50,671 bases of DNA from Bacteroidetes bacterium OLB12. GTDB lineage: Bacteria; Bacteroidota; Bacteroidia; Cytophagales; Cyclobacteriaceae. The notes beneath the pieces were generated by a model, which was not told the origin of the DNA, did not search any database, and saw only the letters and a list, made by a program, of their open reading frames with translations. Made by a program: the position numbers and the translations under genes. This document shows positions 1 through 50,671 of this stretch, piece after piece (position 1 is the stretch's first letter; each line of letters starts with the position of its first letter). The stretch covers positions 1 to 50,671 of the forward strand of contig LNFR01000067.1 of assembly GCA_001567185.1 (NCBI GenBank), given 5' to 3'.

Positions 1-539
1 ACAATAGAGGCTGTATATCGAATCGGGTTTCAATTGAAAAACGTCCTGTCATTGTGCAAAGGCGTGAGCGAATAGGTGATTTAGAAGTAGATTTAATGTT
101 GGGCAAGAACCATCAACCTGGACTGTTGGTCATTACCGATCGTGCATCATTGAAAACATCACTGGTCAAAATATCAACTAAGGCATCAAAGCCAATTGCC
201 AAATCAATCATCCGAAAAATGAAGCCGTCTGCGCAATGGTTAAAAACAATGACCTATGATAATGATCTGGCTTTTGCTGCACACGCAACAGTAAATCAAG
301 AACTCAAAACCAGATCATTCTTCACTCATCCCTATACGTCTCAAGAAAAGGGAACAGTAGAAAACCGCATTGGTGTGCTACGGAGGTTCTTCCCCAAGAA
401 AACGGACTTTACATTGGTAACAGCTAAACGGGTAAGTCAGGTGGAAAAATTGATCAATGAAAGGCCGGTACGAAAATTTAATTATCAAACCCCAAATGAT
501 GTATTTTTACAAAAACTAAAAGTTGCACTTATTACTTGA
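1..539 (+). CDS. IS30 family transposase, C-terminal part (5' end outside window)
   Basis: This is the catalytic DDE core of an IS30-type transposase. The reading frame is open from base 3 without a start (NRGCISNRVSIEKRP), so the gene begins upstream of the window and the GTG at 54 is not its start. RRERIGDLEVDLMLGK carries the first catalytic Asp, TYDNDLAFAAH the second, and SQEKGTVENRIGVLRRFFPK the Glu region typical of IS30. The protein ends 26 bases before the next gene's ATG. Transposase identity is clear from these motifs. Whether the element is intact and active cannot be judged without the missing 5' half. Confidence 0.9.
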   Translation, partial: NRGCISNRVSIEKRPVIVQRRERIGDLEVDLMLGKNHQPGLLVITDRASLKTSLVKISTKASKPIAKSIIRKMKPSAQWLKTMTYDNDLAFAAHATVNQELKTRSFFTHPYTSQEKGTVENRIGVLRRFFPKKTDFTLVTAKRVSQVEKLINERPVRKFNYQTPNDVFLQKLKVALIT

Positions 540-545
540 ACACAG
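1..545 (+). mobile_element. IS30-family insertion sequence, 3' part only
   Basis: The window opens inside an IS30-type transposase gene, so only the right part of the element is present. The right terminal inverted repeat should overlap or closely follow the transposase stop at 537-539, because a lipoprotein gene starts at 566. The left end lies outside the window, so the repeat cannot be paired and the right boundary given here is approximate. IS30 elements normally carry one transposase gene filling most of their length. Confidence 0.6.
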
Positions 546-565
546 CACTTAATAAAATATCTAAT

Positions 566-1078
566 ATGAGACTATTCAGGATTTTTCCATTGGTTATCAG
601 TGCTATGTTTGTTTTAGCGCTTTCATCCTGTAAAGAAGATGATCCAATACCCGAATATGAGGCGAAAGCCCGATTATTGGCGGGTGAAAAAGGGGCAAGC
701 AAAAGCTGGAAACTTGTTTCGGCAACCGTTACGTATGATGGAGATACCGATCAATTTGAATTTGAAGCATGCTTCTTAGATAATATTTACAAATTTACAA
801 ACAACGCAACACAGGATTACGAAGCCACCGAGGGTTTATCCAAGTGCGATTCTGAGGCTGATGCTGTTATTGAATCTGGCAACTGGTCGTTTACGGCCGA
901 TGGCGGAATGTTGATTGTACTCGCCAACGATTATACCGATTCGGATGCTGTGTTGTTTTCCTACTTTACCGTTCCGGCTACAGTTACTGAGCTTACTGAG
1001 AATTCAATGAAGCTGGAAATTGAATTAGATTATGATGGTGAGGTAGAAACTTACAATATGGTTTTTGCGGCTAATTGA
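566..1078 (+). CDS. Lipocalin-like lipoprotein
   Basis: The 170-residue product begins with a lipoprotein signal: Arg at positions 2 and 6, a hydrophobic core, and the lipobox LSSC near residue 22, so it should be lipid-anchored to a membrane. The body resembles the short lipocalin-like domain proteins of Bacteroidota, with a KSWKLVSATV strand at the start, a NIYKFTNN strand, a Cys pair, GNWSFTADGG in the middle and a TELTENSMKLE strand near the end. I prefer ATG 566 over the upstream in-frame TTG at 536, because only ATG 566 puts the signal peptide at the N-terminus. The stop overlaps the start of the next gene, suggesting co-translation. The ligand is unknown. Confidence 0.7.
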   Translation: MRLFRIFPLVISAMFVLALSSCKEDDPIPEYEAKARLLAGEKGASKSWKLVSATVTYDGDTDQFEFEACFLDNIYKFTNNATQDYEATEGLSKCDSEADAVIESGNWSFTADGGMLIVLANDYTDSDAVLFSYFTVPATVTELTENSMKLEIELDYDGEVETYNMVFAAN

Positions 1079-1719
1079 ACCGGTTCTTCTTAGCGCTGGT
1101 AATTTTTATGATTTCCATCGTTGGATCTATATTCTCCAGGGGCCAGGCAAAATTCCTTGCCCTTGGAGATTCTTATACCATTGGTGAAAGTGTGGATCCG
1201 GACCAGCGATGGCCCAATCAACTTGCAGCCAAACTTAAGCTGCCTGCACCTGAAATTATTGCCACCACGGGTTGGCGCACCGATCAATTAATGAAAGCAA
1301 TTGCAGACGCAGATTTAAAACCTGAATATGCACTGGTTTCATTGCTGATAGGAGTTAACAATCAATACCAGGGTAAACCCATTGAAATTTATGAGCGCGA
1401 GTTTGAAGAACTGCTTCAATCGGCTATCAACCTCGCAAAAGGTAAAAAGAAAAATGTATTTGTAGTTTCTATTCCCGACTATGGCTATACTCCTTTTGGA
1501 AAAGCTAAGCAGGAAAAGATTTCAGCGGAGTTGGATCAATACAATGCAATCAGCAAACGGATTACCACCCGGTATGGTATTCGCTATTTCGACATTACAC
1601 CCATCTCCCGCAAGGGGCTTGAAGATACCACGTTGGTAGCCACCGATGGCCTGCATCCTTCTGGCAAAATGTATGCACAGTGGGTTGAGTTGATTTATTC
1701 CGGCCTTAAAAAAAAGTAG
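1075..1719 (+). CDS. SGNH/GDSL-family hydrolase, exported
   Basis: This 214-residue protein belongs to the SGNH esterase/lipase superfamily. Block I is LALGDSYTIGE with the nucleophilic Ser, block III is LIGVNNQY with the oxyanion-hole Asn, and block V is DGLHPSG with the catalytic Asp-His pair. A hydrophobic signal sequence covers about residues 1-25. The start is probably TTG 1075, which overlaps the previous stop as TTGA and keeps a basic residue before the hydrophobic core. The alternative ATG 1108 would leave a signal without N-terminal charge. The substrate is unknown; acyl esters of sugars or lipids are typical for the family. It likely forms a two-gene operon with the lipoprotein before it. 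Confidence 0.8.
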   Translation: MNRFFLALVIFMISIVGSIFSRGQAKFLALGDSYTIGESVDPDQRWPNQLAAKLKLPAPEIIATTGWRTDQLMKAIADADLKPEYALVSLLIGVNNQYQGKPIEIYEREFEELLQSAINLAKGKKKNVFVVSIPDYGYTPFGKAKQEKISAELDQYNAISKRITTRYGIRYFDITPISRKGLEDTTLVATDGLHPSGKMYAQWVELIYSGLKKK

Positions 1720-1767
1720 TCACCGATTTGCTGATTTTATTGCTGCTTTCTGTGTAATGGAGCAGCC

Positions 1768-2379
1768 TTAGATCAACTTTTCAAATACGGACTTCAGGTT
1801 ATTCGCAATTATTTTATGTCCTTCGGCAGTAGGGTGTATGCCATCGGCCTGGTTAAGCTTTTCATTGCCGGCTACACCATCCAGCAAAAAGTGTATTAGC
1901 GTGGCATTGTTTTTTTTGGCAAGATCAGGATACATGTTTCGGAATGAATCGGTGTATTGTTTGCCCATATTAGGTGGCACCATCATGCCGGCCAATACAA
2001 TTTTGCATGCAGGGTATTTAGCCTTTACTTTATCAATAATGCTTTGCAGATTTTTTTGAGTCTGATCTAACGGTAAGCCGCGCAATCCATCATTGGCTCC
2101 AAGTTCCAGCACAAACACATCAACCGGCTGGCGCAAAATCCAATCAATACGACTTAAACCCCCGGCCGAGGTTTCGCCACTTAATCCCGCATTTACCACG
2201 CGCACTTTCTTTTCAGTTTTATTCAGTTCTTTTTCCAGCAGGGCCGGAAAGGCTTCTTCGGGCGAAAGCCCATACCCGGCAGTTAAACTATCTCCAAAAA
2301 ATAAGATGGTTTTAGGCTGAGCGGCAGGAAAAAAGGCCGTTAACAAAACAATAAGAAGCGAATATTTGCCGACTACCAT
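1768..2379 (-). CDS. tesA: TesA-like arylesterase / lysophospholipase (SGNH hydrolase)
   Basis: This 203-residue exported SGNH hydrolase resembles TesA/arylesterase. Block I is LFFGDSLTAGYGLS, block II is NAGLSGETSAGG, block III is LELGANDGLRG and block V is DGIHPTAEGH. ATG 2379 is preferred because it starts the signal peptide (MVVGKYSLLIVLLTAFF); the frame is open back to an ATG at 2430. It is divergent from a YbbA/YbbP-like ABC transporter, the same order as E. coli tesA with ybbA-ybbP. E. coli TesA is a periplasmic thioesterase I/lysophospholipase L1. Assignment to this subfamily is firm; the physiological substrate here is inferred only. Confidence 0.85.
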   Translation of the reverse strand: MVVGKYSLLIVLLTAFFPAAQPKTILFFGDSLTAGYGLSPEEAFPALLEKELNKTEKKVRVVNAGLSGETSAGGLSRIDWILRQPVDVFVLELGANDGLRGLPLDQTQKNLQSIIDKVKAKYPACKIVLAGMMVPPNMGKQYTDSFRNMYPDLAKKNNATLIHFLLDGVAGNEKLNQADGIHPTAEGHKIIANNLKSVFEKLI

Positions 2380-2468
2380 AAATATTGTGTATTGTTGAAA
2401 TTGGTTAAACCTGGAAACAATTTTAATCAATTAACAAGTTAAATCCTGATCGGTTATCTTTAATTATC

Positions 2469-3161
2469 ATGCCAGAAACAGTTTTGCAGGCCGAGGGCCT
2501 TACTAAAATTTACAAATCGGCCGAGCGCGACCTTGTTGTGCTGGATCATGTGTCGTTTGAAGTACAGCAGGGAACCAGCCTGGCCATCATTGGCCCATCC
2601 GGAAGTGGTAAAACTACGTTGCTGGGTTTATGTGCCGGGTTGGATGTGGCCACCAGTGGCTCTGTATCGCTAATGGGGTTTAAACTTCATGTAATGAATG
2701 AAGACGACCGGGCTTATCTGCGCAACCAATATATCGGGTTTGTATTTCAGAATTTTCAATTGCTGCCTACGCTTACCGCGTTAGAGAATGTGATGGTTCC
2801 TTTGGAGTTGCGAGGCGAACGAAACGTGGCCACAAAAGCAAAAGATTTACTGGCCCGTGTAGGCCTGGCCGATCGCTTCAGTCACTACCCCTCGCAACTT
2901 TCGGGTGGCGAGCAGCAGCGTGTGGCAATGGCCCGCGCATTTATTACCTCGCCCCGTATTTTGTTTGCCGATGAACCTACCGGTAATCTGGACGATGAAA
3001 ATGCTACGCAAATAACAGATTTATTGTTTGAAATGAACCGCCAGGAAAACACCACCCTGATATTGGTAACACATAATCTTGAGTTGGCCGAGAAAACGCA
3101 ACGCATTTTGCAAATGAAAGGCGGAAAACTGGTTAATGAACGTATTCTTTCTTTGTCATGA
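2469..3161 (+). CDS. ybbA: ABC transporter ATP-binding protein, YbbA/LolD-MacB type
   Basis: This 230-residue ATPase belongs to the MacB/LolD/FtsE group. Walker A is GPSGSGKTT (residues 41-49), the Q-loop region is [10 protein letters not shown] (about 90-99), the signature is [14 protein letters not shown] (143-156), Walker B is [12 protein letters not shown] (163-174), and the H-loop His lies in LVTHN. It should energise the permease encoded next, whose start overlaps this stop by four bases (ATGA), a sign of translational coupling. With the divergent tesA-like gene the order matches E. coli tesA/ybbA-ybbP, which is why I use that symbol. Lipid or hydrophobic-compound extraction from the inner membrane is inferred from the family. 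Confidence 0.9.
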
Positions 3162-5734
3162 TTGAGTATTTCATCCGTATTAAGCGAAAAGCGAAACCAA
3201 TTTTTCGCGATGGCTGGGTTTGGCAGATGGCGTGGCGCGATGGCAAGCATAACGTTGGCCGGTTGTTTTTATTTGTTGCCTCGCTTATTACCGGCATTGC
3301 CGGTGTGGTGGCTATCAGTTCGCTTAATTATGCAATGCAAGATGAACTGGATCGTAATGCCAAAGAATTGCTTGGTGCAGACCTGGTTGTAAATAGCAGC
3401 CGCCCGTTCGATACCGCCTTTCTGAAAAAGATGGATACGGCCCAGCGTCAGTTTGCCAGCGATGCAGACATGGCCTCGATGGTTATGTTCATGAACAGTA
3501 AACAAAGTCGCCTGGTAAAACTTACTGCGCTGGAAGGGGATTTTCCATTTTATGGAACCATAGTAACCCAACCGGCCAATGCGTATGCGTTGATGAAAAC
3601 CGGCCGCTTTGTAATGCTGGACGAAGCCCTGGCCAGGCAATACAATGTAAGTTCTGAAGATTCAATAAAGATTGGCAACATCCACTTTAAGATGGCCGGT
3701 GTGGTAGAGAAATTTCCGGGAGGGGGAGCGCTAACAGCAACCCTGGCCCCGGCTGTTTATATTTCGCTTGATGCCCTTGATTCTACCGGGTTGGTTCAGT
3801 TTGGAAGCAGGGTAAACTACAGGTTATATATTAAAACTGTTTCAGATGCCGATACCAAAGTGGCTATGGAAACTATAAAGCCTTACCGGGATGAACTGGG
3901 CTACGGAGCAGATGATGTAGCCGAGCGCAAAGAAGAATTAGGAGAAGGCTTTGGTTCTGTGTATCGTTTCTTTTCGCTGCTGGCGTTTATTGCCCTTATA
4001 CTGGGTTGTATTGGCGTAGCCAGTTCGGTGCATATTTATGCGCGCGAAAAACGCGATGAAGTAGCCGTGCTTCGGTGCATTGGCTCATCGGGCTGGCAGG
4101 CATTTAATATTTACTTTATCCAGATTTTTATTTTAGGAATAATAGGCAGCGCGTTAGGTGCAGTGCTGGGTGTACTTATTCAACAGGTTGTGCCTATTGC
4201 CTTTGGTAAGTATTTGCCGGTAGAACTGCAGTTTGGAATTTCGTGGCGTGCGATGGCCGAGGGTGTGTTGCTGGGCACAATCGTATCGGTTTTGTTTTCT
4301 ATTCTGCCATTGGTAGCTGTGCGCTTTGTTCCGCCACTCTCGGTGCTACGGGCCGATTTTCAACCCGGCACCACGTTTTCAAAAACCCGGGTTACAGCCA
4401 TTGTATTAATTTTTCTGTTTCCGCTGCTGGCTGCTGCATATCAAACAGAAAGTTTTTTATCGGGAAGTTTATTTTCTGTAGGCCTGGTGGCAGCCCTTGG
4501 CAGTTTAGCCTTGGTGGCCCGCGGAGTTTTGTTTTTGGTGCGAACCTACTTTCCACAAAACAGTTCATTTGTATTTCGGCATGCACTTTCCAACTTATTC
4601 AGGCCCAACAATCAAACGCAGGTATTGCTTGTAACAATCGGGTTGGGTGCGTTTATTATCGCCACGCTTAGTATTATTCAGAACAGTTTGCTCAACCAGG
4701 TAGAGTTTAGAGGAAATGCCAACCAGTCCAACACCATCTTGTTTGATATCCAGTCGAATCAGAAAGATTCTGTAGTGAAGCTTATTGAAAAATACGAGCT
4801 ACCGGTTAACCAGGTAGTGCCTATTATTACCTGCAGGCTAAGTGAAGTGAAAGGCAAACCCGTAGAACAATTTAAACGCACCGATGCCGACTCGGTACGT
4901 GTGCCGAACTGGGCGCTCATGCGCGAGTACCGGGTAACTTACCGCGATAGCCTGCATCTTTCTGAAGAATTGATAAAAGGGGAGCTTCATTCCTTTAAAC
5001 CGGGTAAACGCGATTCTGTGTATGTTACTATTTCAGAAGGTATGCAGGAAACCCTGCGCGTAGATGTGGGCGATTCGTTGGTGTTTGATGTGCAGGGTGT
5101 TCCGGTAAAAGCATTCATCAGTGGAATTCGTAAAGTAGAGTGGCCCAAAGATCCGCCCAACTTTATCTTTGTTTTCCCCAAAGGTGTGCTGGACGATGCT
5201 CCGCAGATTTGGGTGGCTGCCACACGCGTGGAAAATCCACAGAACGCAATCTTGTTTCAACAGGAGTTGGTGTTTAACTATGCCAATGTATCGCTTATTG
5301 ACCTGCGCCTGATTTTAAGTACTGTTGATGAACTGTTCGACAAGGTTGGGTTGGTGGTTAGATTCCTGGCACTGTTTAGTATTGTAACAGGGTTAGTAGT
5401 GTTGGCAGGAGCAGTGCTTAACAGCAAATTTGCACGCATGAAGGAAAATGTATTGTTGCGCACCATCGGTGCCCGCACCCGGCAGATTACACGCATTACG
5501 GTTATCGAGTATGGATACGTGGGAATTTTCTCAGCGATAACCGGCCTGGCGCTTTCGCTGGGCGCAGGTTGGTTGTTAACCAGATTTTTCTTCGAAGTTC
5601 AATTTTCGGTTAACATGGTTGAACTGTTGACAATCTCGGCCGGAGTAATTGTGCTTGCTGTGTTAATTGGCTGGTGGAATTCGCGCGAAGTTATTTCTAC
5701 GCCTCCCTTGCAGGTGTTGCGGAAAGAAGGTTGA
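3158..5734 (+). CDS. ybbP: FtsX-like ABC permease, YbbP type
   Basis: This 858-residue permease carries two FtsX-like domains. An N-terminal membrane helix (about residues 30-55) is followed by a large periplasmic domain, then a helix bundle with the FtsX signature [20 protein letters not shown] (about 290-310), a second periplasmic domain, and a C-terminal bundle with [17 protein letters not shown] and a VLRKEG end. Internal duplication and length match YbbP (about 800 residues) rather than MacB, which has one four-helix domain. It pairs with the ATPase gene overlapping it upstream. The role is inferred: type VII ABC systems work by mechanotransmission, moving lipids or proteins from the inner membrane rather than pumping solutes through it. 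Confidence 0.88.
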
Positions 5735-5741
5735 GATATTC

Positions 5742-6362
5742 CTAATTGAGATTTGTAGTTGAAGCGTTTGCAGAGGTTTTGAGTGTTTTGGATGTGAACA
5801 CCAACGCCTGCAGTATCAATAAAATAATGATTGTTAAAGCAAATGCGAATTGCGAGGCTACCTTACCTGATTTATAAAGGTTTTCGGCTTGCCTCATAAT
5901 TAATTTAGATTCTTCCAGTTGAATGGTTGATAATTCATTCAGCAGTACAAGCGCTTTGTTTGCCAGGCTTAGCCTGGATATACTTTCATCGGATGATTCA
6001 AATTCGGTTAGTGTTTTTAACAGGAGCGTAAATTTTTCATCTTCCGCTTTGGTGAGTTTGGTTTTCTGATAGGCGGTGGTTAGTCCTTCAATGTGTTGAA
6101 GCGAGGCCTCAATTTGATTGGCTATATTTTCCGGGCTGCCTCCTGAAGCGCTCAGTATTTGTTTTATCTCGTAAATATCGATGGTTATTTTAAGGATGTA
6201 GTCTTCTACAACCAACCGGTCTGCATATAAAGTACTAATCGAGTTTTTTACATTGTCGGTATGTTTCTGATCCTGGTAGTTGCTAAACAACACCAACAGG
6301 CAAAGCACAAAAAGTGTTGCAGATGCGGCTAACTTATTTTGAATACTATACGCCCATTTCAT
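5742..6362 (-). CDS. Membrane protein with MCP-type four-helix-bundle sensor domain
   Basis: The 206-residue product starts with MKWAYSIQNKLAASATLFVL, a membrane helix preceded by a basic amphipathic stretch as in methyl-accepting chemotaxis proteins. About 140 residues of helical periplasmic sequence follow (YADRLVVEDYI region), then a second membrane helix near the C-terminus (FAFALTIIILLILQALVF). This is the 4HB_MCP sensor layout without any HAMP or signalling domain. ATG 6362 is preferred over the ATG at 6479 because the extra 39 residues lack family character. Such sensor-only proteins recur in Cytophagales. It follows the FG-GAP gene on the same strand but 141 bases away, so it may be transcribed separately. 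Confidence 0.6.
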   Translation of the reverse strand: MKWAYSIQNKLAASATLFVLCLLVLFSNYQDQKHTDNVKNSISTLYADRLVVEDYILKITIDIYEIKQILSASGGSPENIANQIEASLQHIEGLTTAYQKTKLTKAEDEKFTLLLKTLTEFESSDESISRLSLANKALVLLNELSTIQLEESKLIMRQAENLYKSGKVASQFAFALTIIILLILQALVFTSKTLKTSANASTTNLN

Positions 6363-6503
6363 GTTTGTAATATAATAAATATTGAGTACCCCGTAAGGCG
6401 TATCATTCCATACCTGACAAATTTGTCCTGGGGTTATTTCAACAAATGCCTGTATGCGAAGGTTTGCATGATCTGTCAAACCTGTTCCTTCGGTTTTCAG
6501 CTT

Positions 6504-7685
6504 CTATTTTTTAACGGGTATTTGCTCGAAATAAAAAACACCATTCTTATTGCCCACCACAAAATCTAATAGTCCGTCATTGTTCAGGTCTTCGGCTACA
6601 AATTGAATTCCAACGCCCGAGTTATCATCAATCAGGTGTTTTACCCAAACTGGTTTATTTTTCCCATCTTTCAAAAGTTCAAACCAATAAACATGGGCGG
6701 GTTCAAGGCCACCGGGTCCGTGCCCCTGATGGGAGAAAAATCGTTTGCCGGTAATCAGATCGGGCAGGCCATCACCATTCACATCCTGTAACACCAGGCT
6801 GTGCGATTCTGAAAAGGTACTATCAATGGTATGGGTGATGAACGAACTTTTTTTATTCTTATCAAATACCTGCTCGTACCACCAAACGCCATATTCATGC
6901 GCAGAGGATGAAACAACATCAGTATCGCCATCGCCATCGAAATCGTACGTTAGCATTTGGGCACACGACTCGCCCAAATCGGCTTCGTGAAATTTCCAGG
7001 GCGAGGCTTTGATGTCTTTGGGTGCTTCCCACCAGCCCCCGCGAATGATTACATCCTTGATGCCATCGTTGTTGATATCGCCCCATCCAAGCCCGTGCGA
7101 AAACATGCCAACACCTTTAGCGTTCGGTTCGCTGATGGCGGTTCGTTTCCATGTTACTTTTTTATTTTTAACAACCGCGCTGAACCAAGCCATCTGTCCG
7201 GTTTTCTCATTCCCAAACACCAGGTCTTTTTTACCATCGCCATCAATATCTACATGCATGGGCGATTCGTTTGAGGCAACGGAGTCGATGAGGTGTCTTT
7301 TCCACAACACATCTGCTGTTCCGGGGTTTTCGAACCAATAAACTTCCTTACCGGGAAAGTCGAAATTGATCAGATCTACCCATCCGTCTTCGTTCACATC
7401 CATACCAAAATTCAAAAACGAATCGCTGTAGCCTTTGGTGTAGTAGAACTTTTTGTGTTTCCAGATGTCGTGTGCTTTCCAGTCGGGGGCTTCGAACCAA
7501 CGGGCACCTGCAACAATATCTAACTTGCCATCTTTATTTACATCAAATACAGTGGCGCCTTCGGTATAGAACTCATCCCATAAGTGGTATTTTTTGAACT
7601 TTACCTGGTTGCCCTGCACCTGGCCACTTGCCAGTGAAACTATAAGCATACCTGAAATCAAATGGAGAACTATATATTTTTTCAT
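6504..7685 (-). CDS. Exported FG-GAP/VCBS repeat protein
   Basis: This 393-residue protein has an N-terminal signal peptide (MKKYIVLHLISGMLIVSLASG) and repeats with calcium-binding loops: DVNKDGKLDI, DVNEDGWVDL, DIDGDGKKDL, DINNDGIKDV, DFDGDGDTDV, DVNGDGLPDL and DLNNDGLLDF. Seven such loops indicate a seven-bladed beta-propeller like integrin alpha or VCBS proteins. The blades carry aromatic motifs (WFEAPDW, WWEAP, WWYEQ) seen in proteins neighbouring PVC-type cytochromes. It lies 91 bases downstream of the giant heme protein gene on the same strand and probably shares its transcript. The function is unknown; protein or carbohydrate binding outside the inner membrane is likely. Confidence 0.8.
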   Translation of the reverse strand: MKKYIVLHLISGMLIVSLASGQVQGNQVKFKKYHLWDEFYTEGATVFDVNKDGKLDIVAGARWFEAPDWKAHDIWKHKKFYYTKGYSDSFLNFGMDVNEDGWVDLINFDFPGKEVYWFENPGTADVLWKRHLIDSVASNESPMHVDIDGDGKKDLVFGNEKTGQMAWFSAVVKNKKVTWKRTAISEPNAKGVGMFSHGLGWGDINNDGIKDVIIRGGWWEAPKDIKASPWKFHEADLGESCAQMLTYDFDGDGDTDVVSSSAHEYGVWWYEQVFDKNKKSSFITHTIDSTFSESHSLVLQDVNGDGLPDLITGKRFFSHQGHGPGGLEPAHVYWFELLKDGKNKPVWVKHLIDDNSGVGIQFVAEDLNNDGLLDFVVGNKNGVFYFEQIPVKK

Positions 7686-7707
7686 ATCACATACCTTAAA
7701 TTTTGAA

Positions 7708-7774
7708 TTTCGGATTTCGGATTTCGGGTTTCGGATTTTGAATCTTGAATTTTAAATCTTGAATTTTGAATCTT
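7708..7774. repeat. Two adjacent short tandem arrays between two genes
   Basis: Four 7-base units of the form TTTCGGA/G occupy 7708-7735. After a short AT stretch, two 14-base units AATCTTGAATTTT(A/G) occupy 7741-7768, with a partial third copy to 7774. The arrays fill most of the 91-base space between the heme protein gene and the FG-GAP gene. They could alter spacing, mRNA structure or stability, or be slippage products with no role. Confidence 0.8.
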
Positions 7775-7776
7775 TC

Positions 7777-10700
7777 CTACCACGTAAGCAGGTAATTAAC
7801 CAATAAATTAAACTCTTGCTGACTAAGGGTTGAGCCGAAGTGATCGGGCATAATGGTGTATTTGGATGGCGTTTGCGAAACAATGTTTTTCTTTGGAATG
7901 GAGAATTCATTTCCGGTCAGATCGCCAAACACAATCACCGCGCCTTCATCTCTCCGGTAAATACCGGTTTGCACTTTACCATCTTTGGTAGTAATAGTAT
8001 AATTGCGGAAGGCCTCTGAGATGTTCCGGTTCGGATCAAGAATTTTCTCACCGAGTGCATCGGCACCGCGCTTACCAATTCCATGCAATTGCGGCCCAAT
8101 GCCCGACAATGTGTATTTGCGATGGCAGGCATTGCAGTGTGTATAGAATAATGCCGAACCAGAATCAAGTTGGGCAACAGATGTTTGTCTGAAATTTTTA
8201 AATGCGGCAAGGCGCTGATCAATCAATGCCTGCCGCTCTTTGCTTACGGGTTCAATATTCGCAGTTACCTGTTCATATTCTTTGCGTTGAGCGGCCGAAA
8301 TATTTGCCAGCATGCTTTCTTCTACCTTCGGATCTACCAGCGTTCTTGTAGTAAACGTTCCTTCCCGCACTTGCTTAAGCAAAAGATCTTTTCCGGCCGA
8401 TGAGTGTGCCAGCGCTACGGCAATACTTGCTTCAAGATCGGCTGGGGCCTTCTGTACGCGGATTAATACAGCATTTGTTTCTGCGCCCGGCCATTCGCCC
8501 AATAGGGTGGCAACCCGTTTCTTTAGGTCAGATTTAAGGGTATCGTTTGTAAGAATTTTTTCTGAAGCCTGCCACGCTGTCTGGGGAGATACCTTCATGA
8601 GCGAACGGAGTGCGGCTGATTTCAAATCAATATTATCTGATCTTTCAATAAAAGTTTCTAAAACCTGTTCGGTAGATTTTACCTGGTAATCTCCGGCAAG
8701 TTGTACAGCAAAGAATTGTTGTGAAACAACCTCATCATTTACCGGTTTAAAATCAACTGGGTATTTTTTCAACAATGCTTCTGCAATTTCCTTTCCCCAG
8801 GCTTCCAGTTGTTTGGAGTGTGTATCGCGTTGGGCAAGTCCGTCTTTAATTCCCCGAAAGGTCTGTGCATTTTGGTCAGCATCTGCGGTTACCCTGTTTT
8901 TAGCTTTTTCAATTTCAGCTTCCAGCTGGGCTGCAGGGATGTAACGTGCTATTTGCTGATAGGCAAGCCGTGTTTTGTCTTTTTGCATGTTGTTACCCTG
9001 AAGAAATTTTGAAAGGAAGGCGGCCGCTTCTGCAGAGTGTACATCCACCAGGGTGCCCGCAATAAATGCCTGATCCTGGCTGCTCCATTCTTTTGCTAAT
9101 GTCAACCTCATCAGATCATTATTGCGAAGTAAATTTCGCAACACAAGCCGGGCGGTATAAACCAGGTGTGTATCTTCTGCAGGTGTGGACTGTAAGATCT
9201 TCAGAGCCGCATCTACTGAACTCATTTCTTTATAACGTGTTAACAACTCGGTGGCGGCACGCTGCACATGCGCATCGGTGTCGTTCAGCGAATTTAAGAC
9301 GAGGGGATGAAATACATCAGGGTGCGAACCCCACTCGCGCAAAATGCGAAGGGTGTGCAAGCGAACCAGGGGCGAGGTGTGCGCGAGCGATTGTTTCATA
9401 ATATCCTGGGTTAATCCATCTAAACGATAAAGAACCCAAAGTGCGTGAATATATTTTTTCGGATTGGTGCTATCGGTGAGCAACGCTTTTAGTGGTTCTA
9501 TAGCTTCAGTTCCAATCCTGTCTGCAACCTGATCGGCCGCAGCCATGCGCGTTACAATATTGTCGAGGTCAAAGGCAGCAATTAATTCATCCAGTTTTGC
9601 TGCGGTAAGGTCGCGCACATTGTTTTGTTCACCTTTATAGGTAATGCGCCAGATCCGTCCGCGTTGTTTGTCGCGCTTGGGGTGGCCCAGGGGCACTTCG
9701 TAATGGCCGATAATAGCATTGTAAAAATCGGCTACATAGATGGCGCCATCGGGGCCCAGCTTGATGTTTACCGGCCTGAACCAGGGGTCTTCGCTCTTGA
9801 TCAGATCTACTTCTGATTTACCTACTGGCGAGGAGCCATTGTTTTGCCAGGTGTACCGGTGTACGCGCGAACTTAACGCATCGCCAATAAAAAAATTACC
9901 CTGAAACTCTTTTGGGAATTTGGTATCACCATAATATGCAATGCCACAAAGGGCGGTAGCTTCGGTTTCCAGCGGTTTCATATCAGGACCAAAGGCCATA
10001 ATTTCTGGCTTGGCAAAGTGCGGATAATCTGCACCGCGTATTAATTGATAAAGCGGTGAACTGTGGCTATCGGTAGAGTAGATGTATCCGTTTTCGTCAT
10101 ACGCTAAACCAAATGGATTTACCTGGCCATAAGTCATTTGTTCAATTCTGCTTCCATCGGGCCTGAGCCGAAACGTGTTTCCTGAAAGTAAGGTAATCGA
10201 ATCGCCATCGGCACCGGCAATTTTTGATAAGTTGGTAAAGCCATGACAACCGTGCACCCAGCCATCGTAGCCCCGAATAAAATTGCTTACCATGCCGTGC
10301 GTATCCTGAAAGCCAAACGGACCGATTAACTTTTTTGTCCATTCTGGTTTTTCATCACCACCCGTGTTGGCAAACTTATAAAGGTTAGGCACACTAAAAA
10401 CCAGGTTGCCATCTGTAAGCGGCAGTACACCCACCGGAATATTCAGCGTATCGGATACAACGGTAAACTTATCGGCCACGCCATCGTGGTCAGTGTCTTC
10501 CAGAATAGTAAGTTTATCAGTACTCTTCGATCCAACCTGTGTAGGAAAAGGGTATTCAAATGATTGGGTTACCCACATTCTTCCTTTGGCATCAAACGTC
10601 ATGTTGATGGGCTTATCAATATTTGGTTCAGAGGCAAAAAGTTGAATTTCGAAGCCGGGTGGAAGTTTAAATCCCTTTCGCTCTTCTTCGGGTGTACGCG

Positions 10701-10842
10701 GATCGGTAGTCCGGATGTTTTCATTGAACAGCGCTCCGCTGTATTTGTCTTCGTTATCCTGTTTGCTGCAGGATTGTACTACCAGTGCGGCAGGAATAAG
10801 CATGCTGATCGCAATTTTTTGCAGGCTGTTACAAAGGTGCAT
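7777..10842 (-). CDS. PVC-type heme-binding lipoprotein: sorbosone-dehydrogenase-like propeller, HEAT-like repeats, cytochrome c
   Basis: This 1021-residue protein begins with a signal ending in the lipobox VQSC (about residue 25). Residues about 55-400 resemble the membrane-bound dehydrogenase/L-sorbosone dehydrogenase propeller (LPPGFEIQLFASEPNIDKP, MTFDAKGRMWVTQSFEYP, GPDGAIYVADFYN). Residues about 430-880 form helical HEAT-like repeats. The last about 120 residues are a cytochrome c domain with one heme motif, CNACH, and a candidate axial Met in YTIMPDHF. This architecture is known mostly from Planctomycetes-Verrucomicrobia-Chlamydiae and from Bacteroidota. Electron transfer from a sugar or alcohol substrate is inferred. 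The FG-GAP gene downstream is a likely partner. The substrate and cofactor (possibly PQQ) are not visible. Confidence 0.85.
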   Translation of the reverse strand: MHLCNSLQKIAISMLIPAALVVQSCSKQDNEDKYSGALFNENIRTTDPRTPEEERKGFKLPPGFEIQLFASEPNIDKPINMTFDAKGRMWVTQSFEYPFPTQVGSKSTDKLTILEDTDHDGVADKFTVVSDTLNIPVGVLPLTDGNLVFSVPNLYKFANTGGDEKPEWTKKLIGPFGFQDTHGMVSNFIRGYDGWVHGCHGFTNLSKIAGADGDSITLLSGNTFRLRPDGSRIEQMTYGQVNPFGLAYDENGYIYSTDSHSSPLYQLIRGADYPHFAKPEIMAFGPDMKPLETEATALCGIAYYGDTKFPKEFQGNFFIGDALSSRVHRYTWQNNGSSPVGKSEVDLIKSEDPWFRPVNIKLGPDGAIYVADFYNAIIGHYEVPLGHPKRDKQRGRIWRITYKGEQNNVRDLTAAKLDELIAAFDLDNIVTRMAAADQVADRIGTEAIEPLKALLTDSTNPKKYIHALWVLYRLDGLTQDIMKQSLAHTSPLVRLHTLRILREWGSHPDVFHPLVLNSLNDTDAHVQRAATELLTRYKEMSSVDAALKILQSTPAEDTHLVYTARLVLRNLLRNNDLMRLTLAKEWSSQDQAFIAGTLVDVHSAEAAAFLSKFLQGNNMQKDKTRLAYQQIARYIPAAQLEAEIEKAKNRVTADADQNAQTFRGIKDGLAQRDTHSKQLEAWGKEIAEALLKKYPVDFKPVNDEVVSQQFFAVQLAGDYQVKSTEQVLETFIERSDNIDLKSAALRSLMKVSPQTAWQASEKILTNDTLKSDLKKRVATLLGEWPGAETNAVLIRVQKAPADLEASIAVALAHSSAGKDLLLKQVREGTFTTRTLVDPKVEESMLANISAAQRKEYEQVTANIEPVSKERQALIDQRLAAFKNFRQTSVAQLDSGSALFYTHCNACHRKYTLSGIGPQLHGIGKRGADALGEKILDPNRNISEAFRNYTITTKDGKVQTGIYRRDEGAVIVFGDLTGNEFSIPKKNIVSQTPSKYTIMPDHFGSTLSQQEFNLLVNYLLTW

Positions 10843-10990
10843 AGTGTGGTGAGGGTTATTATTTGAACAAGAACTATTTGGTAAATGGGTTAAATGCTTA
10901 ATTCGATCATGTTAAAATAGGAGTTTTTATGATGAATGAAAAGGCTATGTATTACCAGGTGGATTATAACTTAGATTAGCGATGGCATCC

Positions 10991-11022
10991 TTGCAAGTAT
11001 TGGAGGAGTAACATTAACTTTA
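10991..11022 (+). promoter_or_regulatory. Weak Bacteroidota-type promoter candidate for the T9SS cargo gene
   Basis: TTG at 10991-10993 is followed after 21 bases by TAACTTTA at 11015-11022, one base off the TAnnTTTG form. The ATG is only 5 bases further on, so transcription from here would give an almost leaderless message. The purine run GGAGGAG at 11002-11008 lies too far from the ATG to be a good ribosome site. Treat this as tentative. Confidence 0.2.
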
Positions 11023-11026
11023 AGCC

Positions 11027-14000
11027 ATGTGTGTTCAAAAAGCGCTTGTTTGGTTTTGTTGTTTGTTTGGCTGGATAAGCAGCTATGCCCGTCAGATCGA
11101 ATTTATTGAAAATAAGTGCCAGTGGCCTGAAGAGATAAAATTCAGTGCCCGGATACCGGGCGGAACTATGCAGTTGCAACGTGCGGGTTTTAGTTATGCT
11201 TTTGCCGACTATGCCCGATTGGAAAAATTACATGAACTGGGGCACGGCACACCCAACGAATCGCATGGAATGGAAGCAGAAACCACCTTAAACGGGCACC
11301 GGGTTCATGTCACGTTTCATGGTGCAAATGAAACTGCAGTTATATCACCAACCGGTAAACTTTCAAGATATTATAATTATTTTCTGGGTGCCGATCCAAC
11401 AACCTGGGCGGCACGGGCGCATGCTTTTACGGGCGTGCAGTACACCCACTTTTATCCGGGTATTGATTTGAACGTGTATAGCCAGGGTAACAACATTAAA
11501 TATGATTTTTATGTAGCAGCGGGAGCGCAAGCCTCGCAAATTGCATTTGAATATGTTGGGGCCGACAAGTTGTATCTGAATGAAGGTGACCTGAAGATTG
11601 AAGCATCGCAGTTTAGCTTTATAGAAAAAAAACCTGTGGCGTGGCAATGGATTGAGGGGACAAAACACTTTTTGCCTTGTGTATTTACACTGGATGGTAC
11701 CGTGGTTCGGTTTCACTTTCCGGAAGGTTATAATGCCTGCTATCCATTAGTAATCGACCCGCTTTTAATTTTTTCTACCTATAGTGGTTCTACTGCCGAT
11801 AATTGGGGAAGCACGGCCACACCCGGAGAACACGGAAGTCTTTATTCGGCCGGTGTAACCAACCATAACCTGGGCGGTACTTTTCCGGCCACACCCGGTG
11901 CGTTTCAGGTTACTACAGCCGGTTCGTACGATGTAGCCATTCTGAAGTATGATTCAGCCGGTGCAAACTTATTGTATGCCACCTACCTGGGTGGATCGAA
12001 TGGAGAATCGCCTCATAGCTTAATAATGGATCAGGATAAAAATCTCTGGATACTTGGTACCACCAGTTCGGATAACTTTCCAACCACAACCGGGGCAATC
12101 GATAACAGTTATAATGGTGGTGTTGGGTTGTTTAATGTGATTTCTTATGAAACAGGCTCTGATATTTTTGTTGCCAAACTAAGTGCCGATGGGAGTAACC
12201 TTCTTGCCAGCACCTATATAGGCGGATCAGCCAATGACGGACTAAACCCGATTAACAGCCCGCTGGTTCGAAACTATGGCGATGAATTGCGCGGAGATAT
12301 TATTGTGGACACAAATGGTGATGTGTACATCAGTACTGTTACTGCTTCCGCAGATTTTCCAGGTGTAAACAGTTTTAGTACAACCTATCGCGGTGGGGTT
12401 ACCGATGCTGTAATCATGCACCTGAATGCATCGCTTACTCAAATCCTTTGGTCAGCGTTTTTAGGGGGTGCCGGTGCAGATGCGTCTCATACAATTAAAA
12501 TAACAGAAGCGGGCGATGTTTGGGTAGCGGGTGGTTCTACCAGTACAGATTTTCCAACTACGGCTGGTACTTACCAAACCACGTTGGCGGGTGATGCCGA
12601 TGGATGGATGGCAAAATTAAAAGCCGATGGTTCTGAAGTGTTGGTTGCTTCTTTTACGGGAACTGCGCAGTACAACCAGGTGTATTTTATTGATCTGGAT
12701 CTGGACGAAAATGTTTATGTGTATGGTCAAACCGTTGGCGCTTTTCCGGTAACCCCCGGAGTGTTCTCGAACCCCAACAGTGGCCAGTTTTTGCAGAAGT
12801 TTGATAAAGACCTTACCACCCTTTTATTCTCAACCGTGTTTGGTGCGGGTAGGGGCATACCCGATATTTCGCCAACCGCATTTTTGGTAAACGATTGTAA
12901 TAATATTTATATGAGTGGCTGGGGCGGAGCTATTAATGCTTCGCGTGGATTTTGGATTAGTGGCACCAGTGGTATGCCTATTACACCCGATGCCTATCAG
13001 AAAACAACAGCGGGTTCTGATTTTTATTTTATTGTACTTACCAACGATGCCAGCGAAATGTTATACGCCACATTTCTGGGAGGCAATCAATCGCCCGTGC
13101 ATGTAGATGGTGGCACAAGCCGTTTCGATAAAGGAGGTATTGTGTATCATTCTGTATGTGGCGGCTGTGGCGGTGGTTTTGATGATTTTCCAACAACGCC
13201 AAATGCCTGGAGCCGGTTAAATCAAAGCATTAATTGTAATAATGCAGCGTTTAAGTTTGATTTATCTTCGTTAAAAGCCCGGATTCAGACAAACAACATC
13301 ACCTTTGATATGCCCGGGTTAAACCGTGTGTGTATTCCCGATCCGATTGTGTTTCAAAACCTGAGTACCGGTGGGCGAATTTACGAATGGAGTTTTGGTG
13401 ATGGCGGCCAGGTGGTAAAACAAGATACCTCGTTTATTATGCATCGGTATAATCAACCTGGTACATACCGGGTTAAGTTGCTGGCTATTGATGCAGGTAC
13501 TTGTATTGGTATGGATTCAACCTTTACGCAAGTGGTTGTATCTAAAGCAGCCGGAGAAGCAGGGCCTGATGCCGATATGTGTTTCCATGCCGGCACACAA
13601 CTTACGGCTTCGGGTGGCGTGAGTTACGAATGGCGAAATGTTAACAATACCTTCACCTCAACCGAGCAATCGCCCGTTGTAAATCCGGAAAAAGATGAGC
13701 GGTATATTGTTTCGATTATTGACTTTAACGGATGTGTTAAAAAAGATACGGTTAATATCCGGGTAATACCCGAAATAGAATTGGATTTTAGCCTGGCAAA
13801 AGTTTACAACTGTTTTAACCGGCCCACAATACAGGTACAGCATCTTTTATCTTCTGATGAACCGGTCTTTTTTGATTTTGGCGATGGCACCACCTCCGAT
13901 TTGGAACAAACCGAACATACCTACCAGCAGGATGGAACTTATGCGGTTAAGTTGGTTGGCCTGAAGGAAACGTGCGTGTATGAAAAGGTGATGAGCATAC

Positions 14001-14272
14001 CCGTGTATGAATTGAAAGTACCCAACGTAATTACACCCGATGAATTCCCGGAGAACAACAAATTTGTAATTCAATATGGGGCCGGCAAATTATCAGCTTC
14101 TTCCCTTAGCGCCCGTGTAGTGATTGTAAACCGGTGGGGAAAAAAAGTATTTGAGAGTCAAAATTATCAAGACGATTGGGATGCCGGTAATGTAGAAGCC
14201 GGTATGTATTTTTATGAAATACACATTCCGGGCGAGGCAGTTTGCAAAGGGTGGCTTCAGGTGGTAAAGTGA
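11027..14272 (+). CDS. T9SS type B cargo protein with SBBP propeller and PKD domains
   Basis: This 1081-residue protein has an N-terminal signal, then a beta-rich domain (about residues 20-240) with the pattern FIENKCQWPEEIKFSARIPG seen in DUF7948/SBBP proteins. SBBP beta-propeller repeats follow (about 245-750; ATYLGGSNGES, STYIGGSANDG, SAFLGGAGADA, ATFLGGNQSP). Two PKD-like domains follow (EWSFGDGGQV; FFDFGDGTTSD). The last about 85 residues match the CHU_C/T9SS type B sorting domain (VPNVITPDEFPENN, VIVNRWGKKVFES, GMYFYEIHI). It should cross the outer membrane by the gliding/PorSS pathway, with the C-terminal domain recognised by T9SS. The T9SS plug gene lies at 21.2-22.5 kb. Adhesion or surface binding is a likely role. 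Confidence 0.88.
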   Translation: MCVQKALVWFCCLFGWISSYARQIEFIENKCQWPEEIKFSARIPGGTMQLQRAGFSYAFADYARLEKLHELGHGTPNESHGMEAETTLNGHRVHVTFHGANETAVISPTGKLSRYYNYFLGADPTTWAARAHAFTGVQYTHFYPGIDLNVYSQGNNIKYDFYVAAGAQASQIAFEYVGADKLYLNEGDLKIEASQFSFIEKKPVAWQWIEGTKHFLPCVFTLDGTVVRFHFPEGYNACYPLVIDPLLIFSTYSGSTADNWGSTATPGEHGSLYSAGVTNHNLGGTFPATPGAFQVTTAGSYDVAILKYDSAGANLLYATYLGGSNGESPHSLIMDQDKNLWILGTTSSDNFPTTTGAIDNSYNGGVGLFNVISYETGSDIFVAKLSADGSNLLASTYIGGSANDGLNPINSPLVRNYGDELRGDIIVDTNGDVYISTVTASADFPGVNSFSTTYRGGVTDAVIMHLNASLTQILWSAFLGGAGADASHTIKITEAGDVWVAGGSTSTDFPTTAGTYQTTLAGDADGWMAKLKADGSEVLVASFTGTAQYNQVYFIDLDLDENVYVYGQTVGAFPVTPGVFSNPNSGQFLQKFDKDLTTLLFSTVFGAGRGIPDISPTAFLVNDCNNIYMSGWGGAINASRGFWISGTSGMPITPDAYQKTTAGSDFYFIVLTNDASEMLYATFLGGNQSPVHVDGGTSRFDKGGIVYHSVCGGCGGGFDDFPTTPNAWSRLNQSINCNNAAFKFDLSSLKARIQTNNITFDMPGLNRVCIPDPIVFQNLSTGGRIYEWSFGDGGQVVKQDTSFIMHRYNQPGTYRVKLLAIDAGTCIGMDSTFTQVVVSKAAGEAGPDADMCFHAGTQLTASGGVSYEWRNVNNTFTSTEQSPVVNPEKDERYIVSIIDFNGCVKKDTVNIRVIPEIELDFSLAKVYNCFNRPTIQVQHLLSSDEPVFFDFGDGTTSDLEQTEHTYQQDGTYAVKLVGLKETCVYEKVMSIPVYELKVPNVITPDEFPENNKFVIQYGAGKLSASSLSARVVIVNRWGKKVFESQNYQDDWDAGNVEAGMYFYEIHIPGEAVCKGWLQVVK

Positions 14273-14325
14273 AGAATCAGTTCCTTACGCAGACGCGATC
14301 GTTACGCTTGTACACTATGTACCCC

Positions 14326-14420
14326 ATCATTCACCGTCATGGCGGACAAGCAGACAAGATTGAGTTTGAAAGCTTGATTAAATTTCAATTAGTAGTCTGG
14401 CATGTTCTGCAATCCTGTTG
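14326..14420 (+). repeat. Dispersed hairpin repeat, copy A (diverged)
   Basis: This is the most diverged of three related copies in the window. Its ends are ATGGCGGA (14339-14346) and TCTGCAAT (14406-14413), nearly complementary, around a 75-base element. The internal part AAGCTTGATTAAATTTCAATT is shortened relative to the other copies. The upstream flank (ATCATTCAC-GTCAT) is shared with copy B. Confidence 0.7.
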
Positions 14421-14479
14421 AACTATGTTGATGTTGGTCAGAATTTGCTGTTGACCCGTAACGTACTATGCCTTATCCT

Positions 14480-14584
14480 ATCATTCACTGTCATTGCGGA
14501 CAAGCAACCAGGCTTGAGTTTAAAAGCTTAATGATTTCATTAAGATTCAGTTTCAATTAATAGTCTGGCGCGTTCCGCAATCCC
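14480..14584 (+). repeat. Dispersed hairpin repeat, copy B
   Basis: Exact 8-base inverted ends ATTGCGGA (14493-14500) and TCCGCAAT (14574-14581) bound an 89-base unit. Nested inside are the arms CTTAATGA and TCATTAAG with a two-base loop. The unit is nearly identical to copy C at 16.6 kb, in the same orientation. The form CATTGCG...CGCAATC resembles abundant intergenic repeat families of Bacteroidota. Confidence 0.85.
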
Positions 14585-14680
14585 CTCGTTGTTGCAAGTC
14601 GCCTGACCTGCAATATTAAAGTACGTTAAAATTCCATTGGAAAACCATACCGTATAGTAGTGTAGCAATTACTGTAAAAA

Positions 14681-15421
14681 CTATTTTTTTGTCAAGGAAC
14701 ATGGTATTTCAGCAAAACGGGTTCGGTACCAGCAAATGGCAACGGCTGCTGTGTATATAATCCAGCCCAACACCATCATGGTTGGTTGGGTAACTTCAAT
14801 ATCAGAATCTTCAGTATGCCCAAGCCAGGGCAACGTGCCTAGTATTATCGAAAAGAAAAGACATATAGCAAATTCGTGCTGGCGAAAGAATTGAAGACTA
14901 CTACTTGGGAAATTATACTGGCTAACTGTTTTGTACGGATTATACTTACCAGCCTGTTGCTGTAACCAAATTGCTTCAGCTTTTGAAAGTCTGTTGCTGA
15001 TGCGCACACGCTGCTGGTTGGCTAAAACCAGGTAAAGAACGTATTCAGATTCGGCATCGGCATCGTCACTCATTTTATATTCATAGTAAATAATCTTTAT
15101 ATCCGTGTTATAAATGGTTGTGCCGAACAGCGTTGAGAAGCCACCCCGGCATTTTATATAATTTGGTGTTATAATCAGTTGATGGTTAGTAACAAACCAA
15201 AGTAGCCCTATAAGAACCACCGAAACAATTATCAAATCGGGAATAAACCAATTGGGAAGGCGATCGCGATTAACGACAAACAGTATGTTAAAAACCACAA
15301 TTAGCCCTGAAATAATATAGAATGAACTGTTGCGCCAGGTTATTTTAACCTGATCACCTTCCTCATGCAGGTCAAAATTTTTGGATGGGTCTTCTACCGG
15401 TGCTTTTGATTTTTTACTCAT
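14681..15421 (-). CDS. Four-helix membrane protein with possible PH-like middle domain
   Basis: I do not recognise this 246-residue protein. It has a charged N-terminal tail (MSKKSKAPVEDPSK), two membrane helices (about residues 32-50 and 61-79), a beta-rich middle section (about 80-160; LIITPNYIKCRGG, YVLYLVLANQQRVRI), and two more helices near the C-terminus. The helix pair followed by a beta section resembles bacterial PH-like (YdbS-type) proteins, but that is only a fold guess. Codon use looks ordinary for the window. It sits between direct copies of the hairpin repeat with the toxin-antitoxin pair, so it may belong to a small accessory island. Confidence 0.6.
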   Translation of the reverse strand: MSKKSKAPVEDPSKNFDLHEEGDQVKITWRNSSFYIISGLIVVFNILFVVNRDRLPNWFIPDLIIVSVVLIGLLWFVTNHQLIITPNYIKCRGGFSTLFGTTIYNTDIKIIYYEYKMSDDADAESEYVLYLVLANQQRVRISNRLSKAEAIWLQQQAGKYNPYKTVSQYNFPSSSLQFFRQHEFAICLFFSIILGTLPWLGHTEDSDIEVTQPTMMVLGWIIYTAAVAICWYRTRFAEIPCSLTKK

Positions 15422-15680
15422 CGCAATTAAAGTTAATAAAATGTTTGAATAATTTTGACTGCGGTGATTTACTTTACCGTGCCCACGTGGGAGTTCTTCT
15501 CAACGTGCGAGATGGAAGTTGATAACAGATGAATGGTTCAATTAAGCTACCCCCTTGTCAAAATTAGTTGTTGCAGACCAGCCAGAAACTTATAATTGCC
15601 TCCTTAGGCTACAGTTTTCATTTAATCCCTTAGCTATTATTCGGCATTGCAACTGTCGAACGGCCTAATAGGCTGCTTTT

Positions 15681-16075
15681 TTATCGTACTTTGTGTGGGT
15701 TAACAACTTTCAAGGTATTGATGTTAGAAAAATCTTTTTCGTTGTTGGTTATAAGCGTTAGATCGTAAACAATAGCCGTAGCTGCGATGATGGCATCGGG
15801 AAGTTTATTTTATGCTCCTTGCGGATGTCAGCTGTCTTAACCTTGATAGATTGTTCCAGTTCAATAACCAGGGCATCGTTAATGAAATTGTGAAGAACTT
15901 GCAGGTCTTTTTCAGTAGCTGTTTTCCAACAAAGGAGTTCAATCTCGGTAATTGCAGAAATGCAAGGCTGAGTTTCGGTGAGTAGGCCATCGATGTATTT
16001 CTCAGCCGTAGGCGGAAAATGTTGTTGCAAATAGTAGATAGCCGTATTGGTATCCCAAAGATATTTTACTCCCAT
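15681..16075 (-). CDS. vapC: VapC-like PIN-domain toxin, broken by a single-base frameshift
   Basis: PIN-domain ribonuclease toxins cut RNA using four acidic residues and Mg2+. From ATG 16075 the frame gives MGVKYLWDTNTAIYYL (Asp8) and ITEIELL (Glu44). Near 15803-15812 it then slips into nonsense, ending at 15758. Adding one base (T3 at 15804-15806 to T4) restores KIKLPDAIIAATAIVYDLTL and then ITNNEKDF, which supply Asp94 and Asp115, and the frame runs to a stop at 15681-15683, giving 131 residues, a normal VapC length. The start overlaps the antitoxin gene by 10 bases. As read, the toxin lacks two of four catalytic acids. It is either a dead toxin or a sequencing error; eight similar indels in the window favour error. 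Confidence 0.8.
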
Positions 16076-16275
16076 GCACCGCGTAGTTCATTAAGCTGGT
16101 TATCAATGTCGGAGATAGGCTGTTTGGTCATGGCTCCCTTGTAGCGTTCAGCCCAATTAACAGTAGCAGGTTGGTCTTTATCTTTACGCATACGAATAAG
16201 TTGAAGTAGTTCCAGGTCTTGCAGGAGCTTCAGAGCCTTTTCGTTGATGATATCTACTGTGATTGTCTTTATCAT
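16066..16275 (-). CDS. Antitoxin of a VapBC-like pair
   Basis: This 69-residue protein precedes and overlaps the PIN toxin gene by 10 bases, the usual antitoxin-first order. The N-terminus MIKTITVDIINEKALKLLQDL resembles the short beta-strand and helix start of small Bacteroidota antitoxins. The C-terminal part (TKQPISDIDNQLNELRGAWE) is acidic and probably disordered until it binds the toxin. It should neutralise VapC and repress the shared promoter upstream of 16275. No family name can be given with certainty, and no clear operator was seen in the upstream 60 bases. Confidence 0.75.
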   Translation of the reverse strand: MIKTITVDIINEKALKLLQDLELLQLIRMRKDKDQPATVNWAERYKGAMTKQPISDIDNQLNELRGAWE

Positions 16276-16753
16276 AGCTTTGTTATTTTACAAATGCTTT
16301 CTTTGTTTAGGGCTACTTACCGATCATTCCCCGTAGTCCCTATTTCTTCGGCCAGATTCTTTGACCCGGTTGTCTTCTAAGTTGTATTTACATCCCTTCA
16401 ACGCTACCATTATTTTTATCTAAAGTTGCCTTTAATCACTAGCTAAACGAGATCAGGCTAGCAAAGTTATCAATTATGGGATTACTTGACAAATGTAAAC
16501 CACTCAGGCGCAAGTATTACCCTTGTGCCGTTATGTACTTCCATCATACCCTGTCATTGCGGACAAGCAACCAGGCTTGAGTTTAAAAGCTTAATGATTT
16601 TATTAAGATTCAGTTTCAGTTAAGAGTCTGGCGCGTTCCGCAATCCCGTTGAATGAATTCCCTACTTTAAGCTCGCCTTTGGCGAAGCCTCGTGCATGTA
16701 TTGGTGCATCGCAGTCCATGCTGCTGGTTCATTTAAAGATTTACAATAGTTGG
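16276..16753. other. 478-base gene-free stretch with hairpin repeat copy C
   Basis: No supported gene is present. The stretch should hold the promoter of the antitoxin gene at its left end, though no clean TAnnTTTG site was seen. A small stem with arms GGCGCAAG (16507-16514) and CTTGTGCC (16522-16529) lies just before repeat copy C. The final 100 bases up to the lipoprotein stop show nothing recognisable. Confidence 0.7.
16530..16650 (+). repeat. Dispersed hairpin repeat, copy C
   Basis: ATTGCGGA (16556-16563) and TCCGCAAT (16637-16644) bound an 89-base unit that matches copy B almost base for base, with a few substitutions in the centre (CTTAATGA-TT-TTATTAAG). The orientation is the same as copy B, so the two form direct repeats about 2.06 kb apart around the membrane protein and toxin-antitoxin genes. 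Confidence 0.85.
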
Positions 16754-17716
16754 TTATTTCAGATACTCCATACTAAGCGTAACACTGCGCAAATCCTGTT
16801 TCATTAATTTGATAGCAGACTCTATCTGATCATACATATTGGCCCGGTTCTCCAATTGATCGGCCGTGTATTCTCCACCATCGCCAAAATAAATATCAAT
16901 CGATTCTTCCTTGCTCTTTCCGTTTGATGAACTTACCTGTTCAAAATTCTTCCAATTTTCAATGAGTTGTTCCCGCAATGATTTTTCATTTTTATTCTGT
17001 GGGTTGCGATAATTTAAGTAATACCAAATGGAAGCCGGGTAAACTGTAGAGGTTTCCGTGGCTCTCCATATTTCTCCCAATACATTCCGGGTATGATGAA
17101 ACTCAATCTTGCGTTTGTGTGTAAGCATCATAACACCTAGAAATGCATCGGCAATACCTACACCAACGCCAATAATATTCGATGCCTCACTTTCATCTTT
17201 TTCCGAAAGTAAAACCCCTGTAGTGATTGCACTTACCGAACCGAGAATAATTGAACCCACTGTTAGCCGGGTTACGGTTTTCTTTTCTTTCTCTTTAAGA
17301 TACGAGGCTATTTGGCTGGTTCGTTCCTCTTCACAATCTAATTCAGCCGATACAGACGAGATTTCGAGCGAGGCCAGGTCAATCTTGTTGTAAATTTCCT
17401 GGCGTATTGTAATCAAGTCAATTTGGTTTTGTAACGAGTTATTTTCCTTCACTTCGTTCAATTTGTATATATAGCGCGGCAGCAAATCCAATATCCCGAT
17501 GGCGTTAGCAATATTAATATCACTGATTTTTAGCTTCGATGTCAGAATGGAATCAATGGTTAACTCGTAAATAGGCACAGGTATCTCATCTTTCGAATAG
17601 CGATAGGTATTTCCCTGATTGCAATTGCTGGTTCTTACCTGGTTTTTAAAACCGCTGTGCTTTACAGTAGCACAGGAGCAGAGAAATATCGAAAGTAAAA
17701 AGTAAAGTAATTTCAT
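16754..17716 (-). CDS. Uncharacterised lipoprotein with an internal hydrophobic pair
   Basis: This 320-residue protein is unfamiliar. A short signal peptide ends in the lipobox LCSC (Cys near residue 15), so lipidation is predicted. Residues about 95-150 are helical and charged, possibly a coiled coil (ending LKEKEKKTVTRL). Two hydrophobic segments follow (about 152-172, TVGSIILGSVSAITTGVLL; and 184-200, IGVGVGIADAFLGVMML), then a polar C-terminal half with YPASIWYYLNYRNPQNKNE. A lipid anchor plus two hydrophobic segments is unusual; the pair could instead be a glycine-rich membrane-inserting hairpin. It is probably monocistronic. Confidence 0.6.
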   Translation of the reverse strand: MKLLYFLLSIFLCSCATVKHSGFKNQVRTSNCNQGNTYRYSKDEIPVPIYELTIDSILTSKLKISDINIANAIGILDLLPRYIYKLNEVKENNSLQNQIDLITIRQEIYNKIDLASLEISSVSAELDCEEERTSQIASYLKEKEKKTVTRLTVGSIILGSVSAITTGVLLSEKDESEASNIIGVGVGIADAFLGVMMLTHKRKIEFHHTRNVLGEIWRATETSTVYPASIWYYLNYRNPQNKNEKSLREQLIENWKNFEQVSSSNGKSKEESIDIYFGDGGEYTADQLENRANMYDQIESAIKLMKQDLRSVTLSMEYLK

Positions 17717-17803
17717 AGAATTGAAACAAAAGGGTTGCGGAGATTGGTGTCCGTGGCCCGCAGTAAATATAATTTACGAAGTTGAATTTTGTGCCGGTAC
17801 TTT

Positions 17804-18966
17804 TTACTTCTTAAATAATAGCGCTACAAACCCTGCTGTTATAAAGACGGATGAAAGGAATAACAGGTATTCCGGGTGGTTGAATAGCGGCATGCTTATC
17901 AGCACACCTTCAAGCACAACAAAACCGATCGTTATCGCCACGTAAATAGCCGCCAGGCTTGTTTTTGTAAACCCGAGACGGTTGGTAATCATGTACCAGG
18001 CAATTAAAAAGAAAGTAACCACACCAATAAGTACCAGGTGCAGGTAAACAATAATGTAAGACCGGTTGCCATAAGCCAACAACGCGATAGCGGGCCAGGC
18101 CGATAGCAACTGCAGCAGGAGTTTAAGCAGGTAAGCCAGCCAGACACAATACAGAAAGTAATAGGAAAGGCGTGGCACGCTTTCCTTGAGTTGCGGAAGC
18201 ACGGGTTGAAGAGTTCTCCAAAAATAATAAAGCGAAGCCAGTTGAATGATGGCTCCAATACCACCCGTAATATTTACCCACACACCTGGTGAAGTCCATA
18301 AAACCGATAGGGCATACGTTAGAATAGTACCTGCTACAAGTAACCGAAAAGATAGAACGGCAGTTTGTGCATGAAAAGAAAACCCGCGTTGCTCCAGGTA
18401 ATAGAAGAGCAGGCTCATACAGCCCAGAACAAAAACACCATTGTATTGAGAGTGCAGGTAAAAATAGATGGCAGAATAGTACCAGGCGATTGCGCCAAAC
18501 CCGTAGCCATTAACGGGCCAAGGGTAAACGGGCCCACTGCTGAAAGCAGGAAGAAGAGCAATGATTTTCGCACTAACCAAAGCGAGGCGCTTATGGGTTG
18601 GTGTTTGGTGTCCTGGTATAGCCAATAGGTGAATAAGGCTATGCCCATTGTATGAAGTGTAGAAAAGGTAATGGAAAAGAGGCCGTACCCCTGCAGGGGG
18701 AAAGCGATCATCATACCGAGCAGGTTCAACTGCAGAAATACAAACAGTTTTTTATAGCGTGTATTTGTGGCCGGCACATAGTTAGTAACAAATGCCAGGT
18801 ATAACACATTCATAACCCAGCCCAGAAACATCAGGTGGGAGTGTGCATGAAGCCAGTACGGAAAAATAAGCCATGAGATTGGGTGGATGAAATGATACCG
18901 CAGGATTAACCCAATGCACGAAGCAATAACTAAAAAGTACAACGGAACCTTATCAAAGCGACTCAT
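17804..18966 (-). CDS. Polytopic membrane protein resembling heme-copper oxidase subunit I, frameshifted
   Basis: Two overlapping frames (ATG 18966 to 18415, and an open frame from about 18500 to 17804) are one gene of about 387 residues once a base is added at GG 18485-18486. The joined sequence reads LMATGLAQSPWYYSAIYFYL. About 12 hydrophobic segments are visible. His-rich motifs (PYWLHAHSHLMFLGWV, YLHSQYNGVF, YLHLVLIGVV) resemble heme ligand positions of CcoN/NorB or NnrS-like membrane proteins, but the protein is too short for a full oxidase subunit and lacks clear copper ligands. I call it heme-copper-oxidase-like with caution. Neighbours give no functional clue. The split is probably a sequencing indel. 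Confidence 0.65.
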
Positions 18967-19130
18967 CCTTTCTTACCAAACACTAAGGGTGCTAACGTAG
19001 TAAAGAAATGAAGGATTGGCAAAACTATAACGGGCAAGCTGGATCTTTGCCGCGGTGCATCAGGTTTACCGCGGTTGCAGAAAAGGGTTGAGTTCCCTGG
19101 TTATACCTACTTTTCTCCAGCGTAACTCCT

Positions 19131-19138
19131 TATATTTG
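19131..19138 (+). promoter_or_regulatory. -7 promoter element upstream of ychF
   Basis: TATATTTG fits the Bacteroidota -7 form TAnnTTTG exactly. It lies 28 bases before the ychF ATG, leaving a leader of about 20 bases. The -33 TTG is not clear; a TTT at 19111-19113 lies 17 bases upstream, somewhat closer than the usual 19-21. Confidence 0.5.
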
Positions 19139-19166
19139 CGGCCTGTTTTTTTTAAACAATTAAGTA

Positions 19167-20264
19167 ATGGGTTTAAAGTGTGGTATTGTAGGGCTGCCCA
19201 ACGTAGGTAAGTCCACCTTGTTTAATGCAATCTCTAACAACAAAGCCGAAGCGGCCAATTTTCCATTTTGTACAATCGAGCCCAACGTAGGGGTTATTTC
19301 TGTTCCAGACCAGCGTTTGAAAATACTGGAGGGGTTGGTTAATCCGCAAAAGGTTATCCCCACTTCATTCGAGTTTGTGGACATTGCCGGTTTGGTAAAA
19401 GGTGCCAGCAAAGGCGAGGGGCTGGGCAACCAGTTTCTGGCCAACATTCGCGAGGTAGATGCTATTGCGCATGTAGTGCGCTGTTTTGAGAACGACAATA
19501 TTATTCACGTAGCCGGTAAAGTTGACCCGGTGGGTGATAAAGGAGTTATTGATGTGGAGTTGCAATTGAAAGACCTCGAGTCTGTTGAAAAGAAGATTTC
19601 GAAAGTAGAGCGTACCGCCAAAAGTGGCGATGCCAAAGCAAAGAAGGAATTGGCTACGCTAATGGCTTATAAAGAAACTTTGCTGGCGGGTAAGAATGCC
19701 CGTAGCCTGCAGGTTGATGCCGAAGACAAAAAAGCCATTGAAGACCTGCAACTGCTAACCGATAAGCCGGTAATTTATGTAGCCAATGTGGACGAGGCTG
19801 CTGTAACTACCGGCAACAAACACGTAGAGGCTTTGAAGGCCCTGGTTAAAGAAGAGGGGGCAGAGGTGGTAGTGGTTTGCGCGGCCATTGAAGCGCAGAT
19901 AGCCGAGCTGGAGAGTGAAGAAGACCGGGCCGTATTTTTAAAGGAGTATGGATTAACAGAATCCGGACTTAACCGCCTGATCCGGGCAGCCTATAACCTG
20001 CTTAATTTGATCACTTACTTTACGGCTGGCGAGAAAGAAGTAAGGGCATGGACTATACATAAAGGCTGGAAAGCCCCGCAGGCAGCCGGAGTAATTCACA
20101 CAGACTTTGAGAAAGGGTTTATTCGGGCAGAGGTTATTAAGATACCTGATTATCAGAAATATAAGAGTGAAATTGGATGCCGTGAAGCAGGTAAATTAGC
20201 TGTTGAGGGTAAGGAATATGTGGTTGAAGATGGAGATGTTATGCACTTCCGCTTCAATGTGTAA
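19167..20264 (+). CDS. ychF: Redox-regulated Obg-family ATPase YchF
   Basis: YchF/Ola1 is a ribosome-associated P-loop ATPase of the Obg family. The 365 residues match the family length. G1 is GLPNVGKST (residues 9-17), the switch I region is [14 protein letters not shown]3 is [20 protein letters not shown], and the NVDE motif (about 211-214) replaces the NKxD guanine-specificity motif, as usual for this ATP-preferring subfamily. The C-terminal TGS domain includes [20 protein letters not shown] and ends [13 protein letters not shown]. It has its own likely promoter (19131-19138). The cas6 gene follows on the same strand 136 bases later. Confidence 0.97.
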
Positions 20265-20400
20265 TATTTTCTTTCATTTTACTTAAACTTTTCTTTTCGG
20301 TAGTTGGGTTTATTATTCTGATTTGTAGTACCTTAGCTATCCGCAATTTTTTGTAGGCGCGGTTTTGTTTAACCTATTTTTTAGCCCAAAAGCAGGAGCA

Positions 20401-21201
20401 GTGAGAGTTCGCATCGTTTTTTCTCTTAAGAACAGGGGTGGGTATGTCCCCTTTCATCACCAGTTTTTATTGGCACAAACCATTAAGGGTTTGATTATGC
20501 TGGGTAAGAATGAAAAGTATTTTTCATACACCCAATATAACTTTTCAGGTTTGAAGGGGCAGATTAAAATCTCCCGTAAGGGACTGCATTTCTATTCTTC
20601 GAAAGTTACTCTGGTCTTTTCTTCTGGTGATCAGGAATTTCTGGATTACTTTACCGGTGTGTTGTTCACTCAAAAGGAACTACTGGTAGGGGCCTTGCAA
20701 CTCATTCCGGAGTCAGTCGAAAACGAAGAGCCGGTTTCCATTACCGATTCGGTTAAGTTCTTGTGTATTTCGCCCATTGTGTTGGTACCCGCTTCGTTTA
20801 ACGATGAAAGTGGCAAGCGCTTTATCAGCCCGGAGTTGGACGAATTTTCAGACTTATTATACGATAGTACCATTGCCCGCATGGAGGCCAGTGGCAAATA
20901 CAAACCCGAGCAACTGGCAGATTTTTACAAGTTCCAGTTGGTGGCCGATAAGGAGTACATCAACCGCATTCAGGCTTCGCATAAAAAGTTTGCTCGCATC
21001 TACCCGCTTTACGATCTGGATATTAAATATGAGGTGCGGGGTTACACCTTTCCCTTTACTTTATATGCACCCCAGCCGGTGCAGCAGTTTGTTTACGAAA
21101 ATGGCCTTGGCCACTTTTCTCATAAAGGCTTTGGAATGCTGGATATCGCGCATGCCGACTCCATTCGCAATGAGGCCGACCTGGAGGTAAACTACGCTTA
21201 G
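20401..21201 (+). CDS. cas6: Orphan CRISPR-associated endoribonuclease Cas6
   Basis: Cas6 cuts CRISPR precursor RNA at repeat hairpins. From GTG 20401, preceded by AGGAG, the 266 residues begin MRVRIVFSLKN and have the adjacent His19/His20 (PFHHQF), near where Cas6 enzymes place a catalytic His. They continue with YNFSGLKGQIKISRKGLHFY, a LCISPIVLV strand, and end with the Gly-rich loop GLGHFSHKGFGMLD (235-248) diagnostic of the family. An in-frame TTG at 20365 would add 12 unlikely residues. No other cas gene or repeat array is in the window. The neighbours are housekeeping ychF and the convergent T9SS plug gene, with which it overlaps by four bases at the stops. Its current RNA target is unknown. 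Confidence 0.85.
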   Translation: MRVRIVFSLKNRGGYVPFHHQFLLAQTIKGLIMLGKNEKYFSYTQYNFSGLKGQIKISRKGLHFYSSKVTLVFSSGDQEFLDYFTGVLFTQKELLVGALQLIPESVENEEPVSITDSVKFLCISPIVLVPASFNDESGKRFISPELDEFSDLLYDSTIARMEASGKYKPEQLADFYKFQLVADKEYINRIQASHKKFARIYPLYDLDIKYEVRGYTFPFTLYAPQPVQQFVYENGLGHFSHKGFGMLDIAHADSIRNEADLEVNYA

Positions 21202-22506
21202 CGACTATTTACCGGCAGTTGGTAGTATCCTACCAACAAGTCGGCCTGGGGCCTGAAGGGCCGGTAATAGACAAAGACTTCATACAAGTTTTCTGTTTCA
21301 AAGTGGCTGCCTTCAACCTGGAAGCTATTCTGATCGGCTCCCTCTACCCAATATTGATAATCGTACCAGCCTTGTTTTAGAAATAATGTTTTTTCGTAGG
21401 TGTTTGTAGCGCGGTTGTAATCCATGCGGGTAGCAGGTGAATGATCCCAATCAGTAAGCGCACCCATCAGGTGTACCGGGCCCGCCAGGGGACTTGCGGC
21501 AAGAGTAAAAGTTACAAACACATAATCGGCCGATAGAGCCGGGTCGCGGTTATCCCGATTATCGATTACATAATTTCCATTCATATCGCGATACTGGGCA
21601 TACGCCTGGCCTTCGCGGGATTTGTCGGTAAGCACCGAAAGGTGAAATGGTCTTTTGCTTCTGTCTAAGCGGCCCGTGTTTTGACCTGGAAAATTAAGCG
21701 ATCGGAAATCTACAAACCGGAATTCGTTGCCGGCCATAAACTGGTTACTCTGGTCAAAAAACCGGTACTCCAGTTCGCGCCTGTCTTCGCGAACAAAGCT
21801 GGGTTTAATATTGCCGCGGGCATTATCCCACCGTTGATTTTGGCGCACCCAAATCTTTACCGTTTCGATCGGGTTTACCACATCCACCCGGGAATAGTTG
21901 AGTTTAAAATTAAGCTGCTGATTGCTTACACGCAGGGTGCCAAGGCCCTGGTTCTGCGCATCCATAGTAAGGGCAATATCATTTGTGTAGATCATAAATC
22001 GTTTGCTCAGCAACAAATCATTCTTATCGTTTTCGCGATAAGCCACCAATAAATAATTACCCGGAAGCTTTACTGTGGGCACTTCAAAATAATAATGCAC
22101 ATACGGAACCGAAGTATTGGTGGATAGGTCGTACTCGGTAATGGCATACTCGTTATACTCGTTCATAAATTCCAGGTCTTGCAGGCTGGATTTGGTCCAA
22201 TCGTAATTACAATGCACAAGGCGTACATAATAGTTGCTGCGCTGGCCAATCAGGTCATCGAATTCCAGCACCAACGTTTTGATTGTTTATGGGCGCTACG
22301 GCCGGTTTAAGTTTATCCTGGTTGCTGTTTAAGACCGGGTATAACTGTACGGTGCGTATTTCTTCTTCATAACTTTTATCAGTAAACAGTAGTTTTTTCT
22401 GCGAAAAGAGTGGCCCGGCAAGGCCCAGGAAAAAAAGTATTAATAAGCACCTCACGATTTTAGGAGATTTACGTTTGTACAAAGATGCAGTATAATCAAA
22501 TGGCAT
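21198..22506 (-). CDS. Type IX secretion system plug protein (DUF5103), frameshifted near the N-terminus
   Basis: DUF5103 proteins are plugs of the SprA/Sov outer-membrane T9SS translocon. The gene starts at ATG 22506 with a basic start and a signal sequence (CLLILFFLGLAGPLFSQ). It breaks at T4 22277-22280; removing one base joins PINNQ to TLVLEFDDLIGQ, the conserved LxFDDL motif. The remaining 350 residues carry LVHCNYDWTKSSLQDLEFM, the NTSVPYVHYYFEVP strand and a C-terminal immunoglobulin-like part (YEKTLFLKQGWYDYQYWVEG). The frame then runs to 21198, about 435 residues in all. It is divergent from the ECF sigma gene with only 28 bases between starts. The T9SS cargo at 11-14 kb is a plausible client of the same machinery. 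Confidence 0.82.
22470..22477 (+). promoter_or_regulatory. -7 promoter element for the ECF sigma gene, inside the plug gene
   Basis: TACGTTTG matches TAnnTTTG exactly and lies 58 bases before the sigma ATG. It sits within the 5' coding part of the divergent plug gene. No TTG lies at the expected -33 distance, so an alternative sigma factor, possibly this one, could also read it. Confidence 0.35.
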
Positions 22507-22534
22507 TCCAACCCAAACAAAGTAAGATGGGTCT

Positions 22535-23110
22535 ATGATGACAGAACGGTTCATTTTGAGCGATCAGGAACTGATTAAGGGATGTGTGAAGGGGGAAAGG
22601 GCCTCGCAAGAGGCCCTTTATGCACGCTATTGCCGAAAAATGATGGTAATCTGTCAGCGCTATGCCAAATCTACGCTGGAGGCGGAAGATATTTTACAGG
22701 AAGGTTTTATTAAGGTGTTTGCTGCCATTAAAACCTTCAGGGGCGATGCCCAGCTAACTACCTGGATAACCCGCATCATGATCAATACAGCGCTCAATCA
22801 TCAACGCCAGAAACTTTACTTGCTGCCCATGGTAGATGTAGCTAATACAAATCTTCACCAAACAGAAGATGTTAGCCTGGCCGACTTCAACCTGTCGGAG
22901 TTGATTGCCATGATACAATCGTTGCCGGATGGGGCCCGTGTGGTTTTTAACTTGTTTGCCATTGAGGGTTACAACCACAAAGAGATTGCGGCCATGCTGG
23001 ATATAAGTGAGGGTACATCTAAATCGCAATACAGCCGTGCAAAGGCTTTATTAAAATTGAAATTAGAGAACGTGAGTGTATATGGAAGATTGGGAGAGGC
23101 AAAAATTTGA
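22535..23110 (+). CDS. ECF-type RNA polymerase sigma factor
   Basis: This 191-residue sigma-70 family protein of the extracytoplasmic-function group has region 2 at about residues 25-95 (YARYCRKMMVICQRYAKSTL, EAEDILQEGFIKVFAAIKTF, TWITRIMINTALNHQR) and region 4 at about 125-180 (SLPDGARVVFNLFAIEGYNH, KEIAAMLDISEGTSKSQYSR). There is no region 3. ATG 22535 or 22538 could start it. Its 3' end overlaps the next gene by 29 bases, the usual sigma/anti-sigma arrangement. Regulation probably depends on that membrane partner, and the adjacent T9SS plug gene is a possible target. Confidence 0.92.
   Translation: MMTERFILSDQELIKGCVKGERASQEALYARYCRKMMVICQRYAKSTLEAEDILQEGFIKVFAAIKTFRGDAQLTTWITRIMINTALNHQRQKLYLLPMVDVANTNLHQTEDVSLADFNLSELIAMIQSLPDGARVVFNLFAIEGYNHKEIAAMLDISEGTSKSQYSRAKALLKLKLENVSVYGRLGEAKI
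22596..22619 (+). promoter_or_regulatory. Strong GNRA-capped hairpin inside the start of the sigma gene
   Basis: Perfect 10-base arms AAAGGGCCTC (22596-22605) and GAGGCCCTTT (22610-22619) enclose the tetraloop GCAA. The hairpin covers about codons 21-28 of the sigma gene (GERASQEAL) and is GC-rich. Such a stem close to a start can slow translation or set mRNA stability. The amino acids are normal for ECF factors, so it may be coincidental. Confidence 0.5.
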
Positions 23111-24440
23111 AGAGCACTGGAAGTCGGCATTTGAGGATGCCGAACAACCTCCGTCCGATCGGGTATGGTGGTCGATCGAAAACGCATTGACCCAAGCCGA
23201 GGGAGGAGCCATGAAGCGGAAATTAATTTTTTACAAACGCCTGGCGGCAGCTTCGGTGGTGTTGGCGCTTGTGCTGGCGGGGTCCACAACTTATGTTTTG
23301 AACGAAAGTCACCCGGAACGGGCAGTAACCAAAACAGAAAAAACAGAAGTTCAACCGGAAAGTAAAACCTTAACAAATAACCAGGGTGTTGAAGCTGGTA
23401 ATACGGTGAATGCACCAAATACAGCAACCGGAAACAAACCGGATAGCAAAAATAGCAAACCGGATTTGCCTGTTAATGAGATTCAGGATCAGTCATCCGG
23501 GTATTTAAGCAACAAGCCGGTTTCAGAAAACACGATGTTGCCGGCTGATGGTGTGGTACATCATCTGCAACGTTTCGGCATTGCAGCTTCCGATCCGTTG
23601 GCTCAACATTATAATACAAACCTGCATACAAAGGGCACACTTCGGGAGGTTACCATTGTAAGAATATTGCCCGCCCGGCCGGCATCCATGATGGCGGATA
23701 CGCGCAGCCGGAAGGATGTGAAAGAAAATTTATGGGCAGCTGTAAATGCATCGGCAGGAAGTTATACATCCTACACACAAAGCGATCGGTCGCAAAGTTT
23801 TTTAATGAGTAGCCAACCCGGCTCGTTCAGTAACCTGGTGCCGGTTTCCAGCAGCGCCAACCCAAGAGGTAACGCATACTCAGTGGGGGTAAACATGGGC
23901 ACACGGCTAGCCAGGCGGTGGGTGTTGCAGGGCGGAATATCGTATCTGAACCAAAGCCAGGGCTACATTTCTAACTTTGCCGCAGTAGGTGTTAATAATT
24001 CAACTATGGCTATGGTGTCGGACTATACTGCTGCCAGGGAATCATTAACCCTTTCGCCAACTACTACTTATACTATCAATAGTGTAAGTGAATTGGTTTC
24101 GGTGCCGTTGCAAGCAGGTTATTTGCTGATCAATCGCAAATTTGGATTACAACTGAATTCCGGAATTGCCACCAATATGTTTATTCGCAACACACTAACC
24201 GATAAGCGTGGTCAACTCAATTCATTTTCAGAATCAGCGGGTTCGGATTCTCCCTATAATTCGTTCAGTTGGTCGGCCTTAGGAGGAACTGAATTAAGTT
24301 ATAAGATTGGAAGGCAATACCGTGTTTCGGTAGCACCGGGTTTTCGGTATGGGTTAACGCCCCTGTTAAAAGCGGGCTCAGAAAATACAAACCCCTTCAT
24401 GTGGGATTTGGGTTTCAGATTCAGATACATTATGAAATAG
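23082..24440 (+). CDS. Single-pass membrane protein with anti-sigma-like N-terminus and beta-barrel-like C-terminus
   Basis: The 452-residue product starts MEDWERQKFEEHWKSAFEDA, a charged cytosolic-looking segment common downstream of Cytophagales ECF sigma genes. One membrane helix follows (about residues 50-68), then a Thr/Lys/Asn/Pro-rich linker (about 70-190). The last about 230 residues have alternating strands like an outer-membrane beta-barrel (WAAVNASAGSYTSYT; YSVGVNMGTRLARRWVLQGG; final Phe-rich MWDLGFRFRYIMK). ATG 23082 is preferred to GTG 23076. The overlap with the sigma gene suggests the N-terminus binds and restrains the sigma factor. How an inner-membrane anchor is combined with a barrel is unclear. 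Confidence 0.7.
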   Translation: MEDWERQKFEEHWKSAFEDAEQPPSDRVWWSIENALTQAEGGAMKRKLIFYKRLAAASVVLALVLAGSTTYVLNESHPERAVTKTEKTEVQPESKTLTNNQGVEAGNTVNAPNTATGNKPDSKNSKPDLPVNEIQDQSSGYLSNKPVSENTMLPADGVVHHLQRFGIAASDPLAQHYNTNLHTKGTLREVTIVRILPARPASMMADTRSRKDVKENLWAAVNASAGSYTSYTQSDRSQSFLMSSQPGSFSNLVPVSSSANPRGNAYSVGVNMGTRLARRWVLQGGISYLNQSQGYISNFAAVGVNNSTMAMVSDYTAARESLTLSPTTTYTINSVSELVSVPLQAGYLLINRKFGLQLNSGIATNMFIRNTLTDKRGQLNSFSESAGSDSPYNSFSWSALGGTELSYKIGRQYRVSVAPGFRYGLTPLLKAGSENTNPFMWDLGFRFRYIMK

Positions 24441-24458
24441 CCAGAGAAAAGCTGTTCT

Positions 24459-26361
24459 TTAGCCCAGGCTTTCCATCTGGTTCACGATCTCTTCCCATCT
24501 TCGGGTAGCTTCTTTTTAGTGCAGCTTCTACTTTTGTGAATTGCGCCTGGTGTATCTCCAGTTGCGAGGGGTTACTGTAAATTTCGGGTTTGGCCAACTC
24601 AGCCTCAGCCTGTTGCTTTTCCGCCTCCAGTTTAAGAATAGAATCTTCTACTTTACTTAACTCCTGTTGCAGGGCTTTTGTCTTTTTAGTATTGTTACTA
24701 TCAACAGGTGCCTCCTTAGCTACCGGTTTTTCTTTCTTCACCGGCTTTTCAACCACGGCAACAGGAGTGTTTTGTTTCCGCCAATACTCATACTCTTCAT
24801 ACGTGCCGGGGTATTCTTTTATCTCGTAGTTTTCGATATACCAGATTTTGTTGGCCACCTGGTTTACAAAATGCCGGTTGTGCGATACCACCACAAAGCT
24901 ACCCTGGTATTGTTGCAGCGCTTGTATCAGGATATTCTCCGAAATAAAATCGAGGTGGTTGGTTGGTTCGTCCAATAAGAGAAAATTAGCTTCAGAAATT
25001 AAGGTCTTAGCCAATGCCACCCGCGATTTCTCGCCACCACTCAGCACTTTTATTTTCTTGAATACATCATCATCGGTAAACAAAAAGCAACCCAATACAT
25101 TGCGCAACTCCTGTTCGGTTTTATTGCTGCCCGATTGTTTCAGTTCGTCCAGAATTTCGTTGTTTACATGCAACGATTCTAATTGATGTTGTGCATAAAA
25201 TCCATAGATCACATTGTATCCAATCGTACGTTCGCCCTCTACCGGCTCGGTATTGGCAATAATGCGAAGCAGGGTAGATTTACCTTTACCGTTAGCGCCA
25301 ATCAGGGCAATTTTATCACCGCGTTCAATAGTGGCATTGGCATGTTTCAGAATTTGATTTGAACCGTAGGCTTTGGAAATATCTTTCAGCGTAACCACAT
25401 GCCTTCCGGAAGGTTGGTTAAAGGTGAACTTAAAATTAACGGTAGCGGCATCGCTCACTACTTCATCAATCAAATCCATTCGCTCCAACGCCTTTACACG
25501 TGATTGTACCTGCCTTGCTTTGGTAGCCTTGGAACGAAAGCGCTCAATGAATCGTTCCGTTTGCCTGATTTTAGCCTGTTGATTTTCGTATGCGTTGTTC
25601 TGAATCTCTTCGCGCAGTTCTTTTTCTTCCAGATAGAAAGAATAATTGCCTTCGTAGGTTACCAATTGCTGGTTGGTTACTTCAACGGTTTTGGTTATCA
25701 CATTATCCAGAAACGTGCGGTCGTGCGAAACAATTACTACCGCACCTTCATAGCTGCGCAAATAATTTTCAACCCACTCAATAGAGGGTAAGTCTAAGTG
25801 GTTGGTTGGTTCATCCAGCATGAGGCACGAAGGTTTTTCAAGCAGCAACTTGGCCAGCATAACGCGCATGCGCCAGCCTCCGGAAAATTCGCGCAGTGGC
25901 CGATGTAAATCTTTGGTGGTAAACCCGATTCCTTCCAACACTTCTTCGGCTTTGGCCTGCATGGTGTAGCCATCTAAATGTTCAAACTTCTCCTGCAGCT
26001 TGGTGAGTTTGTCCACCAGGTCATCGGAGTATTCCGTTTCCAGTTTGTGCAATATCTTTTCAATCTGGCGCTGGGTATCCACTGCTTCCTTAAAGGCTTC
26101 CATGGCTACGGTAAGTATGGCATCTTCCGATTGGTAGGAGAGTAAATCCTGGTTCAGAAACCCAAGGGTGCAGTCTTTAGCTTTGCTGATGGAACCACTG
26201 TTTACGGATAAATCGCCATTAATAATTTTGAGTAGGGTTGATTTACCACGTCCATTCAGGCCAATAAGCCCAATTTTGTCGTTAGGCCGAATAAACATGG
26301 AGGCATTTTCATACAGGGGCCTGCCGCCTATGTAATAAGAAATGTTCGAGATCGAGATCAT
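24459..26361 (-). CDS. ABC-F family ATPase, frameshifted near the C-terminus
   Basis: ABC-F proteins are soluble translation factors with two ATPase domains. ATG 26361 starts MISISNISYYIGGRPLY. Domain 1 has Walker A GLNGRGKST and signature LREFSGGWRMRVMLAKLLL; the linker region (QQAKIRQTERFIERFRSKAT) follows; domain 2 has Walker A GANGKGKST and signature VLSGGEKSRVALAKTL. Both carry LMLDEPTNHLD or LLLDEPTNHLD. The read frame drifts at T5 24513-24517 and runs to 24430, overlapping the convergent gene. Removing one base restores LKEATRRWEEIVNQMESLG and a stop at 24459-24461, the usual end of this family, for about 633 residues. It resembles the EttA/Uup group broadly; the exact member is not assigned. 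Confidence 0.88.
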
Positions 26362-26379
26362 GTGGTAAAAAAACTGTCG

Positions 26380-26411
26380 CAAAGGTAGGGGATAAGCGCG
26401 CCTTATGCCAA
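26380..26411 (-). promoter_or_regulatory. Bacteroidota-type promoter for the ABC-F gene
   Basis: On the minus strand TTG (26411-26409) is followed after 21 bases by TACCTTTG (26387-26380), a full match to TTG-N19-21-TAnnTTTG. Transcription would begin about 12 bases before ATG 26361, a very short leader. Confidence 0.6.
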
Positions 26412-26497
26412 CCCTCCTCCAAAGGTTCTCTTAATATAATTTGTGCAGAATTTTAAAACGGGAATGGTTTATTTGCAACTTAAAATCCCACAGCCCC

Positions 26498-27619
26498 ATG
26501 CGTATCGTTTTATATACCTTGCTTTGCGCTGTTTTATTAAGCGCCTGCCAAACTCAAAAGCAGGAAACTTTGCCCAACGATAGTATTGTCAGTAAACTAA
26601 AACTTCCGCCCGGTTTTTCCATTTCCGTATTTGCTGAAGTAGAAAATGCACGCTCGCTTGCCTTATCGCCTGCAGGTATTGTGTATGTAGGCAACCGTAC
26701 GGAAGATAAGGTATATGCCGTGCAGGATACGGATGGTGATTTTGTAGCCGATAAAAAATGGATTTTAGCTTCGGGGCTAAATATGCCCAACGGGGTGGCT
26801 TTCCACGATGGAGATTTATTTGTGGCTGAAGTAAATCGGATTTTAAAGTATGAAGACATAGAGTCGAAATTGGATAACCCGGGCGAGCCGGTGGTAGTGT
26901 ATGATAAATTACCAACTGAAACCCACCATGGATGGAAATACATTGCTTTTGGACCTGATGGAAAATTATACGTGCCGGTGGGGGCACCCTGCAATATCTG
27001 CGAACCAAAAGGCGAAATATATGCAGCCATTCATCGCATGAATGCCGATGGAACCAATCTCGAATTATTTGCAAGCGGTGTGCGCAACACCGTTGGGTTT
27101 ACGTGGCATCCGCAAACCAATGTGTTGTGGTTTACTGATAATGGCCGCGATAATCTGGGCGATGATATTCCGCCTTGCGAATTAAATACGGCACCCACTG
27201 CCGGGTTGCATTTTGGATATCCGTATTGTCATGGGGGCACTTTGCAAGATCCGGAGTTTGGCGATAAGCATGCCTGTGATGAGTTTGTAAAACCAGAATT
27301 CAATTTTGAGGCGCACGTGGCACCTTTAGGATTAAAGTTTTATACCGGTACAATGTTCCCTTCCGAATACCAGAACCAATTAATTGTAGCAGAGCATGGT
27401 TCGTGGAATCGCTCGAAGAAGGAGTGGTATAAACTGAACCGGGTGAAGTTCGATGCCAATGGTGTTGCTACTGCCGAAACTTTTGTGAGCGGTTGGTTGA
27501 ATGAAGAAAGTCAGGAAGTATCTGGCCGGCCGGTAGATGTCTTACAATTACCCGATGGGTCGTTGTTGGTATCTGATGATCATGCCGGCAGGATTTACCG
27601 GATTGCGTATTCGAAATAA
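26498..27619 (+). CDS. Sorbosone-dehydrogenase-like / PQQ sugar dehydrogenase-like lipoprotein
   Basis: This 373-residue lipoprotein (lipobox LSAC, Cys near residue 16) has a soluble six-bladed propeller of the glucose/sorbosone dehydrogenase fold. Blade motifs are KLPPGFSISVFAEVENARSL, GIVYVGNRTEDKVYAV, GWKYIAFGPDGKLYVPVGAP, TVGFTWHPQTNVLWFTDNGR and HGSWNRSKKEWYKLNRV, ending DHAGRIYRIAYSK. ATG 26498 is chosen because it begins the signal peptide; the frame is open from 26441. PQQ-type members oxidise sugars in the periplasm; whether this one binds PQQ cannot be decided here. Unlike the large heme protein at 7.8-10.8 kb, it has no cytochrome domain, so it would need a separate electron acceptor. 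Confidence 0.8.
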   Translation: MRIVLYTLLCAVLLSACQTQKQETLPNDSIVSKLKLPPGFSISVFAEVENARSLALSPAGIVYVGNRTEDKVYAVQDTDGDFVADKKWILASGLNMPNGVAFHDGDLFVAEVNRILKYEDIESKLDNPGEPVVVYDKLPTETHHGWKYIAFGPDGKLYVPVGAPCNICEPKGEIYAAIHRMNADGTNLELFASGVRNTVGFTWHPQTNVLWFTDNGRDNLGDDIPPCELNTAPTAGLHFGYPYCHGGTLQDPEFGDKHACDEFVKPEFNFEAHVAPLGLKFYTGTMFPSEYQNQLIVAEHGSWNRSKKEWYKLNRVKFDANGVATAETFVSGWLNEESQEVSGRPVDVLQLPDGSLLVSDDHAGRIYRIAYSK

Positions 27620-27668
27620 TCAAACTGAAACCTCGCGCAATATCCCGGTGATGTGGGTGTAACACAAA

Positions 27669-28169
27669 TCAAAAATCATCGGCTATCTCTTCAATCTGCT
27701 TACCCTTATCAACATACATCATGCGGATAACAGGTACCGAACGATAGGTAAGTTTTACTTCCTTGCGGTGACCTTTATACACCAGGCTTAACGTCTGCGC
27801 TTTCCAATAATACGATTCGGTACGCAGGCTGTACGTAGCTTTACCATACGATTTTTCAAGGCCGCGCATCACCTTGGGGTCGTGGCCGGTTGTAACTTCT
27901 ATTTCGTAAATAAAGCCTTTGTATGCTTTTAATGAAATCTGTTTGACGGGTACATCACCAATCATCATGTAATCAGGATGGCTGGTTTCAAATTGTTTAG
28001 CCGGAAATTCCTTGCGTTCAATCAGGTCTTTCTTAAACTCAGCTCCGCGTACGCTGTCAATCAACATACCAAGTTTAATTTCTTTAAACCCATTACGCCT
28101 TTCTAATTCATTTACATCCTGTCCATAAACTGAAGCTGAAATGAACAGTACAAGAAAAATCAGTCTCAT
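27669..28169 (-). CDS. Uncharacterised secreted protein
   Basis: This 166-residue protein has a cleavable signal (MRLIFLVLFISASVYGQ) and a mixed alpha/beta body with YKGFIYEIEVTTGHDPKVMR, LEKSYGKATYSLRTESYYWK and VKLTYRSVPVIRMMYVD. I do not recognise the family. The pattern of a length-limited helix followed by GKA and WK-containing strands is seen in many small periplasmic Bacteroidota proteins. The start overlaps the DUF2911 stop by ATGA, so the two are co-translated on one message. Confidence 0.65.
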   Translation of the reverse strand: MRLIFLVLFISASVYGQDVNELERRNGFKEIKLGMLIDSVRGAEFKKDLIERKEFPAKQFETSHPDYMMIGDVPVKQISLKAYKGFIYEIEVTTGHDPKVMRGLEKSYGKATYSLRTESYYWKAQTLSLVYKGHRKEVKLTYRSVPVIRMMYVDKGKQIEEIADDF

Positions 28170-28723
28170 GGCTTGGGTTCGTTGAATTGAACGGGAACTA
28201 CTACCTTCACTTTATCCCACATAAAGAGCAGGTCGGCAACTTTATTTTTCTGGTCGGCCTGAATGGTAAAGGCTTCATATACCACATCGGTTAAGGGTTG
28301 CACCGGTACTTCAAAACGGGTAACATCCTGTTTTGAGTTGTAATTATATGCTCCCCACAAGCCTTTGTCCTGGTTGATGATAATAGTCCATTTCTCTTTT
28401 TCAGGAATGGTAAAGATGGAATAGGTACCGGCACTTAAGGGAAATCCATTGATAATCACATCGCGGGTAATGGTTAACTCGGTGGCTTCATTAGCCCCCG
28501 TGCGCCACACTTTGCCATACGGAACCAGGTTACCAAAAACTTCCCGCCCTTTTTTATGCGGCTGGCTGTACGTGATTTTGAGATATGTATCTTTGTAACG
28601 CGCTGTAACAATACTAAGCGGGCTGGGGCGGGGTTTTACTGCATCCTGTGCAAGTGTAATGATTGGTAATAAGAAGAGAATAAAAAATACCTGGGAGTTC
28701 TTAATCATGCCTGTAAATTTCAT
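28166..28723 (-). CDS. DUF2911 exported protein
   Basis: The 185-residue product has a signal peptide (about residues 6-26; VFFILFLLPIITLAQ) and a DUF2911 body: KITYSQPHKKGREVFGNLV, YGKVWRTGANEATELTITRD, LSAGTYSIFTIPEKEKWTII and INQDKGLWGAYNYNSKQDV. DUF2911 proteins are abundant exported proteins of unknown function in Bacteroidota. ATG 28723 or ATG 28708 could start it; 28708 gives a more compact signal. It is divergent from the deaminase gene with about 30 bases between starts, so the promoters must be tightly packed. Confidence 0.85.
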   Translation of the reverse strand: MKFTGMIKNSQVFFILFLLPIITLAQDAVKPRPSPLSIVTARYKDTYLKITYSQPHKKGREVFGNLVPYGKVWRTGANEATELTITRDVIINGFPLSAGTYSIFTIPEKEKWTIIINQDKGLWGAYNYNSKQDVTRFEVPVQPLTDVVYEAFTIQADQKNKVADLLFMWDKVKVVVPVQFNEPKP

Positions 28724-28757
28724 CGCGAATATACTATTTTGAACTTTTATTTTGCCT

Positions 28758-29240
28758 ATGTCCCGACCTGCGTTTGACGATATCTACATGGAACTGGCTG
28801 TTAATCTTGCCAAACGTTCGCATTGTATTAAGCGCCATGTGGGTGCTGTGCTTACCAAAGATACCCGCATCATTTCCATTGGCTACAACGGCCCGCCATC
28901 CGGTACACATAACTGTGATGAAGAATGGCCCGAAGTGGGTTGCCCGCGCGATTCCAAAGGCGGTTGTTCCTTAGCAATCCATGCCGAACAGAATGCGATT
29001 CTTTATGCGGTAAAGAATAAAACCTCTGTGGAGGGTGCCACCTTGTATGTTACACTTTCACCTTGCCTGGCTTGTTCACGCATTATCTTCAGTATGGGTA
29101 TCAGCCGTGTAATTTATCTCAATTCGTATGCCGAATTTAAAGGACTGGCTTCCGATGAAGGCGTGGACTTCCTGAACAAATTTGGGGTAGCGTGTGTGCG
29201 ATACAGCGGTAAGCTGGATAACGTTACGCACATGATATAA
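28758..29240 (+). CDS. dCMP deaminase-family protein
   Basis: This 160-residue zinc deaminase of the dCMP/ComEB family converts dCMP to dUMP for thymidylate synthesis. Zinc and catalytic residues lie in LAIHAEQNAI (His-Ala-Glu) and LSPCLACSRII (Cys-x-x-Cys). The substrate loop SIGYNGPPSGTHNCDEEWPE matches dCMP deaminases rather than cytidine or tRNA deaminases. ATG 28758 is chosen over TTG 28752. It is likely transcribed alone; the next gene downstream lies on the opposite strand beyond a hairpin-rich element. Confidence 0.93.
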   Translation: MSRPAFDDIYMELAVNLAKRSHCIKRHVGAVLTKDTRIISIGYNGPPSGTHNCDEEWPEVGCPRDSKGGCSLAIHAEQNAILYAVKNKTSVEGATLYVTLSPCLACSRIIFSMGISRVIYLNSYAEFKGLASDEGVDFLNKFGVACVRYSGKLDNVTHMI

Positions 29241-29287
29241 CGATTAATGCTTTTGTTTACCAGGTGATGTTCAATCGCTCATAAAAA

Positions 29288-29409
29288 AAGCTGTCTCAAA
29301 AGTCATTCTGCCATCGTCTATTCCGCGATCTTCATTCCCAGATCTCCGATGGGATTCCGGCCCAAGGCCGGAATCCCACACGCGCTTATTTCGGCTTTTG
29401 AGACAACCT
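29288..29409. repeat. MITE-like element with inverted ends and a nested perfect palindrome
   Basis: Terminal inverted repeats TGTCTCAAAAG (29292-29302) and CTTTTGAGACA (29395-29405) bound about 120 bases. Inside, 13-base perfect arms TGGGATTCCGGCC (29350-29362) and GGCCGGAATCCCA (29366-29378) enclose CAA. The end form GAGGyTGTCTCAAAAG resembles ends of known insertion sequences in Bacteroidota, so a non-autonomous element is likely. The stem could also stop transcription between the two convergent genes. No coding capacity is visible. Confidence 0.75.
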
Positions 29410-29434
29410 CTTATTATAGGCAGTAAGTCGTAGC

Positions 29435-30865
29435 TTAAAGGCCCCAACCTGCGCGGTACTCGCGCTTTACAAACTGGTTGGCCTCATCAAAGTTGGTAAT
29501 CTTCATGTTCTTTGCATCCCACAGTAATTTCTTGCGGCCGGTATATCCTTTATCGGTGCGCAGGTTATAACTGCGAATGGCCAGGTTACCCATCAACACG
29601 GCTTCAGTAAACGGACCGGCAAATTCAAAGGGTGAGCTCAATTGCATTTTGCCATAACCGGCAATGCAGGCATCTACCCATTGTGTGTAATGTCCGGCTT
29701 CCTGGCCTTGTACCCGGGGCAGGGTAGGCGTGGGAAACTTCGTGTCTTTCATGCGGGCTGTTGGCAACAATACCGGCATGCGCTCGTAGTTGGCCATCAG
29801 TTTACCTTTAGTGCCCTCAAAGATGTATCCATTGCCTCCGCCATCACCTAATTTTTCATCGGGCAATAATTCGTCAGGGCGTTTCGGCAACAAGCCGCCA
29901 TCCATCCAGGTGAAGTTGATGTTACCTTTTCCATCGGTGCGCGGAAACTTCAAATGAATAATTGAAGAGGAGGGACAGCTATCGGGGTAATCAGCAACTT
30001 TAAAGAAGTCGGCCCAGGCTGTCGTAGCGCTGCATTCTACTTCCGAAGGATAATCAATAGGAAGAATGCGGAATGCGGCATCCATAATGTGGCAACCCAT
30101 ATCGCCCAATGCACCTGTACCAAAATTCCACCAGCCACGCCAGTTAAACGGATGGTATGCAGGGTTGTACTCTACCTCTTTTACAGGACCTAACCACAAA
30201 TCCCAATCTAACTCTTTAGGCACTTCGTGTTTGCCGGTAGGTGTGGCAATTCCTTGCGGCCACACCGGGCGGTTGGTCCAGCAGTGCACAGTATGAACAT
30301 CACCAATCAAACCGGCATCCACCCATTCTTTGGCTACGCGCACATAATCTGCGGAAGCATATTGATTACCCATTTGGGTAACAACTTTATATTTCTTTGC
30401 TGCTTCTGTTAAAGCACGGGCTTCAAAGATGTTATGTGTAAGAGGCTTTTGCACATACACATGTTTGCCGCGTTGCATGGCGGCCATGGTAGCCACTGCG
30501 TGGGTATGGTCGGCTGTGGATACAGAAACCGCATCGATGTTTTTTGCTTCTTTATCCAACATAACGCGAAAGTCTTTGTAATACTTTGCGTTTGGAAAAT
30601 TCTTTCTTGATTCTACGGTCTGGCGTTCGTCCACATCGCAGAGGAAAGAAATTTTTGCTTTGGGATTACCTTTTGTTTTTCCATCAATACTTCCGGCAAA
30701 ACCGGTAAGATCGCTGGTACCTTTGCCACCCACACCAATGCCAGCAATGTAAAGCGTATCGCTTGGCGCGATGTAGCCGGGGCCGCCCAACACAAAGCGG
30801 GGAACAATGGAAACTGCTGCAGCACCTAAGGCTGCCTTTTTAACAAAATTTCTGCGAGAGATCAT
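29435..30865 (-). CDS. Gfo/Idh/MocA oxidoreductase A, Tat-exported
   Basis: This 476-residue NAD(P)-dependent oxidoreductase starts with a twin-arginine signal (MISRRNFVKKAALGAAAVS) that would export it folded, with its cofactor, to the periplasm. The Rossmann part has YIAGIGVGGKGTSDLTGF and a LCDVDERQT strand end. The family EKP motif appears as VYVQKPLTHN: the Lys is kept and Glu is replaced by Gln. The C-terminal part has FNWRGWWNFGTGALGDMGCH and TQWVDACIAGYGKM. Sugar or cyclitol oxidation is the family role; the substrate is unknown. It is the last gene of a four-gene minus-strand run with 34-50-base gaps and is a close paralogue of the gene before it. Confidence 0.9.
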   Translation of the reverse strand: MISRRNFVKKAALGAAAVSIVPRFVLGGPGYIAPSDTLYIAGIGVGGKGTSDLTGFAGSIDGKTKGNPKAKISFLCDVDERQTVESRKNFPNAKYYKDFRVMLDKEAKNIDAVSVSTADHTHAVATMAAMQRGKHVYVQKPLTHNIFEARALTEAAKKYKVVTQMGNQYASADYVRVAKEWVDAGLIGDVHTVHCWTNRPVWPQGIATPTGKHEVPKELDWDLWLGPVKEVEYNPAYHPFNWRGWWNFGTGALGDMGCHIMDAAFRILPIDYPSEVECSATTAWADFFKVADYPDSCPSSSIIHLKFPRTDGKGNINFTWMDGGLLPKRPDELLPDEKLGDGGGNGYIFEGTKGKLMANYERMPVLLPTARMKDTKFPTPTLPRVQGQEAGHYTQWVDACIAGYGKMQLSSPFEFAGPFTEAVLMGNLAIRSYNLRTDKGYTGRKKLLWDAKNMKITNFDEANQFVKREYRAGWGL

Positions 30866-30901
30866 ACGTTAGAAAAGTGGTTTATATGTGTAGTAAAAAA
30901 A

Positions 30902-32332
30902 TCAAAGACTGTAGCCAGCGCGGTAGGTACGTTTTACAAACTGGTTGGCTTCATCGAAGTTGGTGATTTTCATATTCGGACCATCCCACAACAACTTGAT
31001 GTAGCGGCCCGGGTAATCAAACTGATCGGGGCGACCGTTAGGACGTGGTTTACGGATGTCGAAGCTTCTCAGAGCCAGGTTGCCCATCAGAATACTCTCT
31101 GTTAATGGGCCGGCAATTTCAAAATCAGAACTCAATTCCATTTTGCCATATCCCGCAAGGCAGGCATCTACCCATTGCACGTAGTGGCCCGGTTCTGAGC
31201 CTCCGGTAACCCTGGCGTATTTCTGCGGCACATTTACTTCTTTGGTTCGTGTGGTAGGCAACAATTGTGGATTAATACCATACGTGCCACACATCATTTT
31301 ACCTTTCGTGCCAATCAGCAGCACTCCATTACCCCCATCGCCAAACACTTCGTTGGGGCCTAATTCATCGGGGCGTTCGGGTTGAATGCCGCCATCCATC
31401 CAATGAAATTTGATATCGGGTTTGCCATTTGATCCGGCAAATTTTAACGTGATATGTGAAGAAGGCGGACAGCTTTCAGGAAAGTAGCCGCGCTTAAATT
31501 CATCTACATACACACTGCCTACGCTGCATTCCACTTCCGTGGGATAGCCCAGGCCTAAGGTTCGGAAGGCAGGTTCAATAATGTGACAGGCCATGTCGCC
31601 CAGCGCCCCGGTTCCGTAATCCCACCAGCCGCGCCAGTTGAAAGGAACAAGCTTATCTACATAATCTTTATAAGGAGCCGTGCCTAACCACAAATCCCAA
31701 TCGAGTTCTTTCGGAACTTCTGCTTTATTAGCCGACCACGGAATTCCCTGGGGCCACACGGGCCGGTTGGTCCAGCAATACACGGTGTGCACATCGCCAA
31801 TTAATCCGGCATCAAACCATTCGCGCATTTGCCTTACACCATCGCCCGATGCACCCTGGTTGCCCATCTGGGTTACTACTTTATATTTCTTGGCGGCTTC
31901 GGTAAGCATGCGTGCTTCGTAGATGTCGTGTGTCAAAGGCTTTTGCACATACACATGTTTACCTAATTTCATGGCAGCCATGGCCTGCACCGCGTGCATG
32001 TGATCGGGTGTAGAAACGGTTACGGCATCAATGTTTTTATGTTCCGCTTCCAGCATCTTCCGGTAATCCTTGAAATATTTGGCCTTCGGAAATCGCTTTA
32101 CTGAAGCTGCAGCCCTTTTGTCATCAACATCGCACAAAATAGAAACGGTTGCTTTCGGGTTTTTAGTTATGCTGGTAAGGTCGCTCTCACCTTTGCCGCC
32201 AACCCCAATGCCGGCAATGTACAATTTATCACTGGGGGCAATGTAGCCTTTGCCCAACACATGACGGGGAACAATGGTTACCGCGGCTGCGGCCATACCT
32301 GCGGTTTTAATAAAAGATCTACGGGTAGTCAT
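30902..32332 (-). CDS. Gfo/Idh/MocA oxidoreductase B, Tat-exported paralogue
   Basis: This 476-residue protein has the same length and layout as its neighbour, with a twin-arginine signal (TTRRSFIKTAGMAAAAVT). The dinucleotide loop is YIAGIGVGGKGESDLTSI and the EKP-position motif is VYVQKPLTHD. FNWRGWWDYGTGALGDMACH, FHWMDGGIQPERPDELGP and VQWVDACLAGYGKMELS are nearly shared with copy A, so the pair arose by tandem duplication and diverged. It follows the small subunit gene by 34 bases. Both enzymes probably act in the periplasm on products of the upstream GMC oxidoreductase, which is inference from operon order. Confidence 0.9.
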   Translation of the reverse strand: MTTRRSFIKTAGMAAAAVTIVPRHVLGKGYIAPSDKLYIAGIGVGGKGESDLTSITKNPKATVSILCDVDDKRAAASVKRFPKAKYFKDYRKMLEAEHKNIDAVTVSTPDHMHAVQAMAAMKLGKHVYVQKPLTHDIYEARMLTEAAKKYKVVTQMGNQGASGDGVRQMREWFDAGLIGDVHTVYCWTNRPVWPQGIPWSANKAEVPKELDWDLWLGTAPYKDYVDKLVPFNWRGWWDYGTGALGDMACHIIEPAFRTLGLGYPTEVECSVGSVYVDEFKRGYFPESCPPSSHITLKFAGSNGKPDIKFHWMDGGIQPERPDELGPNEVFGDGGNGVLLIGTKGKMMCGTYGINPQLLPTTRTKEVNVPQKYARVTGGSEPGHYVQWVDACLAGYGKMELSSDFEIAGPLTESILMGNLALRSFDIRKPRPNGRPDQFDYPGRYIKLLWDGPNMKITNFDEANQFVKRTYRAGYSL

Positions 32333-32366
32333 AATGTGTTTTGCTTACAATTGATTTAGTAAAATA

Positions 32367-33020
32367 TTAACTCTCAAATTTTACACTTTCGGCAAGGGTG
32401 CGTTCATCATACTTCATGCCATATTGGTCAAGTACATCCTGCGGTACGCCATCCCATTGGTTTGGCTGGTTGCCCATGTAACCTAAATCTTTAATGCCAA
32501 TTTCGGACGTGAAGAAGCCGCATGCGGTGAGGTCGCGCATCCGGTTAAAGAATGCAACACCTTGTGCCAGTTCGGGTTTGGCTTTTTCAGGATAGGCAAT
32601 CTCATCAATTATTTCGATTTGCTGTGCTGCAGTGCACGAAGCAAAGTCGGCATTAAAACGTTTCATGCATTGCAGGTCTAACCATTTTAATCCGCCCCGC
32701 ATAGGAATTTGATGCTGCGGCATGTCTTTCACAATAAATTCTATGAACTCAGGTACCTTGGCATCGGATGCGGAGCCGGATGTTTCGTCTTTCGGGATAA
32801 TGATATCTGCCAACAGGCGGATGGTTTTCATCTCATGTTCATCAAAGAAGGTTTCGCTTAGCAGTTGATGTTCACGCTTTAATTCATCGGGTGTGCGATC
32901 TAAGGTAAACGTGGGTAACTCCGGTGTTTTCTCTTTGGGTGTTTCGCACGATTGGTTGAGCAGGGCGGTGGCACCAAGAGATCCAACCGCTAATGTTTTG
33001 AGATATTTTCTTCTGTCCAT
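32367..33020 (-). CDS. Gluconate 2-dehydrogenase subunit 3-like protein with Tat lipoprotein signal
   Basis: This 217-residue small subunit belongs to the gluconate_2-dh3 family, partners of membrane-associated FAD sugar dehydrogenases. The N-terminus MDRRKYLKTLAVGSLGATAL has paired Arg as in twin-arginine signals and ends in LLNQSC, a lipobox-like Cys. Conserved parts include FDEHEMKTIRLLADIIIPKD and MRDLTACGFFTSEIGIKDLG. In known systems this subunit carries the export signal and takes the folded flavoprotein with it. The GMC gene is immediately upstream (49 bases) and lacks its own signal, which fits. Confidence 0.87.
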   Translation of the reverse strand: MDRRKYLKTLAVGSLGATALLNQSCETPKEKTPELPTFTLDRTPDELKREHQLLSETFFDEHEMKTIRLLADIIIPKDETSGSASDAKVPEFIEFIVKDMPQHQIPMRGGLKWLDLQCMKRFNADFASCTAAQQIEIIDEIAYPEKAKPELAQGVAFFNRMRDLTACGFFTSEIGIKDLGYMGNQPNQWDGVPQDVLDQYGMKYDERTLAESVKFES

Positions 33021-33069
33021 AACCGTACCTCAGGCCCTCTGTAAAAGGAGAGGGGTGAGAGGAATTTGT

Positions 33070-34806
33070 TTAAAGGTTTTGTTTCTTCAATTCATCGATA
33101 ATGTATTCGCTGGCACGCATCGACAAGGCTAATATTGTCCAAGTAGGATTTTTGTCGGCTTGCGATACGAACGGGCCACCATCTACCACAAATAAATTTT
33201 TTACATCGTGAGCCTGGTTGAATTTATTAACTACCGATTTCCTGTTGTCGTTGCCCATGCGGGTGGTTCCCACTTCATGAATAATTCTGCCCGGGGCAGC
33301 CAATCCATAGTTTTCCTCGGCAGTGCTTTTACCCCATGTAACCACGCCACCCATGGTTTCAATAATCTCTGCAAATGTTTCCTTCATGTGCCTGGCCTGC
33401 TTTATTTCAAAGTCACTCCAGTTGTAATGAAAGCGCAACACCGGAATTCCAAACTTATCCACCACATTCGGATCGATTTCACAATAGTTGTCTTCGCGGG
33501 CAACAGCTTCGCCTCGCCCTGACATGCCAAACGTAGCGCCATAAAAATACCGATAGTCGTCTTTGAGTGCAGCGCCATACCCACCACCTCGCTTCTGGCC
33601 ATCGCGACCGGCAAACCGGCTGTTGGTTCCGTGCATACCAAAACCAAATCCATACCCGGGCATTCCCATACCACCATAGTATTCGATGTGATAGCCACGT
33701 GGAAAATCCAGCTTCTTATTATCCAACCACCAGGGCGAATACACATGCATACCACCCACACCATCTTCGTTATATCGCTTGCGCCCAACCAGGTGAGGCA
33801 GAATACCACCCATGTCGGCCCCGGTTGAATCGTGCAAATACTTTCCAACCACACCGCTTGAATTGGCAAGTCCGTTGGGGAAAAGACTTGATTTGGAATT
33901 GAGTAGTAACCGTGCCGATTCGCATGCGCTGGCAGCGAGTATCACCACTTTTGCGTTTACAGTATATTCCTGCTTGTCGTCTTTATTTACAAAAGAAATT
34001 CCGGTGGCTTTGCCTGCTGAATCTGTAATTACTTCGCGTGCCATGGCGTTTGGAATTACATCTACATTTCCTGTTTTGAGGGCGGGGTTTACCAATACCG
34101 ATGAAGAAGAGAAATCGCCATACACCGTGCAGCCCCGGTTACATTGCGAGCAATAGAAGCAGGCACCGCGTTCGTTGTTGATCGGTTTTGTAAGTATAGA
34201 TAATCGCGATGGGATTACCGGAATGTTAAGTTTAGTACCGGCTTCTTTAATGTATAACTCGTGCAAACGTGGTTTGGGTGGTGGAAGGAAAATACTGTCC
34301 GGATCGTTGGGTAGGTTTTCCTTTGAACCGAAAACACCAATCAGTTTGTCCACTTTATCATAGTATGGCGCTACGTCATCATATCCAATGGGCCAGTCAT
34401 CTCCCAACCCATCAATGCTTCTGCGTTTAAAATCTTTTGGACCGAAGCGCAAAGAAATCCGGCCCCAGTGATTGGTTCTTCCACCGAGCATGCGTGATCG
34501 AAACCAATCGAACTTAGTACCATTTTTATGGGTATAAGGTTCGCCTTCCAACTCCCAGCCGCCATAGGCCGCATCAAAATCACCAAAGTGACGATACGGT
34601 GAACTGGCACCTCTGCGGGGCGATTCCCACGGCCATTTAAGTTGTGTTACATTTTTAGCAGGATCGTACAACGGGCCCGCTTCCAGTAATACTACTTTAA
34701 TACCGGCATGGGCTAATACATAGGCAGCCATTCCACCACCGGCACCCGAACCCACAATGCATACATCGTAATCTTTCGGAGTTTTTTTGATTTGAAAATC
34801 GGGCAT
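33070..34806 (-). CDS. GMC-family FAD oxidoreductase (sugar dehydrogenase large subunit)
   Basis: This 578-residue flavoprotein oxidises sugar or alcohol groups. The FAD-binding segment is YDVCIVGSGAGGGMAAYVLA near the N-terminus; RMLGGRTNHWGRISLR is the GMC signature region; SQCNRGCTVYGDFSSSSVL is a Cys-bearing segment typical of the gluconate/FAD-dehydrogenase branch; and HEVGTTRMGNDNRK plus LFVVDGGPFVSQADKNPTWT gives the catalytic His-Asn region. ATG 34806 is preferred to 34839. There is no signal peptide, so export probably depends on the next gene. Electrons must pass to a cytochrome or quinone outside this operon. C3 oxidation of glycosides is known for related enzymes; the substrate here is unproven. 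Confidence 0.9.
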   Translation of the reverse strand: MPDFQIKKTPKDYDVCIVGSGAGGGMAAYVLAHAGIKVVLLEAGPLYDPAKNVTQLKWPWESPRRGASSPYRHFGDFDAAYGGWELEGEPYTHKNGTKFDWFRSRMLGGRTNHWGRISLRFGPKDFKRRSIDGLGDDWPIGYDDVAPYYDKVDKLIGVFGSKENLPNDPDSIFLPPPKPRLHELYIKEAGTKLNIPVIPSRLSILTKPINNERGACFYCSQCNRGCTVYGDFSSSSVLVNPALKTGNVDVIPNAMAREVITDSAGKATGISFVNKDDKQEYTVNAKVVILAASACESARLLLNSKSSLFPNGLANSSGVVGKYLHDSTGADMGGILPHLVGRKRYNEDGVGGMHVYSPWWLDNKKLDFPRGYHIEYYGGMGMPGYGFGFGMHGTNSRFAGRDGQKRGGGYGAALKDDYRYFYGATFGMSGRGEAVAREDNYCEIDPNVVDKFGIPVLRFHYNWSDFEIKQARHMKETFAEIIETMGGVVTWGKSTAEENYGLAAPGRIIHEVGTTRMGNDNRKSVVNKFNQAHDVKNLFVVDGGPFVSQADKNPTWTILALSMRASEYIIDELKKQNL

Positions 34807-34878
34807 ACTTTCCTGGATAAGAAAAGTAAGATGGGCCAAAGGTTTTAGAAATCAAAGTCCGATTTTATAACCGGAGTG

Positions 34879-35131
34879 TTATGTAATTGAACTATCCTTT
34901 TGCGTGTGTGAATTGCGTTTAGGAACCGGATCGAAACCACTGGTGCCCCACGGGTGGCATCGCCCAATGCGTTTGGCACCCAAGACTATTCCTTTTAACA
35001 CACCCCATTCCTGTATGGCTTCGATGGTGTATTGCGAACAGGAAGGTGAGTGCCGGCAATGGGCACCCAGCAAGGGCGAGATCGTTGCCTGATAGATGCG
35101 GATTGGTAAAATGAAAATTTTTTTTCAGCAT
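34879..35131 (-). CDS. yidD: Membrane protein insertion efficiency factor YidD, frameshifted at codon 5
   Basis: YidD is a small inner-membrane-associated protein that aids YidC-dependent insertion. The family core is intact from 35073 down: [36 protein letters not shown], then FDPVPKR. Upstream, ATG 35131 reads into T8 35118-35125 and falls out of frame. With seven bases in that run the start becomes [20 protein letters not shown], the normal YidD beginning, giving 83 residues. A TTG at 35073 could produce only a fragment lacking the amphipathic N-terminus. Its place between cysS and the GMC gene is unusual, since yidD usually sits near rnpA and yidC. Confidence 0.85.
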
Positions 35132-35184
35132 GAATAATAATTCAACCTAACCACCTGCTGTTGGAAATGGTTCATACTTTAACC

Positions 35185-36686
35185 TTATTCGAATGAATAA
35201 GTCATCTCCCCATCTTTACCATCTTTCACTTGTATGCCCAGCTTCTTCAGGTCATCGCGGATTTTATCTGACAAGGCAAAGTTTTTATCAGTGCGGGCCT
35301 TCTTCCGCAAATCAATAAGTAATTCAATGGTGCCTTTCAGCGTTTCATCATTCTGCTCTGTTTCTTCCTGCAGCCCCAGCACATCTTCTGTAAACCCGAC
35401 AAAGGTGCGCTTGAAAACCTCGAATGTTTTCCCATCAATCTCGGCCAGCTTGAGGTTACCCGATTTTAAATCATTGATCCGGGATGACATTTCAAACAAC
35501 ACGGCCAGCGTTTTGGCGGTGTTAAAATCATCGCTCATGTTTTGGTAGCATTCCTGGCTTAGCCTGGCAAACTCGGACGTAATTCCGCCCGATAATTCTC
35601 CGGATGCCGGCTCCATTTTTTTAATTAACCCAAGTGCATTAATTAGCTTTTTGTACCCTTTTTCGGCTGCTTGCAATGCCTCGTTCGAAAAATCGAGGGT
35701 GCTGGAATAGTGGGATTGAAGCATAAAAAACCGAACAGCCATCGGTCCGTATCCTTTATCCAGCAGCTTGTGCGTACCTGCAAATAACTCGCGGGGTAAA
35801 AAGGAATTGCCCAACGACTTACTCATTTTTGGCCATTAACGGTTAGCATATTGGAGTGTAACCAATAGTTAACAGGAGCTTTACCGGTAACCCCGGTGCC
35901 TTGCGCAATTTCACATTCGTGGTGTGGAAACTTCAGGTCCATTCCGCCACCGTGAATATCAAAAGTTTCACCAAGGTATTTGGTACTCATAACGGTACAC
36001 TCAAGATGCCATCCGGGAAAGCCATCGCCCCAGGGTGATGGCCACCGCATGATGTGGTACGGTGATGCCTTCTTCCAAAGTGCAAAGTCAATTTTCTCCT
36101 GTTTCTCATCCTGGTTGTCGAGCTCGCGGCCGCTTTCAATTAACTCTTCAATGTTGCGGCCTGATAAAATTCCGTAGTGGTGTTCCTGATTGTACTTACG
36201 CACATTAAAATAAACCGAACCGTTCGATTCGTAGGCCAAACCTTTGTTTAGGAGTTCTTTCGTAATTTCAATCTGCTCTACAATATGACCGGTAGCGCTG
36301 GGTTCAATGCTGGGTGGCAGGATGTTGAATTGGCGCATCACCTCATGAAAGCCTTCGGTATAATGTTTTACAACTTCCATTGGCTCAAGTTGTTCCAGCC
36401 GGGCTTTCTTGGCAATTTTGTCTTCGCCTTCATCGGCATCATTTTCAAGGTGACCGACATCGGTTATGTTTCTAACATACCGGACTTTGTAGCCCAAAAA
36501 ACGAAAGTAACGCGAAACAACATCGAATGTAAGAAAGGTGCGCACGTTGCCCAGGTGCACATCGTTATACACCGTTGGCCCGCATACATACATACCAACA
36601 AAACCGGGTGTAATGGGTTTGAAAACCTCTTTCTTTCCGCTTAGTGAATTGGTGACAGACACCGGGTAGTGCTCAAACTGCTTCAT
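35185..36686 (-). CDS. cysS: Cysteine--tRNA ligase, split by a frameshift in the KMSKS motif
   Basis: CysRS charges tRNA-Cys and is essential. The first frame (36686-35823) carries [19 protein letters not shown] with the HIGH-like motif and the zinc-site Cys, WHLECTVMS and [15 protein letters not shown]. It stops at VNGQK. The second frame (35826-35185) resumes at [13 protein letters not shown] and runs through the helical anticodon-binding part to EMTYSFE. One more base in T5 35826-35830 joins [11 protein letters not shown] and gives about 500 residues, the usual size. A real break here would be lethal unless another copy exists, so a sequencing indel is far more likely. Confidence 0.93.
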
Positions 36687-36720
36687 AGATAAAAATACAA
36701 CCGCGAAAATACGACAAAAG

Positions 36721-37800
36721 TTAAACGATGACGCTTGAATCTTGCCCGGAATGGAATAAATAAGTCGGTAAGTTTTCGGAAGTAATTACATCTAACGGAA
36801 AAAGATATTGGGGTTGAAATTTTCTGTTGAAGAGGAGATGGTTTGCTAAAATCTGCATTCCGAGTTTAGCTTGTTTGGTTGGGTTTTGATTGATAATAAA
36901 ATCAAGGGTTCCGTTGCGGAGGCACTCCACGTTAGCCGGAATCAGGTCGTAGCTGATAATCTTAATAGTGGGGTTGAACTGCTTTATCATTTCAGCAACC
37001 TTAAATCCTTTGGAAGTACTAACAAATATGCTGGGGGGATTGTGTTGCCGGATGATAGTTTCCAGGTCAATTTTTAATTGTTGACTGTCCGTACTTCTTA
37101 GAGCAAAAGAGAAGACCTGGTGCTTGTTAACATCCCGGGCAATAAATTCACGGAACCCGATTTCTTTTTCCTGAAGGTGTATGGCATTTTGAAGGTCTTC
37201 GTCTATATGAAGGATAATAAGGTTTTGATTTTTTGATAATCCGAAAGATGCCAATTGACCTCCCAGCCGGCCGCTTTGCAATAAATCCTGGCCGATAAAC
37301 GCCAGGGTATTTGTGGAGGGGATTTTTGTGTTGATAAGGACAAACGGAGTTTTTTTAGAAGCCAACTCATTAAAAAAAGAAATGGAAGGAGAATAAAACA
37401 ACGGAGCAATCAACACGCCATCGGGTTGGGTGCGGATATTCTTTCGGACAGCTTCTACAAAAGAATTTCTGTTATTTAATTCATAAAAGAAATTTTCAGT
37501 TTTAATGCTGAGCCCAAATTGTTGCAACTGCTCAATGGCCTCATGAACGCCATCGAAAGATTGTTTCCAATACGGATCCGCTTGTGGATCGGGCAGGAGG
37601 GTGGCGATCAGGTATTGCTTACTCTTACCTAACGTGCGTGCAATGAGGTTGGGGTTGTAGTTGATTGAATTGAGAACGTGCTTAACCCTTTCAGTTGCTT
37701 CAGCCGACACATTTCCACGGTTATGAATTATTCTGTCAACCGTGCCTTCTGATACTCCGGCCATTTTTGCGATGTCTTTTATCCTAATCTTTTGCGACAT
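36721..37800 (-). CDS. LacI-family transcriptional regulator
   Basis: This 359-residue regulator has an N-terminal helix-turn-helix ([20 protein letters not shown], with the hinge-helix region [14 protein letters not shown]) and a periplasmic-binding-protein-like effector domain (about residues 62-345; [61 protein letters not shown]). The effector is probably a sugar. It is divergent from the SusC gene across a 284-base space holding a palindrome (37938-37959), so control of susCD is likely. It may also control the minus-strand oxidoreductase genes, from which it is separated by cysS and yidD. Confidence 0.92.
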
Positions 37801-37937
37801 TCTTTTGGCTTTGTGAATAAATATACGGATTCAAAAAATATGCTCATTCTTGGGCTGTGTGCGGGCACATAAAAATGGTGTGCAAATGGTCGTTAGGACA
37901 ATATCCCAGGCAAAAAATCAACAAGAACTACGTTCTG

Positions 37938-37959
37938 CAAACGAAACCGCAATCGTTTG
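37938..37959. promoter_or_regulatory. Candidate operator for the LacI-family regulator
   Basis: Perfect 7-base arms CAAACGA (37938-37944) and TCGTTTG (37953-37959) are separated by 8 bases. The site lies between the divergent regulator and SusC genes, about 45 bases upstream of the likely -7 element of susC. LacI-family dimers bind palindromes of about this size, often with a central CG; here the centre contains CCG. Binding is not shown. Confidence 0.45.
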
Positions 37960-38004
37960 ATGAAAAAAAAATCGAGCGTTTTTAACATAGGAATAACAAA
38001 ACTT

Positions 38005-38012
38005 TAATTTTG
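38005..38012 (+). promoter_or_regulatory. -7 promoter element for the SusC/SusD genes
   Basis: TAATTTTG fits TAnnTTTG exactly. It would give a leader of about 65 bases before ATG 38085. The -33 region (TTTAAC near 37981) is a poor match to TTG, which fits a promoter needing an activator or lying under repression. Confidence 0.45.
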
Positions 38013-38084
38013 GATAAGAACAAATGCTCAAAATTTTATTTTGACCGTTGTTTTAAACAAACAAAAACCCTAAAACAACTAATC

Positions 38085-41000
38085 ATGATGAGAAATCTCT
38101 ACAGAAAACTCTCGCTTACGATGTGTTTTCTGCTAACGATTGCATCGGTAATGGCTCAGGAACGAACCGTATCGGGCACCGTTACAGACGAAACAGGCAG
38201 TACCATGCCTGGCGTAAACATTTTATTAAAGGGTACTTCATCGGGTACCGTTACTGACGGGGATGGAAATTTCAGAATTTCAATTCCTAACGATCAGGCA
38301 GTACTGGTCGTATCTTTTGTGGGATACACTACTTCTGAAATTACAGTAGGCTCCCGTTCGGTGATAAACATTCAATTGACCTCGGATGTGCAAACCCTAA
38401 CCGAACTTGTAGTTACAGGTTATTCTGTTGACAAAAGGCGTGAGTTGACCGGTTCGGTTTCTACCGTAAAGGCAAAGGAACTTACCATTGCCCCTACAGG
38501 TAACGTAGAGCAGATGTTACAGGGACGTGTTGCCGGTGTAACAGTTATTACGAATGGTCAGCCTGGTACTACAAGCCAGATTCGTGTTCGTGGTTTTGGA
38601 GCTTTTGGTGGTAATAGCCCGCTCTATATTGTGGATGGTGTACCTGTTGACAATGTCAACTTTATTAACCCGGACGATATTGAAAGTGTTACAGTTCTAA
38701 AAGATGCTGCAGCGGCTTCGATCTACGGGGCGCGTGCAGCCAGCGGGGTGATTATTTATACTACGAAAAAAGGAACCAAAGGTGCCGGAAAGAAATTGAC
38801 GGTAACCTACGATCAAATGGTTGGTGTTACCAATCCCGGAAAGGGACTGAAAATGCTCAATCCAACAGAATTTGCTGAATGGACATGGAATGCAATTAAA
38901 AATACGGAAGATGCGAATGCCCGGGCAGAGAGCAGACCTACCAACTATGCGCTGGCGCTTTCTAACTTCAATCACCCTCAGTTTGGCGGTGGCCTTACCC
39001 CGGTTATCCCAGATTATTTAAGGGTGGGTTCGCAGAACGGAGCTGCTATATCAGGACCGGTTGATTTAGCTGCGCAGAGATTGCTGTATAATATCGACCC
39101 AAGAAATGGCCCGATTTACAATGTAATTGCAGCTAACAAAGCAGGAACCGATTGGTATGATGCCATTACCAGAAATGCCCCTGTATTTAGACAAACCTTA
39201 GGTTTTAGTGGAGGTGGCGAAGGATACCGTTTTTATGTGGGCTTAAGCGGCCAGGATCAAAAGGGGATTTTATTGCACCAATCTTTTAAGAGATATGCAT
39301 TGCGTGCAAATGCTGAATTTGATGTTCGCAAAAATATCCGGGTAGGTATAAATACACAGTTTACTTACAGACAGGTTTTAGGGTTGACGGGTGATGCCGG
39401 TGGTATTGGTAGTGCAGACGATGAGAACGATATCTTATCTGCTTTCAGGATGCCTTCTATTATTCCAGTTTACAACGTTTTTGGTGGTTATGCAGGTACA
39501 GCAGCGGGTGGATTCAACAATCCAAGAAACCCGGTTGCATCCAGAGATGGTTCAATGAATGACCGCAACTTTAACGGACTTGGTTTTGGTAACGTATATG
39601 CAGAGTATGATGTAATTCCTGGGTTAACCCTAAGAACCAGTATTGGGGGCAACTACGGAAACTATGCGTACAAATATTACGGCCGCTGGCAGTATGAAAA
39701 TTCCGAAAACAATTCGGCCTTTACCTTTGGCCAGGGAAGTGGTTACAACTTTGGATGGACATTCACGAACACAGCCAACTATAAGAAAACTTTTGATGTA
39801 CATAATGTAGATGTGTTGGTTGGGCAGGAAGCCTTAAATACCGGTGCAGGTTGGGATATGGGTGCTACCGGTTTAAATCCGTTTTCATGGGATCCAAACT
39901 TTGTTAACCTAACACAAACCAGTTCAAGAGTAGTGAATAGCTCTCAGTTTTTAGGGGTTAATTTTTACTCGTTGTTTGGACGCGTAAATTATAGCTTGAA
40001 AGAGAAGTACATTTTAAGTGCCGTTGTACGCAGAGATGGTTCCTCTCGTTTTGGAGCCAACAACCGATTTGGTGTGTTCCCTGCGGTTTCTTTGGCGTGG
40101 CGAATTTCAGACGAGGCCTTTATGGATGGATTGCCCTTTGTTAGTGATTTGAAAATTCGCGGAGGATACGGAGCTATGGGTAACTCGAATAACGTTGATC
40201 CAAACAACCAATTTAGTTTGTATGGCGGATCGTTAGGTGCATCTTCCTATGATATTACAGGATCAAATAGTAGTGCGGTACAAGGTTTCTATCGTACCCG
40301 CATCGGAAATCCTAATGCCAAGTGGGAAACCAGTGTAACTAAGAATATTGGCTTTGACGGAAACATATTTGATGGACGATTGGATTTCATTGTTGATTTC
40401 TGGGAAAAAGATACACGCGACCTGTTGTTGGCAGTTCCTATTACCGCTACAGCCGGACCAAATGCCTCGGTACCTTCAGTAAATATTGCAAGAATGCTTA
40501 ACAGAGGGTTGGATATTGCGGTTACCGGAAAAGGTAAAATCACCAACGACTTGTCTTATGAAGCAACCCTTAATGGTAGCTTCCTTAAAAATGAAATTAC
40601 TGAGCTTCCTCCCGGACAAACTTACTTAATCACAGTTAATCCAGGATATAGGGGTATTACGCCTATCAGGAATCAATTAGGTGGATCTATTTCTGGTTTC
40701 TTTGGTTACAAAGTTCAGGGTATCTTCCAGACACAGCAGGAAGTTGATGCAGCTCCGGCACAAAGCGGAAAGGGAATTGGACGTTTCCGCTATGAAGATA
40801 TAAACGGGGATGGAACAATCAACGAGAATGACAGAACTGCCTTGGGCAGCCCGGTTCCTAAGTTTACCGGTGGATTTAACTTTGCGCTACGCTATAAGAA
40901 CTTTGACTTAGAAGCCTATACCTATGTTTCATTAGGAAACAAGATATTTAACGTTTCTAAGTGGTTTACTGATTTTTACCCATCCTTCCAGGGTGCGGCT

Positions 41001-41360
41001 ATCAGCGCACGGGTTAAAGATTCCTGGTCTCCAACCAATACCGGAGCTACCACCCCTATTTTTGAAAGTGCTTCTAACTTTAGCACCAATACGCAATCCA
41101 ATTCATTTTACGTAGAAGATGGCAGCTATTTGAGAATGCAAAACCTTTCAATTGGTTATAACTTCCCATCTGCAACCTTGAGTAAAATTGGTTTAACCAG
41201 GGTTCGGGTTTATTTTTCAACAAACAACTTGTTTACTATAACAAAGTATAGTGGTTTGGATCCTTCTGTAGGTGGTGCCGCTGATACCAGTTTCGGTATC
41301 GATCTGGGTAATTACCCTATCACCAGAAGTTTCACAGGTGGTTTTAACATAGGATTTTAA
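38085..41360 (+). CDS. SusC/RagA-family TonB-linked outer membrane receptor
   Basis: SusC proteins import glycans or other large nutrients across the outer membrane with TonB energy. From ATG 38085 (or 38088) the 1091 residues have a signal peptide (KLSLTMCFLLTIASVMAQ), a carboxypeptidase-regulatory-like domain (VSGTVTDETGSTMPGVNILL), a TonB-dependent plug (TLTELVVTGYS; VEQMLQGRVAGVTV; SPLYIVDGVPVDNVNF; LKDAAAASIYGARAASGVI) and a 22-strand barrel ending TRSFTGGFNIGF. The in-frame codons from 38010 would place 25 polar residues before the signal, so 38085 is chosen. The SusD partner follows by 11 bases. The substrate is unknown; neighbouring oxidoreductases suggest a sugar or glycoside. Confidence 0.95.
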   Translation: MMRNLYRKLSLTMCFLLTIASVMAQERTVSGTVTDETGSTMPGVNILLKGTSSGTVTDGDGNFRISIPNDQAVLVVSFVGYTTSEITVGSRSVINIQLTSDVQTLTELVVTGYSVDKRRELTGSVSTVKAKELTIAPTGNVEQMLQGRVAGVTVITNGQPGTTSQIRVRGFGAFGGNSPLYIVDGVPVDNVNFINPDDIESVTVLKDAAAASIYGARAASGVIIYTTKKGTKGAGKKLTVTYDQMVGVTNPGKGLKMLNPTEFAEWTWNAIKNTEDANARAESRPTNYALALSNFNHPQFGGGLTPVIPDYLRVGSQNGAAISGPVDLAAQRLLYNIDPRNGPIYNVIAANKAGTDWYDAITRNAPVFRQTLGFSGGGEGYRFYVGLSGQDQKGILLHQSFKRYALRANAEFDVRKNIRVGINTQFTYRQVLGLTGDAGGIGSADDENDILSAFRMPSIIPVYNVFGGYAGTAAGGFNNPRNPVASRDGSMNDRNFNGLGFGNVYAEYDVIPGLTLRTSIGGNYGNYAYKYYGRWQYENSENNSAFTFGQGSGYNFGWTFTNTANYKKTFDVHNVDVLVGQEALNTGAGWDMGATGLNPFSWDPNFVNLTQTSSRVVNSSQFLGVNFYSLFGRVNYSLKEKYILSAVVRRDGSSRFGANNRFGVFPAVSLAWRISDEAFMDGLPFVSDLKIRGGYGAMGNSNNVDPNNQFSLYGGSLGASSYDITGSNSSAVQGFYRTRIGNPNAKWETSVTKNIGFDGNIFDGRLDFIVDFWEKDTRDLLLAVPITATAGPNASVPSVNIARMLNRGLDIAVTGKGKITNDLSYEATLNGSFLKNEITELPPGQTYLITVNPGYRGITPIRNQLGGSISGFFGYKVQGIFQTQQEVDAAPAQSGKGIGRFRYEDINGDGTINENDRTALGSPVPKFTGGFNFALRYKNFDLEAYTYVSLGNKIFNVSKWFTDFYPSFQGAAISARVKDSWSPTNTGATTPIFESASNFSTNTQSNSFYVEDGSYLRMQNLSIGYNFPSATLSKIGLTRVRVYFSTNNLFTITKYSGLDPSVGGAADTSFGIDLGNYPITRSFTGGFNIGF

Positions 41361-41371
41361 TTTTTTGAATT

Positions 41372-43141
41372 ATGAAAATTAGAATGAATAACAAAGTAAC
41401 GAAGGCAACTGCTCTCACATTGATTTTGAGTTTTGTTGTCATGTATTCTTGCGATGACAGTTTCCTGGATGTGCCCGTAACGGGTCAATTAGACCAGTCA
41501 GTACTTTCTGGTAGGCTTGGAATAGAGAGCGCGTTGATTTCTGCATATGCCCAGGTTAATGGCCGCGCCAATAGAATGGCAAGCCCTTCAAATTGGGTAT
41601 GGGGCAGTATAAGAGGCGGTGATGCAAATAAAGGTACCGACCCTGGCGACTTTTCAGATATTAACCCAATTCAACGTTTTGAAGCTTTGCCAACGCAAGG
41701 GGTTATTAGCGACAGATACAATGGTTCATATGAAGGTGTAGCGCGATGCAATGCCGTTATGAAATTATTGGCAACAGCAGGCCCGGATGTGTCAGATGCG
41801 TTGAAGACTTCATACGAAGCGCAAGCTCGTTTTTTAAGAGCGCATTATTATTTCGAACTGAAACGCCATTTTAATAACACGCCATATGTGGATGAAACAG
41901 TTGATGTTGGTTCAGGTATCGAATTAGTAAAGAACGATGTGGATCTATGGCCAAAGATTGAAGCGGATATGGAATTTGCATATCAGAATTTGCCAGCAAC
42001 TCAGCCGCAAGTAGGGCGGGTAAACAAGTGGGCTGCTGCTGCTTACCTGGCTAAAATTTACATGTATCAGGCCAAGTTTACGCAGGCTAAAGCCCTGTAC
42101 GATCTGATGATTAACCCGGATGGAACCGGTAAAGTGGTTACGTCTAATGGCAAAACCTGGGGGTTGGTTCCATATTATCCAAATGTGTTTAAAGCATCAA
42201 ATGACAATCATGAAGAGTCGGTTTGGGCTTATCAGGCTGCTGCCAACACAGGTTCCGTTAACAACGCAAATCCTGAGTTTGACCTAAACTGGCCTTACAA
42301 TACTGGCCCTGACGGTCCTGGTAACTGCTGTGGATTCTTCCAGCCTAGTTTTGAATTGGCAAATTCTTTCAGAACAGGTGCTGATGGACTTCCATTATTG
42401 GATGGTTCCTATAACATAGGTGCTAACCAGTTGGCAACGGATATGGGATTAGAGTCAGATGATCCATTTACACCCGATGCAGGCAACCTTGATCCCAGAA
42501 TAGATCATTCAATTGGAAGAAGAGGCATTATGTATCTTGATTGGATGAAATTTCCGGGAAAAGCCTGGATCAGAAACCAGCCCAATGGTGGCCCGTTTGC
42601 ACCTAAGAAGTATGTTTATTACAAAACAGACCAGGGATCTTTACAAGACAATAGCTCTTGGACACCAGGTTACACGGCCATTAACTATACAATTATCAGG
42701 TATGCCGATGTACTCTTAATGGCTGCCGAAGCAGAAATTGAAGTAGGCGATCCGGATAGAGCCAAAACTTATGTGAATGCGGTAAGAACCCGGGCTATGA
42801 ACTCAGTGCTAATGGATGGAAGCTCGCCAGCTGCAAACTATGTAATAGATGTATATCCTGCAGGTGATACCTGGGCAAAGAATGATGCAACCAGAAACAA
42901 GGTTCGCTTTGAGCGCAAACTTGAGTTATCTGGTGAAGGACATCGTTTCTATGATTTACTTCGTTGGGGTATAGTAGCTAACACAGTAAACGCTTATTTA
43001 GCTTACGAAGCGCCAAAACTACCATCCGGAGCGTTAGTGGGTGCCACATTCACTACAAATCAGGATGAGTACCTGCCAATTCCACAAGGACAAATTGATC
43101 TGGTGGGGTCAAATATTTTGACTCAGAATCCAGGTTATTAA
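41372..43141 (+). CDS. SusD/RagB-family nutrient-binding lipoprotein
   Basis: SusD caps the SusC barrel and binds the nutrient at the cell surface. The 589-residue product has a lipoprotein signal with the Cys in VVMYSCDDSFLDVPVTG. Its TPR-like helices include YEAQARFLRAHYYFELKRHF and WAAAAYLAKIYMYQAKFTQA, with C-terminal motifs YADVLLMAAEAEIEVGDPDR, AKTYVNAVRTRAM, RFERKLELSGEGHRFYDLLRW and EYLPIPQGQIDL, all typical of the family. ATG 41372 or 41384 may start it. The strong terminator at 43162-43195 ends this two-gene unit. Confidence 0.95.
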   Translation: MKIRMNNKVTKATALTLILSFVVMYSCDDSFLDVPVTGQLDQSVLSGRLGIESALISAYAQVNGRANRMASPSNWVWGSIRGGDANKGTDPGDFSDINPIQRFEALPTQGVISDRYNGSYEGVARCNAVMKLLATAGPDVSDALKTSYEAQARFLRAHYYFELKRHFNNTPYVDETVDVGSGIELVKNDVDLWPKIEADMEFAYQNLPATQPQVGRVNKWAAAAYLAKIYMYQAKFTQAKALYDLMINPDGTGKVVTSNGKTWGLVPYYPNVFKASNDNHEESVWAYQAAANTGSVNNANPEFDLNWPYNTGPDGPGNCCGFFQPSFELANSFRTGADGLPLLDGSYNIGANQLATDMGLESDDPFTPDAGNLDPRIDHSIGRRGIMYLDWMKFPGKAWIRNQPNGGPFAPKKYVYYKTDQGSLQDNSSWTPGYTAINYTIIRYADVLLMAAEAEIEVGDPDRAKTYVNAVRTRAMNSVLMDGSSPAANYVIDVYPAGDTWAKNDATRNKVRFERKLELSGEGHRFYDLLRWGIVANTVNAYLAYEAPKLPSGALVGATFTTNQDEYLPIPQGQIDLVGSNILTQNPGY

Positions 43142-43161
43142 TTTCAAATTTTGTTCGGATT

Positions 43162-43199
43162 AAAAACAAGGCCAAGTTAACTTGGCCTTGTTTTTTTTA
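43162..43199 (+). terminator. Rho-independent terminator after the SusD gene
   Basis: Seventeen-base perfect arms (43162-43178 and 43179-43195) meet with no spacer; the inner part is AACAAGGCCAAGTT and its complement. A run of eight T follows the GC-rich part. The next gene starts 12 bases after the run, so it needs read-through or a start signal overlapping this stem. Confidence 0.85.
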
Positions 43200-43211
43200 T
43201 TATAACCATCT

Positions 43212-46200
43212 ATGAAACGGATATATTTTTTTTCCTTTTTAGTTGTTGCGTTGTCTTTTTCTGCCTGCAAAGGAAAAAAGGATATCACATTATTCCGGTT
43301 GCTGGATGAGGATATGACCGGTATTGATTTCAATAATAAGATTATGGAATCAGACAGTTTTAATATCCTTACCTACGAGTACATCTACAATGGGGGGGGT
43401 GTAGCAGCGGCTGATTTCAACAATGATTCTATTGTGGATTTATTTTTTACCGGGAATCAAGTATCCAATCGTTTGTACCTCGGGTTAGGGACCCTGAAGT
43501 TTAAAGACGTGACGAAGGCAAGTGGTCTTTTAAGTGATCCGAAATGGAGCTCGGGGGTAAGTGTGGTGGATATTAATGGTGATGGATTACTTGATCTGTA
43601 TGTGTGTGCCACAACTCACCCGGATGATGCGCTTCGTAAAAATATGCTATTTATTAACCAGGGCATCGGTACAGACGGCACGCCCACCTTTGTTGATGAA
43701 GCACCTGCATATGGCCTTGATTTTAGCGGCCACAGCATTACATCAGCATTTTTTGATTACGACAAAGATGGCGACCTCGATCTTTATATTCTGGTTAATG
43801 TAAAGTTGAATAACATACCTACTAATTTCCGGGCTAAGATAGAAGATGGTTCTTCTGCAAATAACGATCGGTTATTTAGAAATGATGGTAACGGAAAATT
43901 TACCGATGTAACCCTGGAGGCTGGAATACGCTTTGAAGGGTTTGGATTAGGGTTAGCTATTCAGGATTTTAATAATGATTTATGGCCGGATATCTACGTT
44001 TCTAACGATTACCTGTCGAATGACATACTTTATTTAAACAATCAGAATGGAACCTTTACGAATGCAACGGCCAGCTTATTAGGTCATCAAAGTCAATTCT
44101 CAATGGGTAATGATGTGGCAGATTTTAACAATGATGCCCGCCCGGATATAATCACGCTTGATATGTTGCCGGAAAACAGTGAACGCAAGAAAACAACGAT
44201 TGGCAACAAGAGCTATCAGAATAATATTAACAACGATTTATACAATTACCAGTATCAATATGTAAGAAATATGGTACAGCTCAACAATGGCGCAGCTGCC
44301 GGTGTCAAGTTTAGCGAAATCGGACAATTGGCGGGTGTCTATCAAACCGAATGGAGTTGGTCGCCTTTGTTTGCAGATTTTGACAATGACGGCTTAAAGG
44401 ATTTAGTGATTACCAACGGTTTTCCAAAGGATGTAACAGATAAAGATTTTGCCAATTACCGGGCCCAATACATGAATATAGCTCCTCCGGGTTTTTTGGT
44501 TGACTCCATACCGGTAATTAAAATTCCAAACTATGCGTTTAAAAACAATGGCGATCTAACTTTTACGGATGTTTCAAATGTTTGGGGACTTGATCAACCT
44601 TCATTCTCAAATGGAGCCGCATTTGCCGACCTCGATAACGATGGCGATTTGGATTATATCGTAAATAACATTAATGGATCGGCTTTTGTTTATGAAAATA
44701 CGCTAAATCAACAGCCGCAACCTCTTAAAGCCAATTTCTTGCGAGTTGATTTTGTTGGACAGAAAAACAATCTGAGTGGACTGGGAACTAAAGTCTATAT
44801 TTATTATGGCGACCAGTATCAATACTACGAACACTATCCATTCAGAGGGTATCTTTCAACTGTAGAGGGTACAGCACATTTTGGACTAGGTCAGCATGCT
44901 TTGGTAGATTCAATGCGGGTAATTTGGCCAGATGGCTCCGCACAAACACTAAAATCGGTGGCCGTAAACCAACGCATAACTGTACAGTATAAGGATACGG
45001 TGCATAATAGTTCACCACATAAAACCGATAACTCCTTATTATTAACGGAATCTGCAATTCAATCGGGTATTCAATACGTACATCAACAAAAGGATATTAT
45101 TGATTTTAATATTCAACGGACAATACCTCATAAATTTTCTCAGTTTGGGCCAGCGTTAGCAGTAGGCGATGTAAATGGAGATGGCCTGGACGACTTATAT
45201 GTAGGTGGTGCCACCGGGTTAAGTGGTCAATTTTTATTCAAAACAGCAAAGGGCAATTTAAAGCCGGTGATAAGGTGATAGGTTCGAACGAATTTACGGA
45301 AGAATCGGGTGCTTTGCTTTTTGATTTTGATAATGACGGAGACCTGGACTTGTACTTAGGCAAGGGAGGGTTTGAACAGGAGGAAGGTAAAATTTATCAA
45401 CCCGGTTTGTATGTTAATACCCAGGGTGTTTTTTCGTTGAATAATGACTTGTTGCCTGAAATTAATTCGAGCACGTCCTGTGCACGTGCCGCAGACTTTG
45501 ATCAGGACGGTGACCTTGATTTGTTTATTGGAGGTAGGGTTATTCCGGGCAGGTATCCATTGCCACCCCGTAGTTACCTGTTAAAAAATGAGAATGGTAA
45601 ATACATCGATGCAACAACCGAGGTTAGCCCCGAACTGATGTCGCTGGGGTTAGTAACAGATGCAATTTGGAGCGACTACGATAACGATGGGTTGGTAGAT
45701 TTAATCGTAACGGGTGAGTTAATGAGTACTACCGTTTTGAAAAATGAAAATGGTAAACTTACTAAAGCCAAATCAATACTGGATAATTACGTGGGATGGT
45801 GGAATAGTATTACCGGAGCTGATTTTGATCAGGATGGAGATACGGACTTTGTAGTTGGTAATTTAGGTTTGAATAATTGGTATAAAGTTTCCGAGCAAAA
45901 ACCGTTGCGTGTTTTTGCAAAAGATCTTGATAATAATGGCAGCGTAGAATCATTATTATTCTGTTATAGTAAAATGGCTGATGGATCAGAACAGTTGTGC
46001 CCGGTGCATTTTTGGGATGAGTTGAATCAACAAAGCCCGCGGTTTAGAAGGCAGTTTAGCAGGTATAAGCATTTTAGCAAATCCACTTGGGAGACCCTTC
46101 TTTCTGAAACTGATAAAAAGGATGCCTACATCAAAGATGTGAATTATGCGGCATCGGTTTATATTGAAAACCTGGGCGCAGGTAATTTTAAAGTGCATCC

Positions 46201-46723
46201 ATTGCCTGTTGATGCACAATTAGCTCCGGTAAATGGAATACTTGCTATGGATGTAAATGGCGATTCGTGGACAGATGTATTGTTGGTAGGAAATGATTTC
46301 GGAAACGAAGTTTTCATTGGAAGGTACGATGCGCTTACAGGTGTTACGCTTTTAAATGATCAAAAGGGTGGGTTTACGGTTGCACCAACCCAACGCAGTG
46401 GTTTTTATGTTCCGCATGATGCCAAGGCGCTGGTTCAGATTGCAAAACCTGGAGGTAATTTAATTGTGGCCTCTCAAAACCGCGATAGCCTTAAAGTATT
46501 TACAAACTCAAATTCCGTTATGGCTACGTTTAAGCCAGAACGATTGGATGCGTTTGCCATTCTTACTTTTGCCGATGGCAGGAAGCAAAAAATAGAATTC
46601 TATTATGGGGCAGGGTTTCATTCCCAATCAACAAGGGTAGTAAATATCCCGAAGGAGGTTCTTGAAATCGAGATTATTAATTCAAAAGGTGAGCGTAGAA
46701 AAATTACGCCAAAACCAATCTGA
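43212..46723 (+). CDS. Giant VCBS/FG-GAP and ASPIC-UnbV (CRTAC1-like) lipoprotein, frameshifted
   Basis: Two frames (43212-45278 and 45275-46723) form one protein of about 1170 residues when a base is added at TTTAAA 45257-45262, giving KGNFKAGDKVIGSNEFTEE. The N-terminus is a lipoprotein signal (VVALSFSAC). Many calcium loops follow (DFNNDSIVDL, DINGDGLLDL, DYDKDGDLDL, DLDNDGDLDY, DFDNDGDLDL, DQDGDLDLF), with an ASPIC/UnbV-type segment near GLGTKVYIYYGDQYQYYEHY and RVIWPDGSAQTLKSV. Large proteins of this design often lie beside SusCD genes in Bacteroidota; their function is unproven but surface binding is likely. It starts 12 bases beyond the SusD terminator, and the third Gfo/Idh gene follows by 15 bases. 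Confidence 0.85.
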
Positions 46724-46738
46724 ACGTAAAACAATCCC

Positions 46739-48139
46739 ATGAAAAATACAGAGAAATCGAGCCGTAGAAGTTTTATTAAAAAACTTACGGGCACAGCTGT
46801 GGGCACAGCAATTGGTGCGAATGTGCTGGGAGCTGCTAACCGGGTGGAGGTACTCCAACCGGTAAAACCTGAACGTAAATTTTATGATATCAATAACCAG
46901 GTTAATATAGCGGTAATCGGAATGGGGATAATGGGCTTCAGCAATGCGTACTGGAGTTTGCAGGTACCCGGAGTAAAATTAGTGGCTGTTTGTGATTTAT
47001 ATTCGGGACGGCTGGAAAGAGCGCGTGAAAAGTTTGGTAAGGATTTGTTTGTAACTAAAAATTATAAAGAAATACTAGACCGTAAAGATGTTGATGCAGT
47101 TATTATAGCCACTTCAGACCACTGGCACGATCGCATTTCTATTGAAGCCATGAATAAGGGAAAGCATGTGTATTGCGAAAAACCAATGGTGCACAAGTTA
47201 GAGGAGGGGGCCGAAGTAATTGCAACTCAGAAAAAGACCGGAAAGGTATTTATAGTTGGAAGCCAACGGGTAAGCTCTATCGTAACGCAGAAAACAAAAG
47301 AAATTTTTGAGTCTAAAACCATTGGCGACCTGGTACTGGTAGAAACCTGGATGGATCGGCATAGTGCGAATGGAGCATGGCAATATTCTATTCCAACGGA
47401 TGCTAACCAGAATACAGTAGATTGGGAAAATTTCCAGGGCGATGCACCAAAAAGAGCTTATGATCCGGTAAGATTTTTCAGGTGGCGAAACTATCAGGAT
47501 TATGGAACAGGTGTAGCTGGCGATCTGTTTGTTCATTTGTTTTCGGGGTTGCATGCGGTAACTAGTTCAAAAGGACCAAACCGGATTTTAGCAACAGGTG
47601 GCTTGCGATATTGGAAAGATGGCCGCGATGTACCCGATGTGATTATGGGAATGTATGATTACCCGGAAACCAGGCAACACCCTGCTTTCAATTTGCAGAT
47701 GCGTGTAAACTTTGTGGATGGCAGCGAGAGCGGGGAAGGACTTCGGCTTATTGGTACAGAGGGTGTAATTGATATGGGCTGGAGTTCTGTAAAAGTGATG
47801 CATCATAAAATGCAGAGCGAACCTGGTTATGGTGGTTGGGATTCGTTCGATACATTTTCGGAAGTTCAGCAGAAAGAATATGAAAAGTGGTACAAGGCAA
47901 AGTATCCCCGGAAGCCGGGTACTATTTTGCCCTCCGATCTGGAGTATAAAGCGCCAGAGGACTATAGTGCCAACTTAGATCACCACCTTAATTTCTATAA
48001 GGCCATTCGGGAGAAAGCACCGGTTGTGGAAGACGCGCTGTTTGGAATGCAGGCAGCAGGCCCGGCATTGGCTACCAATAAGAGTTATTTCGATAAGGCC
48101 ATTGTGAAATGGAATCCTGAAACGGCACAACTGGCTTAA
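46739..48139 (+). CDS. Gfo/Idh/MocA oxidoreductase C, Tat-exported
   Basis: This 466-residue oxidoreductase has a twin-arginine signal (KSSRRSFIKKLTGTAVG). The Rossmann loop is VNIAVIGMGIMGFSNAYWSL, and unlike the minus-strand pair it keeps the canonical motif in KHVYCEKPMVHKLEEG. Other conserved parts are ATSDHWHDRISIEAMNKG, RWRNYQDYGTGVAGDLFVH and DLDHHLNFYKAI-like NLDHHLNFYKAIRE. It lies 15 bases downstream of the VCBS gene and probably shares its message. Export and NAD(P) binding are predicted; the substrate is unknown. The stop overlaps the restored stop of the convergent DUF72 gene. Confidence 0.9.
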   Translation: MKNTEKSSRRSFIKKLTGTAVGTAIGANVLGAANRVEVLQPVKPERKFYDINNQVNIAVIGMGIMGFSNAYWSLQVPGVKLVAVCDLYSGRLERAREKFGKDLFVTKNYKEILDRKDVDAVIIATSDHWHDRISIEAMNKGKHVYCEKPMVHKLEEGAEVIATQKKTGKVFIVGSQRVSSIVTQKTKEIFESKTIGDLVLVETWMDRHSANGAWQYSIPTDANQNTVDWENFQGDAPKRAYDPVRFFRWRNYQDYGTGVAGDLFVHLFSGLHAVTSSKGPNRILATGGLRYWKDGRDVPDVIMGMYDYPETRQHPAFNLQMRVNFVDGSESGEGLRLIGTEGVIDMGWSSVKVMHHKMQSEPGYGGWDSFDTFSEVQQKEYEKWYKAKYPRKPGTILPSDLEYKAPEDYSANLDHHLNFYKAIREKAPVVEDALFGMQAAGPALATNKSYFDKAIVKWNPETAQLA

Positions 48140-49036
48140 CCAGCCTTTTCACCCACAAACTCAGGCACCTTTAATTGGGTGCCTATTTTTTTATTCATTT
48201 CAGCGATCAGGTATTTGCATAATTCTGGCGAATGCAGTTCTTCGTGCTGGTGCATAAAAAAAATAGATGTGCTTTATCCCTTTTTCTTTCCACGACTTCA
48301 TCCGCGCTACCCAATCGTCAATCCGGGTATAATCGGTAGGGTGGAGGCCATTGCCAACAAACCGGATAAACGCCTGCGAAGTACTTAACCGCATGTGTAC
48401 ACAATCTCTTCGGGCGCTGGCATCGGTAATTACCGAACCCACCTGGTTTTGCTCCATCATATTAAACAGCGTATCAAAAGCCTCGGTATTGGCATACCAG
48501 TCTTTATGCCTTTGTTCTACAAAAAGCTCAATGTCTTTTGGCAGAGATTCAATAAAGGCTTGTTGTACGTCAAATGATTTTGGTCCCATTTGGGGATGAG
48601 GCATAAGAAATAGCGGGCCCAGGTTTTCTTTGAACTCGTAGATGGCTTCGAAAAATCGATCAACCAATTCGCGGGTTTCCTTTAATCGCTTAATGTGTGT
48701 AATCTGATCTACAAACTTTGGGCAAAACTTAAATCCATCGCCCACTTTACTTTTCCAGGTTTTTATCTGGCTTTTGGTGGGCATCCTGTAAAAGGTGGCA
48801 TTTAGTTCTATACAATTAAAATGGCCTGCATAGTGTTGCAGAAAATCAGCTTGTTTTGTTTTGGGTGGATATATTTTGCCCACCCAATCGGGGCGGCCCC
48901 ACTTGGCGCAGCCTACAAAAACACGGTGTTGTTTTTTTCTTTTAGCCAATACTTTAGCAGTTGCCGGGTGATCGGGGGGCAATGCAAAATCAATGGCTGA
49001 AAGATCAAGTTCAGATTCAACACGACCAAATTGCAT
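48136..49036 (-). CDS. DUF72 family protein, frameshifted near the C-terminus
   Basis: DUF72 proteins have a TIM-barrel-like fold and unknown function. From ATG 49036 conserved motifs are VFVGCAKWGRPDWVGKIYPP, QHYAGHFNCIELNATFYRMP, FKFCPKFVDQITHIKRL, ELFVEQRHKDWY and FIRFVGNGLHPTDYTRIDDW. At A8 48256-48263 the frame slips and ends at 48200. Removing one base restores IYFFMHQHEELHSPELCKYL and runs to a stop at 48136-48138, giving 299 residues with the normal His-rich end. The restored gene overlaps the convergent oxidoreductase stop by four bases. It has a charged N-terminal extension (residues 1-35) before the domain. Confidence 0.85.
48163..48192 (+). terminator. Rho-independent terminator after oxidoreductase C
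   Basis: Arms AGGCACC (48163-48169) and GGTGCCT (48178-48184) with an 8-base loop are followed by A and seven T. The stem lies 24 bases after the stop of oxidoreductase C. It also falls inside the restored C-terminal codons of the convergent DUF72 gene. Confidence 0.75.
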
Positions 49037-49220
49037 AGACTAAGGTTATTTCAACTAAGCTACAACTATAATGGCATGATTCATAATCAACCAGCCGTAT
49101 GACGCGCCTGCTATTTTGAATCATTTGAAAAGCCATTCACTTAGACACAACTATTTATGACTATGCGAGTACGCAAATTGATTAAATTGTAATCCGACTT
49201 GATCTTAACCTGCACTACGC

Positions 49221-49719
49221 TTAGGTTTTAGTAAGGTTCATTTCAATTACGTTCATCCAGGTATTTCCATCAGGAGAAAACTCCCCGGTTTCTCTCCAGG
49301 TGTTTTCAGTAATGGTAATAGTGTATCGCAGTTTTCCCTGTGGTGTACTAAAGCCCCACATGTACTTGCCGGGTGCTGATACTTCAAACCAGGCATCGGT
49401 GGTGCGGCCATCATGCAGGTAGGAGCGGAAGTTAAATTTTTTCTCTTGTGTATTAAAAATTACAATGCCCAATGCATGGTGAACGGTGCGATCGCCCGCT
49501 TTACCAAGCCCTTCAATCAATAATACGGAGCCATCCAGTTTAAATTCAATCTGTTCGTATTGTTGTACTACTTGTGGTTCGCCAGGCCCCATGCGGTAGG
49601 TGGCACTACCTTTCCATTGCCCGGCAAGGGGTTCTAATTTTTTCATTTCTTCTTTATGTGGTTGAGCCATTGATTCTGAACTTAAAACAAAACGCGACCA
49701 GGATAATAAGTGTCTTCAT
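49221..49719 (-). CDS. DUF1579-like secreted protein, frameshifted within the signal peptide
   Basis: The clear part (49670-49221) reads MAQPHKEEMKKLEPLAGQWK, then SVLLIEGLGKAGDRTVHHAL and TENTWRETGEFSPDGNTWMN, a beta-barrel pattern like DUF1579 proteins, which are small secreted or cytosolic calycin-like proteins. Upstream, ATG 49719 opens MKTLIILVAF; removing one base from a T4 run (49684-49687 or 49689-49692) joins it as LSSESMA before QPHKEE. This creates a complete signal peptide with an SMA/Q cleavage site and 165 residues in all. Without the correction the protein would look cytoplasmic. A palindrome lies just upstream. Confidence 0.75.
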
Positions 49720-49725
49720 TATAAA

Positions 49726-49746
49726 TTGGTTTACATTATAAACTAA
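49726..49746. promoter_or_regulatory. Palindromic operator candidate upstream of the DUF1579-like gene
   Basis: Arms TTGGTTTA (49726-49733) and TAAACTAA (49739-49746) are separated by 5 bases, with one mismatch. The arm matches TTAGTTTA at 50656-50663 upstream of the regulator operon. The regulator encoded at 49761-50045 is the obvious candidate binder. Confidence 0.5.
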
Positions 49747-49760
49747 AACTTAAAAAAAAA

Positions 49761-50045
49761 TTATTTGTTGATATACTGTTTCAGTGCGTTTACGTATTCT
49801 TCAAAAGCTTTGATACCGGCTTTGGTAATCTTACTTGTAGTTAGCGGCTTCTTGCCCTTGAAAGATTTTTCTACCGTAATGTATCCGGCTTCTGATAACT
49901 TATCCAACTGCACGCTCAGGTTACCCGCTGTGGAATTTGTTTTTTCCTTTAGCCAGGTAAACTCGGCCGATTCAACACTCATCAACAACGACATAACACC
50001 AAGCCGTAGTTGAGAATGTAATAGGGGATCTAACTCTTTAAGCAT
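49761..50045 (-). CDS. Small winged-helix transcriptional regulator
   Basis: This 94-residue DNA-binding protein has a winged helix-turn-helix of the MarR/ArsR-like type common in Bacteroidota: LDPLLHSQLRLGVMSLLM, the recognition region TAGNLSVQLDKLSEAGYI and the wing VEKSFKGKKPLTTSKITKAG. A short C-terminal helix (FEEYVNALKQYI) probably forms the dimer. It overlaps the membrane protein gene before it by 8 bases, so the two are co-expressed. Palindromes on both sides of the pair suggest autoregulation. No ligand-binding domain is present; the signal may come through the membrane protein. Confidence 0.85.
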   Translation of the reverse strand: MLKELDPLLHSQLRLGVMSLLMSVESAEFTWLKEKTNSTAGNLSVQLDKLSEAGYITVEKSFKGKKPLTTSKITKAGIKAFEEYVNALKQYINK

Positions 50046-50610
50046 GCTTATCGGAATTTTTTAACAGATAGCCAGGTACCAAGTAACCTAATGTTACCGC
50101 AATAGCTGTAAACAGAAATTGATTTTCGTTTTTGGTTAAGAAGATTAGAACTCCGAAAACCCAAAAAACAACTCCGCCATAAATCAAGGGTTTAAACTTT
50201 AATAGTACGCCTGAGATTAAAGTCGGTACAGCGCTCATGGTAACAATTACCGCATTTAGTTGCCAGCCAATTTGGTTACCAAAAATCCAAAGAACGAAAC
50301 AATTAACTCCCAGGCCAATCCATAGCCAGTGATAGATGTTATCCAGATGCGTTGATACAATAGCCCGCTTTCCTTTTCTGAAGCCATAGACCACTGAAAT
50401 AATTGCTGATACAATCGTGAGCAAATACATCAGATAGGGGTTGCTAACATCTGAAAATTTAATGAGCAGGTAAACGCCCAAATTGGCAATTACAATTGTC
50501 CAGCCCCATAGTAAAAAATAGAAACTGTTCTTTTGCATGTTGCCTTTAGCCTGTTGTATCATGGCTGTGATTACATCCAGGCTTTGTTGTGGTGTGAGTT
50601 GGTTTTCCAT
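50038..50610 (-). CDS. Six-helix membrane protein paired with the regulator
   Basis: This 190-residue protein has a cytosolic N-terminus (MENQLTPQQSLDVITAMIQQ) and about six membrane helices (SFYFLLWGWTIVIANLGVYL; YLMYLLTIVSAIISVVYGF; WLWIGLGVNCFVLWIFG; VIVTMSAVPTLISGVLL; YGGVVFWVFGVLIFL; FLFTAIAVTLGYLVPGYLL). The family is uncharacterised, but such proteins often precede small winged-helix regulators in Bacteroidota. It is first in a minus-strand unit with the regulator. A -7 element and an operator-like palindrome lie directly upstream. Confidence 0.75.
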   Translation of the reverse strand: MENQLTPQQSLDVITAMIQQAKGNMQKNSFYFLLWGWTIVIANLGVYLLIKFSDVSNPYLMYLLTIVSAIISVVYGFRKGKRAIVSTHLDNIYHWLWIGLGVNCFVLWIFGNQIGWQLNAVIVTMSAVPTLISGVLLKFKPLIYGGVVFWVFGVLIFLTKNENQFLFTAIAVTLGYLVPGYLLKNSDKHA

Positions 50611-50645
50611 TTGTGTTAAAGTTAGTTTATATGCTGATAACGTTA

Positions 50646-50671
50646 CAAATGTAAATTAGTTTATATTATAA
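50646..50671 (-). promoter_or_regulatory. -7 element with overlapping operator half at the window edge
   Basis: On the minus strand TACATTTG (50653-50646) matches TAnnTTTG, 35 bases before ATG 50610. Directly upstream of it, TTAGTTTA (50656-50663), five bases and TAA (50669-50671) match the left arm, spacer and first three bases of the right arm of the palindrome at 49726-49746; the window ends there. An operator between -33 and -7 would give repression. A further half copy TTAGTTTA lies at 50622-50629. Confidence 0.5.

What the first reader, a model, noticed from the sequence alone, without database searches (positions are those of the whole stretch)
20401..21201. Orphan Cas6 with no array and no other cas genes, between housekeeping genes
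The product has the N-terminal HH pair and the C-terminal GLGHFSHKGFGMLD loop of Cas6, with an intact frame and a plausible GTG start behind AGGAG. It lies between ychF and the T9SS plug gene, not in a CRISPR locus, and I see no repeat array in 50 kb. It may process RNA in trans for a distant array, or have been taken over for host RNA processing. A stable position next to ychF across species would argue for a role outside immunity.
Basis: partly seen in the sequence, partly recalled or inferred. Interest (0 to 1): 0.7.

Follow-up and report, generated by a model that had tools for sequence, protein, structure and literature searches.

The report
Ancient Cas6 living without CRISPR
A gene related to the CRISPR RNA-cutting enzyme Cas6 appears to have been inherited for a very long time as an ordinary chromosomal gene in a large group of bacteria, often in genomes where no CRISPR genes were found, and it lacks the residue that usually does the cutting, so it probably has a different job in the cell.

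Summary
Window 20401-21201(+) is an intact Cas6-family gene (TIGR01877 62.3 bits, cut-off 58.65; PF01881 73.5) between ychF and a T9SS plug gene, with no array in the window. It belongs to a distinct lineage: 115 of 194 genomes drawn from the order have it, and members outside the order join it in one clade (100/100) apart from 23 CRISPR-type Cas6. ychF lies directly upstream in 63 of 95 testable loci, 4 of them outside the order. Constraint is strong (dN/dS 0.011-0.031 where dS was finite). 47 of 115 carriers have neither a Cas1 nor a type III RAMP hit; the window's genome also lacks Cas7 and cut-off-level Cas3. The canonical catalytic-His column is filled in 0 of 91 members versus 23 of 25 CRISPR-type Cas6. 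Best reading: a vertically inherited Cas6 acting on a host RNA. Complications: carriers have Cas1 and RAMPs more often than non-carriers, and in 11 of 19 carriers with both it is the only detectable Cas6, so it may also serve CRISPR in trans. The RNA target is unknown.

The parts
20401..21201 (+). orphan Cas6-lineage gene, GTG start, 266 codons plus TAG stop
   Evidence: conserved start (Arg2 77 of 77)
20458..20460 (+). codon of His20, nearly invariant in the lineage (89 of 91), 2 of 25 in the CRISPR-type Cas6 of Bacteroidota compared here, but also seen at the aligned place in archaeal Cas6 3pkm and 5yi6; possible active-site or structural residue
   Evidence: function is inference
20464..20541 (+). 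region Phe22-Tyr47, shorter than in most CRISPR-type Cas6; the missing stretch holds their canonical catalytic His
   Evidence: median 26 and 22 versus 38 and 38 residues between the Q21 and F48 columns; ranges overlap
21103..21144 (+). glycine-rich loop GLGHFSHKGFGMLD, residues 235-248
   Evidence: Gly235, 237, 243, 245 in 91 of 91
20318..20344 (+). conserved promoter-like block between ychF and cas6 (CTGATTTGTAGTACCTTAGCTATCCGC)
   Evidence: alignment of 21 sequences; clearest in the nearest relatives; resemblance to a Bacteroidota promoter is recalled, not tested
20394..20398 (+). AGGAG, possible ribosome-binding site (2 bases before GTG)
19167..20264 (+). ychF, conserved upstream neighbour (name from the finding; no family search was run on it)
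21198..22274 (-). T9SS plug protein gene (PF17116), convergent neighbour, stop codons overlapping; its 5' part may be longer

Best explanation
This is a Cas6 lineage that became an ordinary, vertically inherited chromosomal gene, next to ychF, in an ancestor of this order and at least one other order of its class. It keeps Cas6 sequence signatures and the glycine-rich loop but lacks the canonical catalytic His, and most members lack the stretch that holds it. Most likely it binds, and perhaps slowly cuts, a specific host RNA hairpin or junction, as a chaperone-like RNA-processing factor that does not depend on a CRISPR system. Shown: lineage, synteny, purifying selection, absence of the canonical His, retention in genomes without Cas1 or RAMP hits. 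Inferred: RNA binding, host RNA as target, any remaining nuclease activity.
For: 115 of 194 order genomes carry it, with a clear score gap to the other Cas6 hits (6e-43 versus 2e-10). 15 class genomes outside the order carry it, in four families; 14 of these with 35 order members form one side of a branch at 100/100 against 23 CRISPR-type Cas6. ychF directly upstream in 63 of 95 testable loci, including L130, L131, L135, L136 outside the order. dN/dS 0.011, 0.011, 0.011 and 0.031 for the 4 of 13 relatives with finite dS. 47 of 115 carriers have neither Cas1 nor RAMP hits; 10 of 10 carriers tested, including the window's, have no RAMP and no Cas7 (nine were chosen for lacking Cas1). No array in 100 carrier loci, 1.14 Mb, apart from a low-complexity repeat in L037. 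No match in 50,697 phage records, no relative confirmed in viral contigs. Canonical His column: 0 of 91 versus 23 of 25.
Against: Carriers have Cas1 hits more often than non-carriers (65 of 115 versus 16 of 79, Fisher p 4e-7) and RAMPs more often (23 of 115 versus 5 of 79, p 0.007); lineage is not corrected for. In 11 of 19 carriers with strong Cas1 and RAMPs it is the only Cas6 found. One carrier outside the 100 loci (G037, L164) has an array and cas1 about 9 kb away. No host RNA target; no conserved RNA structure in 13 leaders; the nine neighbour proteins sampled give no clear functional lead. Most of the class and some families of the order lack the gene, so it is dispensable in those lineages. 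No structure prediction was possible.
Confidence: 0.6

Rival explanations
1. A normal trans-acting Cas6: it processes pre-crRNA for class 1 (mainly type III) CRISPR systems that come and go, and is kept because those systems lack their own cas6.
For: 11 of 19 carriers with strong Cas1 and RAMPs have no other Cas6 by the A5 profile, as have 2 of 17 carriers with strong Cas1 and no RAMP. Carriers have RAMPs and Cas1 more often than non-carriers. G037 has an array whose repeat ends in ATTGCGAC, like the 8-nt handle recalled for Cas6-cut repeats.
Against: 92 of 115 carriers have no RAMP and 47 have neither Cas1 nor RAMP, yet the gene is under very strong constraint in the window's group. The canonical His is absent. 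8 of those 19 carriers have a second Cas6. 3 of 5 non-carriers with RAMPs (G068, G123, G129) show no Cas6 match, a weak single-sequence query (they were not searched with A5), so type III without a detected cas6 is not confined to carriers.
Confidence: 0.22
2. A component of a non-CRISPR defence or stress-response pathway that recognises foreign or damaged RNA.
For: Cas6 relationship only; the PADLOC hits are all Cas6 models.
Against: No defence family among the nine neighbour proteins sampled, although no defence-library search was run on neighbours; stable position and slow evolution are unlike most defence genes (recalled); no match in phages or viral contigs.
Confidence: 0.08
3. Sub-choice within the best explanation: a purely structural, non-catalytic RNA-binding protein, like the archaeal Cas6 paralogues 3ufc and PH0350 (3qjj), and not a nuclease with another active site.
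For: 3ufc is the best solved-structure hit of the profile and PH0350 close behind (E 1.1e-14 and 1.4e-13; that they are non-catalytic is recalled). The canonical His of CRISPR-type Cas6 is absent, and the Leu-His stretch of PfuCas6 (3pkm) falls in an insertion relative to this lineage. A His at the His20 place is also present in PfuCas6 and 5yi6, and it is not in the PfuCas6 triad Tyr31-His46-Lys52, so His20 may be structural.
Against: His20, Lys52 and Arg199 are conserved in 89, 91 and 91 of 91. Sso1437 is active without the histidine (abstract and passages).
Confidence: 0.5

Closest known systems
CRISPR-type Cas6 / Cas6b of class 1 CRISPR-Cas (TIGR01877, PF01881, PADLOC PDLC01782)
   Same: Same family by curated profile score; glycine-rich loop; Ser124, Pro125 and Phe219 shared with 24-25 of 25 CRISPR-type Cas6
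   Different: No cas neighbours or array in the loci examined; canonical catalytic His absent; own clade; slow evolution beside ychF
Archaeal Cas6 paralogues 3ufc (that it is the Pyrococcus furiosus paralogue of Park et al. 2012 is recalled) and PH0350 (3qjj, 3qjl, 3qjp)
   Same: Best or near-best profile matches among solved structures; also lack the canonical active site (recalled)
   Different: Archaeal; matched stretches cover about profile positions 41-160 and 210-250; common descent as a separate group was not tested
Sulfolobus solfataricus Cas6 Sso1437 (PMC3652601)
   Same: Cas6 without the catalytic histidine (abstract and passages)
   Different: CRISPR enzyme, dimer, lysines and an arginine implicated in catalysis; not compared with this lineage here
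Cas6e (TtCas6e His26 in the first helix; passage of PMC3652601)
   Same: An active-site His in alpha1, perhaps near where His20 would lie (inference, no alignment made)
   Different: Divergent family, part of the type I-E interference complex

Membership tests
Cas6 family (TIGR01877 / PF01881) | curated profile score over cut-off | tested here: met
   62.3 versus 58.65 bits; 73.5 versus 23 bits
Cas6 family (TIGR01877 / PF01881) | C-terminal glycine-rich loop | tested here: met
   Gly235, 237, 243, 245 in 91 of 91 lineage members
Cas6 family (TIGR01877 / PF01881) | two ferredoxin-like (RAMP) domains | not testable with these tools
   structure prediction switched off
CRISPR-processing Cas6 enzyme | canonical N-terminal catalytic His (PfuCas6 His46); known exceptions exist (Sso1437) | tested here: not met
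   His column 0 of 77 and 0 of 14 in the lineage, 11 of 13 and 12 of 12 in CRISPR-type Cas6
CRISPR-processing Cas6 enzyme | encoded in or with a cas operon and array | tested here: not met
   no array in window; Cas1, RAMP, Cas7 0 and Cas3 none over cut-off in own genome; rest of genome not scanned for arrays
CRISPR-processing Cas6 enzyme | cleaves repeat RNA leaving an 8-nt handle (recalled) | not testable with these tools
   needs the purified protein
Trans-acting Cas6 of type III systems | type III effector genes present in the same genome | tested here: not met
   own genome RAMP 0 (92.46% complete); met in 23 of 115 carriers of the order
Non-catalytic archaeal Cas6 paralogues | sequence relationship closer than to catalytic Cas6 | tested here: inconclusive
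   3ufc E 1.1e-14, 5yi6 1.1e-13, PH0350 1.4e-13 versus 3pkm 1.2e-7; no tree with archaeal members made

The most novel reading that the evidence does not exclude
A Cas6 recruited long ago as a host RNA-processing factor of Bacteroidia, with an active site that does not use the canonical His but other lineage-conserved residues (candidates His20, Lys52, Arg199), acting on a conserved cellular RNA, and from which type III CRISPR systems in the same lineage now borrow crRNA processing.
Probability: 0.25. Interest if true: 0.85.

Novelty: new variant of a known kind. Interest (0 to 1): 0.68.

Why it matters
cas genes outside CRISPR loci are usually read as debris or as spare parts of distant loci (recalled). 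Here a Cas6 looks like a long-lived, strongly constrained chromosomal gene across at least two orders, so its removal should reveal a cellular RNA substrate directly. It would be a case of a CRISPR protein serving the host's own RNA metabolism. It also warns that a Cas6 annotation (the Bernardetia member is called 'CRISPR-associated endoribonuclease Cas6' in its record) need not mean a CRISPR system.

Tried and rejected
Rejected: decayed relic (intact frame, dN/dS 0.011-0.031); mobile-element gene (no match in 50,697 phage records, 70 pattern stretches in viral contigs but none a relative, one of 72,556 plasmid records, a 602-kb Bernardetia replicon with purQ and rimM nearby); conserved RNA hairpin in the leader (consensus fold of 13 leaders gave 0 pairs). 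Neighbours away from ychF: nine proteins sampled (asparagine synthase, M50 peptidase, methylmalonyl-CoA mutase, sugar transferase, sigma-54 regulator, Kazal, ACP phosphodiesterase, DUF3276, and an Exo_endo_phos protein of cluster c30, found in L126, L129 and L132, which could be a nuclease). I took none as a lead, but the last deserves a look. PF10040 was uninformative. The three-unit 'array' in L037 is a low-complexity repeat.

Literature: nine searches listed no paper on a Cas6 of this kind; only open-licence PMC is held. Seen: passages of PMC3727216, abstract and passages of PMC3652601; all others only as listings.

Weak points. How many other orders the four outside families represent is not known. 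The 115 were set apart by my own cut (E at most 6e-43). Cas1 counts use E at most 0.001 and include one carrier below the Pfam cut-off (G061); 29 of the 65 Cas1-positive carriers have only a weaker Cas1 hit (E 3e-34 or worse), which may be type II (not tested). Loci are not de-duplicated by genome (L007/L137, L010/L138, L015/L139 overlap; L001 is the window) and near relatives are over-represented. The array finder is a simple exact-20-mer script; it saw arrays in 5 of 26 other Cas6 loci. Dropped before counts: L057 (partial) and L032 (called start truncated, 243 aa) from the alignments; four loci with too little upstream DNA from the synteny count; L069, L082, L091 (long branches) from the tree, all three being, where the lineage has 97/87; G266 was found but not fetched. 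The stretch holding the His is not shorter in every member: L135 and L136 (f58) keep up to 36 residues there but have no His in that column. The label CRISPR-type rests, for the 13 order proteins used, on a Cas1 hit within about 11 kb on the same contig for 10 (places compared by eye), on an array for L084 and L090, and on nothing for L082; for the 12 of L152-L163 only L156 shows an array and cas genes were not checked. dS above 1.5 is near saturation, so dN/dS is rough.

Full report
Observation. The gene at 20401-21201(+) is intact and is a Cas6 by curated profile. It sits between ychF and a T9SS plug gene. The window has no CRISPR array and no Rfam match at gathering score. In its own genome (3.6 Mb, 118 contigs, 92.46% complete) it is the only Cas6 match; Cas1, RAMP and Cas7 searches were negative and no Cas3 passed the cut-off. 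Arrays in the rest of the genome were not scanned.

Distribution. With the window protein as query, 120 of 194 genomes of the order matched. 115, the window's own included, form a compact set (38% identity or more, E at most 6e-43); the other five have only weak matches of 20-27% identity. With a 35-sequence profile, 34 of 296 class genomes matched; 24 are of this lineage (E at most 6e-53), 9 in the order and 15 in four families outside it; the other ten are weak (E 2e-15 or worse), of which one was examined (G321, L163). In a phylum-wide draw 50 of 296 matched; outside the class the best score was 92.8 bits. Of these outside matches 11 were fetched, and together with L163 all 12 carry the canonical His motif, so I do not count them in the lineage; the rest were not examined.

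Position. ychF lies directly upstream on the same strand, 62-285 bases from the aligned start, in 63 of 95 testable loci (four of 99 had too little upstream DNA). Outside the order it does so in 4 of 13 testable loci (L130, L131, L135, L136), which points to an ancestral arrangement. In 32 loci it does not; the neighbour proteins sampled there give no clear lead.

Descent and constraint. A tree of 72 proteins puts all 49 members included on one side of a branch with 100/100 support against 23 CRISPR-type Cas6 (the tree of 63 rows gave 97/87). Within the order several families group together (for example f5, f16 and f19, and the window's f1 with its named relatives), while f9 is split and f4, f15 and f20 are not one group or not resolved. 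dN/dS is 0.011 against L031, L033 and L034 and 0.031 against L038, the 4 of 13 relatives with finite dS for this gene; dN is near that of YchF in the nearest relatives, up to about twice it in farther ones, and below that of the plug gene wherever both were measured.

Active site. PfuCas6 uses Tyr31, His46 and Lys52 (passage in PMC3652601). In a joint alignment the His column is filled in 11 of 13 order CRISPR-type and 12 of 12 of the other CRISPR-type Cas6, and in 0 of 77 and 0 of 14 lineage members. The stretch is usually shorter (medians 26 and 22 versus 38 and 38 residues), but not in L135 and L136. His20 is present in 89 of 91 members and 2 of 25 CRISPR-type Cas6, Lys52 in 91 of 91 and 2 of 25, Arg199 in 91 of 91 and 6 of 25. 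A His at the His20 place also occurs in the archaeal Cas6 3pkm and 5yi6, so it is not unique to this lineage and may be structural. Cas6 proteins without the canonical histidine can still cut RNA (PMC3652601 abstract and passages), so its loss does not prove loss of activity.

Relation to CRISPR. Of 115 carriers 65 have a Cas1 hit; of 79 non-carriers 16 have one. RAMPs are found in 23 of 115 carriers and 5 of 79 non-carriers. 47 carriers have neither. The associations run against full independence; they are not corrected for lineage. In the 47 genomes with a strong Cas1 hit (36 carriers, 11 non-carriers) a profile of CRISPR-type Cas6 and the RAMP family were searched: of 19 carriers with RAMPs, 11 have only this gene as Cas6 and 8 have another; the two non-carriers with RAMPs there have their own Cas6. 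Against a special link, three further non-carriers with RAMPs show no Cas6 in the weaker search. One carrier (G037) has an array of 21 or more repeats, a Cas1 and a small frame that looks like cas2 (recalled, not searched) about 9 kb from the gene, with ten frames between. Comparing places by eye, five carriers have Cas1 on the same contig as this gene (G003, G037, G078, G130, G144) and only G037 has it within 20 kb; for the rest the contigs differ and the distance is unknown.

Conclusion. The lineage, its position, its constraint and the absence of the canonical His are shown. That it acts on a host RNA is inference, with trans-acting crRNA processing as the main rival and possibly an additional role in some genomes. 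It is a Cas6 by family but does not meet the canonical active-site feature of CRISPR-processing Cas6.

Noticed in passing
window 14480-14584 and 16543-16647: Two copies (95% identical) of a 105-nt repeat between frames; the RNA of 14488-14586 folds into a strong hairpin (-29.4 kcal/mol, z -3.7). A pattern for it had no match in the 164 fetched loci; its copy number in the genome was not checked.
   Followed up: partly
window 29437-31822: Several direct repeat pairs of 75-87% identity with spacing about 1.47-1.49 kb, which may be a tandem gene duplication.
   Followed up: no
window 7699-7774: Short A+T-rich tandem repeat, period 7 (AATTTTG), about 10 copies.
   Followed up: no
L164:5267-6743, 6952-7245, 7875-8957: In G037 an array of 21 or more repeats stands with a Cas1 gene and a cas2-like frame; its RAMP genes lie about 4 Mb away in contig coordinates.
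   Followed up: partly
L151:8001-8813 (NZ_CP147018.1): The Bernardetia copy lies on a 602-kb replicon called a plasmid, with purQ and rimM nearby, so perhaps a second chromosome-like replicon.
   Followed up: partly
L140:9340-9672 and 11 other loci: A gene of one cluster, DUF3276 (PF11680) in the member tested, often lies one or two genes upstream of ychF.
   Followed up: no
L126, L129, L131-L134: In two families outside the order (f42, f88) a membrane protein of about 640 aa shares the neighbourhood downstream of the gene; it looks like a transglycosylase to me (recalled motif, no family search run).
   Followed up: no
L126, L129, L132: A protein cluster with an Exo_endo_phos domain (PF03372 in the member tested) lies upstream of the gene in f42 loci; possibly a nuclease.
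   Followed up: no
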